Source of the DNA: Candidatus Bathyarchaeia archaeon
Lineage (GTDB): Archaea; Thermoproteota; Bathyarchaeia; Bathyarchaeales; Bathycorpusculaceae
Assembly: GCA_041447175.1 (NCBI GenBank)
Contig: CP166960.1
Span: forward strand, 383,365 to 447,364
Direction: 5' to 3'
Length of the DNA stretch: 64,000 bases
Each line of letters opens with the position of its first letter. Within the stretch, counting starts at the first letter, position 1. The notes below the pieces were generated by a model. It had not been told where the DNA came from. It saw nothing but the letters and a program-made list of their open reading frames with translations, and searched no databases. The position numbers and the translations under genes are program-made. Below, piece by piece: positions 1 to 64,000 of the stretch.

Positions 1-81
1 TTGTGGTTGGGCTGGTTGCGTTTGGCGTTGTGGTTGGGCTGGTTGCGTTTGGCGTTGTGGTTGGGCTGGTTGCGTTTGGCG
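1..81. repeat. 27-bp tandem repeat, three copies, truncated by the window edge
   Basis: Three identical 27-base units lie at 1-27, 28-54 and 55-81. On the minus strand each encodes the nine-residue unit TPNATSPTT, so the repeat keeps the reading frame of the propeller gene. Identical copies suggest recent expansion by slippage or unequal recombination; the array may continue to the left. Confidence 0.9.
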
Positions 82-1405
82 TGGTCATGTTGTTGGTGGG
101 TGCCGTGCCTGTTTGGTTTGCGGCTGTTTGGTTGGCTCCGTTGCCCATGAGTAGTAGACCCGTGCCGTTATAGACCGCGTAAGAGGTGCAAGTGTTGTTT
201 GTCACCTCACTCATGACCAGAATACCGTTGGATGTGAAAGCAAAAGCGTAAGGTCCAGGGTTGGTTGAGTTCACCATCATCGGTGGTGACGCAACGCCGT
301 CCTGGTCAACCATGTACAAGTCAATCATGTCCGAATTCTTTTCTGCAACCACCAGCATGTCCCCGTCAGGGTTGAATCCTATCTGCTCGGGTGACGCATC
401 AGCAGCTCCGCTCAAAGGCTGACTGGAACCCTCAATGTAAGTCAGGTTCCCCATGCTGTCAATCATGAACCCTGCAATGTTACCGTTTCCATCAGTAGGC
501 GGTGTCTGTGTTTGGTTGGTGGGTTGAGTTGCGTTGGTTGGAGGTGTTTGGGTTTGGTTGGTTTGTTGGGTTTGGTTGCTTGAGGGTGTTTGGGTTTGGT
601 TTGATGGTTGAGTCATGTTGCTGGGTGTTGTTTGGTTACTTGGGGGTGGTGATTGGCTTGTGGGTGGTCTTTGAGTTTGGTTTTGGGTCACATTATTTGA
701 TGATGTTTGGTTAGATGGCGGCATCAGATTAGTTGGAGTTGTTTGTGTTTGGTTGGTTGGTTGAGTTGTGTTGGTTGGGGTTGTTTGGGTTTGGTTGGTT
801 GATTGGGTTTGATTTCCAGATGGAGTCTGGGTTTGGTTATTTGAAGGAGTTTGGGTTTGGTTTGATGGTTGAGTTACATTACTGGGTGTTGTTTGGTTAG
901 TTGGTCCAGTTTGATTTGAGGGAGGCATCTGGGTTTGGTTACTTGTCTGTGTTTGGTTAGCAGCTGCTCCACCTGTCGTCATGTTGCCTGCCCCGCCTGC
1001 GTTAAGCACATAAACCATCTCGCCGTTCATGGTTAGGCTAATTGGCATTGTGCCCATCGAATCGACTTTGCTGACAAACGTCAAATTGTCTTCGTCCACT
1101 TTAAACACGGTGATTTCGTTGCTTCCCGCGTTGACCGCGAGAAGCCACTCGCCGTTGCTGCTAAGAATTACTGCTCCTTGACTGCCCAGTCTATCGCCTG
1201 TTCCCATTCCTTGAGTTGAAACATTGCCTACGAGCGTTAAGCTGCCGTCCATTCCTCGACTATAAATCATTATGGTGTTGTCTTCTGATGCATTGTCCAT
1301 GGTGTAGACTACGCCGGTGGGTTGTGCATTGACGCTGAAGGTTGCGGCAAAAATTGCCAAAAACGCAATTGCTATGCTAAAAACTGCTACAAGTTTCCTT
1401 TTCAT
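1..1405 (-). CDS. Secreted lactonase-like beta-propeller protein with NQT/PNAT-rich repeats (partial, runs off the left edge)
   Basis: The frame is open from an ATG at 1405 to the window edge (about 468 codons), preceded by a strong ribosome site (GGGAGG). It starts with a hydrophobic signal peptide (MKRKLVAVFSIAIAFLAIF) ending near NAQP, so the product is exported. Residues about 30-130 and 330-430 contain YNCE/6-phosphogluconolactonase-type propeller blades (for example GEWLLAVNAGSNEITVFKVD and GDMLVVAEKNSDMIDLYMVD). Between these halves lies a linker of about 160 residues built from NQT, NVT, NAT and NMT units, each a potential N-glycosylation sequon; a second repeat tract begins at the left edge. 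The fold call is from blade-like motifs; the substrate, if any, is unknown. It is probably an S-layer-associated or surface glycoprotein. The linker inserted into a propeller is unusual and would be densely glycosylated, which fits a genome with a large glycan locus. Confidence 0.8.
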   Translation of the reverse strand, partial: MKRKLVAVFSIAIAFLAIFAATFSVNAQPTGVVYTMDNASEDNTIMIYSRGMDGSLTLVGNVSTQGMGTGDRLGSQGAVILSSNGEWLLAVNAGSNEITVFKVDEDNLTFVSKVDSMGTMPISLTMNGEMVYVLNAGGAGNMTTGGAAANQTQTSNQTQMPPSNQTGPTNQTTPSNVTQPSNQTQTPSNNQTQTPSGNQTQSTNQTQTTPTNTTQPTNQTQTTPTNLMPPSNQTSSNNVTQNQTQRPPTSQSPPPSNQTTPSNMTQPSNQTQTPSSNQTQQTNQTQTPPTNATQPTNQTQTPPTDGNGNIAGFMIDSMGNLTYIEGSSQPLSGAADASPEQIGFNPDGDMLVVAEKNSDMIDLYMVDQDGVASPPMMVNSTNPGPYAFAFTSNGILVMSEVTNNTCTSYAVYNGTGLLLMGNGANQTAANQTGTAPTNNMTTPNATSPTTTPNATSPTTTPNATSPTT

Positions 1406-1682
1406 GAAATTTATTTCCTCCCATCAGTAAGTTGGGAGCGCAAGGGCATGTTTAGCAAAAATTTTCTCATAAACCTATGTTGGCGCTTCAGTAGAACTAC
1501 GAATTGTAGCCTATCAAGTGATGCACAGTCGCTTATGCCTTTGTTTTGGTTGCTAACTGTTTTTTTCTGCGTGGTGTAGTTTAGAAACCTGCTGATTTTC
1601 TGTTTGCTAAATTTATAATCTGTATGGCGGATACGTAATCTTTTAAGCAATCTAAACAAATGCACGTAAAGCGTGAGCGGAT

Positions 1683-2549
1683 ATGAATAAGCCAAAAGTT
1701 GCGGTCGCCCTCCTAATTGTGATTCTGGTTTGCTCTTCAGGTATGAACTTTTATCAGTATACACAAAACACGGCGGCAACAGCCAAAAACGACGCTGCAC
1801 AAATGCGGCTGGAAATGACTTCTCTGCTCAGTCAAGTACAACTTCAAGTGAACAATGAACTGAACAAACTTGACGCCGCATTAGCCGAGGCTTGTGCTCA
1901 ACTTTCAACCACAGATTTGCAGGGTATTCAGGCGCGCAGTATTCTGAGCAGCTTAGCGGCAAGTAACCCTTTGATTGTGAATGCGGCGACCTGCGATGCT
2001 GAAGATGTGCTTTTGGCTGTTGAGCCTAGTCAGTACAGCAGCATTGAAGGCGAAGACATATCCGGTCAAGAACAAAACCTTCAGATGCATCAGACCATGC
2101 GTCCTGCCATGAGCGGCATGATTTTGCTGGTGGAGGGCTTCTACGGCGTTGTTCTGGTCGCTCCCATCTTTGATTCAGAAGCCACGTTTGTGGGCTCCCT
2201 GAGCATAGTTATTCAGCCCAGCCAACTCATCAAGGGCGTCGCCGAGTCAACCGTTGCAGGCAAGCCTGATTACTCGTTTTTTGCAATGCAGACGGATGGG
2301 CGAATGATATACGACGCCGACCCCGCCCAAGAAGGCAAAATGACCTTCTCTGACCCCGCCTACGCCAACTTCCCCGAGCTAATTGTTTTGGCGCATCAGG
2401 TGGCGGCGGAAAACTTTGGGTACGGCACATACCAGTACCATGAAACCCTCGCGTCACAGGATGTGGTGAAAAAGGAAGCCTACTGGGCAACCATCGGCAT
2501 TTACGGCGCAGAATGGCGACTGGTCATGGTGCACGTTCTGGATGCATGA
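1683..2549 (+). CDS. Membrane-anchored extracytoplasmic sensor-like protein (Cache-like), no output domain
   Basis: 288 residues. One N-terminal membrane segment (about residues 7-24, VALLIVILVCSSG) is followed by a helical stretch rich in Gln and Leu (30-85) and an alpha/beta region (about 90-285) with features of dCache/PAS-like extracellular sensors, such as GFYGVVLVAPIFD, a blade ending in GSLSIVIQPSQL, and FFAMQTDGRMIYDADP. No kinase, HAMP or methyl-accepting domain follows: the chain ends right after the sensor. The next gene (27 bp downstream, same strand) is a 5TM-LYT membrane sensor module, so the two probably form one operon. I infer that they work together as a receptor or as substrate-binding and membrane parts. 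The ligand is unknown. The Cache assignment rests on pattern and should be treated as tentative. Confidence 0.7.
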   Translation: MNKPKVAVALLIVILVCSSGMNFYQYTQNTAATAKNDAAQMRLEMTSLLSQVQLQVNNELNKLDAALAEACAQLSTTDLQGIQARSILSSLAASNPLIVNAATCDAEDVLLAVEPSQYSSIEGEDISGQEQNLQMHQTMRPAMSGMILLVEGFYGVVLVAPIFDSEATFVGSLSIVIQPSQLIKGVAESTVAGKPDYSFFAMQTDGRMIYDADPAQEGKMTFSDPAYANFPELIVLAHQVAAENFGYGTYQYHETLASQDVVKKEAYWATIGIYGAEWRLVMVHVLDA

Positions 2550-2576
2550 CTAAAACACGAGGAGTAACTGAACCCA

Positions 2577-3167
2577 ATGACACAAACCCTGATAAGCATC
2601 TTCACCCTGCTTGGAACAGCTTCTTTCATGATTGTACTCGCCCTTGTCCTGTCCACCTTTCTGTTTAAGCCACACACCACAAAAAACAAGACCCTTCTTG
2701 GAGTAGCCTTTGGCGTCCTCTTTGGGTTACTTGCAATCTACGGCACCCTAATGGGTACACCTCTTGAGGACGGGACGATAATTAATGTTCGGGAATTGGC
2801 AGTTATGGCTGCGGGCTTTGCAGGTGGACCCCTCGCGGGGCTCATAGCGGGCTTAATGGGCGGAATCCACCGCTACACCGTCGGCGGCGCGACCGCGTTG
2901 CCCTGTGCCATCTCCACAATCCTCATCGGAGTCATTGCAGGATTTGTTTCAGCCAAGCTATCTGGACGGCTTTATCTGGTGAAGGCGTTGGCGCTTGGGT
3001 TTGTGTTGGAGTCCGCGGCTATGGGCTTAATTTTGGCGCTGGTGCAGCCTTTCTCGGTAGCAGTTAGCATTTTGAGCCAAATTGCGGTTACAATGATTGC
3101 CGCAAACACGGTTGGTTTTGTTCTCTGGGTTTACTTGTTTAGAAAAGTGAGCCCCGAACAAACCTGA
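2577..3167 (+). CDS. 5TM-LYT (LytS/YhcK-type) integral membrane sensor module, stand-alone
   Basis: 196 residues, almost all membrane segments. The central part carries the signature of 5TMR-LYT receptor domains: an N-terminal helix, then NVRELAVMAAGFAGGP, then GLIAGLMGGIHRYTVGG and the ALPCAISTILIGVIAG helix. In bacteria this module usually precedes a histidine kinase or GGDEF domain (LytS, YhcK) and is implicated in sensing murein- or pyruvate-related signals. Here nothing follows it. It lies 27 bp after the Cache-like gene in the same direction, with GAGGAG upstream of the ATG at 2577. A transport role, as for other small 5-6 TM proteins, cannot be excluded. Confidence 0.75.
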   Translation: MTQTLISIFTLLGTASFMIVLALVLSTFLFKPHTTKNKTLLGVAFGVLFGLLAIYGTLMGTPLEDGTIINVRELAVMAAGFAGGPLAGLIAGLMGGIHRYTVGGATALPCAISTILIGVIAGFVSAKLSGRLYLVKALALGFVLESAAMGLILALVQPFSVAVSILSQIAVTMIAANTVGFVLWVYLFRKVSPEQT

Positions 3168-3201
3168 CTTGCCATCCCCCGTTTAAAGAAGGACCGGTTT
3201 T

Positions 3202-3897
3202 TCATTTGAGAGCTTCTGTTATGTCGCTGATTTTTTCAAGGATTTTTTCTGCCCCTTTTTCACGCAACAGTTCCCGTAGGTTGCTTGCCGATACTTGAGG
3301 CGGAATACACCCAAACGCCCTAACACCTGCGCCCTTCGCGGAGGCTATATCGTCCACGCTGTCCCCAACATAAACCGCCTCCTGCATCCCCAGCTTCTCC
3401 AAAGCCAACCGAATCGGTAACTGGTCCGGCTTAGCTTTCTCAGGCGGGTAATCCTCCATCGCCACCACAGCATCAAAAAAGCTTTCTACGCCAAATTTTC
3501 TGAGAATGTAAACGGTTTCTTCTTTGGGTCTGCCGGTAACAATGCCTAACCGGTGCTCTTTGCGGAGGGTTTCCAGTTGCGGTTTAGGCAACAGCCACTT
3601 TTCATTTTCTATGAAGCCCAGCGTTCCCTCATTGCCAAGGTAGAGTTCCTGAAATTTCTGGACAACTTCCACTCTTGGCGGCGTTTTGCCTCTCTTTGCG
3701 ATGATGGCTTGGGTGAGGTCCCAGTCGTTGTTGTAGCCGCCCTTCTGCTTGTACTCTTGAATCTCTTCAGGTTCGGCTTTAGTTCCTGTGAAGAACTCGA
3801 CGGTTTCTTGGATGGCTTTACGGTAGGAGTCAGTAACGTCTACGAGTACGCCGTCCATGTCAAACAGCACAGCGGAGGAGTGGGCGGATTCTTTCAA
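3202..3897 (-). CDS. HAD-superfamily (subfamily IA) phosphatase, phosphoglycolate-phosphatase-like
   Basis: 231 residues with all four HAD motifs: motif I LFDMDGVLVD (nucleophile D13, general acid D15), motif II IVTG (T121), motif III Lys (K156 in EKAKPDQ) and motif IV YVGDSVDD (D179, D183). A helical cap lies between motifs I and II (about 20-100) and includes GGYNNDWDL, a sequence I associate with the 'HAD-SF-IA hypothetical 1' group. It probably removes phosphate from a small phosphorylated metabolite in the cytoplasm; the substrate cannot be read from the sequence. The start is a TTG at 3897 with a weak purine-rich site (GGGAAGAA) upstream, so a slightly different start is possible. It is transcribed alone, convergent with the 5TM-LYT gene. 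Confidence 0.85.
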   Translation of the reverse strand: MKESAHSSAVLFDMDGVLVDVTDSYRKAIQETVEFFTGTKAEPEEIQEYKQKGGYNNDWDLTQAIIAKRGKTPPRVEVVQKFQELYLGNEGTLGFIENEKWLLPKPQLETLRKEHRLGIVTGRPKEETVYILRKFGVESFFDAVVAMEDYPPEKAKPDQLPIRLALEKLGMQEAVYVGDSVDDIASAKGAGVRAFGCIPPQVSASNLRELLREKGAEKILEKISDITEALK

Positions 3898-4044
3898 GTT
3901 TCTTCCCTATAAGGCGTGGACATTTTGGGTATTAACCTTTTGCAGTGGGCTCCCTAAAGCCTGTCCGCCTTAAAAAGATGGGTCACGTGAAGAGGTCCCT
4001 TAAAGAAAGTATCTACCCAGACACGTTTCTCGGTTTAACCTAGA

Positions 4045-4278
4045 TTATGTTGTTGCGGGGCTCATCTCGTTTTCCATAGAGGGTGGCTGGTGTCTAGCCA
4101 TAACATGGCTCATGTAGTCCTCTCGGGAACTAAAAAGACTGCCACAGATGGGACATTTGAGCATGTAGTCCTCGGTCACTTTTGGTTCGGGAATGTTGAT
4201 GTCTTGCATGCCGCCCGCCCGCGCCGTTCGAGTGTCGTTGCCGCCGTGAACGTTTGAGCCAGAATTACTCTTTGACAA
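4045..4278 (-). CDS. Small C2H2 zinc-finger protein
   Basis: 77 residues. I chose the TTG at 4278 because a near-perfect ribosome site (GGAGGTGA) lies four bases before it; the open frame continues upstream to 4359 but without such a site. The C-terminal half has a classical zinc knuckle, CPICGSLFSSREDYMSH then four residues and H (C-x2-C-x12-H-x4-H). The N-terminal half is polar and probably disordered (SNSGSNVHGGNDTRTARAGG). Proteins of this size with a single C2H2 finger are common and mostly uncharacterised in archaea; binding of DNA, RNA or protein is possible. It stands alone between the HAD phosphatase and the SDR gene. Confidence 0.75.
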   Translation of the reverse strand: MSKSNSGSNVHGGNDTRTARAGGMQDINIPEPKVTEDYMLKCPICGSLFSSREDYMSHVMARHQPPSMENEMSPATT

Positions 4279-4395
4279 GAACTCACCTCCACTACGCCAA
4301 CGACAATGCATGCGGGTTTTTGTTCTTAAAGATATGTGACTGTGCCCACAAAGCAACAAAATACTTTTGCTTACCCGCGAACGCGTTTGCCGCTG

Positions 4396-5382
4396 TTAAT
4401 TGTAAGGCGACATTTTCACAAGTTTCTTCATGATGACTTTTTGGAACAACACAATCGGCAATTTAAAAAACCTAAACGTCTCCTTCACCTGCTTAAAGTA
4501 TTCGTCACTGACCTGATTTTGGAACCTAAATTCTTGCTGGGCTTCTTTAGTGTCATACCAGTCTAAATGATACGTGTTGATGTCTGGCGTGAAGTATTTG
4601 CGGTCAGGCACAGAAAGTGACAAAGACCCAAACAAACGGGATAAAAATTCGCCCCCGTGCATTTGCCAGCCGTTTTCTTCTCCACCCCCAAGAATATACG
4701 CTTGGTTTTTTTGAGTAGCTCCCGCTTTTAGCTTCTCCGCACCCGCAACCAAACCCGTCGCCACATCTTCAGCCATTATCATCTCAAGCCGCATATCTGG
4801 ATGCATGTCAAAAATCTCCTCCAACAGCGGAAAAACGCTCACCAGCGACCATATGGAAAAGTTTGGAAGCACCCCTGCAAGCCTAAAAACCAGATAGTTG
4901 TCGGCGTTTTCTTTGAGGAATTGTTCGCATTTTATTTTTGATTCCTCATAATTCCCCGTTACCACCAAGGGGTCATTGCGGTTGACCAGTTTGTTTTGGA
5001 GTTGGGTGGGTCCCATCACGCTGGCTGACGAAGTAAAAACAAACGGGACCTCACGTTTTGTTGCTTTGATTGCGTTTACTAAATTAACTGTGCCTCCCAA
5101 ATTAACATCCATTGTCAGTTCGCGGCGTTTTTTTGAGGCGGGAGGAATTATCGCTGCAAGATGAACCACTGCGTCGCATTCTTCAACCGCTTTTTTCACA
5201 TCTTCAAAATTTCGAATGTCCCCAAACACCACTTTCTCAATTTTGTTTTGGTATTTTTTTGCGTCTTTGCGGGTTTTTTTGTTGTCTACCTCAAAAACCG
5301 TTACTTCGTGGGCTCGTTTGTGGGCTTCTTCTATGACGGCTTTTCCGATGTTGCCAAATGCTCCCGTGATTAGTAGTTTCAT
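4396..5382 (-). CDS. NAD(P)-dependent epimerase/dehydratase (extended SDR)
   Basis: 328 residues. The Rossmann dinucleotide site is at the N-terminus (LLITGAFGNIGKAV, residues 3-16, GxxGxxG), followed by an acidic residue at the end of strand 2 (FEVDN) and DIRNFEDV. The active-site region has a Ser tract (FTSSASVMGP) and YEESK (Tyr-x3-Lys). The second half, which fixes the substrate in this family, is not diagnostic; nucleotide-sugar epimerases and dehydratases and isoflavone-reductase-like enzymes share the fold. It is cytosolic. The gene is upstream of and convergent with nothing obvious; the cobamide-type amidotransferase ends 124 bp before its start on the same strand, so it could be the last gene of that transcript. 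Confidence 0.85.
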   Translation of the reverse strand: MKLLITGAFGNIGKAVIEEAHKRAHEVTVFEVDNKKTRKDAKKYQNKIEKVVFGDIRNFEDVKKAVEECDAVVHLAAIIPPASKKRRELTMDVNLGGTVNLVNAIKATKREVPFVFTSSASVMGPTQLQNKLVNRNDPLVVTGNYEESKIKCEQFLKENADNYLVFRLAGVLPNFSIWSLVSVFPLLEEIFDMHPDMRLEMIMAEDVATGLVAGAEKLKAGATQKNQAYILGGGEENGWQMHGGEFLSRLFGSLSLSVPDRKYFTPDINTYHLDWYDTKEAQQEFRFQNQVSDEYFKQVKETFRFFKLPIVLFQKVIMKKLVKMSPYN

Positions 5383-5506
5383 TTGTTGTTCCCCAGAGTT
5401 CTAGTACGCTGCGTTAATGAGCTTGTTGTCCCATCATGTTTGAGCATTCTAACGGTGAACCCGCCCTTTAGCCTTTCACCTGCTTTTTGTTTGTTCTCTT
5501 ACGCAT

Positions 5507-7063
5507 CTAAGGCTGTTTGTCCGCTTCTGAAGGTTTGGCTCGGGGGTCCCGCAGCAAGTCTTTGCGGAAGTCTTCGGCAAACGCCTCAAAATCCACCTCC
5601 GCAAAGGTAGGCGGCGCCGCCACCTGCAGGATTTTCTCCAACTCCAAATGTTCTTCCGCGGTCTGCAACGCTTTGGCGCCGAATTCTTCGTAGCAGATTT
5701 CCACCTCAGGAATTTTGCCTCGCCCCTCCACATCCACCACAGGAACTACCCCCAGCACCTGCACGCCCGCGTTTGCAAATGCGTCGTGGATGGCTTGTTT
5801 GACTTCGGGGGTGAGGTAGCCCATGCAGACGCGGTTGAGGATGACGCCTGCGGGTTTTGCTCCGAGGCGTTTGAGCAGGCTGATGTAGTTGAGGGCGCCC
5901 ACCATGCCGCCTTCGATGCCTTCTTTGTCGCAGCCCACCACCAGCACCGTCGGCACGCCCAGGGACGCGGCGATTTCTGCCGTGGATCGCGGTGTGGGAA
6001 TCTGCTTAAACAGCAGTCCCGTGAAGGCGTCCATGGCGCCCTCCACAACCACTAACTCGTAGTCCTCGGTTGCTTCTTTGAGGGCGGTTGTGTGGCGTTT
6101 CCAGCCGCAGCTTGCCACCGCCATAGACGAGTACCCATAGATGGGCTGCTTAATCAGGTAAAGTGCAGGAACTAAATCCCGAATGTCTGCGCCGACCTTC
6201 ACCACTCCCACGTTCACGCCCCTTCGTTTGAGGGCAGCCACCAGTCCCGTCGTGAGGAAGGTTTTGCCTGACCCGCTCTCTAACGCGGTAACTAGCAGGG
6301 CGCGGGGCGGCTGGGGCTGTTTGGGGGTGGTTTTGGGGTGGAGGTTTGTGGCGATTCCGATTTCGTCTTTGATGGTGGCTTGGAGTTTGGCGTTTGCCCT
6401 GCGGATTTGTGCCTGTTCGGTGGGGGTTAGGTTGAGGGTTTTGGCGATGCCGTCGGTTAGGGCTGGGTTGTGGTCTAGCAGTGCGTGGGGCAGCACGCCC
6501 ACCACGTTGCCCGCGGAGTTGGCGACGCCTGAAATGAGGTCTTTGGGTTGGCTGCGGTAATCCAAGTGCTGCACATGCGAGGTTAGGATGGGTTTGGCGT
6601 TTTTGCCCAAGGTGAGGTCGCCGTAGGTGTGGCAGTGAAACCCCGACGCCTTTGCGCCCACGGTGTCGCATAAAAAACTGCTGCCCGTTATGGTGGCGGT
6701 GACTTGGTCAGTGCAGATAAGCGGCTTAAACTCCACCTCCAACAGCCCCAACCCCTCCTTCACAATCGGCTTAGGCGAAAGCCGCCCCACATCAGTCCTC
6801 AAAGAAAGAATCTGAAAACCCGAGCATACGCCCAGCACAAACTTCCCCGAGTCCGCCATCCGCAGGATTTCCCGCTCTACGTTGCCTTGGATGGCGTGGG
6901 ATTCCACTAAGCTGCCGCCTGGAATGACAAGCATGTCCAGCGTTTCGGAGGCTGGTTTTCCCTCCACAGTGCCGTCGGCTTGGACAAGGTCGGTTGGCAG
7001 GTTACCAAACGCTTCAAAGCAGGGCAGTGCACCAGGCACGTAGACTAAGCCGATGTGTTTCAC
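5507..7063 (-). CDS. Fused glutamine amidotransferase + dethiobiotin-synthetase-like ATPase (CobB/CobQ-like, domain order swapped)
   Basis: 518 residues. Residues 1-215 form a class I glutamine amidotransferase resembling PurQ: IPGGSLVESHA, nucleophile elbow LGVCSGFQIL (C80) and a probable triad His in GVLPHALLDHN (H193). Residues about 253-515 form a P-loop amidoligase of the BioD/CobB type: LESGSGKTF (residues 261-269), ELVVVEGAMDAFTG, and GVPTVLVVGCDKEG. CobB/CbiA and CobQ/CbiP have the ATPase first and the amidotransferase second; here the order is reversed. By family, it should amidate carboxylates of a large acid substrate, plausibly a corrinoid or other tetrapyrrole, given cbiB, cobD and cobT genes nearby. 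The substrate is inference. It lies immediately downstream of the hsd operon, on the same strand. Confidence 0.8.
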   Translation of the reverse strand: MKHIGLVYVPGALPCFEAFGNLPTDLVQADGTVEGKPASETLDMLVIPGGSLVESHAIQGNVEREILRMADSGKFVLGVCSGFQILSLRTDVGRLSPKPIVKEGLGLLEVEFKPLICTDQVTATITGSSFLCDTVGAKASGFHCHTYGDLTLGKNAKPILTSHVQHLDYRSQPKDLISGVANSAGNVVGVLPHALLDHNPALTDGIAKTLNLTPTEQAQIRRANAKLQATIKDEIGIATNLHPKTTPKQPQPPRALLVTALESGSGKTFLTTGLVAALKRRGVNVGVVKVGADIRDLVPALYLIKQPIYGYSSMAVASCGWKRHTTALKEATEDYELVVVEGAMDAFTGLLFKQIPTPRSTAEIAASLGVPTVLVVGCDKEGIEGGMVGALNYISLLKRLGAKPAGVILNRVCMGYLTPEVKQAIHDAFANAGVQVLGVVPVVDVEGRGKIPEVEICYEEFGAKALQTAEEHLELEKILQVAAPPTFAEVDFEAFAEDFRKDLLRDPRAKPSEADKQP

Positions 7064-7151
7064 TTGGGCTCCTCAGATGTTGGTTAATGGTGGCGGTTTA
7101 TTTAATGTGGTAGGCTCCATCAACCAAGCTTTGGAAACGGAGCGGGGGCGG

Positions 7152-8624
7152 CTATTTTTCTGTTTGGTTAAGTTCCTCGGCTATGCTGCTGAACTGTTCC
7201 AGTGCGGCTTGCAGGTTTTCTGTGATTTCTCGGGCAATCACCTCTGGCGGCGGCAGGTTTTCGGTGTCCTCTAAGCTTTCGTCTTTGAGCCAGAAAATGT
7301 CCAGGTTGGCTTTGTCGCGTTGCATAAGCTCCGTGTATGTGTAGGGTTTGAAGCGGTCGGTGGGTTGGCGGTCGTGGCGGTTTTTCGGGTTATAGCAGGC
7401 GACGAAGTCTTTGAGGTCTTTGCTGGTGAGGGGGTTTGTTTTGAGGGTGAAGTGTTTGTTGGTGCGCAGGTCATAAATCCAAAGCTTTTCTGTCCACGGC
7501 TTTTCACTGGCGGGTTTACGGTCAAAAAAGAGCACGTTTGTTTTAACTCCTGGTTTATAGAATATCCCCGTCGGCAACCTAAGTAGGGTGTGAACATCAC
7601 ATTCGTCAAGTATTTTTTTGCGTATGGTTTCCCCTGCTCCGCCTTCAAAAAGCACGTTGTCTGGGACTACTATGGCCGCTCTGCCGTAAATTTTTAGGAT
7701 TGTTTTGACATGTTGGAGGAAGTTTAGTTGTTTGTTGCTTGTTGTTGCCCAAAAATCCTGCCGTTCATAAGTTTGAGTCTCTTTGCTTGATTTGTCCTCA
7801 CCATTGGTCACCGTGTAACTGGCTCTTTTGCCAAACGGCGGATTTGTCATGACCACATCAAAGCGTTTGCCCTTGTCATTGATAAGTGAGTCTCCCGTTT
7901 CTATTGGGCAGGGTTGGTCTGGCTCGCCGTCTATGCCGTGAAGGTACAAATTCATTACACATAAACGCACGACATTATCCACTATATCTTTACCAGTAAA
8001 CGTATTGGAGCGCAGAAATTGTTTCTGTTCTACGTCTAAAGTTGGGTCCTTAGACATATAATCGTGGGCTGCAATAATGAAGCCACCAGTGCCACAGGCG
8101 GGGTCATTAACAGTCATCCCCACTTTGGGCTGCATAACCTCCACAATTGCTTTGATTAGTTGCCGTGGAGTGAAATATTCGCCAGCACCACTTTTGATGT
8201 CTTCTGCGTTCTTCTCCAACAACCCCTCATAAATGGTGCCTTTTACATCAATATCCAAGCCAAGCCAAGTTTCCCGATTTATTAGGTCAATTAGGCGTTT
8301 AAATTTGGCTGGGTCTTGAATCCGATTTTGAGCTTTGCGAAAAATTACCCCCAACAACCCTTTTTCCTTGCTCAAATCCTCAAGCAAATGGCGATAGTGA
8401 ATTTCCAATTCTGCCCCGTCTTTAGTAATTAGGCTCTGCCAATCCAACCCTTCTGGAATTGTGGACGACTTGTTGAAGGGAGGTTTAGTTTGCTCATCAG
8501 CCATCTTCAAAAACAACAAATAAGTTAACTGCTCCACATAATCCCCATAACTAACCCCATCATCCCTAAGGACGTTGCAGTAATTCCACACTCTCTGCAC
8601 AATAGGCGCTGCTTCACTTGACAT
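7152..8624 (-). CDS. hsdM: Type I restriction-modification system, N6-adenine methyltransferase subunit M
   Basis: 490 residues, typical for HsdM. There is an N-terminal helical bundle (LTYLLFLKMADE), then EYFTPRQLIKAIVE, the SAM-binding motif I DPACGTGGFI (174-183) and catalytic motif IV NPPFG (261-265), as expected for gamma-class N6-adenine methyltransferases. It methylates adenines in the target set by HsdS and provides the core of the M2S and R2M2S complexes. It is the last gene of a compact hsdR-hsdS-hsdM operon: the hsdS stop is two bases upstream of this ATG. All motifs are intact, so the enzyme is probably active. Confidence 0.95.
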   Translation of the reverse strand: MSSEAAPIVQRVWNYCNVLRDDGVSYGDYVEQLTYLLFLKMADEQTKPPFNKSSTIPEGLDWQSLITKDGAELEIHYRHLLEDLSKEKGLLGVIFRKAQNRIQDPAKFKRLIDLINRETWLGLDIDVKGTIYEGLLEKNAEDIKSGAGEYFTPRQLIKAIVEVMQPKVGMTVNDPACGTGGFIIAAHDYMSKDPTLDVEQKQFLRSNTFTGKDIVDNVVRLCVMNLYLHGIDGEPDQPCPIETGDSLINDKGKRFDVVMTNPPFGKRASYTVTNGEDKSSKETQTYERQDFWATTSNKQLNFLQHVKTILKIYGRAAIVVPDNVLFEGGAGETIRKKILDECDVHTLLRLPTGIFYKPGVKTNVLFFDRKPASEKPWTEKLWIYDLRTNKHFTLKTNPLTSKDLKDFVACYNPKNRHDRQPTDRFKPYTYTELMQRDKANLDIFWLKDESLEDTENLPPPEVIAREITENLQAALEQFSSIAEELNQTEK

Positions 8625-8626
8625 AT

Positions 8627-9964
8627 TTAGACAACTCCACTTGATTGGTTTTTTGATCTATTGCTTAAACGTTCAGTTTTAATACGTTCCACCAATTTCT
8701 CAGCTGTCTCATCGGCATGGTTTTGAGGCACCAGTTTCCCACTAAATGCTCGATTCAATATGCTTTGGCGTAAGGAGAAAGATTGCCGCAGGCTTTGCTC
8801 AAGTATTTGTTCGTTATACTCAATTATTGAAAAACCTGTTTGGATGTAATCTATGATTGCCTTCTGCTTTACAGAATCCAATAATGGAAACGGAATTTTT
8901 GATAAGCTCCCCTGACTTATCGTGTTTTGCCCCGCGCTTGATATTATGCTTGATTCAATATGCTTACGCGCTATTTGCGAATCAAAATAGTGCTTCACGT
9001 ATTGTGACTCAATGCCTTTCTGCAAACGAATTCTTATCAAGTGGTCACAGAAAGCCCAAGGCTCCTTTTGGATAAAAACAACTAACTGTCCTGTATTACT
9101 TTTACTGCCATTAACCCTTATGCAAAGCAGGTCATTTTTGCTGAGTGAATACTTTTGTTCCTCATCATTAGTTAGCTTAATAGTCCGTGGAGCTTTGGCA
9201 GTTATAACTCCGTTTTCAATATCTGCAAGCCTGAGAACATTGATTGGTTTTCCTTCGTCGCTCCTTCTTTTTGATAAACCGTTCTGGTAACTTTCGACAA
9301 CATTACTGAAGGGAACTATATGGTTGCCTTCAACTTGGAATGCTTGTTTTAAAACTGCTTGGCGGTAACGTTTAAGCTGCTTCTGCACCTCACGGAGCGA
9401 GGCGACGCCAGCATCCAAAAAAGAAAACAACTCCTCAACCTTACCAACAATACGCAACTGCTCATTGAACGGGGGTATATGGATTTCAAATTTCTTAATA
9501 TCGTGCTGAAATAAATGAGGAACAGCGGTACCTGCTGTTTTCTGTCTAACCAATTCTTGAAATTTGGGACCCCTAAAATAGTAAAAAAGATATTTGGGAA
9601 GAATTGCTTTACACGATCTAACCACCAAGATTGATGAATTAACAGTAACCTTTGTAGGAAGATTTTCCACAAAGCCTATTTTGCCAATTGTGCCATCTTT
9701 GGTAACCAATACATCTTGGTTTCTAAGCTGAATTTCTGGGGATTCTTCATATCTAAAGTCACTTAGATGGTTAGTTACATCAAAATTAATCGAACCATTT
9801 TCAAGGATGTCTTTTACAGCTAATAGTGGAACCCCTTCTGTCAGGTATTCTTCTTTTTTTAAACCTCTCCAACCGATGCGTCCAGCAATAGATATGTAGT
9901 CTTCAAGGGTCACGGCTGTCCAGCCACCAGGTAATTTCTCAATAAATTTTTCCTGCAGGGTCAT
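8627..9964 (-). CDS. hsdS: Type I restriction-modification system, specificity subunit S
   Basis: 445 residues, with two target-recognition domains (about 10-165 and 215-375) each followed by a conserved helix: the central spacer FNEQLRIVGKVEELFSFLDA and the C-terminal ILEQSLRQSFSLRQSILNRA. The repeated layout (GGWTAVTLEDY at the start; FSNVVESYQNGLSK at the second domain) is the hallmark of HsdS. The two domains read the two halves of a split DNA target. Its start overlaps the hsdR stop by four bases (ATGA type), so translation is probably coupled. The base composition of this gene is visibly more AT-rich than that of hsdR, as is common for specificity genes that recombine. Confidence 0.95.
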   Translation of the reverse strand: MTLQEKFIEKLPGGWTAVTLEDYISIAGRIGWRGLKKEEYLTEGVPLLAVKDILENGSINFDVTNHLSDFRYEESPEIQLRNQDVLVTKDGTIGKIGFVENLPTKVTVNSSILVVRSCKAILPKYLFYYFRGPKFQELVRQKTAGTAVPHLFQHDIKKFEIHIPPFNEQLRIVGKVEELFSFLDAGVASLREVQKQLKRYRQAVLKQAFQVEGNHIVPFSNVVESYQNGLSKRRSDEGKPINVLRLADIENGVITAKAPRTIKLTNDEEQKYSLSKNDLLCIRVNGSKSNTGQLVVFIQKEPWAFCDHLIRIRLQKGIESQYVKHYFDSQIARKHIESSIISSAGQNTISQGSLSKIPFPLLDSVKQKAIIDYIQTGFSIIEYNEQILEQSLRQSFSLRQSILNRAFSGKLVPQNHADETAEKLVERIKTERLSNRSKNQSSGVV

Positions 9965-12717
9965 TTCGTTAGCACCGTGTTTAGTTCTTTAATTATGTTG
10001 TTTAGTTGTTGTCCGAAGAGTTTGTGGGCTTTGACTGCGCCTCCTTTCTGGTTAAACGGTGACAGCTCAAAGGCGTCTATGTTGATGGTTAGGCTGGTGG
10101 TTATGTGGTCTTTTATCATGTTTAGCCAGTCTTTCTGTTCAACCGTAAATGAGTGCCCCAGTTTTTCTTGGCTGTTTAGCCACTCACTGAAACGCCTATT
10201 TACCGCGTCGCTGAAAGGCTCCAAAACATCGGCACTGCCAACGGCAAATCGCACCAGCGAAACGATGTTGGTTAAAAGTTTCTGTGGACCTGCACCCTTC
10301 ACTTTTGACTTTTCCAGTTGCTCGTAGGCAAGCCAAACAAGTTCAGGCGTTAAGTTGTAGGGGGGTTTTTTGATGGCTTCAGCTAACTCTTTGATGGCTG
10401 CATACGTTAGGTGCCTTTGCCCGTAGGGTTGACCATAAATCAGTTGCAGAGCAGTTAACTCATCCTTATTTTGTTCGATGAAGCCTTTGAAGGATTCAAC
10501 GGTTAAACGGGCTTTCTCTGCAGCCTGCAAATCGTACCCCGCAAAAACTACCTCGTCTTTGCTTACGTTGTCGATGGTTTGTTCGTTTCGGCGTTTAACT
10601 TCGGCAAGGGTGTTTCTGAATTTTGGCGAATCAAACAGGACACATGCTGTTTTGGTGAGTTCTTCTGAAGCCTTCTGCACTTGCTCATTGGTCGGGTTTT
10701 CGGTCTGGAAAAGTTCTTTGGCTTTCTCCATGTGCTTGTCGGGGTCAACCGCATCAAACAATTCGTTAATGACCTGTTTGAGATTTTTGCCATTGCTCAC
10801 GGCTTCAATTTCTTTTCGTGACGCTTCGTCCAGTTCGCGGTCAAAACGGGCAAGACGCCCAGCCAAAGACGTGAGTGTGTCCACATCTCGAATACCCAAC
10901 GCCACTGAACCCAAAAGCCTGTCAAACGGCACACTCCGATTCCGCTCCAATGGTCGCGAGTCGGTCTTGTCGCTTTCACAAACCCCCACCGCATCCACGA
11001 TGACAAACTGGGTTTTGTTTTCCACATCGGGCGTGACCGCTTTCAAATCCGTACTTGAAATCGTCCGCGTTCCGCGTCCCTTCATCTGCTCAAAGTAGAC
11101 GCTTGAATGGATGTCGCGCATGAACAGCAAGCATTCTAGGGGGCGGATGTCGGTGCCTGTGGAAATCATGTCCACCGTAACGGCAATGCGGGGATTATAG
11201 CTGTTTCTGAAGCTAGAAATCAAGTCTTCCGTCCGCTCCCCCGTGGTTCGGTAGGTGATTTTCTTGCAGAAATCGTTGCCTTTGGCGAATTCTTCACGAA
11301 TTATCTCCACGATGTCTTCCGCGTGGCTGTCATCTTTGGCAAACACCAGCGTCTTAGGGACCTCGCCCCGGGTGGGAAAAATCTCAGTGAACAGCTTATC
11401 CCGAAAAGTGCGGATAACGGTTCGGATTTGGTCCTTAGCCACAACGCTGCGGTCTAACTGCTTCGCGCAATACTCCAAATCGTCTTCTAGCTGCTCCCAA
11501 CGTACCCTGCGGGTCTGTTTATCCCTTTTATCCACATAGAATCCCGCTTCAACTTTGCCGCCGCCTTGGGTGATTCGCGTGTTAATTCGGTAAACATCAT
11601 ACCCCACATTCACGCCATCAGCCACTGCGCGGTCATGCCCATACTCCATCACCAAATTCTGGTTGAAAAAGCCCAACGTCTGCTTGGAAGGCGTTGCAGT
11701 TAAGCCAACGATGAAGGCATCAAAATACTCCAACACCTGACGCCAGAGATGGTAAATTGACCTGTGACACTCATCCGTGACGATTATGTCAAACATTTCA
11801 ATTGGGATGGCAGGGTTGTAGACAACGTCCACAGGCTTCATGCCGTTAAGCGACAGCTCAAACGCGGAGCCTTCCTCGTTCTCTTCGGGCAAGTCTTCGC
11901 CGCGGAGCATGGCGTAAAGCCGCTGGATGGTGGTTATGCAAACGCGGCTGACCCCATCGATATTGCGTGAAGTCAGCCTTTGGACGTTGTAGAGCTCGGT
12001 GAATTTGCGTCCATCATCGGGAGTCTGGTACTTTTGGAACTCCTGCAACGTCTGCTTGGCTAACGTGTTGCGGTCAACCAAAAACAAAACCCGTCGTGCA
12101 CCGCCAAACTTGATTAACCTGTAAACGAAGGTGACGGAGGTGAAGGTTTTGCCGCTGCCGCTTGCCATTTGGATGAGGGCGCGGGGTCGAGATTGGGCAA
12201 AGGACTGCTCTACATTTGTGATGGCTTCAACTTGGCAGCCGCGTAAGCCTTCTTCAATTAGGGGCGGCATTGCTCGGAGCCTGCCGCGCAGGGTGTCGGG
12301 TTGGGTTAGCCATTCCTGCAGGGTTTCAGGGCGGTGGAATGTGAAGATGCGTCGGGAGCAGGAGTCGGGGTCACGTAAATCCCTAAAAAACGTCTCAGCG
12401 CCAGTGCTTTCGTAACCCAACGGCAGAGGGGTTCCAGCGCAGGGTACGTTTTCGGCTAAGCCCGAGAGGTATTTTGCGGTTTGCTCTGAAACCCCGCTTA
12501 AGGTGGTTCCTTCAGGCTTTGCCTCCAAAGCACCCACAGCGCGGCGGTCCACAAACAGCAAATAATCCGCCTCACCACAGGTCAAGGGAAACTCGCGGAC
12601 AGCCACCCCCAAACCTGCCCCCAAATTCAAATCCTTAAAATCCTGAACTTGCCATCCAGCCGCTTTCAGCTGGGTGTCAATTTTTCTGCGTGCCCTCTCT
12701 TCAGGCGTCGTCATCAA
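9961..12717 (-). CDS. hsdR: Type I restriction-modification system, restriction/translocase subunit R
   Basis: 918 residues. The N-terminal nuclease core is visible as GEADYLLFVDRRAVGALEAKPEG (D51, E65-x-K67, PD-(D/E)xK type). The SF2 translocase follows: Walker A ASGSGKT (185-191), DECH (315-318), GLTATP, and the second lobe with STGTDIRPLECLLFMRD and QMKGRGTR. The C-terminal third is helical, as needed for contact with the methyltransferase. It cuts unmodified DNA far from the site after ATP-driven translocation. It is the first gene of the hsdR-S-M operon; the AT-rich stretch around 12785-12810 upstream of the ATG at 12717 is a likely promoter region. Confidence 0.95.
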   Translation of the reverse strand: MMTTPEERARRKIDTQLKAAGWQVQDFKDLNLGAGLGVAVREFPLTCGEADYLLFVDRRAVGALEAKPEGTTLSGVSEQTAKYLSGLAENVPCAGTPLPLGYESTGAETFFRDLRDPDSCSRRIFTFHRPETLQEWLTQPDTLRGRLRAMPPLIEEGLRGCQVEAITNVEQSFAQSRPRALIQMASGSGKTFTSVTFVYRLIKFGGARRVLFLVDRNTLAKQTLQEFQKYQTPDDGRKFTELYNVQRLTSRNIDGVSRVCITTIQRLYAMLRGEDLPEENEEGSAFELSLNGMKPVDVVYNPAIPIEMFDIIVTDECHRSIYHLWRQVLEYFDAFIVGLTATPSKQTLGFFNQNLVMEYGHDRAVADGVNVGYDVYRINTRITQGGGKVEAGFYVDKRDKQTRRVRWEQLEDDLEYCAKQLDRSVVAKDQIRTVIRTFRDKLFTEIFPTRGEVPKTLVFAKDDSHAEDIVEIIREEFAKGNDFCKKITYRTTGERTEDLISSFRNSYNPRIAVTVDMISTGTDIRPLECLLFMRDIHSSVYFEQMKGRGTRTISSTDLKAVTPDVENKTQFVIVDAVGVCESDKTDSRPLERNRSVPFDRLLGSVALGIRDVDTLTSLAGRLARFDRELDEASRKEIEAVSNGKNLKQVINELFDAVDPDKHMEKAKELFQTENPTNEQVQKASEELTKTACVLFDSPKFRNTLAEVKRRNEQTIDNVSKDEVVFAGYDLQAAEKARLTVESFKGFIEQNKDELTALQLIYGQPYGQRHLTYAAIKELAEAIKKPPYNLTPELVWLAYEQLEKSKVKGAGPQKLLTNIVSLVRFAVGSADVLEPFSDAVNRRFSEWLNSQEKLGHSFTVEQKDWLNMIKDHITTSLTINIDAFELSPFNQKGGAVKAHKLFGQQLNNIIKELNTVLTK

Positions 12718-13091
12718 GCAGCCCCAGACTTGCCCATTAGTAAGTGCCTTGTGTAGTTAAAACTTGCCCACCTACCTGCGGATTTATAAATTTATAAATT
12801 GATAAATTTCGTGAGCCTTCTTAAGCTGCGATTGCGCCATTTTGGGCAGGTGCATTTCACATGAAACAGGATGGGGGTGACTGCCAGAAAAAAACCAACA
12901 CATTTTGGGGCTATTCCGAAAAAGTGCCCAATACAACAGGCAAAAAACCCGCCTATTTGCCGCCTATTAGCATCCAAATAACAATTCATTGCAGAACCTA
13001 TAGAGGGGTAGGTCGACACGCAAGTTTTGCCGGGGAAAGCGTAGAGGGGGAGGGGTCTACCCGAAACGTAGCCTACCTACCGTGGGCAGAC
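12718..13091. other. 374-bp intergenic region with small inverted repeats and AT-rich promoter-like segment
   Basis: It lies between the stop of cbiB (13092) and the start of hsdR (12717), both on the minus strand. An AT-only run with repeated TTTATAAA-like words at about 12783-12808 is the likely hsdR promoter. Near cbiB, GGTAGGT (13007-13013) can pair with ACCTACC (13075-13081), and GGGTAG (13006-13011) can instead pair with CTACCC (13057-13062). Two imperfect direct repeats beginning TAGAGGGG lie at 13001 and 13042. I see no convincing protein gene here. Confidence 0.5.
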
Positions 13092-14063
13092 TTACAGTAG
13101 CAATGCTTCCAGTGCAATAATCGGAACAACCACTACCAGCCCAAACAGGAACGTGGTCACCTGCATTATCCGCCACGCCTTGGTGATGTCATCCGCAGAG
13201 AACCGCTCCGCATCGCCCAGCGCGTAGTGCCCCTCTTTCTCCAGCTGCGTGTTCAGGGCGCCCGCCATGGCAGATATGGTGTAGCCAGCGTTGGGGCTTG
13301 CCGTCTTGTTCCTGTCCCGTTTAAGGATGCGCCACGAACTGCGCCAATCCGCCCCCACCAAAGCCGAGGCAGCCACCATCAGAACCGCCGTAATCCGCGT
13401 CGGCACATAGTTGGTTATGGTGTCCATGCGTGCACTAAACCACCCAATATTCACGTTAACCGCGTCCTTGTAGCCCACCATCGAATCCAACGTGTTAATG
13501 ACGCGGAAGGCATAGGCGCCTGGCACGCCAAACAAGGCAAAAAAGAAGAACGGCGAAGTGACGCCGTCCGTGGTGCTTTCTGCAATTGACTCCACGGCGG
13601 CAGAGACAATGTGGCGTTCGTCGAGCGTGTTGGGGTCGCGTCTGACGATGAAATGCATCCACTTCCGCGCCTCAGCCATGTCGCCACGTTTGAGGGCTTT
13701 TTCGATGGGGTGGGTGTAGTAGCGCATGCATTTGAGGGCAAACGTGGTTTTAAGCATCAGAGCTGCCATGATGATGTAGAGAAACCAGCCCACGACTGGA
13801 ATGAGCCGCAATGCCCAGAGGATGGCAAAGGAGGCGCCCGCAAACAACGCCATCACCGACACGCAGAGCAAAACGCCGTTGGCTTTCTCCGTCTTAGGGT
13901 TTGAGCTTTTCAGGCGGGGTTTGAGGTAGTCTATGACTTTGCCCATCCAGACGGTGGGGTGGGCGCGGTCGGGGATTTCCCCAAATACGATGTCAATGGT
14001 GAAGGCTAAAACAAAAATCAGCACCGAGTCCACAAAGAAGGAGAAGTTAAAGAAGGGAAACAT
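13092..14063 (-). CDS. cbiB: Adenosylcobinamide-phosphate synthase (CbiB/CobD membrane family)
   Basis: 323 residues, the usual length. Diagnostic segments are FGEIPDRAHPTVWMGKVIDYL near the start, the loop WMHFIVRRDPNTLDERHIVS, AAVESIAESTTDGVTSPFFFF, and FRVINTLDSMVGYKD; several membrane segments surround them. The enzyme sits in the membrane and attaches (R)-1-amino-2-propanol phosphate (or ethanolamine phosphate) to adenosylcobyric acid. Its partner that makes the aminopropanol phosphate, a CobD-type decarboxylase, is the upstream gene, only 10 bp away on the same strand; the two are clearly co-transcribed. In many archaea this step is shared by de novo synthesis and salvage. Confidence 0.93.
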   Translation of the reverse strand: MFPFFNFSFFVDSVLIFVLAFTIDIVFGEIPDRAHPTVWMGKVIDYLKPRLKSSNPKTEKANGVLLCVSVMALFAGASFAILWALRLIPVVGWFLYIIMAALMLKTTFALKCMRYYTHPIEKALKRGDMAEARKWMHFIVRRDPNTLDERHIVSAAVESIAESTTDGVTSPFFFFALFGVPGAYAFRVINTLDSMVGYKDAVNVNIGWFSARMDTITNYVPTRITAVLMVAASALVGADWRSSWRILKRDRNKTASPNAGYTISAMAGALNTQLEKEGHYALGDAERFSADDITKAWRIMQVTTFLFGLVVVVPIIALEALLL

Positions 14064-14073
14064 GCGTGCACTC

Positions 14074-15213
14074 TCAAACCTGCTTCTCCAGACTCACCTT
14101 CAACGCCGCCACCAGCCGCTCGTTCTCAGGATGCGTCTTGACTGCGACTCGCACAAAATGCTCATCTAAACCCGCAAAGGAGGTGCAGTCCCGAATCAGC
14201 ACGCCCTGCGTGAGCATTTTTTCTTTGAGTTGGGCGGCGGTGAATCCGGTTTTTTGGATGTTCATAAATAGAAAGTTGGCGTCGGCTGGATAAATCTTCA
14301 AGCCTTTCACCCGCTTAAGCGCCTTGAGCAGGAAGGCTTTCTCTGCCTTTATCAAAGCCAACGTTTTTTGCAGGTGCGCCGCGTCGTTGAGGGCTGCAAC
14401 CGCCGCCGCCTGCCCCAAGCAGTTTACGTTCCACGGCAACTTGGCGTTCATTAGCACGTTGATGATTTCTTTGGAGGCTATCCCATAGCCAATCCGAAGC
14501 CCTGTTAAGCCGTAGATTTTGGTGAACGACCGCAGCACAAACAGGTTCGCAAACTCGTTGATGCGGTTAATCATGGATAGCCCCTCGCCGTCGTCGACGA
14601 ATTCAAGGAAGTCCTCATCCAAGAAGACCAAGATGTCGCGGTCCAGCGCCTGCTGGATGATTTCCGCAAGCTGGTCGGGCGGGGTTAGGATGCTGGTGGG
14701 GTTGTTGGGGTTACAGAAGTACACAATTTTGGTTTTGCCCGTCATGGCGCGCGTGAACCTTGCGGGGTCAGCCTCAAAACGGCTAGTTAACTTGACATAC
14801 TTAACCCTCTCGCCAGTCTTTTTCACTGCGCTGTCGTATTCCCCAAACGAGGGCGCAGGCACCAGTGCGACGTCGCCTTTGTTCATGAAGGCTTCGGCAA
14901 ACAGGTAAATCAGCTCCGTAGACCCGTTGCTCACAATGATGTTGTCTCTGCCTACGCCCGCGTAGTGGCTTGCGAGGGCGTCGCGCAGGGCGTTGGAGCA
15001 TGAGTCGGGGTAACTGGGAATCATGCCAAAACCAGCAGTCACTGCTTGGAGAGCTTTTTCGGAGGGTCCCAACGGGTTAACGCTGGAGCTAAAATCCAAA
15101 ATCTCCTCCCGCGTGCGCCCTGTTTTGCCAGCGGCTTCCAGTACATCTGCGCCATGAACGCAGGGCTTCAAACCACGAAAGTTCGCCTTCGCCAAATCCA
15201 ACGCTGGTTTCAT
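14074..15213 (-). CDS. PLP-dependent aminotransferase family protein, probable L-threonine-O-3-phosphate decarboxylase (CobD-type)
   Basis: 379 residues, fold type I. The N-terminus VHGADVLEAAGKTGR...ILDFSSSVNPLGPS is the typical opening of CobD/CobC enzymes, closely related to histidinol-phosphate aminotransferase. PLP-binding features are SNGSTELIYLF, CNPNNPTS, FLDEDFLEF and the Schiff-base Lys K232 in RSFTKIYGLTGLRIGY. CobD decarboxylates threonine phosphate to the (R)-1-amino-2-propanol phosphate that CbiB attaches to cobyric acid. The gene is 10 bp upstream of cbiB. A histidinol-phosphate aminotransferase function cannot be excluded from sequence alone, but the opening motif and neighbour favour the cobamide role. 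Confidence 0.85.
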   Translation of the reverse strand: MKPALDLAKANFRGLKPCVHGADVLEAAGKTGRTREEILDFSSSVNPLGPSEKALQAVTAGFGMIPSYPDSCSNALRDALASHYAGVGRDNIIVSNGSTELIYLFAEAFMNKGDVALVPAPSFGEYDSAVKKTGERVKYVKLTSRFEADPARFTRAMTGKTKIVYFCNPNNPTSILTPPDQLAEIIQQALDRDILVFLDEDFLEFVDDGEGLSMINRINEFANLFVLRSFTKIYGLTGLRIGYGIASKEIINVLMNAKLPWNVNCLGQAAAVAALNDAAHLQKTLALIKAEKAFLLKALKRVKGLKIYPADANFLFMNIQKTGFTAAQLKEKMLTQGVLIRDCTSFAGLDEHFVRVAVKTHPENERLVAALKVSLEKQV

Positions 15214-15389
15214 ACGTCATCCCCAACACTTTTAGAAACGCCTAATAAATCCGTTATGAAACCCAAAAAGCATTTTCCCCTTAAACAAGCCCAAGAAGAC
15301 AATTTGTTTTTGAGGCGTTTTTCTTGAATTGTGGAATACAAAAACTTAAAACTGAAATTACACCTCATTCAGATAAAAGAGCAAACAAA

Positions 15390-15875
15390 ATGATTGAATA
15401 CCTAAGCTTAGTACTTGGTGCAATTGGGACTATCACTGGAGTTCTCTCTCTTGTATGGAAGTTTGAGAACCAGAGACCAAAAATGAAAATTAAGGTAAAA
15501 GAGATTACACATACGTTTCATGAAACAAAATCTGGAAAGGAAATTCATTTTCTTGTGGATCTTGAGATATGGAATCACGGTGATAGAGGAACAACAATAA
15601 ACAAAATTGAACTAGCATTTTCTGATGATAAAAAACGACACGTTTTAGAACAAGAAACGCGTGGAAGAGAAAACATGCGTACAGGTTTTTTTGGAACAAA
15701 AATAATTGAAGTTGAAAGAAAATGGGTAAACCCCAATGAGCTTATAGAAGAAAACCTTAATCTAACCGATGAATACACTGGAAGTGAAAAAGACGATATT
15801 CTTTGCATTATTACTCTTTATCACACCCGCAAAACTCTTAGAAGCGAAGCTATCTCTAAAAAAAAGCTTAATTGA
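15390..15875 (+). CDS. Hypothetical protein with one N-terminal membrane segment
   Basis: 161 residues from the ATG at 15390 (the frame is open further upstream to 15324, but the hydrophobic N-terminus MIEYLSLVLGAIGTITGVL makes this start more natural). After a single membrane segment (about 3-22) comes a beta-rich soluble part: KIKVKEITHTFHE, FLVDLEIWNHGDRGTTINKIELAF, then EENLNLTDEY and LCIITLYHTRKT. This resembles small immunoglobulin-like membrane-anchored proteins seen in variable regions. The base composition is markedly more AT-rich than the flanking cobamide genes, which suggests acquisition. I do not recognise a family and infer no function. Confidence 0.6.
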   Translation: MIEYLSLVLGAIGTITGVLSLVWKFENQRPKMKIKVKEITHTFHETKSGKEIHFLVDLEIWNHGDRGTTINKIELAFSDDKKRHVLEQETRGRENMRTGFFGTKIIEVERKWVNPNELIEENLNLTDEYTGSEKDDILCIITLYHTRKTLRSEAISKKKLN

Positions 15876-15968
15876 TTCTATCATTGGTTATACTATTATT
15901 CATTTAATTTGAGCAAGTTCAAATTTAATGGAATCGGTCACGAATAATTAGCTGGATGGAATTCGCTT

Positions 15969-16232
15969 TTAGTGGAAAGGAGAAAGAAGGTATGCAACAA
16001 TTGTTAGTGGTTTTTTTATATTCTTCCTTAATTCTGATTGTGTCAACTTGGGCAAAGAAATCAACACGACGGTTGCTGGACCAGCCGACTTCTCAACATT
16101 AACTTGACTTTGTTCTGCGAGTTTGAATTTTAGTCCTGCCCCTTCCGCTAATGTTTCGATTTCGTGTGCGATACCTGTTGACCCGACAGGGATGATTTCG
16201 TGAACAAACTCGAGTTTGCGAAGCGCTAAAAC
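15969..16232 (-). pseudogene. Fragment of a CblS-like (PurM-fold) gene, C-terminal third only
   Basis: The minus-strand frame from about 16229 to the stop at 15969 encodes LALRKLEFVHEIIPVGSTGI...FKLAEQSQVNVEKSAGPATVV, matching the last ~85 residues of the intact gene at 16869-17657 (LRRLEFVHEIIPVGSTGIAH and KKSAGPATVV). The DNA similarity is also obvious by eye. The upstream two thirds of the gene are missing; the ~20 codons before the match are unrelated. An acetyltransferase gene lies between the fragment and the intact copy. It is best read as the remnant of a duplication. Confidence 0.85.
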
Positions 16233-16326
16233 GCTGTTAATTCCAAATCTCACACAAGCTCTGGGTTGTATTAGAAAAATATTTCTGCAAACCACGTTTC
16301 ATACTATCAATTAGAGGTCTAAGCGA

Positions 16327-16827
16327 GTGGACAAAGTGGTGACGGAAAGAAAGGCAACTGTGGCAGATGTAGCTGCGATTACTGAAATCTATAACGAAGC
16401 TATCCTCAACACTACTGCCACATTTGATACGCAACCCAAAACCTTAGCTGAGCAGCAAACATGGTTCATCAATCATCAGCCCAGACACCCCATCATAGTT
16501 GCCCAACAGAATGGTCAAGTGGTGGGGTGGGCGTCGCTTAGCAAATGGTCAGACCGATGCGCCTACTGTGACACCGCTGAAGTATCCGTGTACGTCAGAA
16601 AGGAGTACCGTGCACAAGGAGTAGGCAGGCAACTGCTGAAAGTTCTTATTGATAATGGCAGAAACATTGGGTTGCACACCGTTATTGCTCGAATTGCAGG
16701 CGACAACCAAGCCAGCAGGCGCCTTTTCAGGTCTATGGGTTTTGAGGATATAGGCGTTATGCGTGAGGTCGGCAGAAAATTCGGCAAACTCTTAGATGTC
16801 TATTTGATGCAGAAAATCTACGACTAA
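16327..16827 (+). CDS. GNAT-family N-acetyltransferase, phosphinothricin/methionine-derivative acetyltransferase-like
   Basis: 166 residues. The opening is ATVADVAAITEIYNEAILNTTATFD, followed by VVGWASLSKWSDRCAY, the beta-bulge segment AEVSVYVRKEYRAQGVGRQLL (acetyl-CoA pyrophosphate loop, R/Q-x-x-G-x-G/A), and GDNQASRRLFRSMGF. This layout matches Pat/Bar and YncA-like enzymes that acetylate phosphinothricin, methionine sulfoximine or similar amino acids. The annotated GTG start at 16327 is uncertain; GTGs at 16336 and 16339 are close. It is transcribed alone between the CblS-like fragment and the intact CblS-like gene, and may have arrived with the rearrangement that made the fragment. Confidence 0.88.
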   Translation: MDKVVTERKATVADVAAITEIYNEAILNTTATFDTQPKTLAEQQTWFINHQPRHPIIVAQQNGQVVGWASLSKWSDRCAYCDTAEVSVYVRKEYRAQGVGRQLLKVLIDNGRNIGLHTVIARIAGDNQASRRLFRSMGFEDIGVMREVGRKFGKLLDVYLMQKIYD

Positions 16828-16868
16828 ACCCATTCTTCCTGAACACCTGTGAGTCGGGTTGGGTGCTT

Positions 16869-17657
16869 TCAGTTTGAAAGATGCGCAACACAGTTGATGG
16901 GTTTACTTACTGCGTTTTTCAGCTCAGACAGTTTCTGTTCGGATAATGCCGCTAAGACTACAGTTGCAGGACCCGCCGACTTCTTAACATCCACTTCCTG
17001 TTGCTCTGCGATTGTGAATTTGAGTTTGGCTCCTTTGGCTAAGGTTTCGACTTCGTGTGCGATGCCTGTTGAACCCACGGGGATGATTTCGTGAACAAAC
17101 TCCAGCCGCCGCAACGCCCAAACGTCGGTTGACTCTGCAATTTTGCCTTGGTTTTCTTCGGCTAAGACTTCGGCTCCAACGCAGGGAACCCCAACAGCCA
17201 CCACAACATCGCCTGCTTGGGCGGTGCCAATTTTAAGTTGCTCCTTGCGGCAGGTTCCCACAACCGTAACCCCAATGCCCGTCTGCTCCACCGCAATGTT
17301 CTTCTCCGTGCTGCCCGTCACCGCCAGCTTTGGGTCTAAGCCTGCCTTTTCTGCTTCATCTCGAATGCCGCGCAGGATTTCTGCACCCAGCGGTTCAGGC
17401 TCCACCCCCAACGCGTCTACAACGCAGACGGGGTTTGCACCAACAGCCAGAACCTCCATTAACGCCGCACGCGCCGTAAACTTGCCCAAAATGAAGCCGT
17501 CAACTTTCAGCTTATCCAGCGGCTTAGGACCAATGCCCCCCGCGGAGTCACAGCCCACAACCAGAACTTCGCCGCTGAGAAACTCAAAAAGCAGAACGTC
17601 GCGGTTGGTTTTTACAGGAAAAGGAAGAAGCGGGTTGGAGGGTGGGGTGGGGGTCAA
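16869..17657 (-). CDS. PurM/AIR-synthase-fold kinase-like protein, candidate alpha-ribazole kinase (CblS-like)
   Basis: 262 residues. The AIR-synthase/HypE/ThiL fold is visible: FLSGEVLVVGCDSAGGIGPK with an acidic residue in the nucleotide/metal site (D37), GKFTARAALMEVLAVGANP, VVDALGVEPEPLG (D81), STEKNIAVEQTGIGVTVVG, and the C-terminal domain LEFVHEIIPVGSTGIAHE...KSAGPATVVL. In Firmicutes, as I recall, CblS (alpha-ribazole kinase) belongs to this superfamily and works with the ECF transporter CblT. Here the upstream gene overlaps by four bases (TTGA, start TTG 17657) and is an ECF S-component, and cobT is nearby, so a role in salvaging the B12 lower-ligand nucleoside is a good inference. 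Other PurM-like functions remain possible. A degraded copy lies at 15969-16232 and a homologous domain is fused to a regulator at 20208. Confidence 0.65.
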   Translation of the reverse strand: MTPTPPSNPLLPFPVKTNRDVLLFEFLSGEVLVVGCDSAGGIGPKPLDKLKVDGFILGKFTARAALMEVLAVGANPVCVVDALGVEPEPLGAEILRGIRDEAEKAGLDPKLAVTGSTEKNIAVEQTGIGVTVVGTCRKEQLKIGTAQAGDVVVAVGVPCVGAEVLAEENQGKIAESTDVWALRRLEFVHEIIPVGSTGIAHEVETLAKGAKLKFTIAEQQEVDVKKSAGPATVVLAALSEQKLSELKNAVSKPINCVAHLSN

Positions 17658-18175
17658 AGTTTGAGTCTGCCTCTTATCCCAACATAGGCTAAGCCCGCAA
17701 TAAAGACGTTTAGGACCGCCGCCGCAAACACGAACGGGATGAACGCCAACGCCAGGGTTAAGCCGTAGTTGGGGTCAGGCACCACCACAAACGTGAACAA
17801 GGTATTGATGATTACGCCTGCTGCGAGGGCGGGGATGAAGCCCCCGGTTCTGTTCATCTTGTTGATTATGCCTATTGCGGCGCCTGCCAGAGCCATGCCC
17901 AACGCGATGGGAAGATGGAAGTAACCAAGAGGAAACCCGCTGACCACAGCAGTTGCCAAATGCCCCAACCCGCAGACCAACGCACCCTCTTTGGCTCCGA
18001 AGTAGAGGGCAACAAAGAAGCCTGCGGCGGAGTCAAGGGCAAGCGAGCCGACGGGGCTGGGGATTTTGAGAAAGGAGCCCGCAGCGCACAGCGCAGTGAA
18101 TATGGCTACGCGGGCAAGGCTCCACGTGGGGGAATTACGGGGAAGTTGGATTTGGGGTTGGGTTTTGTTTTGCAT
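17654..18175 (-). CDS. ECF transporter S-component-like membrane protein (CblT-like candidate)
   Basis: 173 residues with about five to six membrane segments: LARVAIFTALCAAGSFLKIP, LDSAAGFFVALYFGAKEGALVCGLGH, FHLPIALGMALAGAAIGI, FIPALAAGVIINTLFTFVV and LALAFIPFVFAAAVLNVFIAG. Short hydrophobic vitamin-specific subunits of ECF importers look like this. The energising EcfA/EcfT parts are not in the window and would be shared. It is the first gene of a two-gene operon with the CblS-like kinase and has a dedicated operator-like palindrome (18228-18245) just before its TATA box, so regulation together with cobT is likely. Alpha-ribazole or a related B12 precursor is the inferred substrate. Confidence 0.7.
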   Translation of the reverse strand: MQNKTQPQIQLPRNSPTWSLARVAIFTALCAAGSFLKIPSPVGSLALDSAAGFFVALYFGAKEGALVCGLGHLATAVVSGFPLGYFHLPIALGMALAGAAIGIINKMNRTGGFIPALAAGVIINTLFTFVVVPDPNYGLTLALAFIPFVFAAAVLNVFIAGLAYVGIRGRLKL

Positions 18176-18208
18176 CTAAGTCAACCTTGCGTAACGGCGA
18201 AGGGTCTG

Positions 18209-18216
18209 AATAAAAG
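18209..18216 (-). promoter_or_regulatory. TATA box of the ECF S-component/CblS-like operon
   Basis: On the minus strand the word CTTTTATT lies about 35 bases before the ATG at 18175, which would put the transcription start about ten bases before the start codon. The operator palindrome ends 12 bases upstream of this box. The same box-to-operator layout is found in front of cobT. Confidence 0.65.
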
Positions 18217-18227
18217 CATTTGCGCAT

Positions 18228-18245
18228 ACACTACACCTGTAGTGT
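18228..18245. promoter_or_regulatory. Operator-like perfect palindrome upstream of the ECF S-component gene
   Basis: ACACTACA and TGTAGTGT flank a two-base centre (CC): an 18-bp perfect inverted repeat. The same core, with the same spacing to a flanking TAAAAGC-TTTGC sequence, recurs at 20182-20203. Two-fold symmetric sites of this size suit dimeric ribbon-helix-helix regulators, and such a regulator is encoded at 20208. Binding there would overlap the upstream promoter element on the minus strand. Confidence 0.75.
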
Positions 18246-18432
18246 GGCAACAATCAGAACCCATTAAACCCACGCGCCAAAACCCGACAACCCACGTCTT
18301 ATCCTGCCAATCCACGACGTTTTACGCCGCAACCCAAACCCAAAACAAACCCCAAATCAAAAAAACAACCCAAAACGCGCCCTGCAAAAAAGGTAGGAGG
18401 TATAGAAGAAAAAACGCAAAAAGAAAAACGAG

Positions 18433-19014
18433 TTAAGTTAAGGGTTTGCCTTTGCGCCACTCCCAAAACGTGCCCACATACATGCCCCAACTCCGCAGCT
18501 TAGGCGAAATCGTCCGAAGCAACGCAGGACACGAAATCAGCACGATAGGCAAGTTAATGGCAAACGTGGGCACCAAGATTTCCACGGCCTGAGTCGCCGT
18601 GAACAACTGCGGCAAAACAGTGTACTGCCAAAGAATGTAGCCCGTGCCAGCCAACAAACTTACCGCGTACACACCCAAAAGGGCAACGAGGCTTTTGCGT
18701 TTGCCATCTTCAGCAGCCCGCGAAGGCATAAACACCCAGTTCAGCAGGTAAATCAGCAGCGCCACCACCGCTTCAAACACGCCCAAAAAGCCCAGCCCTT
18801 CGACAAAGGCGCCTCCCATGAAACCGCCAATCATGACGCCCACCAAGCCGCTCCAGCCAAACCAAACGGGGAAAACGCCCAGCAGTATGATTGGTAGGTA
18901 AAGCAGGGTAAAGTTGGGTAGCGTGACGGAGTAGGATAGAAAGAAGAATATGGCGTAGAGTGCGGCGGACATGGCCATTATGGAGGCTTGCTTAGATTTG
19001 CTTAGATTCTGCAT
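18433..19014 (-). CDS. ECF transporter S-component-like membrane protein, second paralogue type
   Basis: 193 residues, about six membrane segments (for example ASIMAMSAALYAIFFFLSYS, LPIILLGVFPVWFGWSGLVG, VMIGGFMGGAFVEGLGFLGV, LVALLGVYAVSLLAGTGYIL). The size and opening helix agree with ECF S-components, but the sequence differs strongly from the neighbour at 17654, so the substrate is probably different. It begins 22 bp after cobT on the same strand and would be co-transcribed with it. A 250-bp region containing the operator of the next operon follows. The substrate is unknown; a corrinoid, the base dimethylbenzimidazole or another vitamin would suit the context. Confidence 0.65.
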   Translation of the reverse strand: MQNLSKSKQASIMAMSAALYAIFFFLSYSVTLPNFTLLYLPIILLGVFPVWFGWSGLVGVMIGGFMGGAFVEGLGFLGVFEAVVALLIYLLNWVFMPSRAAEDGKRKSLVALLGVYAVSLLAGTGYILWQYTVLPQLFTATQAVEILVPTFAINLPIVLISCPALLRTISPKLRSWGMYVGTFWEWRKGKPLT

Positions 19015-19036
19015 GGCAATCAGCTTTTGGGCGTGC

Positions 19037-20128
19037 TTACTTGGAGTTTACTAGTTGCTCGTAGCTGCGCTCCACTTCTGCAAGCAAAGTCTGCTTGGTC
19101 ACTGCGCCTTCGGATTTGACCATGGCAGCGATTGCTGTGCCGCCTATGCCAACGCCCTCCTTGACCACGCCAGCCTCGTAAGCACGCAACCCACTAAACC
19201 GCGAACCACCAAAATCAAGGTCCGCAGCCAACACAGGCACATCCGCAATCTGGCTCACTATGCCGTTAAGGTCGGAAGTTTTGTCCTCCACAATCCACCG
19301 TGTTGTGCCGATGGCAACATTGCCCAAAACTTTTGGGTTTAAGCCGTTGACTACGGCAAGAACGGCGGTCATTTGGGTTCCGCCAGCCATAACCACAGGC
19401 ACACGCTCCGCCGCACCCAAAACCAAACCTGCAAAAACAGGCATCATAGGGTCACCCACAGCGGAAACCGCGCCCAGCGGGTCAGCCTTAAACGCGCCCA
19501 CAGCAGCACCAGCAGCTTTTAACCCAGCCTCAACGGTTTGCAGCTTCAAATCATGCGGATTCCCAGGCATGCTACTGCTCACCTTGCCCTCCCCATGGTA
19601 GCCCATAGCCTGCAAAACCCCCAGCGCCGTCGTGGTGCCCCCAGGAATGCTCTCGCCAATGACAAGATAATCTGCGGTTTCCGACAGGATGCGCCCCGCC
19701 AGCTTAGCACGCGCCAGCACCTCAGCCGCATCCTCAACTGCCTTGCCCGTGCGAATGTCCTTTCCGGGTTTTGCGCCTACATCCAAATACGGCACGTAGG
19801 GCAGAACCCGTAGTCCAGCATTCACCGGCAGCGCGGTCATGCCTGCCAGTTTAAGCGCGGACATGGTGACCAACGCGGGGGTGGGGATGCCGTCGGGGGT
19901 GACGGGAACGCCGTTGATGCATCGGCATTTGCCCAGCAAGAGGAGTTCGATGTCGGCGGGTGGGGTGTAGTCGGTTATGTCGGGGTTTGCGCCTGCAGCT
20001 GATAACCCAGGGATTTTGGCGGTCTGCGTCGTGCCAAGCGTACAAATGAATTGAGGCTTTTTGCCCTTGAGGTTCTGAAGGAAGGCTTCTCCTTTTTGCG
20101 GTTCGTGTGTAAATATGATGTCTTGCAT
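19037..20128 (-). CDS. cobT: Archaeal CobT-type nicotinate-nucleotide (base) phosphoribosyltransferase
   Basis: 363 residues from the ATG at 20128. The open frame extends to 20392, but that stretch overlaps the divergent regulator and the operator, so it is not coding. The sequence fits the archaeal CobT-like group: the N-terminal FICTLGTTQTAKIPGLSAAG, VTPDGIPTPALVTMSALKLAG, GESIPGGTTTALGVLQAMGY, GDPMMPVFAGLVLG and VVMAGGTQMTAVLAVV. CobT transfers ribose phosphate from nicotinate mononucleotide to the lower-ligand base, giving alpha-ribazole phosphate. The gene is divergent from the RHH-PurM regulator, with a shared 22-bp palindrome between, and is followed after 22 bp by an ECF S-component-like gene. 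Active-site residues were not checked individually. Confidence 0.88.
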   Translation of the reverse strand: MQDIIFTHEPQKGEAFLQNLKGKKPQFICTLGTTQTAKIPGLSAAGANPDITDYTPPADIELLLLGKCRCINGVPVTPDGIPTPALVTMSALKLAGMTALPVNAGLRVLPYVPYLDVGAKPGKDIRTGKAVEDAAEVLARAKLAGRILSETADYLVIGESIPGGTTTALGVLQAMGYHGEGKVSSSMPGNPHDLKLQTVEAGLKAAGAAVGAFKADPLGAVSAVGDPMMPVFAGLVLGAAERVPVVMAGGTQMTAVLAVVNGLNPKVLGNVAIGTTRWIVEDKTSDLNGIVSQIADVPVLAADLDFGGSRFSGLRAYEAGVVKEGVGIGGTAIAAMVKSEGAVTKQTLLAEVERSYEQLVNSK

Positions 20129-20164
20129 GGTTGTTTCCTGCGTCTTTTGGTTGCTGTAGTAACG

Positions 20165-20172
20165 GATAAAAG
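20165..20172 (-). promoter_or_regulatory. TATA box of cobT
   Basis: On the minus strand CTTTTATC lies about 37 bases before the cobT ATG, so the start of transcription is expected about ten bases upstream of the gene. The operator palindrome ends nine bases upstream of the box. Read on the plus strand, GATAAAAG could serve the divergent regulator, with a start inside the operator. Confidence 0.6.
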
Positions 20173-20181
20173 CCTTTGCAC

Positions 20182-20203
20182 ACACACTACACATGTAGTG
20201 TGT
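20182..20203. promoter_or_regulatory. Operator-like 22-bp perfect palindrome between cobT and the RHH-PurM regulator gene
   Basis: Ten-base arms, ACACACTACA and TGTAGTGTGT, flank the centre CA. It ends four bases before the GTG start of the regulator and lies just upstream of the cobT TATA box, so one bound dimer could repress both directions. It shares its core with 18228-18245. This arrangement is typical of an autoregulated local regulator. Confidence 0.8.
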
Positions 20204-20207
20204 CCAC

Positions 20208-21137
20208 GTGAAAGTCACAAACATACGCATCTCAGAAAAAATCCTCGACGAAACCGACCAACTCGCAAAACAACACGGACTCAACCGCTCCGAAATCATC
20301 CGCCAAGCCCTAACCGTATACCTACACCTAATCCAAAACGTCGGCTCCCTGCTCCGCCCAATAGCCTTCCAAGTCAAACCCGCACAAATCACCTACACCA
20401 GACGCGGCGACATCACCGTCATGCAAATTCCCACAGGACACGCCATCGTGGTGGGCTCCACCTCTTCAGGCGCCGTCGGACCAAAACCCCAAGACAAAGT
20501 CAAAGTGAAAGGGCGCATCGTAGGCAAATTCCTTGCACGCGTGGCATTAATGGATGTGGTTGCGGTAGGCGCGTTTCCCGTGCTACTATCCGTAACCTTA
20601 GGCGTCGAAAAAGAACCCACAGGACACGAAATCTTGGAAGGCATCCGCAGCGAAGCCGTGGTTTTGGGTTTAGACCCCAACCAAGTAGTGCTGGAGAAAA
20701 CCGAAGAAAACTTCGCCACAGCCCAAACAGGTGCCGGCTTAACGGTGGTCGGCTTCGCAAACCAAGATGACTTGCGACTGGGCAAAACAGTACCCGGCGA
20801 TTTGCTAGTGGCGGTTGGCAAACCCAAAGTCGGCGAAGAAGTGATTCCCGCAGAAGTTCACGGCGAAATCGCGGACCTGCGTAACATGGCAACGCTTTCC
20901 CAGCGACGCTATGTGCATGATATTGTAGCTGTGGGTTCACAGGGCATCGCGTATGAGGCGCGTATGATGGCGTTTGCGGTTGGGCGACAACTCAAATTTG
21001 CCGAGCAAACTGCGGTGGATTTGGAGAAGTCAGCTGGTCCAGCTTCGGTTGTGCTGGTCACTTTGGACCCAAAACGGTTGGAGGATTTGGTTTTGCTGCT
21101 ACAAAAACCTGTAACGGTGATTGGCGAAATACTCTAA
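20208..21137 (+). CDS. Ribbon-helix-helix DNA-binding domain fused to a PurM-like domain; candidate regulator of B12 salvage
   Basis: 309 residues, GTG start at 20208. Residues 1-45 are a CopG/NikR-type RHH domain: strand KVTNIRISEKIL, helix DETDQLAKQHG, turn LNRSE, helix IIRQALTVYL. Residues about 68-309 match the CblS-like protein at 16869-17657 along their whole length (GPKP-DK-KV, GKF-AR-ALM, TE-N---QTG-G-TVVG, VHDIVAVGSQGIAYEA, EKSAGPASVVL). Two acidic residues kept in the CblS-like protein (D37, D81) are replaced here (T85 and V129), so catalysis is doubtful and ligand sensing is likely. The operator-like palindrome touches its start, and a second copy precedes the ECF/CblS-like operon. 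I infer a dimeric repressor or activator responding to alpha-ribazole, its phosphate or another cobamide precursor. Confidence 0.8.
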   Translation: MKVTNIRISEKILDETDQLAKQHGLNRSEIIRQALTVYLHLIQNVGSLLRPIAFQVKPAQITYTRRGDITVMQIPTGHAIVVGSTSSGAVGPKPQDKVKVKGRIVGKFLARVALMDVVAVGAFPVLLSVTLGVEKEPTGHEILEGIRSEAVVLGLDPNQVVLEKTEENFATAQTGAGLTVVGFANQDDLRLGKTVPGDLLVAVGKPKVGEEVIPAEVHGEIADLRNMATLSQRRYVHDIVAVGSQGIAYEARMMAFAVGRQLKFAEQTAVDLEKSAGPASVVLVTLDPKRLEDLVLLLQKPVTVIGEIL

Positions 21138-21316
21138 CTTGACGGTGCATCGTCCTTTTGGGTTTGGATGGTTTTCTTCCATTTCTGCACCCATTCAGCG
21201 TTGCCCTCATCCATCGCCTGCAAGCATTCAGGGTCATTGGCATCAAGCTGAACTTTGGCTGAGTTCTGAAGCTTTGGGTTTTTGTTTGGCGTCTTTTTCC
21301 CCTCTTGTGCCTTCAT
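21134..21316 (-). CDS. Small hydrophilic protein, possible
   Basis: 60 residues (MKAQEGKKTPNKNPK, LDANDPECLQAMDEGNAEWVQKWKKT). The stop overlaps the end of the RHH-PurM gene by three bases, in convergent orientation. In favour of a real gene, TTATAT (21341-21346) is centred about 27 bases before the ATG, exactly right for a leaderless archaeal transcript. No family is recognised. Short length keeps the confidence moderate. Confidence 0.45.
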   Translation of the reverse strand: MKAQEGKKTPNKNPKLQNSAKVQLDANDPECLQAMDEGNAEWVQKWKKTIQTQKDDAPSS

Positions 21317-21851
21317 TATACTTTTACGGCTAGTTTTTGGATATAAGGTTTAGGATAACCTACAGCCAACATCGCCTTGTAGCTTTCTGAGCAGTCTACC
21401 CCTGCAAATACTTTCCGCTCCGCTCGGATAGTTCAGAGTTTGTTTGTGCCCAAGTGGCATGCCGCTTGGTATGTAGCTTTGTGGGTTAGATGCATGTGGT
21501 TTTTTTCTGTTTTTGTGTGCACCTTATGAACATGAAAATTCAAATGGTGCCCGACTGCCTAAGTGAAAGTGGGTAGGCATTGTTGCGTGCCTACAAATGT
21601 AGCAAACTCTCAGACTACATTTCTGGCTAAAGAACCGCCCAAAACCCTAATTCAAAATCTCTGGGTCATGCGTAGGAAACATGCCTGCAACTGTGCCGCA
21701 GAGACGCCGTCTTAGCGGTGCTCAGGCTCAGATTCAACATCAAAAGAGGCTTGCAAAGGGGACTTAACAAACCCGCGAACTCTTATTTGCAGCAATAAAT
21801 AAGTCAGCTTCAGCGAACTTACCGTAGAAACCAAGTGAGGGGACATCACAT
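21317..21851. other. 535-bp non-coding region with several inverted repeats
   Basis: No gene is convincing here. A stable hairpin (CCAAGTGG-CATG-CCGCTTGG) lies at about 21450-21469. TGCCTA (21556-21561), TAGGCA (21574-21579) and TGCCTA (21588-21593) can form two mutually exclusive hairpins; the second pairing extends to seven bases (GTAGGCA/TGCCTAC). The last arm overlaps the palindrome CTACA-AA-TGTAG at 21591-21602, which has the same core as the two cobamide operators. The region may contain a regulatory RNA or leader of the gene at 21852. Confidence 0.45.
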
Positions 21852-22292
21852 ATGGTTAGACGTTCAATCTTTGATAGGATCTTTAAGGAAATGCAGACCA
21901 TCCGCTTCCGGCTGGACGACTTAGAGAACACGATGGCCAGCTGGAACCCTCAACCCGTGACCATGTCCGAATCCAAGCTTATCAGTTTACCTGACCACCT
22001 GCGCAGAACATACATGGCTGTTGCCTCTAAGGGCGAATGCGATGCCATCCAAGTCAGCAACATAACAGGCAGATGCCGCGCAGTAGAAAGTGGCTACCTT
22101 AACCAACTTGCCCGTATGGGCTGGCTTCACAAACGCCGAATTAGTAAAACCGCACACTTCCGAGCCGTCTCTGAGAAAGTTCTTAACGAAACCCCACAAA
22201 CCAAACCCAAAAATGAAAGCCCAAAAGACAACGTTTCCACTGGGGTACTGGATAATCAGGATGAAAACAGCTACTCCACCGCTTTGTACTGA
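21852..22292 (+). CDS. Winged-helix-like DNA-binding protein, hypothetical
   Basis: 146 residues; the ATG follows a good ribosome site (GTGAGGGGA). A short coiled segment (RSIFDRIFKEMQTIRFRLDDL) precedes a helix-turn-helix-like middle part: LISLPDHLRRTYMAVASKGECDAIQVSNITGRCRAVESGYLNQLARMGWLHKRRISKTAHFRAV. The order helix (LRRTYMAVA), recognition region (DAIQVSNITGRCRAVESGYLNQL) and wing (GWLHKRRISKTAHFR) fits MarR/ArsR-like regulators. The C-terminus is polar and Asn/Lys-rich. Its target is unknown; it lies alone between a structured non-coding region and a secreted repeat protein. Confidence 0.65.
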   Translation: MVRRSIFDRIFKEMQTIRFRLDDLENTMASWNPQPVTMSESKLISLPDHLRRTYMAVASKGECDAIQVSNITGRCRAVESGYLNQLARMGWLHKRRISKTAHFRAVSEKVLNETPQTKPKNESPKDNVSTGVLDNQDENSYSTALY

Positions 22293-22619
22293 CAAAGATG
22301 TGCTGTAAGCCAGACCCAAGATAGGCGCGATTTAGCATCCGCTAAGGTTAACCGCAGCAACCAAACAGTTAGAATCTGCAGTTCCCAAACTAAACCGCCC
22401 TACGTTTGTGCTTGAGCAACGAAATAATGCCGTTTATTCTACAAACACAAAACCTCAACGTCTGTTTTTTCATACTAAATTTTAGATGCTGTAATTCTGT
22501 CTTTATTTAAGAAAATCGCCTTGATTTAGGTTTTTTAAGTCATTTTTTGTTTTTGTGATGAACACAAAGACATTGAGATATACTAAGTACGCAACCGTTT
22601 TCACGTTTCGTGAACAACG
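22293..22619. other. 327-bp AT-rich intergenic region
   Basis: I see no protein gene and no clear RNA gene. The final 130 bases are AT-rich with several T runs and contain GATATACTAAGTA at about 22577-22589, a possible promoter for the secreted-protein gene that starts at 22620; the exact box is not certain. Confidence 0.4.
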
Positions 22620-24464
22620 ATGGCAAAAGGACAACTATTCAAAGCCTTAGCGATATCGCTAATTCTCTTGACAGCCCTCGCCGCAGTCGCCGCCATTAAG
22701 CCAACGCCAATCGCCAACGCAGCCACAACAGGAACCTTCGGCAACACCGCTGTTGGTCCCTACATTGACAGAACACCTGTAGGTGACAAGGACTCATGCA
22801 GGTATCAAGCAACCGAAACCGGAACAATAACTTCAGTCTCCATGTACATCCAGACCGCCAACGCCCCAGTAAGCTTTGCTGTTTACAGCGACAATAACGG
22901 GCAGCCCGACCAGCTTCTTGGTCAAAGCAGCTACGTCACCACAACTGGAAACAGCTGGGTGACCGCACCCGTTTCAGCACCTGTTACTGCAGGCCAAAAC
23001 TACTGGCTAACGGTCATGTGTGACTCCATGGTTTACTGGAACTACGGTTTCGACGCAACAGCCGCAGCAGGAAACGGAGTAGAAGCATCCACAGCTTCCT
23101 ATTCAGAAAGCTATGGTGATTTCACTCTCTGGGGACCTGCAACTTTCAGCATGTACGCAACCTACACCACAACAGGGTCTTCAACTCCAACAGCCACACC
23201 AACCCCAACCCCGACTCCAAGCCCTACCTCTGACCCACAGACAAACACCGCAACATTCGGATACACAACCGTTGGTCAATACACAGACAGAACCCCCTTA
23301 GACAACAAAGACTCATGCCGCTACCAAGCTTCACAAAGCGGAACCATGACCTCCATTTCCATGTACATCCAAACAGGAAACGCACAGGTTCGCTACGCAG
23401 TCTACAGCGACAACAACGGGCAACCCGGTCAGCTCCTTGGTCAGACTGACTTAGTCAACACCGCCGCCAACAGCTGGGTAACCGCTCCCATATCCGTGCC
23501 CATAACTGCAGGACAGTACTATTGGCTAACCGTCATGGCATCCTCAATGATATACTTCAACTACGACTTTACTTCACAAGCCATATCGGGCAACGGAGTA
23601 GACTCATCAATGACTTACTCAGAAAGTTATGGTGACTTTACCCTTTGGGGACCCGCTACCTTCAGCATGTACGCAACCTACACCACAACAGAGCCCACAA
23701 CCCCAACAAACACCCCAACACCAACAGCAACTCCTACACCAACCCCAACTCAGACACCTACCCCAACAGCAACACCCACACCAACCCCAACCCCAACACC
23801 AACATCAACACCAACCAACCCATCAGCCACGCCAGTTTGGAGCACTGACGCAGAGATATCCAGTCTCAGCCAGCTAGGCATGAACTACTATGTTGAGCAA
23901 GGCGGTAGTGGCGACAGCGTACAAATAACTTCAGCAATGGCAAACAGTGGATCACGAAGCTTCCAGTTAAGCACCTCTAACGGTAGAATCGAACTAGACC
24001 TGTACCCAGGTTCAATGATACAAAACGACATCTACGTCAGCTTCTATGCCTACGTTCCCTCGTCATTCCAGATTGGAAGCTACCTAACTATATTCCAGCT
24101 GGAAGGCAGCATCCTGCCGAACTATGAACCAATCTGGGCATTCATGATACGCCCCGATAACAACAATAACGTCATACTATACGGCAGAGACAACAACGGC
24201 GACAAACTAGGAAACGACGGCGTACAAGCAGACAGCGGAATGTCTTTCCCACGTGACCAATGGGTACACATCGAATACTACACCCACATTGCAAGCAACG
24301 GCAGAATTGAAGCATGGATGAATGGCGCAAAACTCTGGGATGTTTCATGCGACACCTCAGGACTAAAGCTAACACCGATGTACTTCTCTCCAATGGTCTA
24401 CGGCAGCTCAGGAACAATCTACGTTGACGATATCGCCATGTACAACACCAACATAAGAGGATAA
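22620..24464 (+). CDS. Secreted surface protein: two tandem beta domains, Pro/Thr linkers and a C-terminal lectin-like (ConA-fold) domain
   Basis: 614 residues. A signal peptide (residues about 1-35, AISLILLTALAAVAAIKPT) leads into two tandem copies of a ~150-residue domain (TFGNTAVGPYIDRTPVGDKD and TFGYTTVGQYTDRTPLDNKD; both contain SVSMYIQT-like and VYSDNNGQP segments and end SYGDFTLWGPATFSMYATYT). The copies are separated from each other and from the last domain by PTPT-rich linkers (a short one near 190-205, a long one near 355-405). The C-terminal ~200 residues resemble LamG/ConA-like folds (IYVSFYAYVPSSFQ, WVHIEYYTHIASNGRIEAWMNGAKLW, GTIYVDDIAMYN), as in carbohydrate-binding surface proteins. 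It is exported and probably binds polysaccharide. No anchor is visible at the C-terminus, so it may be released or bound by contacts with the S-layer. Confidence 0.85.
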   Translation: MAKGQLFKALAISLILLTALAAVAAIKPTPIANAATTGTFGNTAVGPYIDRTPVGDKDSCRYQATETGTITSVSMYIQTANAPVSFAVYSDNNGQPDQLLGQSSYVTTTGNSWVTAPVSAPVTAGQNYWLTVMCDSMVYWNYGFDATAAAGNGVEASTASYSESYGDFTLWGPATFSMYATYTTTGSSTPTATPTPTPTPSPTSDPQTNTATFGYTTVGQYTDRTPLDNKDSCRYQASQSGTMTSISMYIQTGNAQVRYAVYSDNNGQPGQLLGQTDLVNTAANSWVTAPISVPITAGQYYWLTVMASSMIYFNYDFTSQAISGNGVDSSMTYSESYGDFTLWGPATFSMYATYTTTEPTTPTNTPTPTATPTPTPTQTPTPTATPTPTPTPTPTSTPTNPSATPVWSTDAEISSLSQLGMNYYVEQGGSGDSVQITSAMANSGSRSFQLSTSNGRIELDLYPGSMIQNDIYVSFYAYVPSSFQIGSYLTIFQLEGSILPNYEPIWAFMIRPDNNNNVILYGRDNNGDKLGNDGVQADSGMSFPRDQWVHIEYYTHIASNGRIEAWMNGAKLWDVSCDTSGLKLTPMYFSPMVYGSSGTIYVDDIAMYNTNIRG

Positions 24465-24606
24465 ACTCCTCTCCATACCCTTTTTTTATAAAAATTTGTA
24501 GTTTTCACTATCAACCTCCCTTGCTCACGAATTTTACATGAAGAAAACAAACGAGGTTGACAAAACGGCTTTAACGAACAGAAAACGTTTTTTGACTTTG
24601 GATATG

Positions 24607-25890
24607 CTACATTCTGTTTAACAGAATATTTTTTACTTTTCTAGGCGTGCGGTTATACACTGCTTTACGGTACAACTTGAGAAATCGCTGCCGTTTTACG
24701 TCCTTGGGCACTTTGGGCTCCAACTTTGCCGCGACTGTTCCCGGGCGGGCAGAGAACTCGTAAACTTCAACATAGTCAAAAGTGATCTCATCAAGCAGTC
24801 TCATGGTATCTTGAAATTCTTCGTCTGTTTCTGTGGGAAACCCAGCAATTATCTGTGTACGAATAATAATCGGTGGGTAAGCTTTGCGAATTGTCGAAAT
24901 TAGATTTTTGTATTCCTCTACCGTGTAGTTACGGTTCATCAATTTCAAAATCCGGTTATTTCCAGATTCGGCAGCAAGTTCTACATACTTGATTTTCTTC
25001 GTTTCTAAAACCTCAATAAAGCCCTCCAGCATGTTTTTAAGGTGAAAGGGGTGAAAATTGCGCAGAAAAATGCTGTACTTTCCTTCCAAAGCAGTCAATT
25101 CTTTTAAGAGGTCTATAAAGTTACAACCCAAGTCAACTCCATAAGACCCTGGGTCCGTGCCCATTAAGCTGAATTTTCGGTAGCCTTGCTGTAACCCTAA
25201 CTTAAACTCCTCTATGACGCTTTGTATGGGTTTACTTTTGGTGGGTCCACGAGAAATCCTAACTGCACAATAAGCACAGTTACTTCGACAGCCCGTGGAT
25301 ATCTTGATGTAGAAAATCGAGGGGTCCTTGGACCGCACCAAGTTAAATCGGGAGTTAAGGTAGCCGTCCCAACGTAATGCTGGTTTCTTCCAAATTTGAC
25401 TTATCGCCGAGCCTTCAAAACGAACGTATTCAGGTGCGTTCTCTTTTGTTACCGGCCAAACTGTACCTAAATAATTCGCAAACGACTTATCTATTGGCTG
25501 CTTTAGCTTCAACACTTGCTGAAGCTCAGAAAGTTCTGAACCAAAAGAAATCTGACCTTGATACTCTTTCCTTAACCCTTCCAAATCAATTTTCGGAAGA
25601 CACCCCCAGACAATCAACTGTTGCTCACTAGTCATTTTGCTCTGAATCTCTTTAATTATGCCAATCGAGTGGCTCTCAGTTTTGCTAGACCTCCCACACG
25701 CGTTAAACAGGATAAGGTCAGCTTTGTTCATGTTCCTTTCAACCAACCAACCGTTCTCCAGTAAGTACCTCTCTGCCCTAGCAACATCCAACCTGTTTTC
25801 AGGGCATCCGTTGCAGACCACAAAAACATGCCTACCTTTATTGGGTACTTTGTCAAAATCCAAATTTACACCCCAATTAATCGCGAGCAA
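24607..25890 (-). CDS. MiaB/MtaB-type radical SAM methylthiotransferase-like protein without a TRAM domain
   Basis: 427 residues. The N-terminal UPF0004 domain keeps three Cys (VCNGCPENR, LFNACGRSS, VWGCLPK) that would bind a second Fe-S cluster. The radical SAM motif is CRSNCAYC (C-x3-C-x2-C), followed by ELAAESGNNRILKLMNR, AGFPTETDEEFQDTM and FDYVEVYEFSARPGTVAA, all typical of methylthiotransferases. The C-terminal TRAM RNA-binding domain of tRNA-modifying members is absent. It is the last gene on the 3' side of the glycan block, 40 bp after a glycosyltransferase. A tRNA role (t6A methylthiolation) is possible, but the missing TRAM and the location also allow modification of another substrate. 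Confidence 0.8.
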   Translation of the reverse strand: MLAINWGVNLDFDKVPNKGRHVFVVCNGCPENRLDVARAERYLLENGWLVERNMNKADLILFNACGRSSKTESHSIGIIKEIQSKMTSEQQLIVWGCLPKIDLEGLRKEYQGQISFGSELSELQQVLKLKQPIDKSFANYLGTVWPVTKENAPEYVRFEGSAISQIWKKPALRWDGYLNSRFNLVRSKDPSIFYIKISTGCRSNCAYCAVRISRGPTKSKPIQSVIEEFKLGLQQGYRKFSLMGTDPGSYGVDLGCNFIDLLKELTALEGKYSIFLRNFHPFHLKNMLEGFIEVLETKKIKYVELAAESGNNRILKLMNRNYTVEEYKNLISTIRKAYPPIIIRTQIIAGFPTETDEEFQDTMRLLDEITFDYVEVYEFSARPGTVAAKLEPKVPKDVKRQRFLKLYRKAVYNRTPRKVKNILLNRM

Positions 25891-25930
25891 ACATTAACCG
25901 GGAAGCTTGTGCCTCTCTACAAGGCTTCAA

Positions 25931-27166
25931 CTATGCCTTAAGTTGTAAAGGAGTACTAAGCCTTAAAAGGTACTCTTCAAAGCTTATGGCGACGCGGTCC
26001 CAACTGAATTTCTCGTCAACTATTGCCCGTCCCGTTGCTCCCCACTCAGGCAGCTTATCTCGATTATCATGAACATACGCAATGGCTTGTGCAACGTCTT
26101 TGGGCGATGCAGAGCTTATGTAAACCCCACATTTAGCTTCCCCCAGCACGTAACTGTTTGCAGGGATGTTTGTGGCTATGACAACTTTTTCCATGGCAAG
26201 GTACTCCAAAAGTTTTAGGGCGCACTGATTTCTCCACAACTGCACGTCAGGTAACGGCACCAAAGCAACATCGCATGACGCAATGTATTTGGGGACCTCT
26301 TTATGACTCACCCGATCGTGGAACATAACCATTTCCTTAACGCCGTATTCTTGTCGTAGTTCATCAATCCACGGATAACTCTCTTTGTCCCCAAGCATGA
26401 ACAAAACCACATCAGGGTATCTCTGTCGAAGAATTTTTAGGCTTTCTATGCTTCCCGCCACGCCCCGCACACGACCAAACGTGTATGATGGACCCATCGA
26501 GCCATGGTAGAAAACAACAAATTTATCCTCAATTCCCAAGCTTTTCCGCAAACTGTCTTTATCGTATTTTTGTGGGTTGAAAAACTTCTTCGAAACGCCG
26601 CTGGTCCAGACACCTATACTTTGGGGGTTTAGTTTAAATTTGCTGCATATTTCTTGCCGCATCATGGGCGTAATTATTGTGATGCCGTCAAAGAACTTTT
26701 TTGACACCTTTATTGCTGTATTGAAAAGCCATGTTTCAGTGAAGCCACCGCCCACTGGTACACTTCGGATGTCTAAGACAATTTTTGGTCGAACAGGTTT
26801 GGGGATTGCAAGAAGAGATGTTGCGCACAGAAAGGTGGCGTCACGGGGCTCCACAATTATGTAGTCTTGTTTGGAGCGCAGACAGTAGACGGGTAAATAA
26901 AGGAAAAGCAGAATCGAGTACATGAACATAGTTATGGTTGCAACGTACCTCATGGGTATTGAGTGGATGTTCACCTCGTTTGCTTCAGAGACGTACTTCT
27001 CTTGGGTGTTTATTCCAAAAAGAGATGTTGCGTGCCCCCGTTCCGCTAATTTGCGCAGAATCTCAATTTGGGATGTTTTATGAAGGTCTCTGTCTAAAAG
27101 TAAAAAACTAACCCAGCAAATCTTTTTTCGAGAATCACCGTTACAGTTTGCCGTTTTTCTATACAC
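25931..27166 (-). CDS. Glycosyltransferase, GT4-like
   Basis: 411 residues with a two-lobed GT-B appearance. The N-lobe has LLLDRDLHKTSQIEILRKLAERGHATSLFGI and a hydrophobic stretch (ATITMFMYSILLFLYLPVYC). The C-lobe has FVVFYHGSMGPSYTFGRVRG, VVLFMLGDKESYPWIDEL, HKEVPKYIASCDVALVPLP and KLLEYLAMEKVVIATNIP, the position of the E-x7-E-type region of GT4 enzymes. It transfers a sugar from a nucleotide donor to a growing glycan at the inner membrane face. The amino end may begin later than the annotated ATG. It lies between a deacetylase and the MiaB-like gene. Confidence 0.85.
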   Translation of the reverse strand: MYRKTANCNGDSRKKICWVSFLLLDRDLHKTSQIEILRKLAERGHATSLFGINTQEKYVSEANEVNIHSIPMRYVATITMFMYSILLFLYLPVYCLRSKQDYIIVEPRDATFLCATSLLAIPKPVRPKIVLDIRSVPVGGGFTETWLFNTAIKVSKKFFDGITIITPMMRQEICSKFKLNPQSIGVWTSGVSKKFFNPQKYDKDSLRKSLGIEDKFVVFYHGSMGPSYTFGRVRGVAGSIESLKILRQRYPDVVLFMLGDKESYPWIDELRQEYGVKEMVMFHDRVSHKEVPKYIASCDVALVPLPDVQLWRNQCALKLLEYLAMEKVVIATNIPANSYVLGEAKCGVYISSASPKDVAQAIAYVHDNRDKLPEWGATGRAIVDEKFSWDRVAISFEEYLLRLSTPLQLKA

Positions 27167-27211
27167 CTATTTTCGTCAATATAACTGAAGCTGCATCTGG
27201 TAATTCTGCAG

Positions 27212-28150
27212 TTAATGGGCATCTTGTTTTGGTTTGAAGAAAGGTTCCACTTTCTTTTGTGCTGAAGCCATTGTTTCTAGACTTATCGTGCCGCAGTTTG
27301 CCTCACTCTGTGCATATTTTAGCAGTGGCCGAAACACTCGGTTTATGCTCCTCTCTATTGACAATTTTGAAACCCCAAAATTCCACAGATGAAACCACAA
27401 GTGAAGAGGCGCTCTTTTTAAAATGGCAATTTTCAATATTGCACATAAAATTGAAGAGTTTATGCTTTGGTCCAAGTTCAAGCTTGGGTTAATGTTGTAC
27501 AGGTTGCCGCGTTTCTCTATTCGCATGCAGTCTAATCTGAAATTCCCGTAACTTCGATAGGTCTTGTAGCCGTATTTTTCTAGAAAGTCCAAGTGTGCTA
27601 CGGCGTTTTTGGGGAAAATGAAGCTTGTGGGGGTCACATTGAAATCCTTCATTAAAACTCCCAGTTTATTTAGCTCGGAGTCCACTTCATGTGATGACAT
27701 CTCGTTGAACATCTTGTGAGAAAAACCGTGTGAACCAATGTCGTGGTGGACACTGGACTTGATGACTTGTTCTAAAATGGTTCCGTCCACCTCCAAGGTT
27801 TGCCCCCGGATACCAAATGTAACCGGTACGCCGTACTGGTCAAAGAGTTCAAGAAAAAGCGGTAACGCCTTTTCCTCAATTTCACCGACGGTTTGTTCAC
27901 TGAAATAGTTATGGACATTTCGGTCATTTCGACCTTTGTTTACTATTCCTACGACTCTGCTTCCTACGTCTACGTCAATGGAGAAAATGAGCATGCCTTG
28001 TTTCAGTTTTTGGATCGCTGTTTGGTCAGTTGAAAATAAAACTAAATGAAACAGTTGTGACACTACTGAACTGGGAATTTTTAGTTCTCTATGATATTCT
28101 TGAAATCCTAACAAAACTGTAACTTCCTGCGGAAAACCATTGTTTTCCAC
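27212..28150 (-). CDS. Polysaccharide deacetylase (NodB-like), cytoplasmic
   Basis: 312 residues, without a signal peptide. The NodB motifs occur in the normal order: the acidic pair in IFSIDVDVGS (motif 1) and HDIGSHGFSHKMF (motif 2, H-x3-H). Next come FIFPKNAVAHLDFLEKYGYKTYRSYG and the C-terminal APLHLWFHLWNFG, as in the deacetylase/hydrolase family found in glycan clusters. It would remove an acetyl group from a sugar residue, probably on a lipid-linked intermediate inside the cell. It sits between the large surface protein genes and a glycosyltransferase on the same strand. Confidence 0.85.
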   Translation of the reverse strand: MENNGFPQEVTVLLGFQEYHRELKIPSSVVSQLFHLVLFSTDQTAIQKLKQGMLIFSIDVDVGSRVVGIVNKGRNDRNVHNYFSEQTVGEIEEKALPLFLELFDQYGVPVTFGIRGQTLEVDGTILEQVIKSSVHHDIGSHGFSHKMFNEMSSHEVDSELNKLGVLMKDFNVTPTSFIFPKNAVAHLDFLEKYGYKTYRSYGNFRLDCMRIEKRGNLYNINPSLNLDQSINSSILCAILKIAILKRAPLHLWFHLWNFGVSKLSIERSINRVFRPLLKYAQSEANCGTISLETMASAQKKVEPFFKPKQDAH

Positions 28151-28196
28151 TCTTTAACTTTCAGTTTTTGGTGCCAAAGAAAATGGGTGTGACTAT

Positions 28197-30659
28197 TTAA
28201 TCTGTCAGTGTTACCGTGTCGATGTACAGGTTGTCGGCGCCCCAAGAATACGCGCAACCAACTCCAACGCGTCCTATGTTGCTTGAACCAAGGTTGACGT
28301 TTGCTTCATCTATTAGCAGTTCGCCGTTGCACCAACCCTGAAGTGCACCTGATGAGCCTACAGACACTCGCATCCTCACATTGTACCATGTGTTTGTGCT
28401 GAACACAAACGGTGCAGACGTGTAAATTTGGCCATTTGCGTAATTGGCAATCTGAAGAACCGCTGACTCAGGACCATAATAGGCGATGCGTAAATACGCA
28501 ATGTTTGCTTCTCCGCCTTCGGTTTGGTACATTAATAATACGGGTTGAGTGTCACTGTTAAAGGTAGCGAAGTTTACATAGAGGTTTGCGTTAACCGCAG
28601 GCAAAGAATCTGCCATGTTCTGGTAAGTGTTTGCGTTTTGACCCGCAGCCGAAGTTGTTACATGCGCCGCGTTTTGGCCATCGTGAACTGGGCTGGTTGC
28701 GGTTTGTAGTGAACCGCCGCTGCTTGTTGCTGTTCCGCTCCATGCGTTAAAGTCTCCTTCTTCAAAGCCGTCGCTGAAAAGAGGCTGAGTTGTCTGTATG
28801 TACTTGGCGGTGGCTGTCATGGTGGAGGTTACTAGGAGAGTTGTGGGGTTGTTGGGGTCTATGTTCCCGTTATAGGTAAAGTTCTGGAAAGTGTATCCGA
28901 TGGGCGCATTAACTTGAAGAGTGTGCGAGCCCTGTGACACGCTAAATGTTTCTCCCGCAGCCCCAACGGGGTTGTTATCGATTAAAACCGTTGCAGCAAT
29001 CTGGATGCCATAATTATCGTACGCGTTAACCGTAAGTTCAAAAGTCGGAGGCGGTGGAGGCGGCTCACTGTTCCTGCTGATGTAACCCGTTGCAGCTGTG
29101 AAGTCGTCGCAGTAAGAAGTGAAACCAGCAGGAGTTGCTCCAGACGGGTTGCCTGCCTGTAAGTGTTGGGCATTGGTTGGCAGATTTTGTCCCAACGCCA
29201 ACGCCATCAAGGTGTCGTCAATCCACAGGTTTGCAGCTCCGTCAGTGTTGTATTCTATCTCCAAAAAGTACCAATGATTCGGCTCTATGTTTGCCGGAGC
29301 AGAAAGGAACCAGTCACCGTTAACGTTTAACAGCCAGTAGTTATTACCGCCGAAGCTGTACATGCCGCCAGCGACCACATGGGTGTACGGCGTGTCATAT
29401 ACATTCATGAAGTAAGTTGCCTGGTCGTTTGATAATAAGGCTGGGAACTGAACATACCCTGCAAAAAACAAGTCATTGTAGCTGTTGTCGAGGAGTTTGT
29501 CCCAGTAAGAGTAGCCTCCGACTGCTTGAGCTGCATAAGAACCCATATGTGCCGGTGAAGAAACAACAGCGGGGGCGCCATCGGTCCACCACCAACTGCC
29601 AAAGCTTCCACTTTCAAAGCCGTCTTGGAATATTGCTGAAACACTGGTTGGGACAAAGTTTGCGGTTAAACTATGGAAGCTTCCTCCACTCTGAGCGGGC
29701 AACGTCACGGGGTTCCCAGTCAAGACGTTTCCGTCAAAGAGCCAACTGCTAAACCTGTAGTTTGGCGCTGGGTTTGCAGTTACTGTTAGCGGGCCAGATT
29801 CAATGTTTACTATGCCTGAAGGTGTAGTGTATCCTGTCAGTGGTGGATTTGAATTGATGGAAACCGACCAGCTTGTAGGTTCAGGGATGTTAGCCATCTG
29901 AGCCACCATTCCCCAGTTAAGCCGGTAGGGGTCATTGGCGTCTACAGCTTGTCCAATTATGTAGCTGGTTCCTGCAAGTCCTCTGGCGGCAAACATTGGC
30001 CAAGCAACCGTGTAGTCCGTGACCCACCCATCGTCAAAACTTATCACAACAACTGCTTTTTGGCCATCAAAATCCATGTAGGCTTGGCGCATCGTTAAAA
30101 CCTCCAAGTTGCCTGCATCTTGCTGGGCTACTAAATAATCCAGCACTTGACCTAAAATCTGAGGTGTAGTTCCATAAACTGCAGGTGGATTAGTAACTTG
30201 GTGCGTGAACAAATTCAATAATTTCTTCTGAACCACCGCGTTATCAATTAACGCCTTCAACTGGTTAAAATCAGCATCAGCTTGCATACACGCCGCAGAC
30301 ATAGTAAACCAGTCTGGCACAGGGTACGGTTCAGGACCCGAACCACCAGTGGTTCTGCCCGTTAAACGGTACTGCGAAACAACACTTACCACCTGCTCGT
30401 TGAGGGCGCCAGTGGGGTAAGCAAGATGCAAGGGCGGCGGTAAACCGTGCGTTTGGAAAACAATATTCATTGATGTGAGTTCATTGGCGATTTGGATGGG
30501 CGTTAAAACCGTTAGGTCTGGGTGGGTGAGTGTGTGGTCTTCAAAGTTCCAGGCGGGCGACGAAAAAGCTTTCGTGGGAAATGCCAAGCCTGCAAGAGAG
30601 AATATGGTTGCAGAAACCAACAATGCTGCCAAAAATATAGAACATACTTTGCTTTGCAC
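28197..30659 (-). CDS. Secreted protein with an apparently circularly permuted NodB deacetylase domain, plus repeat and LamG-like domains
   Basis: 820 residues from the GTG at 30659; the frame is open to 30734, but that region overlaps the upstream gene. A signal peptide (CSIFLAALLVSATIFSLAGLAF) is followed by NFEDHTLTHPDLT, the NodB motif 2 (H-x3-H), and the usual C-terminal deacetylase part ending EVLTMRQAY. Only after that comes VVVISFDDGW, NodB motif 1, and SYIIGQAVDANDPYRLNWGM, which normally precedes motif 2. Thus motif order is reversed. Next are a short PEGA-like repeat, a LamG-like domain, another PEGA-like module and a final LamG-like domain. It is probably exported and binds or modifies an extracellular glycan. 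Whether the permuted domain is active cannot be told from the sequence. Confidence 0.8.
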   Translation of the reverse strand: MQSKVCSIFLAALLVSATIFSLAGLAFPTKAFSSPAWNFEDHTLTHPDLTVLTPIQIANELTSMNIVFQTHGLPPPLHLAYPTGALNEQVVSVVSQYRLTGRTTGGSGPEPYPVPDWFTMSAACMQADADFNQLKALIDNAVVQKKLLNLFTHQVTNPPAVYGTTPQILGQVLDYLVAQQDAGNLEVLTMRQAYMDFDGQKAVVVISFDDGWVTDYTVAWPMFAARGLAGTSYIIGQAVDANDPYRLNWGMVAQMANIPEPTSWSVSINSNPPLTGYTTPSGIVNIESGPLTVTANPAPNYRFSSWLFDGNVLTGNPVTLPAQSGGSFHSLTANFVPTSVSAIFQDGFESGSFGSWWWTDGAPAVVSSPAHMGSYAAQAVGGYSYWDKLLDNSYNDLFFAGYVQFPALLSNDQATYFMNVYDTPYTHVVAGGMYSFGGNNYWLLNVNGDWFLSAPANIEPNHWYFLEIEYNTDGAANLWIDDTLMALALGQNLPTNAQHLQAGNPSGATPAGFTSYCDDFTAATGYISRNSEPPPPPPTFELTVNAYDNYGIQIAATVLIDNNPVGAAGETFSVSQGSHTLQVNAPIGYTFQNFTYNGNIDPNNPTTLLVTSTMTATAKYIQTTQPLFSDGFEEGDFNAWSGTATSSGGSLQTATSPVHDGQNAAHVTTSAAGQNANTYQNMADSLPAVNANLYVNFATFNSDTQPVLLMYQTEGGEANIAYLRIAYYGPESAVLQIANYANGQIYTSAPFVFSTNTWYNVRMRVSVGSSGALQGWCNGELLIDEANVNLGSSNIGRVGVGCAYSWGADNLYIDTVTLTD

Positions 30660-30678
30660 AATAACACTCTGCCCGTTT

Positions 30679-33366
30679 CTAACTCGCCCCCTGTCCTTTA
30701 AAAAATATGTTGCTACACTGGTGTGCCAACACAAATTTAAAAGCCAATGTTGTATCCTGCGTTTTCTCTGTTGACCTTTTTGGGCTGAATAACGATTTCA
30801 CTTTTTTTGCTGTTTTGGGGTGTCTCCAGAGGATAATAATTACAACAGCTGCTGCCGTCACAGCAACCAAGACAATTGTCACCGTCCAATCAATTGGTTC
30901 TTTCGGGATTTCCACAGTGAAGTAAGCAGAAACAACTTCCACTTTATCCGTGAAATAGTCCTTAACGTAAACTCTCAGCATGTGCGGACCTTCTGTTAAC
31001 CCACTTAACGTAGTGTTACCCGCAATCGTTACGTTATCTGCGTCATCTAAGTTGTAGGTTATCCACGAGGCAGAGCCATTTATGTTAAGCGTTAAGGGAA
31101 CGTTGCTTAACGTAACGGTTCCATTTTCTGGCGAACTTAACAAAACCGAGAGTTCAGTTCCAACAGGTACATAACTCCAAAGTGCAGAGTAAACCGCGTC
31201 GCCCACTACAGTTATAGTTCTGGGGTTTGGTTCGTCACCGTCTGTCCATTGGGAGAACGTTAGTCTGGCGCCGCTTGGGTCAACGGTTGCGTTGGCGAAG
31301 ATTGTGTGAACAGAGTTTTTAGTCCATGTGTAGTTGGTTTTAGTTGTTATTGGGGTGGATGAGTTATCTACGTATACTTCTCCGCCGTTAGGGTCAACTG
31401 TAACGGAATATGAAACTTTTTCGGGGCTGACGGTGAAGTAGACAGTGTCTGAGCGGGCAACGTTTTCGGATGAGTCTATGGCGGTCACGGTTATGCTGTG
31501 AGTTCCAGCGCTCAAATCCCGCAGGGTGACGTTTTGAGTTATAGCCACTTCTTCTTGTCCATCTAAACTGTAACCCAAGTAGATGGCTTCCCCTTGTACC
31601 TTTAGAGTCAAGGGAACATCAACAGTTGCGTAAGTTTGGTTTGTGGGAGAAATAACCGAGATGGAAACGGGCGTGGGTGTTGGGACGATAACTGTCTTCC
31701 AAACTGCAGTGTATGATGCGGGGCCTGTTACAATTATGGTTCGTGGGTTAGATGTATCTCCATCTGACCATTTAGAGAAGACCTTCTGGGCAAAAAGTGG
31801 ATCTGAGGTGGTTTCAGCGAACAGTATGTGCATTGAATTTGATAGCCATTGGTAACTTGTTTGGGACGTAATCGGCGAGGAGGAATTATCTACGTATATT
31901 TGACCACCCGCAGGGTCTATAGACACTGTGAAGACTTCAACCTCTGTGATGTCATCGTCAGAATTCGCCAAAAACACAACTTCCCCAGAAACAGCGCCCA
32001 CCGCCGAAGAAGCGTAACCCCCATGAACTTCAACAAAGTCTCCCTGCATCAGGGAATCTTGTTCGTCCGCCAATGAGTAATTCCATGAAACCTGGACAGT
32101 TTGACCTGCTTGCATTTCGCTTGTGGGGTCTGATATTACGTTTTCGATTCTGACTTGGTATAGGTTACCGGCTGTTGGGGACTTGGTTACGTTGAGGATT
32201 TCGCCGTTGAACGTGACATAGTCTTCTACAGCGCAGAACTGGAACCCGTCTGTGCTCGTTTCGTCGTTAGTTGACGCGGCAAAGTCCACGCGCCAGTACC
32301 CTGCAGGTCCATTGATTTTGGGCGCTAAACTGTACGTTTTGACCGAGAGCTGCTCGCTAACTAACGTGGTTGCTTTACCTGTGGGGTCGGTTAAGGTGAG
32401 TTTGCCGTATGCATCTTTGTTGACGGTGCAGTAAAGCTGCAAAGTGCTTCCTAGCTTGTAGCTTCCCAGGCAACCTTGTGGACTTGGGAGCTGCAGGTTG
32501 TCTCCTTTGTCGCTCCAAACGTCTGCATGTAATGGGGGTGGAGGTAGTCCGTTCCAAACTTCCAAGTCATCCACCCATAATCGGTAGACGGATTCATCAA
32601 GGATGTCATGGTAGATTTTGGCTATGGTGGTGAACCAACCGCCAACCTCGGGGTTTGTCATGTGCAGACTGTTCTTTTCTAGTATGGGGTCGTTTTGCCT
32701 TGCGGGGTCATCAATCCAAACCTTGATTACCCCTTCGGTTGCGTCGCGGTACACGTAGTATTGAAGGTTGAACCATCGTCCCACGGGCAAATCAAAATAC
32801 GAAACCTCTTGTAACACGGAAAAAACGTTGTTTACATCCCGTTGAACAAGCCTAAGACCATACCCCGAATCTAAGGTGCTTTTGGTGACCATCACTGCAA
32901 AGTATGGCGCGTAAGCGGGGCTTGCCGTGAAAAGGGGGTCAATGATTTCAAGCCAATTCTCCCCCGAAAGGCTCATCTGGAAGTCCTCAGGCAAATATAG
33001 CCAAACCGAAATGAACAGTTCGTTATCAACAAGGTTTTCCATATTAATCAGATTGAATTCATTACGGTACCCACTGTCTACATCTAAACATACATCTCGG
33101 TTGCCGCTGTGCGGAGTTGGTGAATTTTCTTTAAGAGTGCCGTCGTCCATGAATACCTCGACGTTTTCGCCATCAAAGTCAAAGTAGTTGTCAATGCCCA
33201 TGTTAAGACTGTGGCGATTCCTTTTTGTTACCGACTCAAAATCTGTAGAATAAACTTCTTGAGCCCCATCATCTGTGTCTCCTCGGATTACTGGTACAGA
33301 AATTGACGCAAGAAGAATTAGGAAAAGGCAGAAAATCAAGAACGCCCTCCTGAAGCTTTGCTTCAT
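30679..33366 (-). CDS. Large surface protein with LamG-like, two repeated beta modules and a C-terminal membrane anchor
   Basis: 895 residues from the ATG at 33366 (a signal-like MKQSFRRAFLIFCLFLILL follows; a GGTG site precedes). Parts in order: an N-terminal LamG/ConA-like domain (DNELFISVWLYLPEDFQ, WFNLQYYVYRDATEGVIKVW), an Ig-like region (GCLGSYKLGSTLQLYCTV), two near-identical modules with IYVDNSSSPIT and VYVDNSSTPITTKTNYTW, two further Ig-like segments on sugar-coated loops, then one membrane helix (TIVLVAVTAAAVVIIILW) and a short basic cytoplasmic tail. It is an anchored surface protein, possibly a carrier or receptor for the glycan made by the cluster. The product has many N-x-S/T sites. 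It overlaps nothing and is followed after 20 bp by the permuted deacetylase gene. Confidence 0.82.
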   Translation of the reverse strand: MKQSFRRAFLIFCLFLILLASISVPVIRGDTDDGAQEVYSTDFESVTKRNRHSLNMGIDNYFDFDGENVEVFMDDGTLKENSPTPHSGNRDVCLDVDSGYRNEFNLINMENLVDNELFISVWLYLPEDFQMSLSGENWLEIIDPLFTASPAYAPYFAVMVTKSTLDSGYGLRLVQRDVNNVFSVLQEVSYFDLPVGRWFNLQYYVYRDATEGVIKVWIDDPARQNDPILEKNSLHMTNPEVGGWFTTIAKIYHDILDESVYRLWVDDLEVWNGLPPPPLHADVWSDKGDNLQLPSPQGCLGSYKLGSTLQLYCTVNKDAYGKLTLTDPTGKATTLVSEQLSVKTYSLAPKINGPAGYWRVDFAASTNDETSTDGFQFCAVEDYVTFNGEILNVTKSPTAGNLYQVRIENVISDPTSEMQAGQTVQVSWNYSLADEQDSLMQGDFVEVHGGYASSAVGAVSGEVVFLANSDDDITEVEVFTVSIDPAGGQIYVDNSSSPITSQTSYQWLSNSMHILFAETTSDPLFAQKVFSKWSDGDTSNPRTIIVTGPASYTAVWKTVIVPTPTPVSISVISPTNQTYATVDVPLTLKVQGEAIYLGYSLDGQEEVAITQNVTLRDLSAGTHSITVTAIDSSENVARSDTVYFTVSPEKVSYSVTVDPNGGEVYVDNSSTPITTKTNYTWTKNSVHTIFANATVDPSGARLTFSQWTDGDEPNPRTITVVGDAVYSALWSYVPVGTELSVLLSSPENGTVTLSNVPLTLNINGSASWITYNLDDADNVTIAGNTTLSGLTEGPHMLRVYVKDYFTDKVEVVSAYFTVEIPKEPIDWTVTIVLVAVTAAAVVIIILWRHPKTAKKVKSLFSPKRSTEKTQDTTLAFKFVLAHQCSNIFFKGQGAS

Positions 33367-33460
33367 TTCTTGCACCGACAAATTCTGGCTTACATGTTTC
33401 TGAACGCTTCTGGCTCCCGCTCTAAAGAGACCTTGAAAATGAAGAGCATCCCCATTCCGT

Positions 33461-35092
33461 TTAGACCTCAAGCTGGCTCTTGCTCAAGGTTTGTTTATGC
33501 CGAATTTTGAGGGATTTCTCCATGAACCTAAACGGAATCTCAAGCATTTTGGACACCACACCTAAACCGGAAAGCATGGTTCTTAAGTTGTTGAGGTCCG
33601 CTTGGTTAATTGCCCCAACAAGGGGTGCACTGGATAGATACACTACAATGAAGGCAGTGAACCCGAAGAATAGCCGTAACCAGTCAGGTGCATAAAAAAC
33701 ACTTAGTAGAAGAGCGGTAGCAACCGAGGCTATAAGCGATGCTATGGCGATTTTTGCTGAAGAATGAATGTCCACTTTAACTTTGTAGTGTTTCCAAATC
33801 CAGTAAAGTCCCCAAATCATGCTGGGTACCGCTGCGAAAAGGTTTCCGAGTATACCTCCAACGACGCCATATGTGGGGACTAAAATGAAAGCTAACGGTA
33901 GCCCCAATGCTAACGTGAGGATGCCTTGTTTCATAAGCAGTTTTGTTTCGCCTACGCCTGCTAAAAAATTGCCTACACTGTAGTTTCCCACTAACGCAAA
34001 GAGGTTAACTGCGACTGTGAGCGCCAAGAAGTAGGGTGCAAAGGCATATTTGGGGTCGCCTGAGGGTAAGTAACCAAACAGGGTATTCACCATGGGCGTG
34101 GCCAGAATCATTATGGCTAACGTCGCAGGTACCATGAACACTGAGGTGTACTTCACTGAAGAAGCGAAAACGGTCTGCAATAACCCTTCATCTTTATCCG
34201 CGTTTAACTTCGAAAAAGCGGGGAACAGAACTGTGTTAATGGGTAAAGTGAGAAATGTTGAAAGAACAGCAAAATTTAACGCTGCTGTATAGTTGCCGTA
34301 CATCAATGCCCCAGCGTAAATGAACATCAACGAGTTAATTACAAGTGGAAGTACGCCTATTACAAAATTGGAAACCATCAAAGGCGCGCCGAAAGCAAAC
34401 ATCGGTTTGATGGTTCTATAAAAGTGGTGTTTGTTACCTTTGCCTTTTTTCTGTAAAGGTCTGAGGAAAAAAACAAAAACAGCTGCTGCACCGATTGCTC
34501 CTGCCGCAACATATGACACTGCAGCTCCAATTATTGCTCCGTACACGCCGTATCCTACTATGACAAGAAGTGGTCCAACAGCGGTTTTAACGATGGCTTG
34601 GCACACCACCGTCAGGCTGTTGAGTTTCATGTTTTCGTACCCAACAAAGATGGAAGTGGCTGCAGCCAGAACTGCTCCTGCGAATATGGAGACTGACATG
34701 ATGGCAATTAAGGGTGCGGCTTCAGGGGCGTTGAGCACGGTGGCTAAGAAGCCTGACAAGACGTAACACAGCAAAGATAATGCGGCGCCGCTGACCACCT
34801 CAAAAATCATGCCTGAAACAATTACTTCATGGACCTCTTCGTTTCTGTTTTCTGTTCTGAGGCTGGCTATCTGTTTGGTCATAGCCGAGTTTATTCCCCA
34901 GTCTCTGAAGAAATTGATGATTGAGGAAGGTATTAAGGCGACTCCGTATATTCCGTACTCTGAGGCGTCAGGTAACACCCGCGCTAAAAAGATGGTTCCA
35001 ACAGCCATTATCACCGTGGAGAGAACCACGCCGACCATGAGCTGAAAACTGCCAGTAGCCGATGTCTTACCCATGCTCAATGCTTTATCCAT
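33461..35092 (-). CDS. Polysaccharide flippase (Wzx/MATE-MVF type)
   Basis: 543 residues with about fourteen membrane segments (VGVVLSTVIMAVGTIFLARVL, GALYGNYTAALNFAVLS-like, FAPYFLALTVAVNLFALVGN). The opening GSFQLMVGVVLSTVIMAVGT and SEYGIYGVALIPSSIINFFRDWGINSA are typical of O-antigen flippases. It moves the lipid-linked oligosaccharide from the cytoplasmic to the outer face of the membrane. It is central in the glycan block, 33 bp from the RfbH-like gene and before the anchored surface protein. No polymerase can be identified with certainty. Confidence 0.9.
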   Translation of the reverse strand: MDKALSMGKTSATGSFQLMVGVVLSTVIMAVGTIFLARVLPDASEYGIYGVALIPSSIINFFRDWGINSAMTKQIASLRTENRNEEVHEVIVSGMIFEVVSGAALSLLCYVLSGFLATVLNAPEAAPLIAIMSVSIFAGAVLAAATSIFVGYENMKLNSLTVVCQAIVKTAVGPLLVIVGYGVYGAIIGAAVSYVAAGAIGAAAVFVFFLRPLQKKGKGNKHHFYRTIKPMFAFGAPLMVSNFVIGVLPLVINSLMFIYAGALMYGNYTAALNFAVLSTFLTLPINTVLFPAFSKLNADKDEGLLQTVFASSVKYTSVFMVPATLAIMILATPMVNTLFGYLPSGDPKYAFAPYFLALTVAVNLFALVGNYSVGNFLAGVGETKLLMKQGILTLALGLPLAFILVPTYGVVGGILGNLFAAVPSMIWGLYWIWKHYKVKVDIHSSAKIAIASLIASVATALLLSVFYAPDWLRLFFGFTAFIVVYLSSAPLVGAINQADLNNLRTMLSGLGVVSKMLEIPFRFMEKSLKIRHKQTLSKSQLEV

Positions 35093-35125
35093 TAAATCAC
35101 CAAAACACGATGGCGAAGTGGGCGA

Positions 35126-36580
35126 CTATTTTCCCAGAAAATTCTCCGCCGAGTTTGTCATGGGTGAATTGGCTACGTGCCTGTTGTTTCTTAAAAGTTG
35201 GAGTTCGCTGTTTGATTTTGGTTGAATCAGAGGAAACTGACAAATTGAGTGGAAGAAAGACTGAAAAACGTTACAAATGTACGTTATGTGGTTTTGGTTA
35301 AGTCCAGGGTAAACGCCTACAAAAAATGAGTTATGCATCACAAGGTCTGTGTTTGTGAGTTTTTGAGCAACACGGTAATTGGCGTTTAAATATGCGGGGT
35401 GCTTGATTATGTTGCCTCCGAAAAGCACTTTTGTCTCAATTTTACGTTTTATTAACCAAGTGACGAGGTCGCTTCGGTTAAACGGGGCTTCCTCGCGTAT
35501 GGTTAAGGGAAAAGCGAACCAGCTAGGCTCACTTTCTTTGGACCATTTAGGCAGAATAAAGAATTCTTCATAGTTCTTGAAGAACTCATATAGCTGGTTA
35601 AAGTTTTTTTCTCGTTGTTTAATGAATTGAGGCAGCTTCTTAAGCTGAGCAAGACCCATGGCGGCTTGAATTTCAGTGGGTTCAAAATTGTATCCGATGT
35701 TTATGTAGGAGTATCTCAGGTCATAGTCTTGGGGTAACCCTTTGAGGTTGTATCTTTGTTCATAGCTTGCTGACCTAGGGCATGACCTGTCGGTGCAGCT
35801 TAGCGGAAAACACATGTTCATCACACATGCCCGTCCCCAATCTCTCATGGACCGAACAACCTTTGACAGGTTTTCGTTGCTTGTGACAACACATCCGCCT
35901 TCTCCCGTGGTTATGTGATGCGCTGGGTAGAAACTGAAAGTTGCAAGGTCCCCAAAAGAGCCAACCTGTTGCCCTGCATACTTAGACCCCAAAGCGTCAC
36001 AAGCGTCTTCTATCACAATCAAATCGTGGTTCTGGGCAAACTCCAAAAGCAGCTTCATGTCATTGGGGTTTCCCAGAGTATGCGATAGCATAATTGCCTT
36101 GGTTTTGCTTGACAAGGCATCGGACAGGCAATCTGTTGACATATTGTATGTGCCCAAATCTGAGTCCAAAAACACTGGAACCAGACTATTCTGTAATATT
36201 GGATTTATCGTTGTCGGAAACGCCAAGGCAGGCGTTATAACTTCATCTCCTGGTTTAAGCCCGCCATTTCCATCAAGTCCATACCGCATTATAGCCGAGA
36301 CTGAAAGCAAGTTGGCTGAAGAACCCGAATTAGACATAATCGCCTTTTTTGCACCAATTAGTTTTGCCAACTCTGCCTCAAACTGATTGGTATTTTTACC
36401 TACGCCGAATCGACCATCCAAAATGGCGTTTATCATTCCGTTGATTTCTTCATCGTCATATACTGCACCTGAATATTGAACGCCGAACCCTTGTGTCTGT
36501 TTTTTAGCGCTCATGGAACGCTGTGCTAAAATTTCTTTAATATTCTTAAAAATGGTTTTGCGAAGAGAAAGCTCATTCAT
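35126..36580 (-). CDS. RfbH-like (CDP-4-keto-6-deoxyhexose 3-dehydratase type) PLP/PMP enzyme
   Basis: 484 residues of the DegT/DnrJ family. The residue that is Lys in aminotransferases is His here: SFYPAHHITTGEGG, first His at H221, as in RfbH/E1 and ColD, which act as dehydratases or deaminases through PMP. Just after it is a Cys-rich stretch (C252, C257, C262, C267) like the place where E1 binds a [2Fe-2S] cluster, but its spacing, one Cys every five residues, differs from E1. By family it makes the 3,6-dideoxy or 3-deoxy intermediate of a nucleotide sugar; a separate reductase would be needed. It lies between the GT14 gene and the flippase on the same strand. No CDP-sugar genes (rfbF, rfbG) are in the window. 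Confidence 0.85.
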   Translation of the reverse strand: MNELSLRKTIFKNIKEILAQRSMSAKKQTQGFGVQYSGAVYDDEEINGMINAILDGRFGVGKNTNQFEAELAKLIGAKKAIMSNSGSSANLLSVSAIMRYGLDGNGGLKPGDEVITPALAFPTTINPILQNSLVPVFLDSDLGTYNMSTDCLSDALSSKTKAIMLSHTLGNPNDMKLLLEFAQNHDLIVIEDACDALGSKYAGQQVGSFGDLATFSFYPAHHITTGEGGCVVTSNENLSKVVRSMRDWGRACVMNMCFPLSCTDRSCPRSASYEQRYNLKGLPQDYDLRYSYINIGYNFEPTEIQAAMGLAQLKKLPQFIKQREKNFNQLYEFFKNYEEFFILPKWSKESEPSWFAFPLTIREEAPFNRSDLVTWLIKRKIETKVLFGGNIIKHPAYLNANYRVAQKLTNTDLVMHNSFFVGVYPGLNQNHITYICNVFQSFFHSICQFPLIQPKSNSELQLLRNNRHVANSPMTNSAENFLGK

Positions 36581-36695
36581 CTAAAAACCTCGTGTTCAAA
36601 AATGTTTTTAAAGAAAAACTTGAGATTCTAAATCTTCAGTTTTTAATAACGGTGAACTGATTCAAATCAGGCTTTTTTGACGCTCTGCATAAACG

Positions 36696-37583
36696 TTAAT
36701 TTATTTTCTCTTTTTGCAGATTTGTGTGGACTGCCTCGTCTATTCTTTGAAGTATGTTTGCGTCGGCTGATAGACTGAATTTTCGAGCAAAAAACTTGCC
36801 GCTGTTAAATGCGACTTCCAGGTCGGCTTGTGTCAAGATTTTTGGGTGTCCTTGGTCGCCTTCTTTCCAGTTGATGTATCGCATATTGTTGTTGATTAGT
36901 TTTGATTTGTAAGGTGAATTCGCTAAAACCGTCTGGAAAAACATCTCGTCTGAACCACCTGAACGTTTATAGAAGCTTTTTAGTCGAGGATTTGAATCAG
37001 CAAAATCTGCTGCGTACTCAATTTGTTCTTTTGGTAAACAGAACCACACAGAACCACCATAAGGTGAAAGGTTTCCCGGGACTTTTCTTATCAGACGCGG
37101 GATGCTAACAATTTTAGGGTAAGGTTTTCTACCGAAACTGAAAAAGTAGAAACGTTGATACAGCCTGTCTAACCCGCCGTTACCTGACCAGTGGGTGCAG
37201 GGTAATTTGAAGAACTCAAGATACCCCAAACTGGATCCTTCAAACGTCTTCTTTATTTCCCTAATAGGCTTGATGGGGTAACAGTCACCGCTCAGGTTGA
37301 TGTAGTAATTATAGTCAAACTTTTTGAAGTATCTTGCAGCGTCCAGCAGGGCTTCAACGTTTCCAAACGAGCCCCATTTACAGAGTCTATGCGAAACCAC
37401 GGTGAGGTTTGCAGATTGACAGTTTGCTTCAATTATCTGTTTCCATTCTGCGAATTTTTGCTTTCCGACTTTTTTGTCGAAATGAACGTAGAAGAGGTCT
37501 TCTTCGGTTTGGAGCCTGTTAATGAGCCTAACTACTCTTTCAGGCTCCTTATAGGTCAATATGCAGTACGCAAGTTTAACCAT
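36696..37583 (-). CDS. Core-2/I-branching-type glycosyltransferase (GT14-like)
   Basis: 295 residues. The pattern AYCILTYKEPERVVRLINRLQTEEDLFYVHFDKKV, INLSGDCYPIKPIREIKKTF, PYGGSVWFCLPKEQIEYAAD and SGGSDEMFFQTVLANSPYKSKLINNNMRYINWKEGDQGHPKIL matches the GT14 family (core-2 beta-1,6-GlcNAc transferases and related bacterial enzymes). These are inverting GT-A-like enzymes that do not need a DxD motif. It overlaps the upstream GT4 gene by eight bases (37576-37583), so translation is probably coupled. Acceptor and donor sugar are unknown. Confidence 0.88.
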   Translation of the reverse strand: MVKLAYCILTYKEPERVVRLINRLQTEEDLFYVHFDKKVGKQKFAEWKQIIEANCQSANLTVVSHRLCKWGSFGNVEALLDAARYFKKFDYNYYINLSGDCYPIKPIREIKKTFEGSSLGYLEFFKLPCTHWSGNGGLDRLYQRFYFFSFGRKPYPKIVSIPRLIRKVPGNLSPYGGSVWFCLPKEQIEYAADFADSNPRLKSFYKRSGGSDEMFFQTVLANSPYKSKLINNNMRYINWKEGDQGHPKILTQADLEVAFNSGKFFARKFSLSADANILQRIDEAVHTNLQKEKIN

Positions 37584-38733
37584 AACTCTGCCTCACTTCA
37601 ACGGGAGACTTTTGTTTTAGAGTTTTAGCAAAAACGTCGTAAAGTTGGTCACCCACAACTGACGCGTCTTTTTTGAGGCTTTCCTTCAAGCCGTTTTGTT
37701 GAAGTTTCAAGTAAAGTTCAGGTTCATTGTATAAGCGGTTAATGTTTCTAATCAATGCGTCTGTCTCTTCTGAAACCAAAGCATTACTTCCGTTCTCGAC
37801 GTAATTGTCGTGGTAATTCATGACAAGCGGGGTCTGTGTGCTCCAGCAGTCCCCTATAAACCCCCAACCGCCTTTCACAACCGGAGTGTAAGCATAGTAA
37901 CTGCCAGCCATCAACCGCAACGCTTCAAGACGAGAAACACTGGACATATACTTCACCGCGCCGCCTGTTACCTTTTCAAGATGCTTAACCATTTCAGCAT
38001 GGGGACCCGGACCGACAACCAGAAATTCCTCTGTTGGAGTTTCCTTTAAAATTCGGGGCAAGACCCATTCAAAAATCTGCGTGTTTTTTGAGCTAGATAA
38101 CGAGCCCACATAAATTCCTCTGCCCTTCTCTTTGACTGAAGAAACCATTTTTTCCGATGGCACATGGCTTGGCCAGTGCAAAAAATATACAGGTTTACCA
38201 AACCGAGAGAGCACAGGTAACTTGTCGATGTCTTTTGGGTGACAAGTGATAATTGCGTCTGCTCTTTTGTTCAACCAACCCCAAAGTCTCCGACCGCTGG
38301 GCACCCCCAGAAAATTCATCGCAAAACTAAACTTGGTGGCTCTGTAGGCTTCTCCCGAGTTTATTCTGCCTGCATCCTCAACCAGCAGAACAATGGGCAC
38401 ATGTAATTCTTTTTGCAGCGCCAAAGCAAGGCGCATGTTGAGTTCTTGAGAGCAGAAAATCAGGTCAGGTTTTAGGTCTGAAGCGATTTTTAGGCATTGT
38501 TCAATTTTGGTTCGGGGAAAAGCAAACATGTCCATATGTGTGTTGTAAAGTCGGTGGATGGGTATACCTGCCATGTTTTCGTAGTCGGGAAGAGCCTCCT
38601 TTCCTTTAAACGCCATGTCTTTGCAGGCAATCACAGCCATTTGGGTGTCCTTTTCAAGTAGGCGTAAGAGCATTTGTGCGTTGTCGCATCGCTCGTTCAT
38701 TCCCGGATATATAGACAGAACGTTCAACTGCAA
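37576..38733 (-). CDS. Glycosyltransferase, GT4-like
   Basis: 385 residues, GT-B appearance. The N-lobe starts LNVLSIYPGMNERCDNAQMLLRLL. The C-lobe has GRGIYVGSLSSSKNTQIFEWVLPRI, FLVVGPGPHAEMVKHLE, MSSVSRLEALRLMAGSYYAYTPVVKGGWGFIGDCWSTQTPLVMNY. The segment G-G-W-G takes the place of the more usual E-x7-E acidic pair, so it may belong to a divergent branch of the family. The stop overlaps the start of the GT14 gene, and the upstream GT2 gene ends six bases before its ATG: a tight three-gene unit. Confidence 0.82.
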   Translation of the reverse strand: MQLNVLSIYPGMNERCDNAQMLLRLLEKDTQMAVIACKDMAFKGKEALPDYENMAGIPIHRLYNTHMDMFAFPRTKIEQCLKIASDLKPDLIFCSQELNMRLALALQKELHVPIVLLVEDAGRINSGEAYRATKFSFAMNFLGVPSGRRLWGWLNKRADAIITCHPKDIDKLPVLSRFGKPVYFLHWPSHVPSEKMVSSVKEKGRGIYVGSLSSSKNTQIFEWVLPRILKETPTEEFLVVGPGPHAEMVKHLEKVTGGAVKYMSSVSRLEALRLMAGSYYAYTPVVKGGWGFIGDCWSTQTPLVMNYHDNYVENGSNALVSEETDALIRNINRLYNEPELYLKLQQNGLKESLKKDASVVGDQLYDVFAKTLKQKSPVEVRQSYG

Positions 38734-38739
38734 TCACCT

Positions 38740-39663
38740 TTAAAACGCAAGAGGCATTGAGCGTGCTGTTTTGTTAGTTTTTTGTTTGTGTCCATACCCC
38801 TCCAAGTCCGCGCGGAAAAAGCCAACAAACCCTGCGGCGTTCATGAAGAAGCAAAAGGGCGCCAAAAGAAAAACCGTCTTTTCAGGAAGCACCTTGTATA
38901 ATGCGAGGGCGCTTTTTAGGCCTGTCCAAAAACCCAGCGGAAAGAAAAGCTCCCAACGAGCTGTTTGGTCTTTATGTTTATGGTAAACGAAGTGGCGTCC
39001 ATAGCCGTACCAGAGGTTTTTACACCAAACTGCTTTCCACGTTTCAGGGCGGAATTTTCGGTAGTACTTCGCGGAGGGATTGGCTGAAACCGTCCATCCC
39101 GCTTTTTTTAGCCTGATAACCAGGTCTTGGTCTTCAGATGCGCCTTTGATTTCAGGGTCAAATCCGCCGACTTGCTTTACTGCTTTTAGCCGGAAAATTT
39201 CAAATCCGCCCAACGGAGTTACTTCCGGATGTAAATTGCCCAGATAAACCAAGTAGTATTCAAAGAGTGAGAGGAACGTGGTTTTGATGGGGGTTTCTTT
39301 TGCTATGGCTGCGGCTATTTTGGGGTTTTGCTCCATGAATTCAACGTGTTTGCTTACAAAGTCTTCCTTTAAAACGAAGTCGTCGTCAACCCAGACAATG
39401 TAGTTGCCTTCTGCGTTTTCGATTGCTATTTGCCGTGACGCCCCCAGTCCCCTATTTTGAACTTGGATTATGGCGGTTTTTATGTCGGTTTCTTTTGCGA
39501 ATCGGTTTATGTTTTCTGGGATTCCGTTGGGTTCGTCTTCATCAACAATTACTAAGCTTAGGTCTTGGTGGGAGTAATTTTGCTGTGATATGCTTTGAAG
39601 GGCTGTTTCAACTCGTGTTCCTGAATGTTTAATGCATAAGCCTATCGTTACTTTGACACCCAT
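38740..39663 (-). CDS. Glycosyltransferase, GT2
   Basis: 307 residues with the ATG at 39663; an alternative ATG lies at 39675, and the open frame further upstream overlaps the membrane-protein gene. GT-A features are VTIGLCIKHSGTRVETALQSISQQ, LSLVIVDEDEPNG, RGLGASRQIAIENAEGNYIVWVDDDFVL (with the DDD metal site) and GGFEIFRLKAVKQVGGFDPEIKGASEDQDLVIRL (the ED acid/base region). Near the C-terminus is a single hydrophobic stretch (TVFLLAPFCFFMNAAGFVGFF), perhaps a membrane anchor. It should transfer a sugar from a nucleotide donor; the donor cannot be told. Confidence 0.88.
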   Translation of the reverse strand: MGVKVTIGLCIKHSGTRVETALQSISQQNYSHQDLSLVIVDEDEPNGIPENINRFAKETDIKTAIIQVQNRGLGASRQIAIENAEGNYIVWVDDDFVLKEDFVSKHVEFMEQNPKIAAAIAKETPIKTTFLSLFEYYLVYLGNLHPEVTPLGGFEIFRLKAVKQVGGFDPEIKGASEDQDLVIRLKKAGWTVSANPSAKYYRKFRPETWKAVWCKNLWYGYGRHFVYHKHKDQTARWELFFPLGFWTGLKSALALYKVLPEKTVFLLAPFCFFMNAAGFVGFFRADLEGYGHKQKTNKTARSMPLAF

Positions 39664-39706
39664 CTTAAACCACATGTCTGTACATGCATTTTGCGAGGCT
39701 TTCCTG

Positions 39707-41839
39707 TCACGGACTGAAGTAAATTTCGCTGTTTCCATTTGAGTAAATTCTGTTCTTGTCTTGCAGTTCACTTGACACGTAAGTCATGTTCACAAGACCC
39801 TCGTAGGGGTCAACAAGGTAACCTTGAATGTTCATGGTCCGCAAGTACACATATGCATCTGGCGGCACGTTGGTGTCATTGCACAAAATGTTATTCATGT
39901 CAACCACTGTCAGTGCGTAGCCTCGTAAAACATGCTGTCGCGCATCAACATCTGCGTAGAGGCTGGTTTTGTTTGTCACGCAAGTCGCTAACCAGTTCGC
40001 ACTGTAAACGTCACAGTCGGGAACATAAGCGCCATATAACGTTTGTAACACGATAGGGTCAGTGCTTGAAGTCATTTGGTTGTAGCTAAACGAGATGGAT
40101 GCACCAGGGCTAAGGTCGTCAGTGACCTCGTAGAAGTAGCCCACTTTAACTAAGAAAATTAGCGCAAACAGGATGCAAAGAACTGCAATTGCACTCGAAC
40201 GGGCTTTTGCTGGGTTCATGAAGTGCTTTGAAATCCATGATAGGGCAGTTATTCCTCCGTAAAAGCAAAGCGGAGCTAAAAGGATCAGTGCCAAGTGAAA
40301 GAACCTGAATTCAACAAAGGACTCCGCTAACGAGGGAACCACAAAAGTCAACACAAGAATTGAAAGAGCTGCAAACGCCATCAGAACATATTCCAGTTGG
40401 ATGTTCAACTTCTTGTAGTTAAGAACCAGCAGAATGAAGCCGATGCCTATGAGTAAATAGGGTATTTTGCTTATGAAGTAGTCTGTGGCGTAGGTTAAGG
40501 TCATGGTGCTAAAGCTTGGGGCAATAAATTCAGAAACTGTGCCGCCTCTTGACGCGATGTCTGAAAATCCTGATGAAAACGTTGTTGAAAGATTAGTGAT
40601 GAACGTGATGAAAGTTTGGTATAGCGAGGTGGAAACAAAGGTGTACCAGAAAGCTCCGAAGGCAAAAAGCAGCAGCAAAACTCTTGCGGTTAACGCTTTT
40701 TTGATTTCAAGCGGTTTAGTCAACTTAAATTTTTCCAACAGAAAGATAGCTACCCAAGCAACCACCGCGCAGAACATGAACACGTAAAACGTTGAGTAAT
40801 GAGAAACCACCAATGCTGCGCCGAAGATGCCAATTAAGAGCTCCTTTTTCTTTGAGCTTAAACTGTATGTTAGAATGGTGAAAATTATCAAGACTAAAAA
40901 CAGTTCGCCGACTATTTGTCGTCTTTCTTCGCCGAAAAACCGCGGGAAAATCATGAAGTAGAAGGCACCCAAAAATCCCGTGGCTATCCCAAAGTTTTGT
41001 TTGTACATTTGATACATAGTCAAAGGCACAAAAGCGTACAACAAAAAATATAGAATTTTGAAAATCCATTCCCCGTTGAGGTTTAGCAGTTTTGAGTACA
41101 TTGTGGGCAGGATTGTTACGCTGAGCATAGAATTGTAATCGCTTAACTCAGACTGAGTTAAAGACAGAAACGGGTTCCACAACGAATGTGTATTTGCCGA
41201 GTTGAACACGTAAAATTCGCCGAAAGTGTCAAATCCCAACAAATTTTGGGTGATGAACTCTCTTTGAAAAATGAGGGAAACCGCTACAATTACTAGGATT
41301 GCTGGAAGAACGATGGAAGGCAAGGATTTTCTAAAAGAAAGCGCAACCCCTGCCACTACGACTATCAATGTTGCCATTAGAAGCAAGGCTAAACTGTTGT
41401 GGTAGGCTGCCCCATAAATTGAAAGGGCAAGAATCGCGGCTAGCATGCCAAACAGGGATAACTGCCAGAAATTTGGCAACGTGAAAGTGTACTTAAAGCC
41501 CGGGCTGTCCCGTGCAATAAAGGTGATAAGCAACAAAACTGCGCCCAGAACCACTAACAAAGGCATCAACGATAGTGGCTGGGAAAATCCCATTAGCGGT
41601 AGTAATTCATTTAGTGCTAACCCTAAAAACATGGAGAAAGCAATGCTTAACCCTACAGCGAGTACAAGAGTTTCAACCATGCTTTTCAGGTTGAGTTTGA
41701 GAATCCTAACAATCAGCAGTCCAGGCAAAAAAGAAACATAAATGAATCCAAACACAAGCCGAGCAATTGGAATGTCAAAAAATATTGTGACTATAGCCAG
41801 TGCCTGAATGATTAAAGCCGATTTCAGAAAATTATCCAA
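39707..41839 (-). CDS. Large polytopic membrane protein of a glycan locus (archaeal DUF2206-like)
   Basis: 710 residues. About fifteen membrane segments occupy residues 5-570 (for example ALIIQALAIVTIFFDIPIARL, LVLAVGLSIAFSMFLGLALNE, LLLMATLIVVVAGVALSF), with a periplasm-like C-terminal domain of ~130 residues (YEVTDDLSPGASISFSYNQM, NILCNDTNVPPDAYVYLRTM). Such proteins are common next to glycosyltransferases in archaea and may be polymerases (Wzy-like) or transferases using lipid-linked donors. I see no WWDYG motif of the oligosaccharyltransferase AglB, so it is not that enzyme. The order (GT, polytopic protein, GT) suits a Wzx/Wzy-type route, but this is inference. Confidence 0.7.
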   Translation of the reverse strand: MDNFLKSALIIQALAIVTIFFDIPIARLVFGFIYVSFLPGLLIVRILKLNLKSMVETLVLAVGLSIAFSMFLGLALNELLPLMGFSQPLSLMPLLVVLGAVLLLITFIARDSPGFKYTFTLPNFWQLSLFGMLAAILALSIYGAAYHNSLALLLMATLIVVVAGVALSFRKSLPSIVLPAILVIVAVSLIFQREFITQNLLGFDTFGEFYVFNSANTHSLWNPFLSLTQSELSDYNSMLSVTILPTMYSKLLNLNGEWIFKILYFLLYAFVPLTMYQMYKQNFGIATGFLGAFYFMIFPRFFGEERRQIVGELFLVLIIFTILTYSLSSKKKELLIGIFGAALVVSHYSTFYVFMFCAVVAWVAIFLLEKFKLTKPLEIKKALTARVLLLLFAFGAFWYTFVSTSLYQTFITFITNLSTTFSSGFSDIASRGGTVSEFIAPSFSTMTLTYATDYFISKIPYLLIGIGFILLVLNYKKLNIQLEYVLMAFAALSILVLTFVVPSLAESFVEFRFFHLALILLAPLCFYGGITALSWISKHFMNPAKARSSAIAVLCILFALIFLVKVGYFYEVTDDLSPGASISFSYNQMTSSTDPIVLQTLYGAYVPDCDVYSANWLATCVTNKTSLYADVDARQHVLRGYALTVVDMNNILCNDTNVPPDAYVYLRTMNIQGYLVDPYEGLVNMTYVSSELQDKNRIYSNGNSEIYFSP

Positions 41840-41898
41840 AAACTTACACCTTCAAAATGAGTTTCATCGTAGGAGTCTGTTTAACCGCTCATTTTTTT

Positions 41899-43050
41899 CT
41901 ACCGAACCGTTTCTGCTAACCCTATCGATTTGACCATGTCGTGTAACACTTTTTTGCTGTCAAACTTTTCAACGACAACTTGCCGAGAAAGGCTCCGGAT
42001 TTGTTGCTTTTTTTCTTCGGGGAGGACCAAGATTGAGCGGATTTGGTTGCTAAATGCCTCCGAGCTTCCAGGTGGCACCAGAAAGCCGTTAACGCCATTT
42101 GTTATCACGGAACTAACACCTCCTACATCGGTCGCGACTGGAATGCAGCCGCAGGACATGGATTCTATGAGTACACGCGGCAAGCCTTCAACATAGCTTG
42201 ATAACGTAAAGATGTCGGCAAGGTTGTAAAGCTCTAAAAGTTCAGGTCTGTTTCTATAACCCAAGAATAAGACCGAATCCTGAAAACCCAGCCGTGCCGC
42301 AAGAGCTTCCAACGCTTTGCGTTCAGGTCCTGCGCCTGCAACCAGTAGCATGGTGTCTTTTGAACCAATAGTCTTTAGGGCGTTAATCAAGATGTCTACC
42401 GCCTTGTTTTTGTCAAGTCGGCACACCGCCAAGATGACGTTTTTGTCGGCGTCTATGTTCCATTTTTTACGTAGCTCACTTTTTGAGTTTAAAGGTCTGA
42501 AAAAGGAGGTGTCCGTTGAAGACGGTGCGAGAGTAACCGAAACGCCGTGCTGGCTTTCAATTTTCCGTTTTAGCTTCCAAGAGACGGCAAAGATTCTGTG
42601 GCAGTTTTGGTAAACAAACTCTTTTGCTATTTTTTGAGCGGGGCTGTTTTCGAAGTTCACGTCGCTGCCCATGGCGACCACGCAGAGACGGTAGTTAAGC
42701 ATTCTACGCATCAGAGCCAAGGGGTACGCGTGCGTGACGTAGTAGCAGATTACCACGTCTGGTTTGCTGCGGTTTAGAGCATTAAAGATGGAGAAAAAAT
42801 CTCTTACAAGAGTTCTTGGGTTGAGTAAGTTTCGAAAACTGGCATTTTGGCTGTTAATGTAAATAGGGTCAAAGAAGGTGTTCTGGGTGACTTGATTTAG
42901 TTTAGTTATGGTTTCTTCAAAGTTGGGCTTGTCTTCTTTCTTGATTAGTGGAGTTATAACAAAACTATGGTTGTACTCTTCAAAGAAGTTTGTCCAGTGC
43001 GCTAGTTCCACCTTCATTTCTTCAGCCCAACAAAAAAACAACACCTTCAT
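41899..43050 (-). CDS. Glycosyltransferase, GT4
   Basis: 383 residues with a classical GT4 pattern. The C-lobe has ILAVCRLDKNKAVDILINALKTI, LLVAGAGPERKALEALAARLG, VLFLGYRNRPELLELYNLADIFTLSSYVEGLPRVLIESMSCGCIPVATDVGG and VSSVITNGVNGFLVPPG; EGLPRVLIE is the E-x7-E signature of retaining enzymes. The N-lobe (LFFCWAEEMKVELAHWTNFFEEYNHSF, VICYYVTHAYPLALMRRML) fits a nucleotide-sugar-dependent transferase. It is followed by the polytopic membrane protein after 59 bp and preceded by an oxidoreductase after 65 bp, all in the same direction. Confidence 0.9.
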   Translation of the reverse strand: MKVLFFCWAEEMKVELAHWTNFFEEYNHSFVITPLIKKEDKPNFEETITKLNQVTQNTFFDPIYINSQNASFRNLLNPRTLVRDFFSIFNALNRSKPDVVICYYVTHAYPLALMRRMLNYRLCVVAMGSDVNFENSPAQKIAKEFVYQNCHRIFAVSWKLKRKIESQHGVSVTLAPSSTDTSFFRPLNSKSELRKKWNIDADKNVILAVCRLDKNKAVDILINALKTIGSKDTMLLVAGAGPERKALEALAARLGFQDSVLFLGYRNRPELLELYNLADIFTLSSYVEGLPRVLIESMSCGCIPVATDVGGVSSVITNGVNGFLVPPGSSEAFSNQIRSILVLPEEKKQQIRSLSRQVVVEKFDSKKVLHDMVKSIGLAETVR

Positions 43051-43115
43051 TTAATCAAACCCAACTAACAACAAAACACTTTGGAACCAAAAACTGGAGG
43101 CTGCCTTGCGGGTGG

Positions 43116-44159
43116 TTATATTTGACTGCAGATGGTGTGAACTGCTTTTACGGTGTCTCTGCCGTCTTCACCGCTGGTTGGGAGCTCACTGTTGTTTTGG
43201 ATGCCTTCAATGAACTTTGATATGAACGTGTAGTGTGCACTAACTGTGATGGGGTCTCGGATTGCTTTTACAAGTGTGGATGCTGTGCTACCGACGACAG
43301 AGAAAAGCTGTCTTGATAAGGCAATGTTGCTCATGCCTACAGATTTTGCGTCTAAGCCGTGGGGCTTGTAAACGATCACTGTTCGACCCCAAAGGTCGCC
43401 GGAAAGGGCTGTTTTTGTCCCCACGATTTCGAATGTGTCCCCATGCATAAACGAATTGCAGGTTACCGAAACTTCGCCGACTGCCCTGCCGTTTTCAAAA
43501 AGTACCTTCAGTTCGTCTTTGGGAACCCAGGCGGCGTCACCAATTTTTTTGCTTAAAACATCTCGAACCTCGCCACCTTTCAGAAAAGACAGAAGCAGAT
43601 ACACTGGGTGAGGAATGATTTCAAAGAAAATGCCTCCGGGAAGGCGATGACTCCAGTGGTCTTTGTCACGCATCGCGTCACTGTTTCTCATTTCAAACGT
43701 GTGAACGTTGACACTAAGTACGTCGCCTATGGCGCCTGAATCCACGATTTCTTTAGCTTTTAAAACGGCTGCATTACAGAGGTTCTGATGAACGATGCAG
43801 AGCCTTACGTTGTTACGTTTTGAGGCTTCAATCATCTCTTCAGTATCTGCTATACTCATAGCCATGGGTTTCTCGCAGATGACGTGGCATCCAGCATTCA
43901 TGGCTTCCACCGCTAAGTCTTTATGCGTTGCAGGAGGCGTGCAGATGTCGACAACATCAAGTTTTTCCTTAGACAACATCGAAGTTTGGTCTTGGTATAC
44001 TTTTTGTGCTCCAAACTTGCCGGCGAGTTTGGTTGCGGCAGGCAAGCGCTGGTCGCAGATTGCGGTTAATTCGACGTTTGTGTTTTTTTGGTAAACTGGC
44101 AGATGCGACTCTTCAGCAATGTGGCCAGCACCAACTAATCCAACTTTCAAATCATTCAA
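43116..44159 (-). CDS. Gfo/Idh/MocA-family NAD(P)-dependent sugar oxidoreductase
   Basis: 347 residues. The N-terminal Rossmann part has VGLVGAGHIAEESHLPVYQK (GxGxxA) and VVDICTPPATHKDLAVEAMNAG, followed by the family signature CEKPMAMS (catalytic Lys in EKP) and the C-terminal dehydrogenase domain (GGIFFEIIPHPVYLLLSFLKGG with an H-P-x-x-L-like pair). It should oxidise or reduce a nucleotide sugar in the glycan pathway; it is a different branch from the WlbA-like enzyme at 48114. A TATA-like TTATAT lies about 50 bases upstream on the minus strand (near 44208-44213), so it may have its own promoter as well. Confidence 0.87.
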   Translation of the reverse strand: MNDLKVGLVGAGHIAEESHLPVYQKNTNVELTAICDQRLPAATKLAGKFGAQKVYQDQTSMLSKEKLDVVDICTPPATHKDLAVEAMNAGCHVICEKPMAMSIADTEEMIEASKRNNVRLCIVHQNLCNAAVLKAKEIVDSGAIGDVLSVNVHTFEMRNSDAMRDKDHWSHRLPGGIFFEIIPHPVYLLLSFLKGGEVRDVLSKKIGDAAWVPKDELKVLFENGRAVGEVSVTCNSFMHGDTFEIVGTKTALSGDLWGRTVIVYKPHGLDAKSVGMSNIALSRQLFSVVGSTASTLVKAIRDPITVSAHYTFISKFIEGIQNNSELPTSGEDGRDTVKAVHTICSQI

Positions 44160-44278
44160 CTTCCTTCAAAAATTGTTAATATTAATTTCCATTTTCTGTT
44201 TATGTCACATATAATTTTTTGTGACTGTGAAGACACAACAACAACCAGCAGGCTGTTTCTTTGCTGCTCTGTTGTCTG

Positions 44279-45460
44279 TCAGGAAGATGTTACCCGAAGC
44301 TCCGCCAAACCGCCAACCAGCAAGCCCTCCAACTGCGCCGCCAAAACACTAAAATCATGGTCTTTGGCGAACTCTCTGGCTTTTGCTTCTAATGTGGCAC
44401 GCATTGTTTTTTGGCTTAGTATGTTTGTCAATTTTGTTACAAACTCCGTTGCGTTCCTGTACAGGAACACGTGTTCACACCCAAGAGCCGCGACTTCAGG
44501 GAGCGGCGTGGACAGCACCGGTTTACCGTATGCGGAGTAAACGAAAAATTTTTCAGGCAGACGGATAACCGAGAAAAAGCGGTCCAGCCGGTAGGGCATT
44601 ATGCAGCAACAGGCTTCTTGCAGCTGCCTTTTCAGTTGCTGAGCAGAGATGTAACCAGTGACTTTGACTTTTGAAGCCAGATTCAGAGCTTGAACGCGGG
44701 CCTCAAACTGGTCCCGAAACGTCTGTTTCTGCCACGGACCAATAATGACCAAGTTGAGTGTGGGAAACTTATCAGCAAGAATGCTAAGTGCTTGCAGGGG
44801 GGTTTCAAAGTCCAGCCAGTCGTCAATTACGCCCATAACCACCAACGTTTTATCTTCTGGTGCATTTTGGGGGCTGTCATCTTGTGGGATGTTAGTGTTG
44901 ACGCCGTTAGTGAGAAGATAGCAAGGTTTAGCCCTGTCTATTTTTGCTGCTGCTTGAATGAGCGACTGACAAACAGCTAAACACATGTCTGAAGCCTTGA
45001 TGTTAAGTTTAGTTACAGCCAAGGTGACGCCTTCAACGAGTTTTTTTGCCACATCCGAAGAACCCGTATAGTAAACTGAAGCTGACTCCGGGAAATAATC
45101 CGAAAAATCAAACACCTTCAAAGTTGTCCTTCCAGCCGCAAGAAATGCAACCAACCCGCACAGGACGTTCTCGTTGATGACTACATCAATTCTAAGGCGC
45201 CTTATGGCTGCAAAAACTGCGGGGCTTTGCACCAGCGCGTTTAACGTGAAGAAAACGGCGGGGTCCCGTAGCGGAAGAGCTTTTGAACTAACAAGTTTCA
45301 CGTTTTTGGGTTCCCGTTTGGGCGGTTGGTTTCGGTAAAGGTCAAAGTTCCACGCGTAAACTTTGTGTCCTCTTTGGGCGAGTTCTTCGGCTATGTAGTT
45401 TATGTGTCCTGCGCCTGCAGCTCTTGTCCAGTCATTGGTGGGTATGACCAAAATATTCAT
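44279..45460 (-). CDS. Glycosyltransferase, GT4-like
   Basis: 393 residues. The N-lobe begins LVIPTNDWTRAAGAGHINYIAEELAQRGHKVYAWNFD, with the usual loop for the acceptor. The C-lobe has LVVMGVIDDWLDFETPLQALSIL, LVIIGPWQKQTFRDQFEARV, VTGYISAQQLKRQLQEACCCIMPY and EKFFVYSAYGKPVLSTPLPEVAALG. Members of this group transfer sugars in surface-glycan pathways. It sits in the middle of the block between a deacetylase-type gene (37 bp upstream) and the oxidoreductase. Position of the acidic pair is less clear than in the GT4 gene at 41899. Confidence 0.83.
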   Translation of the reverse strand: MNILVIPTNDWTRAAGAGHINYIAEELAQRGHKVYAWNFDLYRNQPPKREPKNVKLVSSKALPLRDPAVFFTLNALVQSPAVFAAIRRLRIDVVINENVLCGLVAFLAAGRTTLKVFDFSDYFPESASVYYTGSSDVAKKLVEGVTLAVTKLNIKASDMCLAVCQSLIQAAAKIDRAKPCYLLTNGVNTNIPQDDSPQNAPEDKTLVVMGVIDDWLDFETPLQALSILADKFPTLNLVIIGPWQKQTFRDQFEARVQALNLASKVKVTGYISAQQLKRQLQEACCCIMPYRLDRFFSVIRLPEKFFVYSAYGKPVLSTPLPEVAALGCEHVFLYRNATEFVTKLTNILSQKTMRATLEAKAREFAKDHDFSVLAAQLEGLLVGGLAELRVTSS

Positions 45461-45497
45461 CAGTTCACGGCTTTACGGGTTTATGGTTGTGGGTAGG

Positions 45498-46853
45498 TTA
45501 CTCGTTTATGAGGCTGCATGTTCTTGAGGGGACAGTGACAGTTGCTTTCGGGTCATCTGCAACTGCGCTCACCAACTCTTCGTAGTACTCGGTTTTTCCG
45601 TCGCCGAACTCGTAGTCCGGGTGTACAAGAAACATGCAGACGCCTCCTAAATCTCGAATTACGCTTGCCATAACCGCCCATGACCTGAGCACTTCTGCGG
45701 GTTTTAACTCTAAAACATGCAGCATTTGATGGTCCTGCGGCAGAGTTAAGGGAATCTCAGTTAAGCCGTTTAAGGTTAAAGGGTAAACAGTTCCAACGCC
45801 GTGAGGTCGCATCGTGTAGGGATGCTTTGGTTCCCATGACGGAATTGAAGTGTCATACTTGTAGCCCGCCTCAATTAAAGCCTGAATGATGGTTGGGTTA
45901 TGTTGTAGAATTGGGGCGCGAAAGCCTTCGATTGGGTGTTGAGTGATTTTTCCTAGCGTCTTTTTGGAATCGGAGACTCTTTGGACAAGTTTTTCTTTAG
46001 ATAAATGTGCCAGCTTGCCGTCGTGTTTGGTGTCGTGTGAACCTACTTCTCCATGGTTAGCAAGTGCTCGCAATGCGTCGCCATTAAGTTTGTATCGGTT
46101 TGAAGGCACATACCACGCTGAGCGGACGTCATATTTTTCCTCCACTTTCTTTAAAATTCGAGCTTGCTGTAACCCGTTAGCTGTTTCAACGTCATGCGTC
46201 AGAATACAAATATAGTTGTTGGAGAAGACAGGTTTCTTCTCTAAAACTTTACCTGAAGCTTCCTCAATTGCCCTTACTAAGGCGAATCTGAGAGCATCAA
46301 TTGGGAGTTTGTCGCAGAATGACAGGTTTTGGACTCCTTTGTCGGCTTTTAGAAATAAATTGCGGATGCCTTTTGGTGCCAGCCCGTAAGGGAGTGGAAG
46401 TCGTGTGAAAAGTTGGTGAAGTTTTGATTGTTTCGGATTTAAAGTTCCCTCTATTAGGGAATTGAATTCGTTGACAACATCAAACTTTAAGACAACTTGG
46501 TCTTCTTCAGGTGCGATGTCTATGGAGGTGTTGTCGTCAAAGGCGGTGTTGTTTGGCATGTTGTAGCAGTACCGCGTTTTGGGGGTAATTGACAACGCAG
46601 TGAGGGGAGTTGCGGATACAAAAGCGAGTTGTCCTGGTTTGTTCACAAAGTCAATATGCGCGTTTTTTGTCCATTTTTCAAAGTGGGTGGACTCCGATGG
46701 AATAATTACGGAGGGTTTTTTGTCGCTTATTTTTTCTTTATAGTTGATGGCGACCTCAGCGTTTTCTGGTTCCACCAATGACACATTCCACGGTGAGAGT
46801 AACTCTCGAATGATGGGTGTATCAGAGGGTGGCGCCAGAATTGCAATTTTCAC
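45498..46853 (-). CDS. Polysaccharide-deacetylase-family protein with a long N-terminal domain
   Basis: 451 residues. The last ~240 residues contain the NodB-like catalytic elements: YICILTHDVETANG (acidic residues of motif 1), GEVGSHDTKHDGKLAHL (H-x3-H motif 2), then GFRAPILQHNPTIIQALIEAGYKYDTSIPSW and CMFLVHPDYEFG. The first ~200 residues (IAILAPPSDTPIIRELLSPWNVSLVEP) look like a ligand-binding or nucleotide-type fold of unknown role. No signal peptide is visible, so it would act in the cytoplasm on a precursor. It follows the GT2 gene at 46895 in the same direction. Confidence 0.82.
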   Translation of the reverse strand: MKIAILAPPSDTPIIRELLSPWNVSLVEPENAEVAINYKEKISDKKPSVIIPSESTHFEKWTKNAHIDFVNKPGQLAFVSATPLTALSITPKTRYCYNMPNNTAFDDNTSIDIAPEEDQVVLKFDVVNEFNSLIEGTLNPKQSKLHQLFTRLPLPYGLAPKGIRNLFLKADKGVQNLSFCDKLPIDALRFALVRAIEEASGKVLEKKPVFSNNYICILTHDVETANGLQQARILKKVEEKYDVRSAWYVPSNRYKLNGDALRALANHGEVGSHDTKHDGKLAHLSKEKLVQRVSDSKKTLGKITQHPIEGFRAPILQHNPTIIQALIEAGYKYDTSIPSWEPKHPYTMRPHGVGTVYPLTLNGLTEIPLTLPQDHQMLHVLELKPAEVLRSWAVMASVIRDLGGVCMFLVHPDYEFGDGKTEYYEELVSAVADDPKATVTVPSRTCSLINE

Positions 46854-46894
46854 TTGATCACCGCAAAATAAAGAGAAACGTGGGCTAAGCTGTT

Positions 46895-47626
46895 CTATTT
46901 TCTTACGCCCGCTTTAAGGTATATAAGGGGTCCAACTATTTGCCACCAGTCATGAAGAGGCGAAATATTTGAGTACCCCCCTTTGTGTCTGAATGGATAA
47001 ATCTTTGACACAGGCACTTCTTTAGTTTTATACCCCAAAGTCAGCGCCTTATAATGAATGTAATATTCAAGCTCGTAGCCATCCAGCCAGCTTTGGCTTA
47101 TGTCAATTTGCTGATCTTGGAATAGGCTTAGCTTGTAGGCTCTAAACCCGTTTGTAACGTCGGTGCATCGGGATTTAGTTAGTAAACTCCAAACAATGGG
47201 GTACAGGCGGCTGAACATGCCTCTTAACAAAGGATTTTTTACGCGTTTTCCCCCATTAAGAAACCTTGACCCCTGAACATAGTCGTACTTTTCCTTTAAA
47301 ATCGGCGCTAAAAGCCTAGCAATTTCGTTGGGTTGGTCTTTGCCGTTTCCAGCCATTATGACTGCTACATCATAGTTATTCTGGATAGCGTATTTGATGC
47401 CTTCACGAATTGCGGAGCCTACGCCTCTTCTTTTCTGTCGCCGTATTATGCAGACGGGAACAGGAGTTTTTGAAGCTGCTCTTTCAACTTGGTTGATTTC
47501 TGGTTGTGTTGCTCGGTCAATAACGATGCAAATTTCGTCAACAAATTTTTTTTTGAAGTTAGCTAAAACCTGCACCAGTTGACGCGTGTTATTGCAGGAC
47601 GGAATTATGGCAATCATCCTGCACAT
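46895..47626 (-). CDS. Glycosyltransferase, GT2 (dolichol-phosphate-sugar-like)
   Basis: 243 residues from the ATG at 47626, chosen because GGAGG lies at the right spacing; the frame is open to 47707 but without a site. GT-A features: IAIIPSCNNTRQLVQVLANF, EICIVIDRATQPEINQ, RGVGSAIREGIKYAIQNNYDVAVIMAGNGKDQP (position of the usual DxD) and QGSRFLNGGKRVKNPLLRG. Its C-terminus is a weakly hydrophobic tail. The pattern resembles dolichol-phosphate mannose synthase-like enzymes. It ends the 3' side of the acetamido-uronic acid operon. Confidence 0.87.
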   Translation of the reverse strand: MCRMIAIIPSCNNTRQLVQVLANFKKKFVDEICIVIDRATQPEINQVERAASKTPVPVCIIRRQKRRGVGSAIREGIKYAIQNNYDVAVIMAGNGKDQPNEIARLLAPILKEKYDYVQGSRFLNGGKRVKNPLLRGMFSRLYPIVWSLLTKSRCTDVTNGFRAYKLSLFQDQQIDISQSWLDGYELEYYIHYKALTLGYKTKEVPVSKIYPFRHKGGYSNISPLHDWWQIVGPLIYLKAGVRK

Positions 47627-47648
47627 AGCAGCATCCCTCCACGTCAAC

Positions 47649-48110
47649 TTATATTCTTCCAATAATACGCGCTGGATTTCCAGCAACAACCACCCCCTCG
47701 GGCACATCTCTTGTTACAACCGAACCCGCTCCCACTAGCGCCCTCTTCCCCACAGTGATACCTGGCACGATTACACTGTTTGCCCCGATGGATGCACCCT
47801 TTTTAATAACTGTCGGTAATAGTTTCCATTCTCCTTGTGCCTTGGGGTACTTATCGTTCGTGAAGGTAACGTTTGGTCCGATGAACACGTCGTCTTCAAT
47901 TGTGACGCCTGTGGGTATGAAAACGAAGGGTCTGATTTTGCAGTTGTCACCTATAACCACGCCTTCCTCAACGTAAACATATGAATCGATTTTGCTATTC
48001 TTACCCACTGTACACTTAAACAAGTTAACCAAATCAAAAACGCGGGTGCCCTCCCCAATTTTAGCCCCATTCACCACCGCGAATCTGGGCTCACTCTGCG
48101 GGTTCTGCAT
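47649..48110 (-). CDS. Left-handed beta-helix acetyltransferase, candidate for UDP-2-acetamido-3-amino-2,3-dideoxyglucuronate
   Basis: 153 residues of hexapeptide repeats (for example GVVIGDNCKIRPFVFIPTGV, IEDDVFIGPNVTFTNDKYPK, KGASIGANSVIVPGITVGKRALVGAGSVVTRDVPEGVVVAGNPAR). The size and the insert FTNDKYPKAQGEW resemble WlbB/WbpD, which acetylates the 3-amino group of UDP-GlcNAc(3NH2)A. Its neighbours are the matching dehydrogenase and aminotransferase, so the pathway assignment is well supported by context. Stop and start codons of the dehydrogenase and this gene are three bases apart. Confidence 0.85.
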   Translation of the reverse strand: MQNPQSEPRFAVVNGAKIGEGTRVFDLVNLFKCTVGKNSKIDSYVYVEEGVVIGDNCKIRPFVFIPTGVTIEDDVFIGPNVTFTNDKYPKAQGEWKLLPTVIKKGASIGANSVIVPGITVGKRALVGAGSVVTRDVPEGVVVAGNPARIIGRI

Positions 48111-48113
48111 CTA

Positions 48114-49091
48114 CTACTCCACTTGCTCCGTTTTGCCGTTTTCCATGGCTTTACGGGTAAGCTCCAAAAGCCTTACCACGTTGGCTCCGACGATGCCATT
48201 GTTTTTGTTCAAAAATGTGTCGCTGGATGCGCGTCCTTCCCTAATGCAACGGACAAAATGAGCTAACTCCGAGTTCATTGTGTTGCTTGGCACAACGGGT
48301 ATGTCAAAGAAACTGTTGTTTTCGTAACCCGTAATCTTTTGGTTTATGCAGTCAATTTTTGCAAACCTGTCTGAACCCATAATCTGCACTTCTCTCACTT
48401 TAACTGGATGCAGCCAGCTCACTTCGATGTGAGCCATCAGGTTGCTTTTGAATTCGCTTGTGATGTAGGCTGTTTCTTCTTTTTGCCCTGTTCGGTGGGC
48501 TTTTGCCACACAGGTTACTTTGCTTGGCCAATCGTTGGTTAGGAAGTTTAGTATGTCAAAAGGGTGAGGCGCTAAGTCTGTGATTATGTCTCTGCCCGTC
48601 ATCAAAGGCATAAGTGCGGTCCAAGTTAACTTGATCCAGTACATGTCACCAAACCAGTTGCTTTCCACCAACGTTTTCGCTTTCTCGATGGATGCATCAA
48701 ACCTAAAAATGTGGCCTACAGAAAGTACCAATTTTTTTTCATGCGCCAAATCCACAAGTTTAATGGCTTCCAAGGAATTTAGGGTCATGGGTTTTTCTAC
48801 TGTTACGTGTTTGCCGTGGTTGAGCGCTTCTTTGCAGATTGTGTAGTGAGTTACGCTGGGCGTGCATATGTGAACCGCGTCTATGTCTGGGTTTTCAAAA
48901 ATTTCGTCAGGAGTTTTTGCCAGAAAAGGGACACCAAATTTTTCTTGACAGAACGCCAAGTTGTTGTCAAAAACGTCGCAGACTCCCAAAAGGTTGACGT
49001 GGGGGTCAGTTTCATGCATTAAAGCGTACTCTGAGGCAATTTTTTTGCCCCAATAACCTACGCCTATCACGGCAACATTCATTTTTTCCAT
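48114..49091 (-). CDS. Gfo/Idh/MocA oxidoreductase, candidate UDP-GlcNAcA 3-dehydrogenase (WlbA-like)
   Basis: 325 residues from the ATG at 49091, seven bases after GGGAG. The open frame extends much further upstream but covers the end of the aminotransferase gene, so the longer product is unlikely. The Rossmann part has VAVIGVGYWGKKIASEYAL and AVHICTPSVTHYTICKEAL; the signature is TVEKPMTLN (EKP, residues 99-101); the second domain has DLAPHPFDILNFL and EFKSNLMAHIEVSWLHPVKVRE. WlbA oxidises the 3-OH of UDP-GlcNAc uronate with NAD; the keto product is then aminated. The aminotransferase (WbpE-type) gene is 28 bp upstream and the acetyltransferase gene three bases downstream. Confidence 0.85.
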   Translation of the reverse strand: MEKMNVAVIGVGYWGKKIASEYALMHETDPHVNLLGVCDVFDNNLAFCQEKFGVPFLAKTPDEIFENPDIDAVHICTPSVTHYTICKEALNHGKHVTVEKPMTLNSLEAIKLVDLAHEKKLVLSVGHIFRFDASIEKAKTLVESNWFGDMYWIKLTWTALMPLMTGRDIITDLAPHPFDILNFLTNDWPSKVTCVAKAHRTGQKEETAYITSEFKSNLMAHIEVSWLHPVKVREVQIMGSDRFAKIDCINQKITGYENNSFFDIPVVPSNTMNSELAHFVRCIREGRASSDTFLNKNNGIVGANVVRLLELTRKAMENGKTEQVE

Positions 49092-49119
49092 TTTTTCATC
49101 TCCCTTTAAAAGACCAAAG

Positions 49120-50223
49120 TTACTTTTTGCGTGCAAAAAATTCATGAATACTTTGGGACACTTGTTCAATATCTGATGGTTTAAGGTCAGGGTACATCGG
49201 CAGGCTGAGGACTTCCTTGCAGATCTGTTCGCAGATGGGGAAATCGCCCTCCTTATAGCCGTAAAGCTGCCTGTAGATTGGTTGCAGATGAATCGGTATG
49301 GGGTAGTGGATGCCACATTGAATGCCCCTGCCTTCGAGGTGCGCCTTTAATTCATCTCTTTTTTTCAGTCTGATTGCATAAAGATGATAAACTGGAACGG
49401 TCTGGGCGTTTTCGCTTGGAGGCAATTCGATTTCAGATAAATCGCTAAGCAGTTCATTGTACCTGTTTGCTGCTGCCTGACGTTTTTTATTCCATTCTTC
49501 AAGTCTTCGTAGTTGAACTCGACCTACCGCGGCATTAGCCGTGTTAAGCCGTGCAGTCACGCCAATTAAGTCATGCTCGTAGTGTGAGATGCGTCCGCAG
49601 TCTCGTAGCTTAGCAATGCGGTTGGCAACCTCTTCATTATCGGTTACTGCCATGCCGCCGTCCCCGCCCACGGTCATGTTTTTTGCGGAATAGAAAGAGA
49701 AGCATCCTACAGAGCCGATGCTTCCGACGCGTTTGCCTTGGTATTTGGCGCCATGTGCTTGGCAGCAATCTTCCACCACAACACGTTTTCCGTCTTCAGT
49801 CAGTTCGGAAACTGAGTTTAAATCGGCAGGGTAGCCGTAGAGGTGGACCGGCATTAGTGCTTTAACCTCCTCAGTGAGTTCCTGCTTCATTTTTGCGGGG
49901 TCTACGTTGTAGGTTGCCGGGTGTATGTCGGCGAAAACTGGTTTTGCCCCTGCGCAGTAAATGGAGTTTGCGGTGGCGATAAACGAGAAAGGCGTCGTCA
50001 CAACTTTGTCTTTGCAGGTTACACCCAACGCTTGCAGGGCAAGCTGTAGGGCAAACGTTCCTGAACTGGTTGAGACGGCACGTTTTACGCCGCAGTAGTG
50101 GGCAAATTCTTCTTCAAACTTGTAAACACTCTCGCCCAAAACGAATTTCTCGTTCTGTAAAGCATCTACCGCGGCGTTCTTCATTTCCTCATCAAAAACT
50201 GGTTTCGCTAAAGGAATTTTCAT
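49120..50223 (-). CDS. DegT/DnrJ/EryC1/StrS aminotransferase, candidate UDP-3-oxo-GlcNAcA aminotransferase (WbpE/WlbC-like)
   Basis: 367 residues from the ATG at 50223 with GAGG before it (the frame extends to 50256). The family motifs are IPLAKPVFDEEMKNAAVDAL, STSSGTFALQLALQALG, PVHLYGYPADLNSV, VVEDCCQAHGAKY, and the PLP Lys K181 in SFYSAKNMTVGGDGG; the C-terminal part has YPIPIHLQPIYRQLYG. Sugar aminotransferases with this layout include WbpE, the enzyme that adds the 3-amino group in the GlcNAc(3NAc)A route using glutamate. It is the first gene of the aminotransferase-dehydrogenase-acetyltransferase operon and thus probably of the whole glycan block's promoter side. Confidence 0.87.
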   Translation of the reverse strand: MKIPLAKPVFDEEMKNAAVDALQNEKFVLGESVYKFEEEFAHYCGVKRAVSTSSGTFALQLALQALGVTCKDKVVTTPFSFIATANSIYCAGAKPVFADIHPATYNVDPAKMKQELTEEVKALMPVHLYGYPADLNSVSELTEDGKRVVVEDCCQAHGAKYQGKRVGSIGSVGCFSFYSAKNMTVGGDGGMAVTDNEEVANRIAKLRDCGRISHYEHDLIGVTARLNTANAAVGRVQLRRLEEWNKKRQAAANRYNELLSDLSEIELPPSENAQTVPVYHLYAIRLKKRDELKAHLEGRGIQCGIHYPIPIHLQPIYRQLYGYKEGDFPICEQICKEVLSLPMYPDLKPSDIEQVSQSIHEFFARKK

Positions 50224-50317
50224 TTGATAAAACCTCGTACTTATGAGCGCCCGCAAGGTTGACAGGCATGGTGTCCCCTATCCAGATTTAGTTAACAAAA
50301 ACTTGTAGCCGCAGAGG

Positions 50318-50701
50318 TTAAGTTTGAAGGTGCAGCCACCCTCGTCCGCTTTTTTTGAACCGTTTAGGCGGCTTACGTTCTGTGGGCTGCACTTTTTTTG
50401 GTTGCGTTTTTTTCTGCGGTTTAATCATCGTTTGGCTGAATTTTCCCCAGCCGCCAGTTTCAGGTTGTGGCGGTGGATATTTGGTGCCGGCGTGTTTGTG
50501 CTGTTTTAGGATTTCTCGGTATCGAAGAGGCTTATTTTTTCCGGGGTCGCCTACTACTGTGCCTTTTTCGATGAAGAGTAGGTTGTAGTCTCTGTCAGCT
50601 ATTTTTTCACCGTGCACCTTGTCCCCTATCAGGTTGCGCCAGAGGTTTTTCCATTGGTCGTTGAATTCGGTGCGGAATTTTTTTTCTTCTGCACTCGCCA
50701 C
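50318..50701 (-). CDS. Small basic hypothetical protein
   Basis: 127 residues from a GTG at 50701 placed after GGGAGGG; the frame is open upstream, but the upstream part lies in the decayed gene and is low-complexity. Parts: MASAEEKKFRTEFNDQWKNLWRNLIGDKVHG, a predicted beta piece YNLLFIEKGTVVGDPGKN, and a strongly basic tail (KPQKKTQPKKVQPTERKPPKRFKKSGRGW). The tail suggests nucleic-acid or polyanion binding. No family is recognised and no function is inferred. It lies at the boundary between the glycan block and the decayed surface-protein gene. Confidence 0.65.
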   Translation of the reverse strand: MASAEEKKFRTEFNDQWKNLWRNLIGDKVHGEKIADRDYNLLFIEKGTVVGDPGKNKPLRYREILKQHKHAGTKYPPPQPETGGWGKFSQTMIKPQKKTQPKKVQPTERKPPKRFKKSGRGWLHLQT

Positions 50702-50847
50702 TGCAATATCCCTCCCTGACAGGAGCAGACAATTCATCTGTTTAAAAACTTCAACCCAAAAGAAGCGGTCAAATAATACGCTCTCAAGCAGCTTCTTAAG
50801 CATGTGTGATTGCAACAATACAACAACAACCGCACACATCTTCGGTG

Positions 50848-52188
50848 GTTTTCGCCTATGCTGATTTGGGTTGGTACGGTTATGTTGATGGTGGTGGGTT
50901 TCTTTACGGTGAAGTCGCCTTGAATGGTTAGATTGTTGAGCAATGTGTCCGTGGCGCATATGCGGTATTTGATTTGGCTTCCCGCTGGTTGCTTGGGGAT
51001 TGTGGCTGTGCAGGTTTGGTTGCTGAATTGCATGGGCTCTTCCGTTGCAGTTGCCCATTGATCCATTGATCCAACGTGTACTGTAGGGTGGCGGAGGTTA
51101 AGGCGGTACCGTTGGTGGTGTAAGTGAGGGTAGTCTGGTTTTGGGGGGCAACCTTGTTAATTAGCTTGGTGGCGTTGGAGGGCATCAGGGTTGCTTCCCC
51201 GAATTGGGTTTTTATAAGCAGGTCAACTCTGCCATAGCCCACCTCAACGATGAGTACCAGTTGGTAGAGCGTTTTCTCTAAAGAAGCGTCGGTGGTGTTG
51301 TAAGTTAACTGCATGTCTTGACCTTTAACTTTAAATTCGCAACTAGCGTGGGCGACGCCGCGGTAACCGTCGCTGTTGAGGTTAAATCCGCCGACCGTTC
51401 CTGAGCGGTTGTCCTATAAACCGGGTTCCCATGGCAGAGGCGAATCGTTGATGATTAGCGAGTCGGGGTTGCTCATCTTGTAGAGCCTTGCCTCATACAT
51501 GTCCAGCGTGTTGGGGACGTTTATGGTGATTTGAATGTTGGATGCGTCGGTGACAAACTCGTATGCCCATGCGGTATCCACTGCGGAGTCTCCGTTGGGG
51601 CGTTTGCCTTCAAGGGTTGCGGTGGTCCACTGGTTGCATCAAGTTTTCAATTGCCATGAAGGTAGCGGCTTGGGTGCTGTTGCTTTGGCGGGCATCGTTC
51701 TCCACCACAAAGGTGTAGTTGCCCGTGGTTTTGGGGGTGAAGAAGGTGTCGTTGACGCGTGTACCCAGATGTTCGGGGAGTCCTGCGGCTTCAGTGTGCT
51801 CGCTTTCCAAGATGCCGCGGGGGTCGTAGACGTAGATGTCGTAGTCGGTTTTGGGGGTGGAGCCGTTGTGAACCCAGTCACCGTAAATGTAGACATGGTA
51901 GTTATGTCCTGCGACGAGGGGTTCGGTGATGCTCCAGCGGGTGCCCATGGGGATTTGGGTTTCGTTGAAGAAGATGGGGAACACGGGTTTGCCCACGCAG
52001 GTATAGTTGCCTTTGGTGATGCTGTTAAGGTAAGTGTGGACAAACTGCGTGTACTCGGTTTGCTCTGTTGCGATGACCTGCGTGGTTTGGGCGCCGACCA
52101 AAGGAGACGCGAAAATCAGCGTCAACACGAGAGCTACCCCTAACAGAGCAAGCGCTTGAATTTCAGGTTTGACGCTTTGACAGTTCAT
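50848..52188 (-). pseudogene. Decayed secreted protein gene: one frameshift, one in-frame stop, one 8-bp duplication
   Basis: Reading in the minus direction, the gene starts with an exported protein (MNCQSVKPEIQALALLGVAL then signal-like hydrophobic residues; HNYHVYIYGDWVHNGSTPKT; TTGNYTFVVEND). The frame breaks near 51632, where one extra base (CC instead of C) turns NLMQ-QWTTATLEGK into a stop; removing it restores the frame. The continuing frame has a TAG at 51414-51416, where a Tyr codon would fit (EPGL-YDNRSGTVGGF). It runs on through ...TLDQW, where an 8-bp tandem duplication (CCATTGAT twice, 51055-51070 on the plus strand) shifts the frame again; removing it continues ATATEEPMQFSNQTC... 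to about 50848. The intact protein would have been a glycosylated, beta-rich surface protein of about 440 residues, with no visible anchor. Confidence 0.85.
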
Positions 52189-52316
52189 CGCCTCTTCCCA
52201 GAGGCTTCTTTGACTGAAAACTGCCTATATCAATTATGAAAACAAGCTCTGAATCCAAAATCTGCAGATGAGGCGTTGTAGACGAAACATTGAAAAATAA
52301 AAAGCAATCTTGCGTT

Positions 52317-53426
52317 TCATGTGGGTTTATTGCTGTTGTCTTTTACCCAGTTGAGCATGGCTTTGTTGAACTCGCAATCGTATCCTGGTGCGTTGACGTC
52401 TCCCTGGTAGTAGTAGGCGCTTGCCGCGCAGCCTCCTCCACATATCTCTTGGAATTCGCAGCTTAGGCATTGGGTGATGTTTTGTTTTCTGGTTCGGCAC
52501 TTTTTCATCTTTTCGGAGTTGTAAATTGTCAGAAGGTCATCGGTAAGCAGGTTGCCGCATGCCCAGTTGGGGTCGTTGTTGAATCTTCCACAGGGATAGA
52601 CGTTGCCTACATGGTCTACGGCAATGATGCTCCAGCCTGCATCGCAGGGGTAGCATCGGTGACCCAAGTTGGGGGTTTTCTGTGCCAACCCAATCAGTGT
52701 ATCCACGGTGTCTATTCTTGGCCAGCCCCTGGCTGCTTGGCGTTCATACAAGGAAATCACCGTTTTCGCATACTCGTCTGCACTAACGCCGTGCTCTGCT
52801 ACAAAGTCTACGCCACCGCCAACGGGGACCGCAGGGTTTAGCATAACACCGTCAAGTTTGATTGAAGCAAAAAAACTCATTATTCTATCCATAACGTTGA
52901 TGTTTTCTTTGCTTACCACACAGATGCAGCCAACGCTTTTTTGGGTTTTCTTTAGAATTTTTACGCCCCGCATTATGGCGTCAAATGTTTTTTCTGGGTC
53001 GCTGTTTTTTCGGGTCTTGGAATTAGCCAAAAAATCCCCATCTAACGAGAAGCCGACTGAAACTTGTTTTTCTTTGAAGAATTCTGCCATCTCCTGAGTG
53101 AGCAAGGTCAGGTTGGATTGCAAGCTCAGGCGGATGGTTTTTGAATCCCCCAGGTTGCCTCTCGTGAATTTGATGAGTTTTGACAGAGTGTCAAATTCCA
53201 TAAGCGGCTCTCCTCCATGGAACACTATTTGGGTGAAATTCATGCTGACGTTGGCGATTTTTTCTAAAAGCTGTTTGCCTGCTTCAAAATCTAAGCTTGC
53301 CTGTTTTCTTGATGCTTTTCTGGCGCTGCAGTAGCTGCAGTTTAGGTTGCATCGTGTTGTGGTGCATACAATACAATATAGGGAGTTGAGGGTTTGGTGG
53401 GTGGCGTACGTTTTGGTGTGTGTCAT
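52317..53426 (-). CDS. Radical SAM/SPASM enzyme (anaerobic sulfatase-maturase / peptide-modifying type)
   Basis: 369 residues. The radical SAM cluster motif is CNLNCSYC (C26-x3-C30-x2-C33), followed by QIVFHGGEPLMEF, LSLQSNLTLLTQEMAEFF and VGFSLDGD. The C-terminal SPASM region binds auxiliary clusters: RCYPCDAGWSIIAVDHVGNVYPCGRFN, CGNLL and CLSCEFQEICGGGCAASAYYYQG, and a last Cys in YDCEFNK. This group installs modifications in peptides or proteins (formylglycine, thioethers, cross-links). A small protein is encoded 76 bp upstream on the same strand, so it is a candidate substrate. No sulfatase gene is in the window. Confidence 0.88.
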   Translation of the reverse strand: MTHTKTYATHQTLNSLYCIVCTTTRCNLNCSYCSARKASRKQASLDFEAGKQLLEKIANVSMNFTQIVFHGGEPLMEFDTLSKLIKFTRGNLGDSKTIRLSLQSNLTLLTQEMAEFFKEKQVSVGFSLDGDFLANSKTRKNSDPEKTFDAIMRGVKILKKTQKSVGCICVVSKENINVMDRIMSFFASIKLDGVMLNPAVPVGGGVDFVAEHGVSADEYAKTVISLYERQAARGWPRIDTVDTLIGLAQKTPNLGHRCYPCDAGWSIIAVDHVGNVYPCGRFNNDPNWACGNLLTDDLLTIYNSEKMKKCRTRKQNITQCLSCEFQEICGGGCAASAYYYQGDVNAPGYDCEFNKAMLNWVKDNSNKPT

Positions 53427-53502
53427 AGCTTAGCTTCGCTGCCTTTTTGGTTCTGTGCTAAACCCTCTTTGGTCTTGTTCATTGGTTCTTTATCTCCATC
53501 GC

Positions 53503-53721
53503 TTAGGGAGATGGCGGGGGTGGATAGATTTTTTCTGCCCACTTGTCATGGTATGTGCTTCCGTCCTTCCATTCACACCAAACATCTGCATAGCCGCGCT
53601 CTTCTTTTTTGGAGCTTGGCCATGGTTTGGTCTGGAATTCTGCTTCAAACTGTTTGAGCGGCATCTCTGTTACCTCGCCTGTTCGCACGTTCCTAAGCAA
53701 CACCTTTTTCTCCTCATTCAT
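53503..53721 (-). CDS. Small protein, candidate substrate of the adjacent SPASM enzyme
   Basis: 72 residues, ATG at 53721 seven bases after a strong site (GGGAGGTG), so translation is credible. Sequence pieces: MNEEKKVLLRNVRTGEVTEM, PLKQFEAEFQTKPWPSSKKE, ERGYADVWCEWKDGSTYHDK and WAEKIYPPPPSP. It has one Cys (C49), four Trp and three Tyr, and a Pro-rich tail. It ends 76 bp before the SPASM gene in the same direction. RiPP precursors of comparable size and composition exist, but a conserved leader cannot be recognised, and it may instead be a small protein with another role. Confidence 0.75.
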   Translation of the reverse strand: MNEEKKVLLRNVRTGEVTEMPLKQFEAEFQTKPWPSSKKEERGYADVWCEWKDGSTYHDKWAEKIYPPPPSP

Positions 53722-54011
53722 ACAATTGGCACCTCCCTTTTTCTTCCCAAGTTTCAGTGCAACTGTCTGCGCATCTAGTATTTAGTTTTTTCCACTTTTT
53801 CCTCACATACTGGTTAATTTTTTATTTGTTTATTCATATTTGAATCTAAATCTGGCACTGAACTTTGAGACAAAACCGCGAAAAACCGAATCGGATTGTA
53901 TCCTTAAGCATGTAGTGTAATCTTCTGTTTTGGTTGGCTTGTGCGTGTTTGTTGTTACCAAAAAAGTAAAACGCTCCGCATAAGACATACATAGAAAGGA
54001 ACCGCCACACC
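53722..54011. other. 290-bp divergent promoter region
   Basis: It separates the small SPASM-linked protein (minus) from the DNA methyltransferase (plus). AT-rich runs at about 53807-53835 could serve either direction. At about 53909-53918 the word CATGTAGTGT equals one half of the cobamide operator, but the other half is absent. Confidence 0.45.
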
Positions 54012-54929
54012 ATGCCCCCACAGACCCAGCACAAAATCATCCTCGGCAACAGTCAAAACATGCCCGAACTCTCAGAGGCCACTGTCCACCTCATGGTCAC
54101 CTCGCCACCCTACCCCATGATACAAATGTGGGACAACCAGTTCTGCGAGTTAGACCCAAAAATCGCCGCCCTCTGGCAACAGCTAAAGCAAAAACCGCAG
54201 GAAAACGTTGTCACCCAAATCTACGACGCTATGCACGAAAACTTAGCCAAAGTTTGGGCGGAAACCTACCGTGTGCTGGTGGAAGGCGGAATCGCATGTA
54301 TAAACATCGGCGACGCTACCCGCAGCGTAAACGGAAGGTTCCGCGTCTTTTGTAACCATGCCCGAACCGTTGAGCATATGGAGAAAATCGGCTTCACCAC
54401 CCTACCATACATTTTGTGGAAGAAGCCCACCACTAAGCCGACTTACAAGGGCAAAGGTGCGTTCTTGGGTTCAGGTTTTCTGCCGCCAAACGCGTACGTG
54501 ACGTTGGACTGTGAGTTTATTCTGATTTTCCGCAAAGGAAAACTCCGCAGTTTCCCACCAAAGGACCCCGACCGCTACGCCAGCGCGTTCACGAAGCCGC
54601 AACGGGACGAATGGTTCAGCCAAATTTGGCACGTTACAGGCACAAGACAAACCGCCGACGAGTTAGAACGAAGAACGGCGGCGTATCCAGAAGAAATCGC
54701 TGACCGGCTCATCAAGATGTTTAGTGTCCAAGGTGACACGGTGTTGGATCCGTTTGTGGGTTCAGGAACCACCGTAAAAGCTGCAATGCAAAACGCGCGA
54801 AACAGTGTCGGATACGAGGCAGACCCGAATTTGTTGGCGACTATAACAAAAAAGATCCGCGATACTGGCTTCAAATTGACTGTAATAAATAGCGAAAAAA
54901 CTGAATTGATTCCTGAAAAAGGGTGTTGA
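54012..54929 (+). CDS. DNA methyltransferase, beta class (N4-cytosine or N6-adenine)
   Basis: 305 residues. Motif IV VTSPPYP (residues 29-35) comes before motif I LDPFVGSGTT (245-254), the beta-class order. TSPPY is most often seen in N4-cytosine enzymes, though N6-adenine members exist. The central part has ACINIGDA and GFTTLPYILWKKPTTKP, as in the DNA-recognition part of this class. It stands alone in its direction except for a small downstream gene that may encode a nuclease; there is no large endonuclease gene in the window, so it is either part of a minimal restriction-modification pair or an orphan. Confidence 0.9.
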   Translation: MPPQTQHKIILGNSQNMPELSEATVHLMVTSPPYPMIQMWDNQFCELDPKIAALWQQLKQKPQENVVTQIYDAMHENLAKVWAETYRVLVEGGIACINIGDATRSVNGRFRVFCNHARTVEHMEKIGFTTLPYILWKKPTTKPTYKGKGAFLGSGFLPPNAYVTLDCEFILIFRKGKLRSFPPKDPDRYASAFTKPQRDEWFSQIWHVTGTRQTADELERRTAAYPEEIADRLIKMFSVQGDTVLDPFVGSGTTVKAAMQNARNSVGYEADPNLLATITKKIRDTGFKLTVINSEKTELIPEKGC

Positions 54930-55002
54930 ACCAATCAAACAAGTGTATTCTTGGCAACTTTTTAATACAGGTTCAGCAAGTAACACCCAAAAGGTTTCAG
55001 TA

Positions 55003-55323
55003 ATGGGTAAAAGCAATTCCGAGGAGCATCGTCCGTTTGGGTTTGGGAACACTTCCCGCAGGTTCAGCCAGTACAGCCTCAAACGGGAAAAAGGCAAAAT
55101 CGCCAAAGACCGGTTCGCCTTTGAGCAAGCCCAAAAAGGAAATGACTGCACCAAAATTCGCAAGGATGGCGATTTTGTGGTTCAGGAGCGGGACTTTTTT
55201 GGAAACGAAATCGGGCAGCCCAAGGTTTATGACGTGAAATCGGGGAATACGCGGTTGACGGAGGCGCAGGCGAAGCGGAAACGACGGTTGGGTAGAGACC
55301 GCCACAAAGTTGTCAGATACTGA
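55003..55323 (+). CDS. Small protein with a PD-(D/E)xK-nuclease-like pattern, next to a DNA methyltransferase
   Basis: 106 residues from the ATG at 55003 (a TATA-like TTTTAATA lies at about 54958-54966). The core, SLKREKGKIAKDRFAFEQAQ (helix), then KIRKDGDFVVQERDFFGNEI and KVYDVKSGNTRLTEAQ, follows the layout helix, D, D/E-x-K, then Leu-Thr-x-x-Gln, of small PD-(D/E)xK enzymes. The candidate catalytic residues are the Asp of GDFVV and D-V-K in VYDVKSG. The basic tail (AKRKRRLGRDRHKVVRY) would bind DNA. It follows the methyltransferase by 73 bp in the same direction, so it may be its cognate restriction enzyme. The match is by eye and the protein is shorter than most; a non-nuclease function is possible. 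Confidence 0.5.
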   Translation: MGKSNSEEHRPFGFGNTSRRFSQYSLKREKGKIAKDRFAFEQAQKGNDCTKIRKDGDFVVQERDFFGNEIGQPKVYDVKSGNTRLTEAQAKRKRRLGRDRHKVVRY

Positions 55324-55512
55324 AATTACTGTTTTTTTGTAGGTTGCTCAGGTCAGTTTGTTTGAGGAAAGTTTTCTCGAAGAAGCCTCCTTAACGGTAT
55401 TGACTGCTAGTTGAAACTAGACGTTTCAATATGAATGGTCGTTGGTAACGATGCACGTGCGAACATGCCTGACTTGATTTGACCAAGTTTCCTTTAGGCG
55501 TTTTGTTATTAG

Positions 55513-55797
55513 TTATGGTTTTATGGGTATGTCTTCCCAGTTGAGCATCTCAAACGGAATCAGAGTTTGAGTCTTTCGGACATAGGGCAGTTTTCGCATC
55601 TGCAGAATTCGGCGGTCTATGTCATATTTGTTTCCGCTCAGTATGACAATTAAATCGTAGACGCCGTGAACAAAATCAAGCTTCTCAACTTTAGAGTCTA
55701 AAATTAAACCCTCAGCGATAAGTTTGTTGGCGAACTCCTGTTCTTTTCCAGGCTCAATAGCCACAAGCACGTAAGCCCGACTGTTTTCGCTACTCAC
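55513..55797 (-). CDS. Lrp/AsnC-family ligand-binding (RAM) domain protein without a DNA-binding domain
   Basis: 94 residues from the GTG at 55797, six bases after GAGGTG; the frame extends to 55827 but the site favours this start. The sequence AYVLVAIEPGKEQEFANKLIAE, DSKVEKLDFVHGVYDLIVILSG and IDRRILQMRKLPYVRKTQTLIP is the alpha/beta RAM (AsnC effector) domain, including the G-x-Y-D segment. The helix-turn-helix is absent, as in many small archaeal paralogues that may bind an amino acid and act by partnering with full-length Lrp. A TATA-like TTATATTA lies about 40 bases upstream. Confidence 0.87.
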   Translation of the reverse strand: MSSENSRAYVLVAIEPGKEQEFANKLIAEGLILDSKVEKLDFVHGVYDLIVILSGNKYDIDRRILQMRKLPYVRKTQTLIPFEMLNWEDIPIKP

Positions 55798-56180
55798 AAA
55801 ATACACCTCAATAGAAAAATAGGTCAACGACGCTAATATAACTTGACAAAAGCGCTCATGAATAGCAATTTTGGGTTAAGCACATACTACCGTGTTGTGA
55901 AGCGAAAACTCGTCGCGGTAAACCTGTAGAAAACACCGTGACAACCTATAACTCAAACAAGCCTAACTCAAACCCCAACCCTACACAAGACCCAACAACC
56001 GTTTACACCCTGATGGGGGCGTGTGCGCAAAATTACGTGTTGGCTCCTCAACCGCGTCATTCAAACAAAACTAGCCACAAAAACAAACACGACACGCAAA
56101 CAACCACCAAAACACAGACTAAAACCCTAAACACCTAATAAAAAGGTTTATTAGAACGTTGCGTAGCATGTGTTTGTGCT
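55798..56180. other. Intergenic region upstream of the rpoB promoter
   Basis: It holds the promoter of the Lrp-like gene (about 55834-55841, minus) and an AC-rich stretch (about 55937-56130). A 66-codon frame (55938-56138, GTG start) has no ribosome site and low-complexity Asn/Thr/Lys sequence, so I do not call it. No rpoH or rpoE-like gene lies upstream of rpoB. Confidence 0.5.
56135..56154. other. AT-rich perfect hairpin upstream of the rpoB promoter
   Basis: CTAATAAA and TTTATTAG flank the loop AAGG: eight-base arms, all perfect. It lies 27 bases upstream of the rpoB TATA box and could be a terminator or a protein site; without poly-T on either side I leave the role open. Confidence 0.5.
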
Positions 56181-56188
56181 CTTAAATA
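56181..56188 (+). promoter_or_regulatory. TATA box of the rpoB-rpoA-rpl30e-nusA operon
   Basis: CTTAAATA fits the archaeal TATA consensus. It would start transcription near 56213 and give a leader of about 100 bases before the rpoB start, long for an archaeal mRNA. The leader holds a ribosome site (GGAGG, 56229-56233) far from rpoB, see the small frame at 56245. Confidence 0.55.
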
Positions 56189-56244
56189 CATTAAAGACCC
56201 CCTTTTGCGAGTTGGACCCACCAAACTCGGAGGAATATGCACGT

Positions 56245-56322
56245 TTGAAAAAACCCGCACCAAACCACACATCAGGACACTTTCACAAACTAAACGGCGG
56301 GAGAGAAAAACAAATTGACTGA
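56245..56322 (+). CDS. Possible 25-residue leader peptide overlapping the rpoB start
   Basis: GGAGG at 56229-56233 is followed after eleven bases by a TTG that opens 25 codons (MKKPAPNHTSGHF, then HKLNGGREKQID) and stops at 56320-56322, overlapping the rpoB start codon by eight bases. The same ribosome site could also serve a three-codon ATG-CAC-GTT frame (56237-56248). Translational coupling to rpoB is plausible. Expression is not shown. Confidence 0.3.
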   Translation: MKKPAPNHTSGHFHKLNGGREKQID

Positions 56323-59300
56323 ACTTACAAAAGAAGACACCCATCTGTTATTGAAGACCTTCTTTAACGAAAAAGGCCTTGTCCGCCAGCATCTCGACAG
56401 CTACAACGAATTCATTGACCATGGCCTGCAAGAAGTCGTCGACGAAGTCAACCAAATCCCCATCGAAATCCCCGAAAACCCCTACAGCGTCAAACTTGGC
56501 CAAATCTGGGTCATCGACCCCCAAAGCCGCATCACTGGACCCTACGCAACCGAAGTTGACGGCACCAAACACGAAATCTACCCCATGGAAGCCCGCCTCC
56601 GCAACCTTGCATACGCAGCCCCCATCGCGCTGGAAATGACCCCCATAATTGACGGGAGAGAGCAAGACACCGAATTAGTCTACATCGGCAATATTCCAGT
56701 TATGCTTAAAAGCAAACTTTGCTTCCTCAGCCAACTCAGCAAAGAAGAACTCATCTCAGCAGGAGAAGACCCAGACGACCCAGGCGGCTACTTCGTCGTA
56801 AACGGCTCTGAACGCGTCATCGTCGCCATGGAAGACCTGGCACCAAACCGCGTCATTATTGACCTTGACGAGAAAGGCACAAGCCCTGTTTACCAAGCAA
56901 AAATCTTCAGCACCACAGTAGGCTTCCGCGCCCGCATCGAACTTAAACTCAAAGCTGACGACGCCATATACGTCTCCATGCCTGGAGTTCCAACTGAAAT
57001 TCCCTTCATAGTTATCATGCGTGCCCTCAACTTAGAAAAAGACAAGGACATCGCTGAGGCAGTTTCACTAGACAAGGACATCCAAAAAGAACTGGCTGCC
57101 TCCTTCGAGAAAGCCATCGGCGTCGACACACCCCAAGACGCCATCCTGTTCATCGGCAACCGCGTCGCCCACGGACAAGTTGAAGAGTACCGCCTCCAAA
57201 AAGCCGAAACCGCCCTGGACAAAAACTTCCTCCCCCACCTAGGCAGAACAGAAAAACAACGCAAAGACAAAGCCATATTTCTGGGCGAAATGGCAAGCCG
57301 TGTAATACAACTCAAAATGGGCAGACGCCAACAAGACGATAAAGACCACTTCAAAAACAAACGTCTACGCCTCGCAGGACCCTTGCTGGCTGACCTCTTC
57401 CGTGTTGCATTCAGAAACCTAACACGCGACATAAAATACCAGCTTGAACGCATAGGCGTCAAAGGGCCCATAATCACCGTCTCCGCCGCAGTGCGTCCAG
57501 GCATCATCACTGAACGTTTCCAGCATGCATTAGCCACAGGAAACTGGGGACGAGGACGCGTTGGCATAACCCAGCTGTTAGACCGAACAAATTACATTTC
57601 CACGTTAAGCCACCTGCGCAGGTTACAGTCCCCGCTTAGCCGTAGCCAACCAAACTTTGAAGCCCGAGACTTGCACCCCACCCACTGGGGACGTTTATGC
57701 CCCAACGAAACACCTGAGGGCTCCAATTGTGGGCTCGTCAAGAACCTTGCGTTGTCCTCTTCCATTTCGGTGGGTGTGAACCCTGACAAAATCAGGCAAC
57801 TTCTTTTCGAGATGGGCACAGTTCCTTCACAAGAAGTTAACGAAGCTATGAAAATTAACGGCGCCAAAGTTTTCGTCGATGGCAACATCATAGGTTTTTG
57901 CAGTAACCCCGAAGATATGGTTAGCAGTTTTCGCGAAAAAAGGCGCACAGGCGAAATCTCCACCGAGGTCAACATAACCCACTTCACTAAAGCGCAAACT
58001 GAATCTGAAGAAGTCCACATAAACTGTGACGAGGGCCGCGTTAGACGACCCCTGATAATTGTGGAAAACGGGGTTCCTAAACTGCAGGCTAAACATTTGG
58101 AGCGCATAGCTTTAGGTGAATGGGCTTGGGAAGACTTAGTTAAAAACGGGTTAGTTGAGTATTTGGATGCTTCAGAGGAAGAAAACGCCTACGTTGCTAT
58201 ATCCCTTGACAAAGTTGGTCCAGAACATTCACATGCTGAAATTGCAACCTTCACTATTCTGGGGATCTGTGCTTCTACTATTCCCTACCCTGAACATAAT
58301 CAGTCACCCCGTAACTCTTACCAAGCAGCCATGGCTAAACAAGCTCTAGGTATCTACGGAACTAACTTCCAAAACCGCGTTGACTCCCGCTCACACGTAC
58401 TCCACTACCCACAAGCACCGCTGGTGGAAACTGAACTGATGGAAGTTATGGGCTACAAGCAGCGACCCACAGGTCAAAACTGTGTTGTTGCTGTGCTCAG
58501 CTTCGAAGGCTACAACATGGAAGACGCCATCATATTCAACAAAGCTTCCATCGAACGTGGTTTAGCCCGCTCAACCTTCTTCCGCATCTACGAGGCAGAA
58601 TGCCGCCAATACCTCGGTGGACTAAAAGACAAATTTACAGTCCCTGAACCTGGCACACGTGGATACCGCGGCGAACAATACTACCGACTGCTGGAGCCCG
58701 ACGGCATCATAAGCCTCGAATCAGCTGTCACTGGCGGCGATGTGCTCATCGGAAGAATCAGCCCACCAAGATTCCTTGAAGAATACAAAGAATTCGAAGT
58801 TAAAGGTCCCAGCATGCGCGACACCTCAGCCGACATGCGTCCATCCGAAAACGGTGTGGTTGACGCTATCTTTATCACCGAATCGGGCGAAGGCAGCAAA
58901 CTCGTCAAAGTCCGAGTCCGTGACCAACGCATCCCCGAGTTGGGCGACAAATTTGCCTCTCGTCACGGACAGAAAGGCGTCATCGGCTTAATTGTCCCAC
59001 AGGAAGACCTGCCCTTCTCTGACGAAGGAACCGTCCCCGACCTTATCATCAACCCACACGCTATCCCCTCCAGAATGACCATCGGGCAGTTTATTGAATC
59101 CCTTTCAGGTAAATGTGCTGCCGCCAGAGGCAAACCTGTGGACGGAACACCATTCACCAATGAAGGTCCTACAGAAATCCGAAACAGCCTTGTCAAGCTG
59201 GGTTTCAGCCACACAGGCAGCGAAGTCTTCTACAATGGAACCACTGGCGAAAAATTTGTTGCCGACGTGTTCATTGGTGTTGTCTACTACCAGAAACTGC

Positions 59301-59680
59301 ACCACATGGTTGCTGACAAGATTCACGCTCGAGCCCGTGGGCAAGTGCAGATGCTCACAAGGCAGCCCACTGAAGGTCGTGCTCGCGGTGGTGGTCTTCG
59401 TTTCGGAGAAATGGAACGAGACTGCCTTATTGGACACGGTGCTGCTATGCTGCTTAGGGACAGGCTGTTAGAAGAATCCGACAAGTACACCTTATATATC
59501 TGTGAGAACTGCGGTCAAATTGCTTACTACGACATGAAACAACGCAAATACATCTGCAAGATATGCGATGAGAAAGCTAAAGTAGCACCAGTTATTGTGT
59601 CATACGCGTTCAAGTTACTGCTGCAAGAGCTTCAAAGCTTATGCATAACCCCCAAACTAAAACTAAAGGAAAGGGCATAA
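56315..59680 (+). CDS. rpoB: DNA-directed RNA polymerase subunit B (unsplit)
   Basis: 1121 residues: the fused archaeal B subunit (B'' and B' in one chain), as in Crenarchaeota and Thaumarchaeota. TTG start at 56315 after GGGAG. Recognisable stretches are GGYFVVNGSERVIVAMEDLAPNR, NWGRGRVGITQLLDRTNYIS, LHPTHWGRLCPNETPEGSNCGLVKNLALS, RPTGQNCVVAVLSFEGYNMEDAIIFNK, GDKFASRHGQKGVIG and MTIGQFIESLSGKCAAARG; near the end, ERDCLIGHGAAMLL and the zinc site CENCGQIAYYD...CKICDEK. It forms the catalytic centre together with subunit A. Not preceded by rpoH, which is the usual neighbour in many archaea. Confidence 0.97.
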   Translation: MTELTKEDTHLLLKTFFNEKGLVRQHLDSYNEFIDHGLQEVVDEVNQIPIEIPENPYSVKLGQIWVIDPQSRITGPYATEVDGTKHEIYPMEARLRNLAYAAPIALEMTPIIDGREQDTELVYIGNIPVMLKSKLCFLSQLSKEELISAGEDPDDPGGYFVVNGSERVIVAMEDLAPNRVIIDLDEKGTSPVYQAKIFSTTVGFRARIELKLKADDAIYVSMPGVPTEIPFIVIMRALNLEKDKDIAEAVSLDKDIQKELAASFEKAIGVDTPQDAILFIGNRVAHGQVEEYRLQKAETALDKNFLPHLGRTEKQRKDKAIFLGEMASRVIQLKMGRRQQDDKDHFKNKRLRLAGPLLADLFRVAFRNLTRDIKYQLERIGVKGPIITVSAAVRPGIITERFQHALATGNWGRGRVGITQLLDRTNYISTLSHLRRLQSPLSRSQPNFEARDLHPTHWGRLCPNETPEGSNCGLVKNLALSSSISVGVNPDKIRQLLFEMGTVPSQEVNEAMKINGAKVFVDGNIIGFCSNPEDMVSSFREKRRTGEISTEVNITHFTKAQTESEEVHINCDEGRVRRPLIIVENGVPKLQAKHLERIALGEWAWEDLVKNGLVEYLDASEEENAYVAISLDKVGPEHSHAEIATFTILGICASTIPYPEHNQSPRNSYQAAMAKQALGIYGTNFQNRVDSRSHVLHYPQAPLVETELMEVMGYKQRPTGQNCVVAVLSFEGYNMEDAIIFNKASIERGLARSTFFRIYEAECRQYLGGLKDKFTVPEPGTRGYRGEQYYRLLEPDGIISLESAVTGGDVLIGRISPPRFLEEYKEFEVKGPSMRDTSADMRPSENGVVDAIFITESGEGSKLVKVRVRDQRIPELGDKFASRHGQKGVIGLIVPQEDLPFSDEGTVPDLIINPHAIPSRMTIGQFIESLSGKCAAARGKPVDGTPFTNEGPTEIRNSLVKLGFSHTGSEVFYNGTTGEKFVADVFIGVVYYQKLHHMVADKIHARARGQVQMLTRQPTEGRARGGGLRFGEMERDCLIGHGAAMLLRDRLLEESDKYTLYICENCGQIAYYDMKQRKYICKICDEKAKVAPVIVSYAFKLLLQELQSLCITPKLKLKERA

Positions 59681-59681
59681 A

Positions 59682-62600
59682 ATGGCAAGCGAGGAACTAA
59701 TCCATAAAGTAGTTGACGAAATTAGCTTTGGCTTAATTTCGCCCAAAGACCTGCGTAAACAGTCGGTTGTCGAAATCCAAACCCCCGACACCTACGACGA
59801 AGACGGCGCTCCCATCACCGCTGGACTCATGGACGGAAGACTTGGCACCCTTGAACCCCGCCAACGCTGCAAGACCTGCGGCAACACCGCCATACGCTGC
59901 CCCGGCCACTTTGGTCACATAGAACTTGCCGTGCCCATCGTACACATTGAATTCACCAAAATCATCTTTGACCTTCTCCGGGCAACCTGCCGCACATGCG
60001 GACGCATACTGCTTTCTGATGAAGCGGCAAAGAAAACTCGCGCAAGAATCGAACGTTACATGGACCTCTTGGGACTTATTCCTGACGAGATTTACAAAGA
60101 AATCATCCAAGAAATCAAGACCAAACAATGCCCCCACTGCGCTTCAGGGCAATTCAAGATAACTTTTGAGAAACCCACAAAGTTCATTGAGCAGACTGAA
60201 GCTGGCTCTGAACCTTTGACGCCAAGCATGATTCGTGAACGTCTCGAACGCGTAAGCGATGAAGACTTGGAGATTTTAGGTTTTAACCCAAAAGTTGCCC
60301 GACCGGAATGGATGGTTCTGCAGGTTTTACCTGTTCCGCCAGTGTATGTGCGTCCTTCTATCACGTTAGAGTCTGGTATCCGCTCTGAGGATGACTTAAC
60401 TCACAAACTTGTCGACATCATCCGCATTAACCAGCGTTTGAAGGAAAACATGGAAGCAGGTGCACCCACGCTTATCATTCAAGACTTAAGTGAACTGCTC
60501 CAGTACCACGTAACGACTTACTTTAACAATGAAGCTTCAGGCATTCCTCCTGCCCGCCACCGTTCAGGAAGAGCGCTCAAAACCCTTTCACAGCGGCTTA
60601 AAGGCAAAGAAGGTCGGTTCCGAAGTAACCTTTCTGGTAAACGTGTAGACTTCTCAGCCCGCACCGTTATCTCTCCTGACCCGAACTTGGACATAAACGA
60701 AGTAGGTGTTCCTCGAGATGTAGCCATGCGGCTTTCCGTTCCGGAGAAAGTTACTGCTTGGAACATCGAAGAGCTAAAGAAGCTGGTTATTAACGGACCT
60801 GAAAACTATCCAGGTGCGCTCTACATTATTCGCCCTGACGGTAAACGAATAAGGTTGGAGTTCGTTGTTGACCGAACCAAAATTGCAGAAGCCATAGAAC
60901 TGGGCTTTGTCATTGAACGTCACCTCAAAAATGGCGACATTGCAATCTTTAATCGGCAGCCTTCACTTCACCGCATGTCAATTATGGCGCATTATGTGCG
61001 TGTTTTGCCGTACAAGACTTTCCGTATGCACCTTTGTGTTTGCCCACCTTACAACGCTGACTTTGACGGCGACGAAATGAACCTTCACGTTCCCCAAAGT
61101 GAAGAAGCCCGCACTGAAGCTTTGTTGCTGATGCAGGTGCAAGACCAGATTCTTTCACCCCGCTTTGGTGGACCCATCATTGGTGCCATCAGGGACTTCA
61201 TCACCAGCGCCTACTACTTCACCCGTAGAAGTAACTTCCTTACCCGCGAAGAAGTCAGCCGAATTCTCACCGCCACAGGTTATCTTGGTCCTCTTCCTGA
61301 ACCCGCAAAAACTGACCCTCAGCCAATGTGGTCAGGCAAACAAATCTTTAGCTTGTTCCTACCAAAAACGTTGAACTACGTTTTGAAGGCAAACATCTGC
61401 CAAGGTTGCGTTAAGTGCAAAGAAGAAGAATGTGAACATGATGCATACGTGGTGGTTAAAAACGGCGAGCTCGTGTCGGGTATTATTGACCGCCGCAGCA
61501 TTGGCTCTGAGCAGTCCGAAAGTTTGCTTCACAGGATAATCAAAGATTACGGTACGCAAGCGGGACGAGAATTCCTCAACAAGATAACTCGTATGCTCAA
61601 ACTCTTCATATCAATGCGTGGCTTCAGCTACACTTACGACCAATTGGTTCTTTCGCCTAAAGCTAGGAACAGAATCGCAAAGACCATGGACCGCATTGAA
61701 CGCAAAATAGAAGAACACATCGCCAACTACAAGAGCGGCAACCTTCCACGTTTGCCCGGTCAGACGCTGGAGGAATCCTTTGAAATCTACGTCATGCATG
61801 AACTTTCTACAGCTCGAGACGAAGCAGGTAAAATCGCTGACGAAGACTTCACGCTGGAAAACGCTGGCATCGTCATGACTCGAACTGGAGCAAGAGGCAG
61901 CAGCCTTAACATCGGTCAGATGGCGGCTTGCGTTGGGCAACAATCAGTCCGTGGCAAACGTATCTTGAGAGGCTACGCTAGACGTGCACTACCGCACTTT
62001 GAGCCAGATGACCCCAAGCCGAGTGCACGAGGTTTCGTGTATAACTCTTACCAGACAGGTTTGACTGCCATCGAGTTCTTCTTCCATGCCATGGGCGGCA
62101 GAGAAGGATTGGTTGACACTGCCGTGCGAACACAGCAGAGCGGTTACATGCAGCGTAGGCTCATCAACGCTCTTGAACATATACGCCTTGAATATGACGG
62201 CACCGTGCGCGACTCTGCAGGCGATATTATTCAGTTCAAGTACGGCGAAGATGGTGTTGACCCCGCTAAAAGTGACCACGGCAAAGCTGTAAACGTCAGC
62301 CGTCTTATGGACGCCATCAACATAAGCGAAGAGAAAGGTGCGCCAGCCACTGCCGATTACATCAAAAAGCAGCTGAAAGAAGTGGAAGGGCAACTGACTC
62401 CCATTCTGGTGGATCAGCTTAAACAGCATTTGTCTAAAGGTAAATTCACCAAGAAAGGTGTTGACAAAGCAATCACCACAACCGCTGAGCGCTACAAACG
62501 GGCTTTGATGGAGCCAGGCGAAGCGGTAGGCATCGTTGCAGCGCAGTCAATTGGTGAACCTGGCACGCAGATGACTCTCAGAACTTTCCACTATGCAGGT

Positions 62601-63521
62601 GTCAAAGAGCAAAACGTCACTTTGGGTCTGCCACGTCTTATCGAAATTGTGGACGCTCGAAGAATCCCCTCAACCCCCATTATGACCATTTACCTTACAG
62701 GTGAATACCGCAAGAGCAAAGAGGGTGCGGTTGAGATTGCGCGTCACATCATTTACACGTCGCTTGAGAATTTAGCGTCAGAGATTTACGAGGACCCCAT
62801 CAACGAGGAAATCGTGGTTGAGCTTAACAAGACCATGATGGAGGACCGCGCCATAACCATTGAGGAACTTGAAGAACGCGTGGAAATACAGAACGCCACA
62901 ACTAAAGCTAAAGGCGATGACGTGCTCACGGTAAAACCCAAGAAAGTGGAAACAATCAAGAAGGTGCTGGAGAAAGTCACCAACTTCCACGTTAAGGGTG
63001 TTGCTGACATTCGACGTGTTCTGGTTACTCAGGAAGAGAACGGCGAATGGGTTATCCGCACTGACGGCTCTAACCTTTCAAAGGTTCTAGAGATTCCTGG
63101 TGTTGACACCTCCCGTACGACAACCAATAACGTCCATGAGATTGCCAAAACCTTAGGCATTGAAGCAGCGAGAAATGCATTGATAAACGAAGCAAAGGGC
63201 GTGTTGGAAGAACAAGGTTTAGACGTAGATGTCCGCCACGTTATGCTTGTGGCCGATATGATGACTTCTAACGGTGAGGTACAGCAGATTGGTAGACACG
63301 GCATCAGCGGCAAGAAATCCAGTGTCTTGGCGCGGGCAGCGTTTGAAATTACGGTTCCCAACATTGTTGAAGCAGCTGTGAAAGGTGACAGTGACCCGCT
63401 GGCAGGTGTGACCGAAAACGTTATAGTTGGTCAATCTATTCCGATTGGCACTGGCCTAGTAGAGCTATACATGTCAACCTTTGAAAAGCAAAAGAATTCA
63501 GGAGGAAAAACAGAAACATGA
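59682..63521 (+). CDS. rpoA: DNA-directed RNA polymerase subunit A, A' and A'' fused
   Basis: 1279 residues, one base after rpoB. The A' part has the zinc site CKTCGNTAIRCPGHFGHIEL near the start, GRFRSNLSGKRVDFSARTVISPDPNL, and the absolutely conserved catalytic metal site NADFDGDEMNLH (about 458-469). The A'' part follows without a break: EAVGIVAAQSIGEPGTQMTLRTFHYAGV (from about 945), GLPRLIEIVDARRIPSTP and, near the end, MLVADMMTSNGEVQQIGRHGISG. Most archaea encode these as two genes; the unsplit form is known from Thaumarchaeota and several related TACK/Asgard groups. The stop overlaps the next start (ATGA). Confidence 0.97.
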   Translation: MASEELIHKVVDEISFGLISPKDLRKQSVVEIQTPDTYDEDGAPITAGLMDGRLGTLEPRQRCKTCGNTAIRCPGHFGHIELAVPIVHIEFTKIIFDLLRATCRTCGRILLSDEAAKKTRARIERYMDLLGLIPDEIYKEIIQEIKTKQCPHCASGQFKITFEKPTKFIEQTEAGSEPLTPSMIRERLERVSDEDLEILGFNPKVARPEWMVLQVLPVPPVYVRPSITLESGIRSEDDLTHKLVDIIRINQRLKENMEAGAPTLIIQDLSELLQYHVTTYFNNEASGIPPARHRSGRALKTLSQRLKGKEGRFRSNLSGKRVDFSARTVISPDPNLDINEVGVPRDVAMRLSVPEKVTAWNIEELKKLVINGPENYPGALYIIRPDGKRIRLEFVVDRTKIAEAIELGFVIERHLKNGDIAIFNRQPSLHRMSIMAHYVRVLPYKTFRMHLCVCPPYNADFDGDEMNLHVPQSEEARTEALLLMQVQDQILSPRFGGPIIGAIRDFITSAYYFTRRSNFLTREEVSRILTATGYLGPLPEPAKTDPQPMWSGKQIFSLFLPKTLNYVLKANICQGCVKCKEEECEHDAYVVVKNGELVSGIIDRRSIGSEQSESLLHRIIKDYGTQAGREFLNKITRMLKLFISMRGFSYTYDQLVLSPKARNRIAKTMDRIERKIEEHIANYKSGNLPRLPGQTLEESFEIYVMHELSTARDEAGKIADEDFTLENAGIVMTRTGARGSSLNIGQMAACVGQQSVRGKRILRGYARRALPHFEPDDPKPSARGFVYNSYQTGLTAIEFFFHAMGGREGLVDTAVRTQQSGYMQRRLINALEHIRLEYDGTVRDSAGDIIQFKYGEDGVDPAKSDHGKAVNVSRLMDAINISEEKGAPATADYIKKQLKEVEGQLTPILVDQLKQHLSKGKFTKKGVDKAITTTAERYKRALMEPGEAVGIVAAQSIGEPGTQMTLRTFHYAGVKEQNVTLGLPRLIEIVDARRIPSTPIMTIYLTGEYRKSKEGAVEIARHIIYTSLENLASEIYEDPINEEIVVELNKTMMEDRAITIEELEERVEIQNATTKAKGDDVLTVKPKKVETIKKVLEKVTNFHVKGVADIRRVLVTQEENGEWVIRTDGSNLSKVLEIPGVDTSRTTTNNVHEIAKTLGIEAARNALINEAKGVLEEQGLDVDVRHVMLVADMMTSNGEVQQIGRHGISGKKSSVLARAAFEITVPNIVEAAVKGDSDPLAGVTENVIVGQSIPIGTGLVELYMSTFEKQKNSGGKTET

Positions 63522-63859
63522 TAGACATAGACAAAGCATTAGCATCAGCCGTGAAAACTGGCAAAGTTTCTTTCGGCGCCAACTCGGCATTGCTGAACGC
63601 AAAGACAGGCAAAGCTAAGATGATTGTTTTGGCTTCTAACTGTCCACAAAACATAAAAGACGAGATAGAATATTATGGTAAACTCTCAAAAGTCCCCGTT
63701 ATGACCTATAAGGGTGCTTCCATGGATTTAGCCATTGTCTGCGGAAAACTCTTCATCATCTCGGCGCTCAGCATCAGAGAACCCGGGGACAGCGAGATTC
63801 TGAAATCCGTAGAAATGGAATACTACGAAAACCCTGACATTGTTGGAGGAACCGAATGA
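63518..63859 (+). CDS. rpl30e: Ribosomal protein L30e
   Basis: 113 residues: IDKALASAVKTGKVSFGANS, KMIVLASNCPQNIKDEIEYY, GKLSKVPVMTYKGASMDLAIVCGKLF, IISALSIREPGDSEIL. This is the L7Ae/L30e/S12e fold, and the position between rpoA and nusA is typical for archaeal L30e. It binds rRNA in the large subunit. Its start overlaps the rpoA stop by four bases and its stop overlaps the nusA start by three bases, so the operon is translationally coupled throughout. Confidence 0.95.
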   Translation: MIDIDKALASAVKTGKVSFGANSALLNAKTGKAKMIVLASNCPQNIKDEIEYYGKLSKVPVMTYKGASMDLAIVCGKLFIISALSIREPGDSEILKSVEMEYYENPDIVGGTE

Positions 63860-64000
63860 CAACCGGCATTAAAATCACATGCGACGAAATGCGTTACATC
63901 GCTTTGTTTGAAAGCATAAGCGGCGCCAGCGTCAAAGACTGCATCATCGACGAAGCTGAATCACGTGCAATCTTTATCGTGAACCCTGGTCAAGTTGGTG
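63856..64000 (+). CDS. nusA: NusA-like transcription factor, N-terminal part (runs off the right edge)
   Basis: 48 codons are in the window: MTTGIKITCDEMRYIALFES then ISGASVKDCIIDEAESRAIF and IVNPGQVG. The opening matches archaeal NusA, which consists of two KH domains and is found between L30e and S12/S7 genes. The start overlaps the rpl30e stop (ATGA). The following genes, probably rps12 and rps7, are outside the window. Confidence 0.92.
   Translation, partial: MTTGIKITCDEMRYIALFESISGASVKDCIIDEAESRAIFIVNPGQVG

Follow-up and report, generated by a model that had tools for sequence, protein, structure and literature searches.

Two archaeal regulators of cofactor supply, ThiR and RbkR, join an HTH DNA-binding domain to a cofactor enzyme domain (ThiN in the former, riboflavin kinase in the latter) that acts as the sensor of its own pathway. 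The control of B12 supply in archaea is, to our knowledge, hardly known, and we know of no protein regulator that senses the lower-ligand branch rather than the corrinoid. The enzymatic side of this branch has been described in Firmicutes, where CblT and CblS are a transporter and an alpha-ribazole kinase (PMC6461909). Two further groups bear on the locus considered here: the CopG/NikR-type RHH regulators and archaeal aCcr1, which carry an N-terminal RHH domain, and the TrmBL1/Tgr-type dual regulators, in which one palindrome lies either upstream of BRE/TATA or over the transcription start, depending on the promoter, the upstream position giving activation and the position over the start giving repression (PMC4158304).

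The gene that we describe lies in a 64,000-nucleotide stretch (the window) of a Candidatus Bathyarchaeia archaeon genome, which comprises 2.73 Mb in one contig, and its product joins an RHH domain to an AIRS (PurM-fold) domain (Table 1). The AIRS domain is shared with CblS, from which the fusion differs by the extra RHH domain, by the loss of D37 and by forming a clade of its own. Like RbkR and ThiR, it combines a DNA-binding domain with an enzyme domain of the pathway in which its operator-predicted regulon lies, but it has RHH in place of HTH, AIRS/PurM in place of riboflavin kinase or ThiN, and B12 lower-ligand targets. The C-terminal ACT-like nickel-binding domain of NikR is absent, an AIRS domain standing in its place, and compared with TrmBL1/Tgr both the family and the ligand are unrelated, the dual role of the fusion being a prediction. 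We propose that this protein is probably a transcription factor, built from an RHH and a CblS-type domain, that represses its own gene and activates ECF-S genes and cobT when alpha-ribazole or its phosphate is scarce; if so, it would be the first lower-ligand sensor of this kind known to us. The literature searched held no description of an RHH plus AIR synthase regulator; the family is real and apparently undescribed, while the general kind, an enzyme-derived cofactor sensor, is already known.

Table 1. Features of the fusion locus (positions within the window)
Feature	Position	Strand	Basis
CblS-like alpha-ribazole kinase candidate	16869..17657	-	Pfam, similarity to fusion, bacterial gene context
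ECF-S1, CblT-like S-component	17654..18175	-	Pfam ECF families; pair with CblS in bacterial B12 clusters
TATA-like box GCTTTTAT on minus strand, 10 nt downstream of second operator towards ECF-S1	18210..18217		By eye
Second operator ACACTACACCTGTAGTGT, upstream of ECF-S1/CblS operon	18228..18245		Motif scan
ECF-S2, membrane protein read as ECF S-component, behind cobT	18433..19014	-	Hydropathy and one weak NCBIfam match
Archaeal cobT	19037..20128	-	TIGR00303, E 9e-117
TATA-like box ATAAAAGC, 10 nt from operator at 20184	20166..20173		By eye
Operator ACACTACACATGTAGTGT, common to fusion and divergent cobT promoters	20184..20201		Motif scan
RHH-AIRS fusion regulator, 309 aa	20208..21137	+	Pfam RHH_1 and AIRS; 36 genomes of class; AlphaFold2 mean pLDDT 88.6
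RHH DNA-binding domain, residues 1-45	20208..20342	+	Pfam match, orthologue alignment
AIRS/PurM-fold sensor domain, about residues 67-309	20406..21134	+	T85 at CblS D37 position

The open reading frame begins with GTG, and 34 full-length orthologues align from the same start. Pfam RHH_1 matches residues 4-39 (E 1.8e-7; 31.3 bits against a curated cut-off of 20.5) and AIRS (PF00586) matches residues 70-152 (E 2.1e-6, over the curated cut-off); 48% identity over 243 aa (E 4e-63) to the neighboring CblS-like protein bears out an earlier note on this DNA, which had read the gene as an RHH domain joined to a PurM-like domain matching that protein. The curated-score match assigns the fusion to the RHH (CopG/MetJ/Arc) class, and the conserved palindrome described below is a predicted dimer site; the best NCBIfam match, under the family cut-off, is aCcr1. 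Residues N5, R7, R27, S28, E29, R32 and Q33 of the RHH domain are invariant among the 34 aligned orthologues. In the AlphaFold2 model the RHH part reaches a pLDDT of only 61-84, which is no surprise where folding depends on dimerization. The model recovers the AIRS fold: the best structural match of the AIRS part is SelD (3u0o; Z 21.7, 233 residues, 3.3 A), HypE, ThiL and PurM structures also match, and a model of the CblS-like protein leads to the same families. The AIRS domain of the fusions is strongly conserved, with many invariant positions, which suggests that something is still bound there.

The fusion is present in 36 of 257 Bathyarchaeia genomes and was found only in this class. Relatives with names are all Candidatus Bathyarchaeota, although a few of the records give other phylum names; they include the termite-gut Bathycorpusculum, Bathyarchaeum tardum and Hecatella orcuttiae, which branches deeply. 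The 257-genome class set and the named set overlap, their counts are not summed, and many genomes are metagenome bins, which makes absences soft. Bacterial relatives in the named collection match the AIRS part only (29-47% identity), and a search of viral contigs gave no relatives. In a tree of 83 AIRS domains all fusions group in a single clade (support 100/98), which falls within archaeal CblS or next to it; the tree gives good support to the archaeal set taken together, without singling out a nearest archaeal CblS. Judged by this tree, the family has a single origin.

The CblS label holds because operons for B12 salvage in bacteria contain relatives of the kinase candidate, placed after a CblT-like ECF subunit; the assignment is made by this context and by homology. 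Such relatives occur in Halanaerobiales, Cytobacillus, Lentibacillus, Psychrobacillus, Sporosarcina and others, often directly behind an S-component homologous to ECF-S1 and in some cases in clusters with cbiB and cobD. In Cytobacillus firmus the neighbors are CobU, CobS, CobC (alpha-ribazole phosphatase) and PduO, and loci L154-L162 hold clusters with cbiB, cobD, cobU, cobS, cobC and pduO, in which an ECF-S gene is followed by the CblS-like gene. Genes for CblT and CblS would be expected to lie in this way, and the archaeal ECF-S1/CblS pair matches the bacterial one in order and sequence. The source genome also encodes CobS, which consumes alpha-ribazole phosphate, as well as two proteins of the EcfT/CbiQ type, possible partners of the S-components. 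A truncated second copy of the CblS-like C-terminus (15969-16295, minus strand), 65% identical to residues 177-260 of the full-length protein, is probably a pseudogene from a duplication. ECF-S2, which elsewhere stands alone and is preceded by the operator, gave no significant profile match to ECF-S1; a close homology of the two was rejected on this ground, and the reading of ECF-S2 as an S-component accordingly depends on hydropathy and the NCBIfam match. A sequence search of solved structures returned no match for ECF-S1 or ECF-S2.

The predicted operator is an 8-2-8 palindrome with the consensus RYAYTACA-NN-TGTARTRY. Its perfect copies number exactly two in the entire source genome, both in the window, where 0.08 matches are expected by chance; the palindromes that the note had placed at 20182 and 18228 are thus real, the former beginning at 20184. 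A search of the source genome for a wider regulon gave as many matches with up to two mismatches as the control (17 and 17). Among orthologues, an operator scoring at least 14/16 precedes the fusion in 23/34, as against 0.15% of shuffled sequences. Where the fusion lies away from B12 genes, four of five perfect copies at unlinked loci precede an ECF-S2 orthologue, and at lone ECF-S2 promoters (those not behind cobT) the operator reaches at least 14/16 in 16 of 18, as against 0.6% of shuffles. A search with ECF-S2 gave strong matches in 22 genomes, all but one with the fusion (21/22; p 3e-20, kinship ignored), and a composite-motif scan of 37 genomes placed 24 of its 25 matches with at most one mismatch at ECF-S1, ECF-S2, cobT or the fusion. 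No such operator stands at ECF-S1 or CblS in six genomes without the fusion. A different palindrome, about GGATGGATWANCCATCC, precedes the ECF-S1/CblS operon in fusion-less Bathyarchaeia (L041, L040, L043), a hint that these control the pathway by another regulator. One genome (G089; L192, L213), 82% complete, has a perfect operator before ECF-S2 and no fusion that we found, a gap likely due to its incompleteness. The cobT gene itself is without an operator in most genomes; one genome (G127) has three cobT copies, of which the copy in an operon with ECF-S2 has the operator in front.

The earlier note had pointed to the place next to cobT and had held that a fusion occurring without B12 genes would tell against a role in B12 salvage. 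The position is as described in the window and does not generalize: most fusions lie elsewhere, many adjoining coaD, pantoate kinase and ECF-S-like genes on the opposite strand, and the idea that the family always stands beside B12 genes was rejected. By position, then, the fusion does occur without B12 genes, yet by regulon it does not, as operators mark ECF-S genes and CobT is present in 33/36 fusion genomes (p 3e-18, kinship ignored). A DNA-binding regulator of lower-ligand supply is well supported by operator and regulon; the ligand that the note had suggested stays a guess. In one genus, convergent coaD, pantoate kinase and an ECF S-like membrane protein form a conserved neighborhood of the fusion (L054, 936-3069 bases from the fusion start; about 15 other loci), in which pantothenate or pantoate may be what the membrane protein carries. 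At three loci (L067, L068, L070) thiT (TIGR02357) and an AIRS-family gene lie downstream of the fusion, a further ECF-S/AIRS pair that perhaps serves as thiamine importer and kinase. Four genomes (G082, G090, G102, G108) have the fusion, and neither ECF-S2 nor CblS was found in them; three carry weak operators (at most 13/16). The regulon may have shifted in the termite-gut-type genomes G082, G102 and G108, where the operator is weak and the fusion is followed by thiT and an AIRS-family gene.

The operator occurs in two geometries. At the ECF-S and cobT promoters it lies upstream of the TATA-like box, adjoining the BRE position at a spacing of 10 nt. The promoter of the fusion itself has it on the other, downstream side of the box, where transcription is expected to start; the boxes were assigned by eye, and divergent promoters need one box serving both directions. 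All 18 lone ECF-S2 promoters have the box at exactly 10 nt beyond the operator, in one case in variant form, and the same spacing is found in 12/13 promoters common to the fusion and cobT or ECF-S1. Lone fusion promoters with a recognizable box have, with one exception, spacings of 5-9 nt, and their difference from the divergent ones has a p of 2e-6 (kinship ignored). Together with the archaeal position rule, this geometry predicts self-repression and activation of transport and cobT. The protein could instead repress at every site, its BRE-adjacent binding blocking TFB/TBP so that the targets rise once it leaves the DNA. We regard this as quite possible, if short of probable: the majority of archaeal regulators repress (PMC4158304), and the palindrome comes within about 10 nt of the TATA-like box, near enough for steric blocking, but the spacing is exactly 10 nt in the lone ECF-S2 promoters and in 12/13 divergent ones and 5-9 nt in almost every lone fusion promoter, a pattern that a contact with TFB/TBP would explain better than simple blocking, although phylogeny could explain it too.

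We propose that fusion dimers would bind the 8-2-8 palindrome, repressing their own gene when bound over its start and most likely activating the ECF-S and cobT promoters when bound just upstream of BRE/TATA while alpha-ribazole (or its phosphate) is scarce. The CblS-type domain, probably inactive as a kinase, would still bind the substrate or product of CblS, and a ligand in the pocket would stop activation. Alpha-ribazole phosphate would be supplied by two routes, salvage of alpha-ribazole through ECF-S1 and CblS, and a base route through CobT and possibly ECF-S2 as a base importer, between which the fusion would keep the balance. That CobT is so frequent in fusion genomes and present in 0/6 CblS genomes without the fusion places the regulator mainly where both routes can exist, as expected of a balancing device. 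Sequence establishes the architecture of the fusion, its single origin, the loss of D37, the operator, the regulon and the geometry, whereas DNA binding, the ligand, the loss of catalysis, the sign of control and the substrate of ECF-S2 are inferred. The fuller reading, a new archaeal family that uses a dead alpha-ribazole kinase to sense the lower-ligand nucleoside and acts through one operator in two geometries for self-repression and activation of uptake, we put forward tentatively, at slightly under even chances. Regulator and regulon would stand unchanged if the ligand were a corrinoid (cobinamide, cobamide), the free benzimidazole base or ATP/ADP. Duplicated sensor domains can switch ligand, and the most widespread of the targets, ECF-S2, could bring in either a corrinoid or a base; we nevertheless consider a different ligand unlikely, as the AIRS fold and CblS ancestry favor a nucleoside or nucleotide and alpha-ribazole phosphate is where all the targets in the window (cobT, ECF-S1, CblS) lead.

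The presumed loss of catalysis is read from the alignment with CblS, in which the replacements noticed earlier, D37 by T85 and D81 by V129, are seen as stated; that key acids are lost holds for the first and not for the second. The D37 position is Asp in 54/54 unfused CblS-like proteins (19 archaeal and 35 bacterial) and Thr (29) or Ser (5) in the 34 fusions. D81, by comparison, is Asp in just 9/19 archaeal and 12/35 bacterial unfused proteins, so its change to V129 means little. Comparison with a ThiL/AIRS family profile, built from the source genome and a related genome, gave a probability of 98% (E 8.5e-13) and aligned D37 with the conserved ThiL Asp in "KADM", which we take to bind metal, D20 with the GDD Asp, E68 with the "SD" Asp and D81 with a Ser; D81 was rejected as a catalytic acid. 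The GDD loop of ThiL contacts the nucleotide (PMC6416309). The acids at D20/D68 and E68/D116 (CblS/fusion numbering) are kept, so that, by alignment, each fusion has lost one of the acids of the site and retained two. K119 was rejected as a CblS marker, being invariant in archaeal CblS only. A fusion that had kept its alpha-ribazole kinase activity alongside the regulatory role would have a precedent in archaeal RbkR, regulator and riboflavin kinase in one (PMC8305020), and could draw on the retained D68, D116 and most fold residues and on the lack of a separate CblS in many fusion genomes; the substitution of D37 throughout the family, further changes at the G115, S116 and E68 positions, and the 13 genomes that keep both fusion and CblS make it improbable. 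That the palindrome belongs to another regulator, with the fusion a bystander, finds some encouragement in G089 and is very improbable: fusion promoters carry the site in different genera, ECF-S2 genes unlinked to the fusion carry it in fusion genomes, and it is absent from ECF-S1 promoters of fusion-less genomes, some of which have another palindrome.

Anoxic sediments, soils and termite guts are rich in Bathyarchaeia, which make use of B12-dependent enzymes. A defined regulator with a sharp operator and a small regulon makes archaeal B12 control directly testable, and the two-geometry operator offers a clean test case for switching between activation and repression in archaea. The regulon provides a functional clue to the ECF-type membrane protein ECF-S2 and extends CblT/CblS salvage to archaea.
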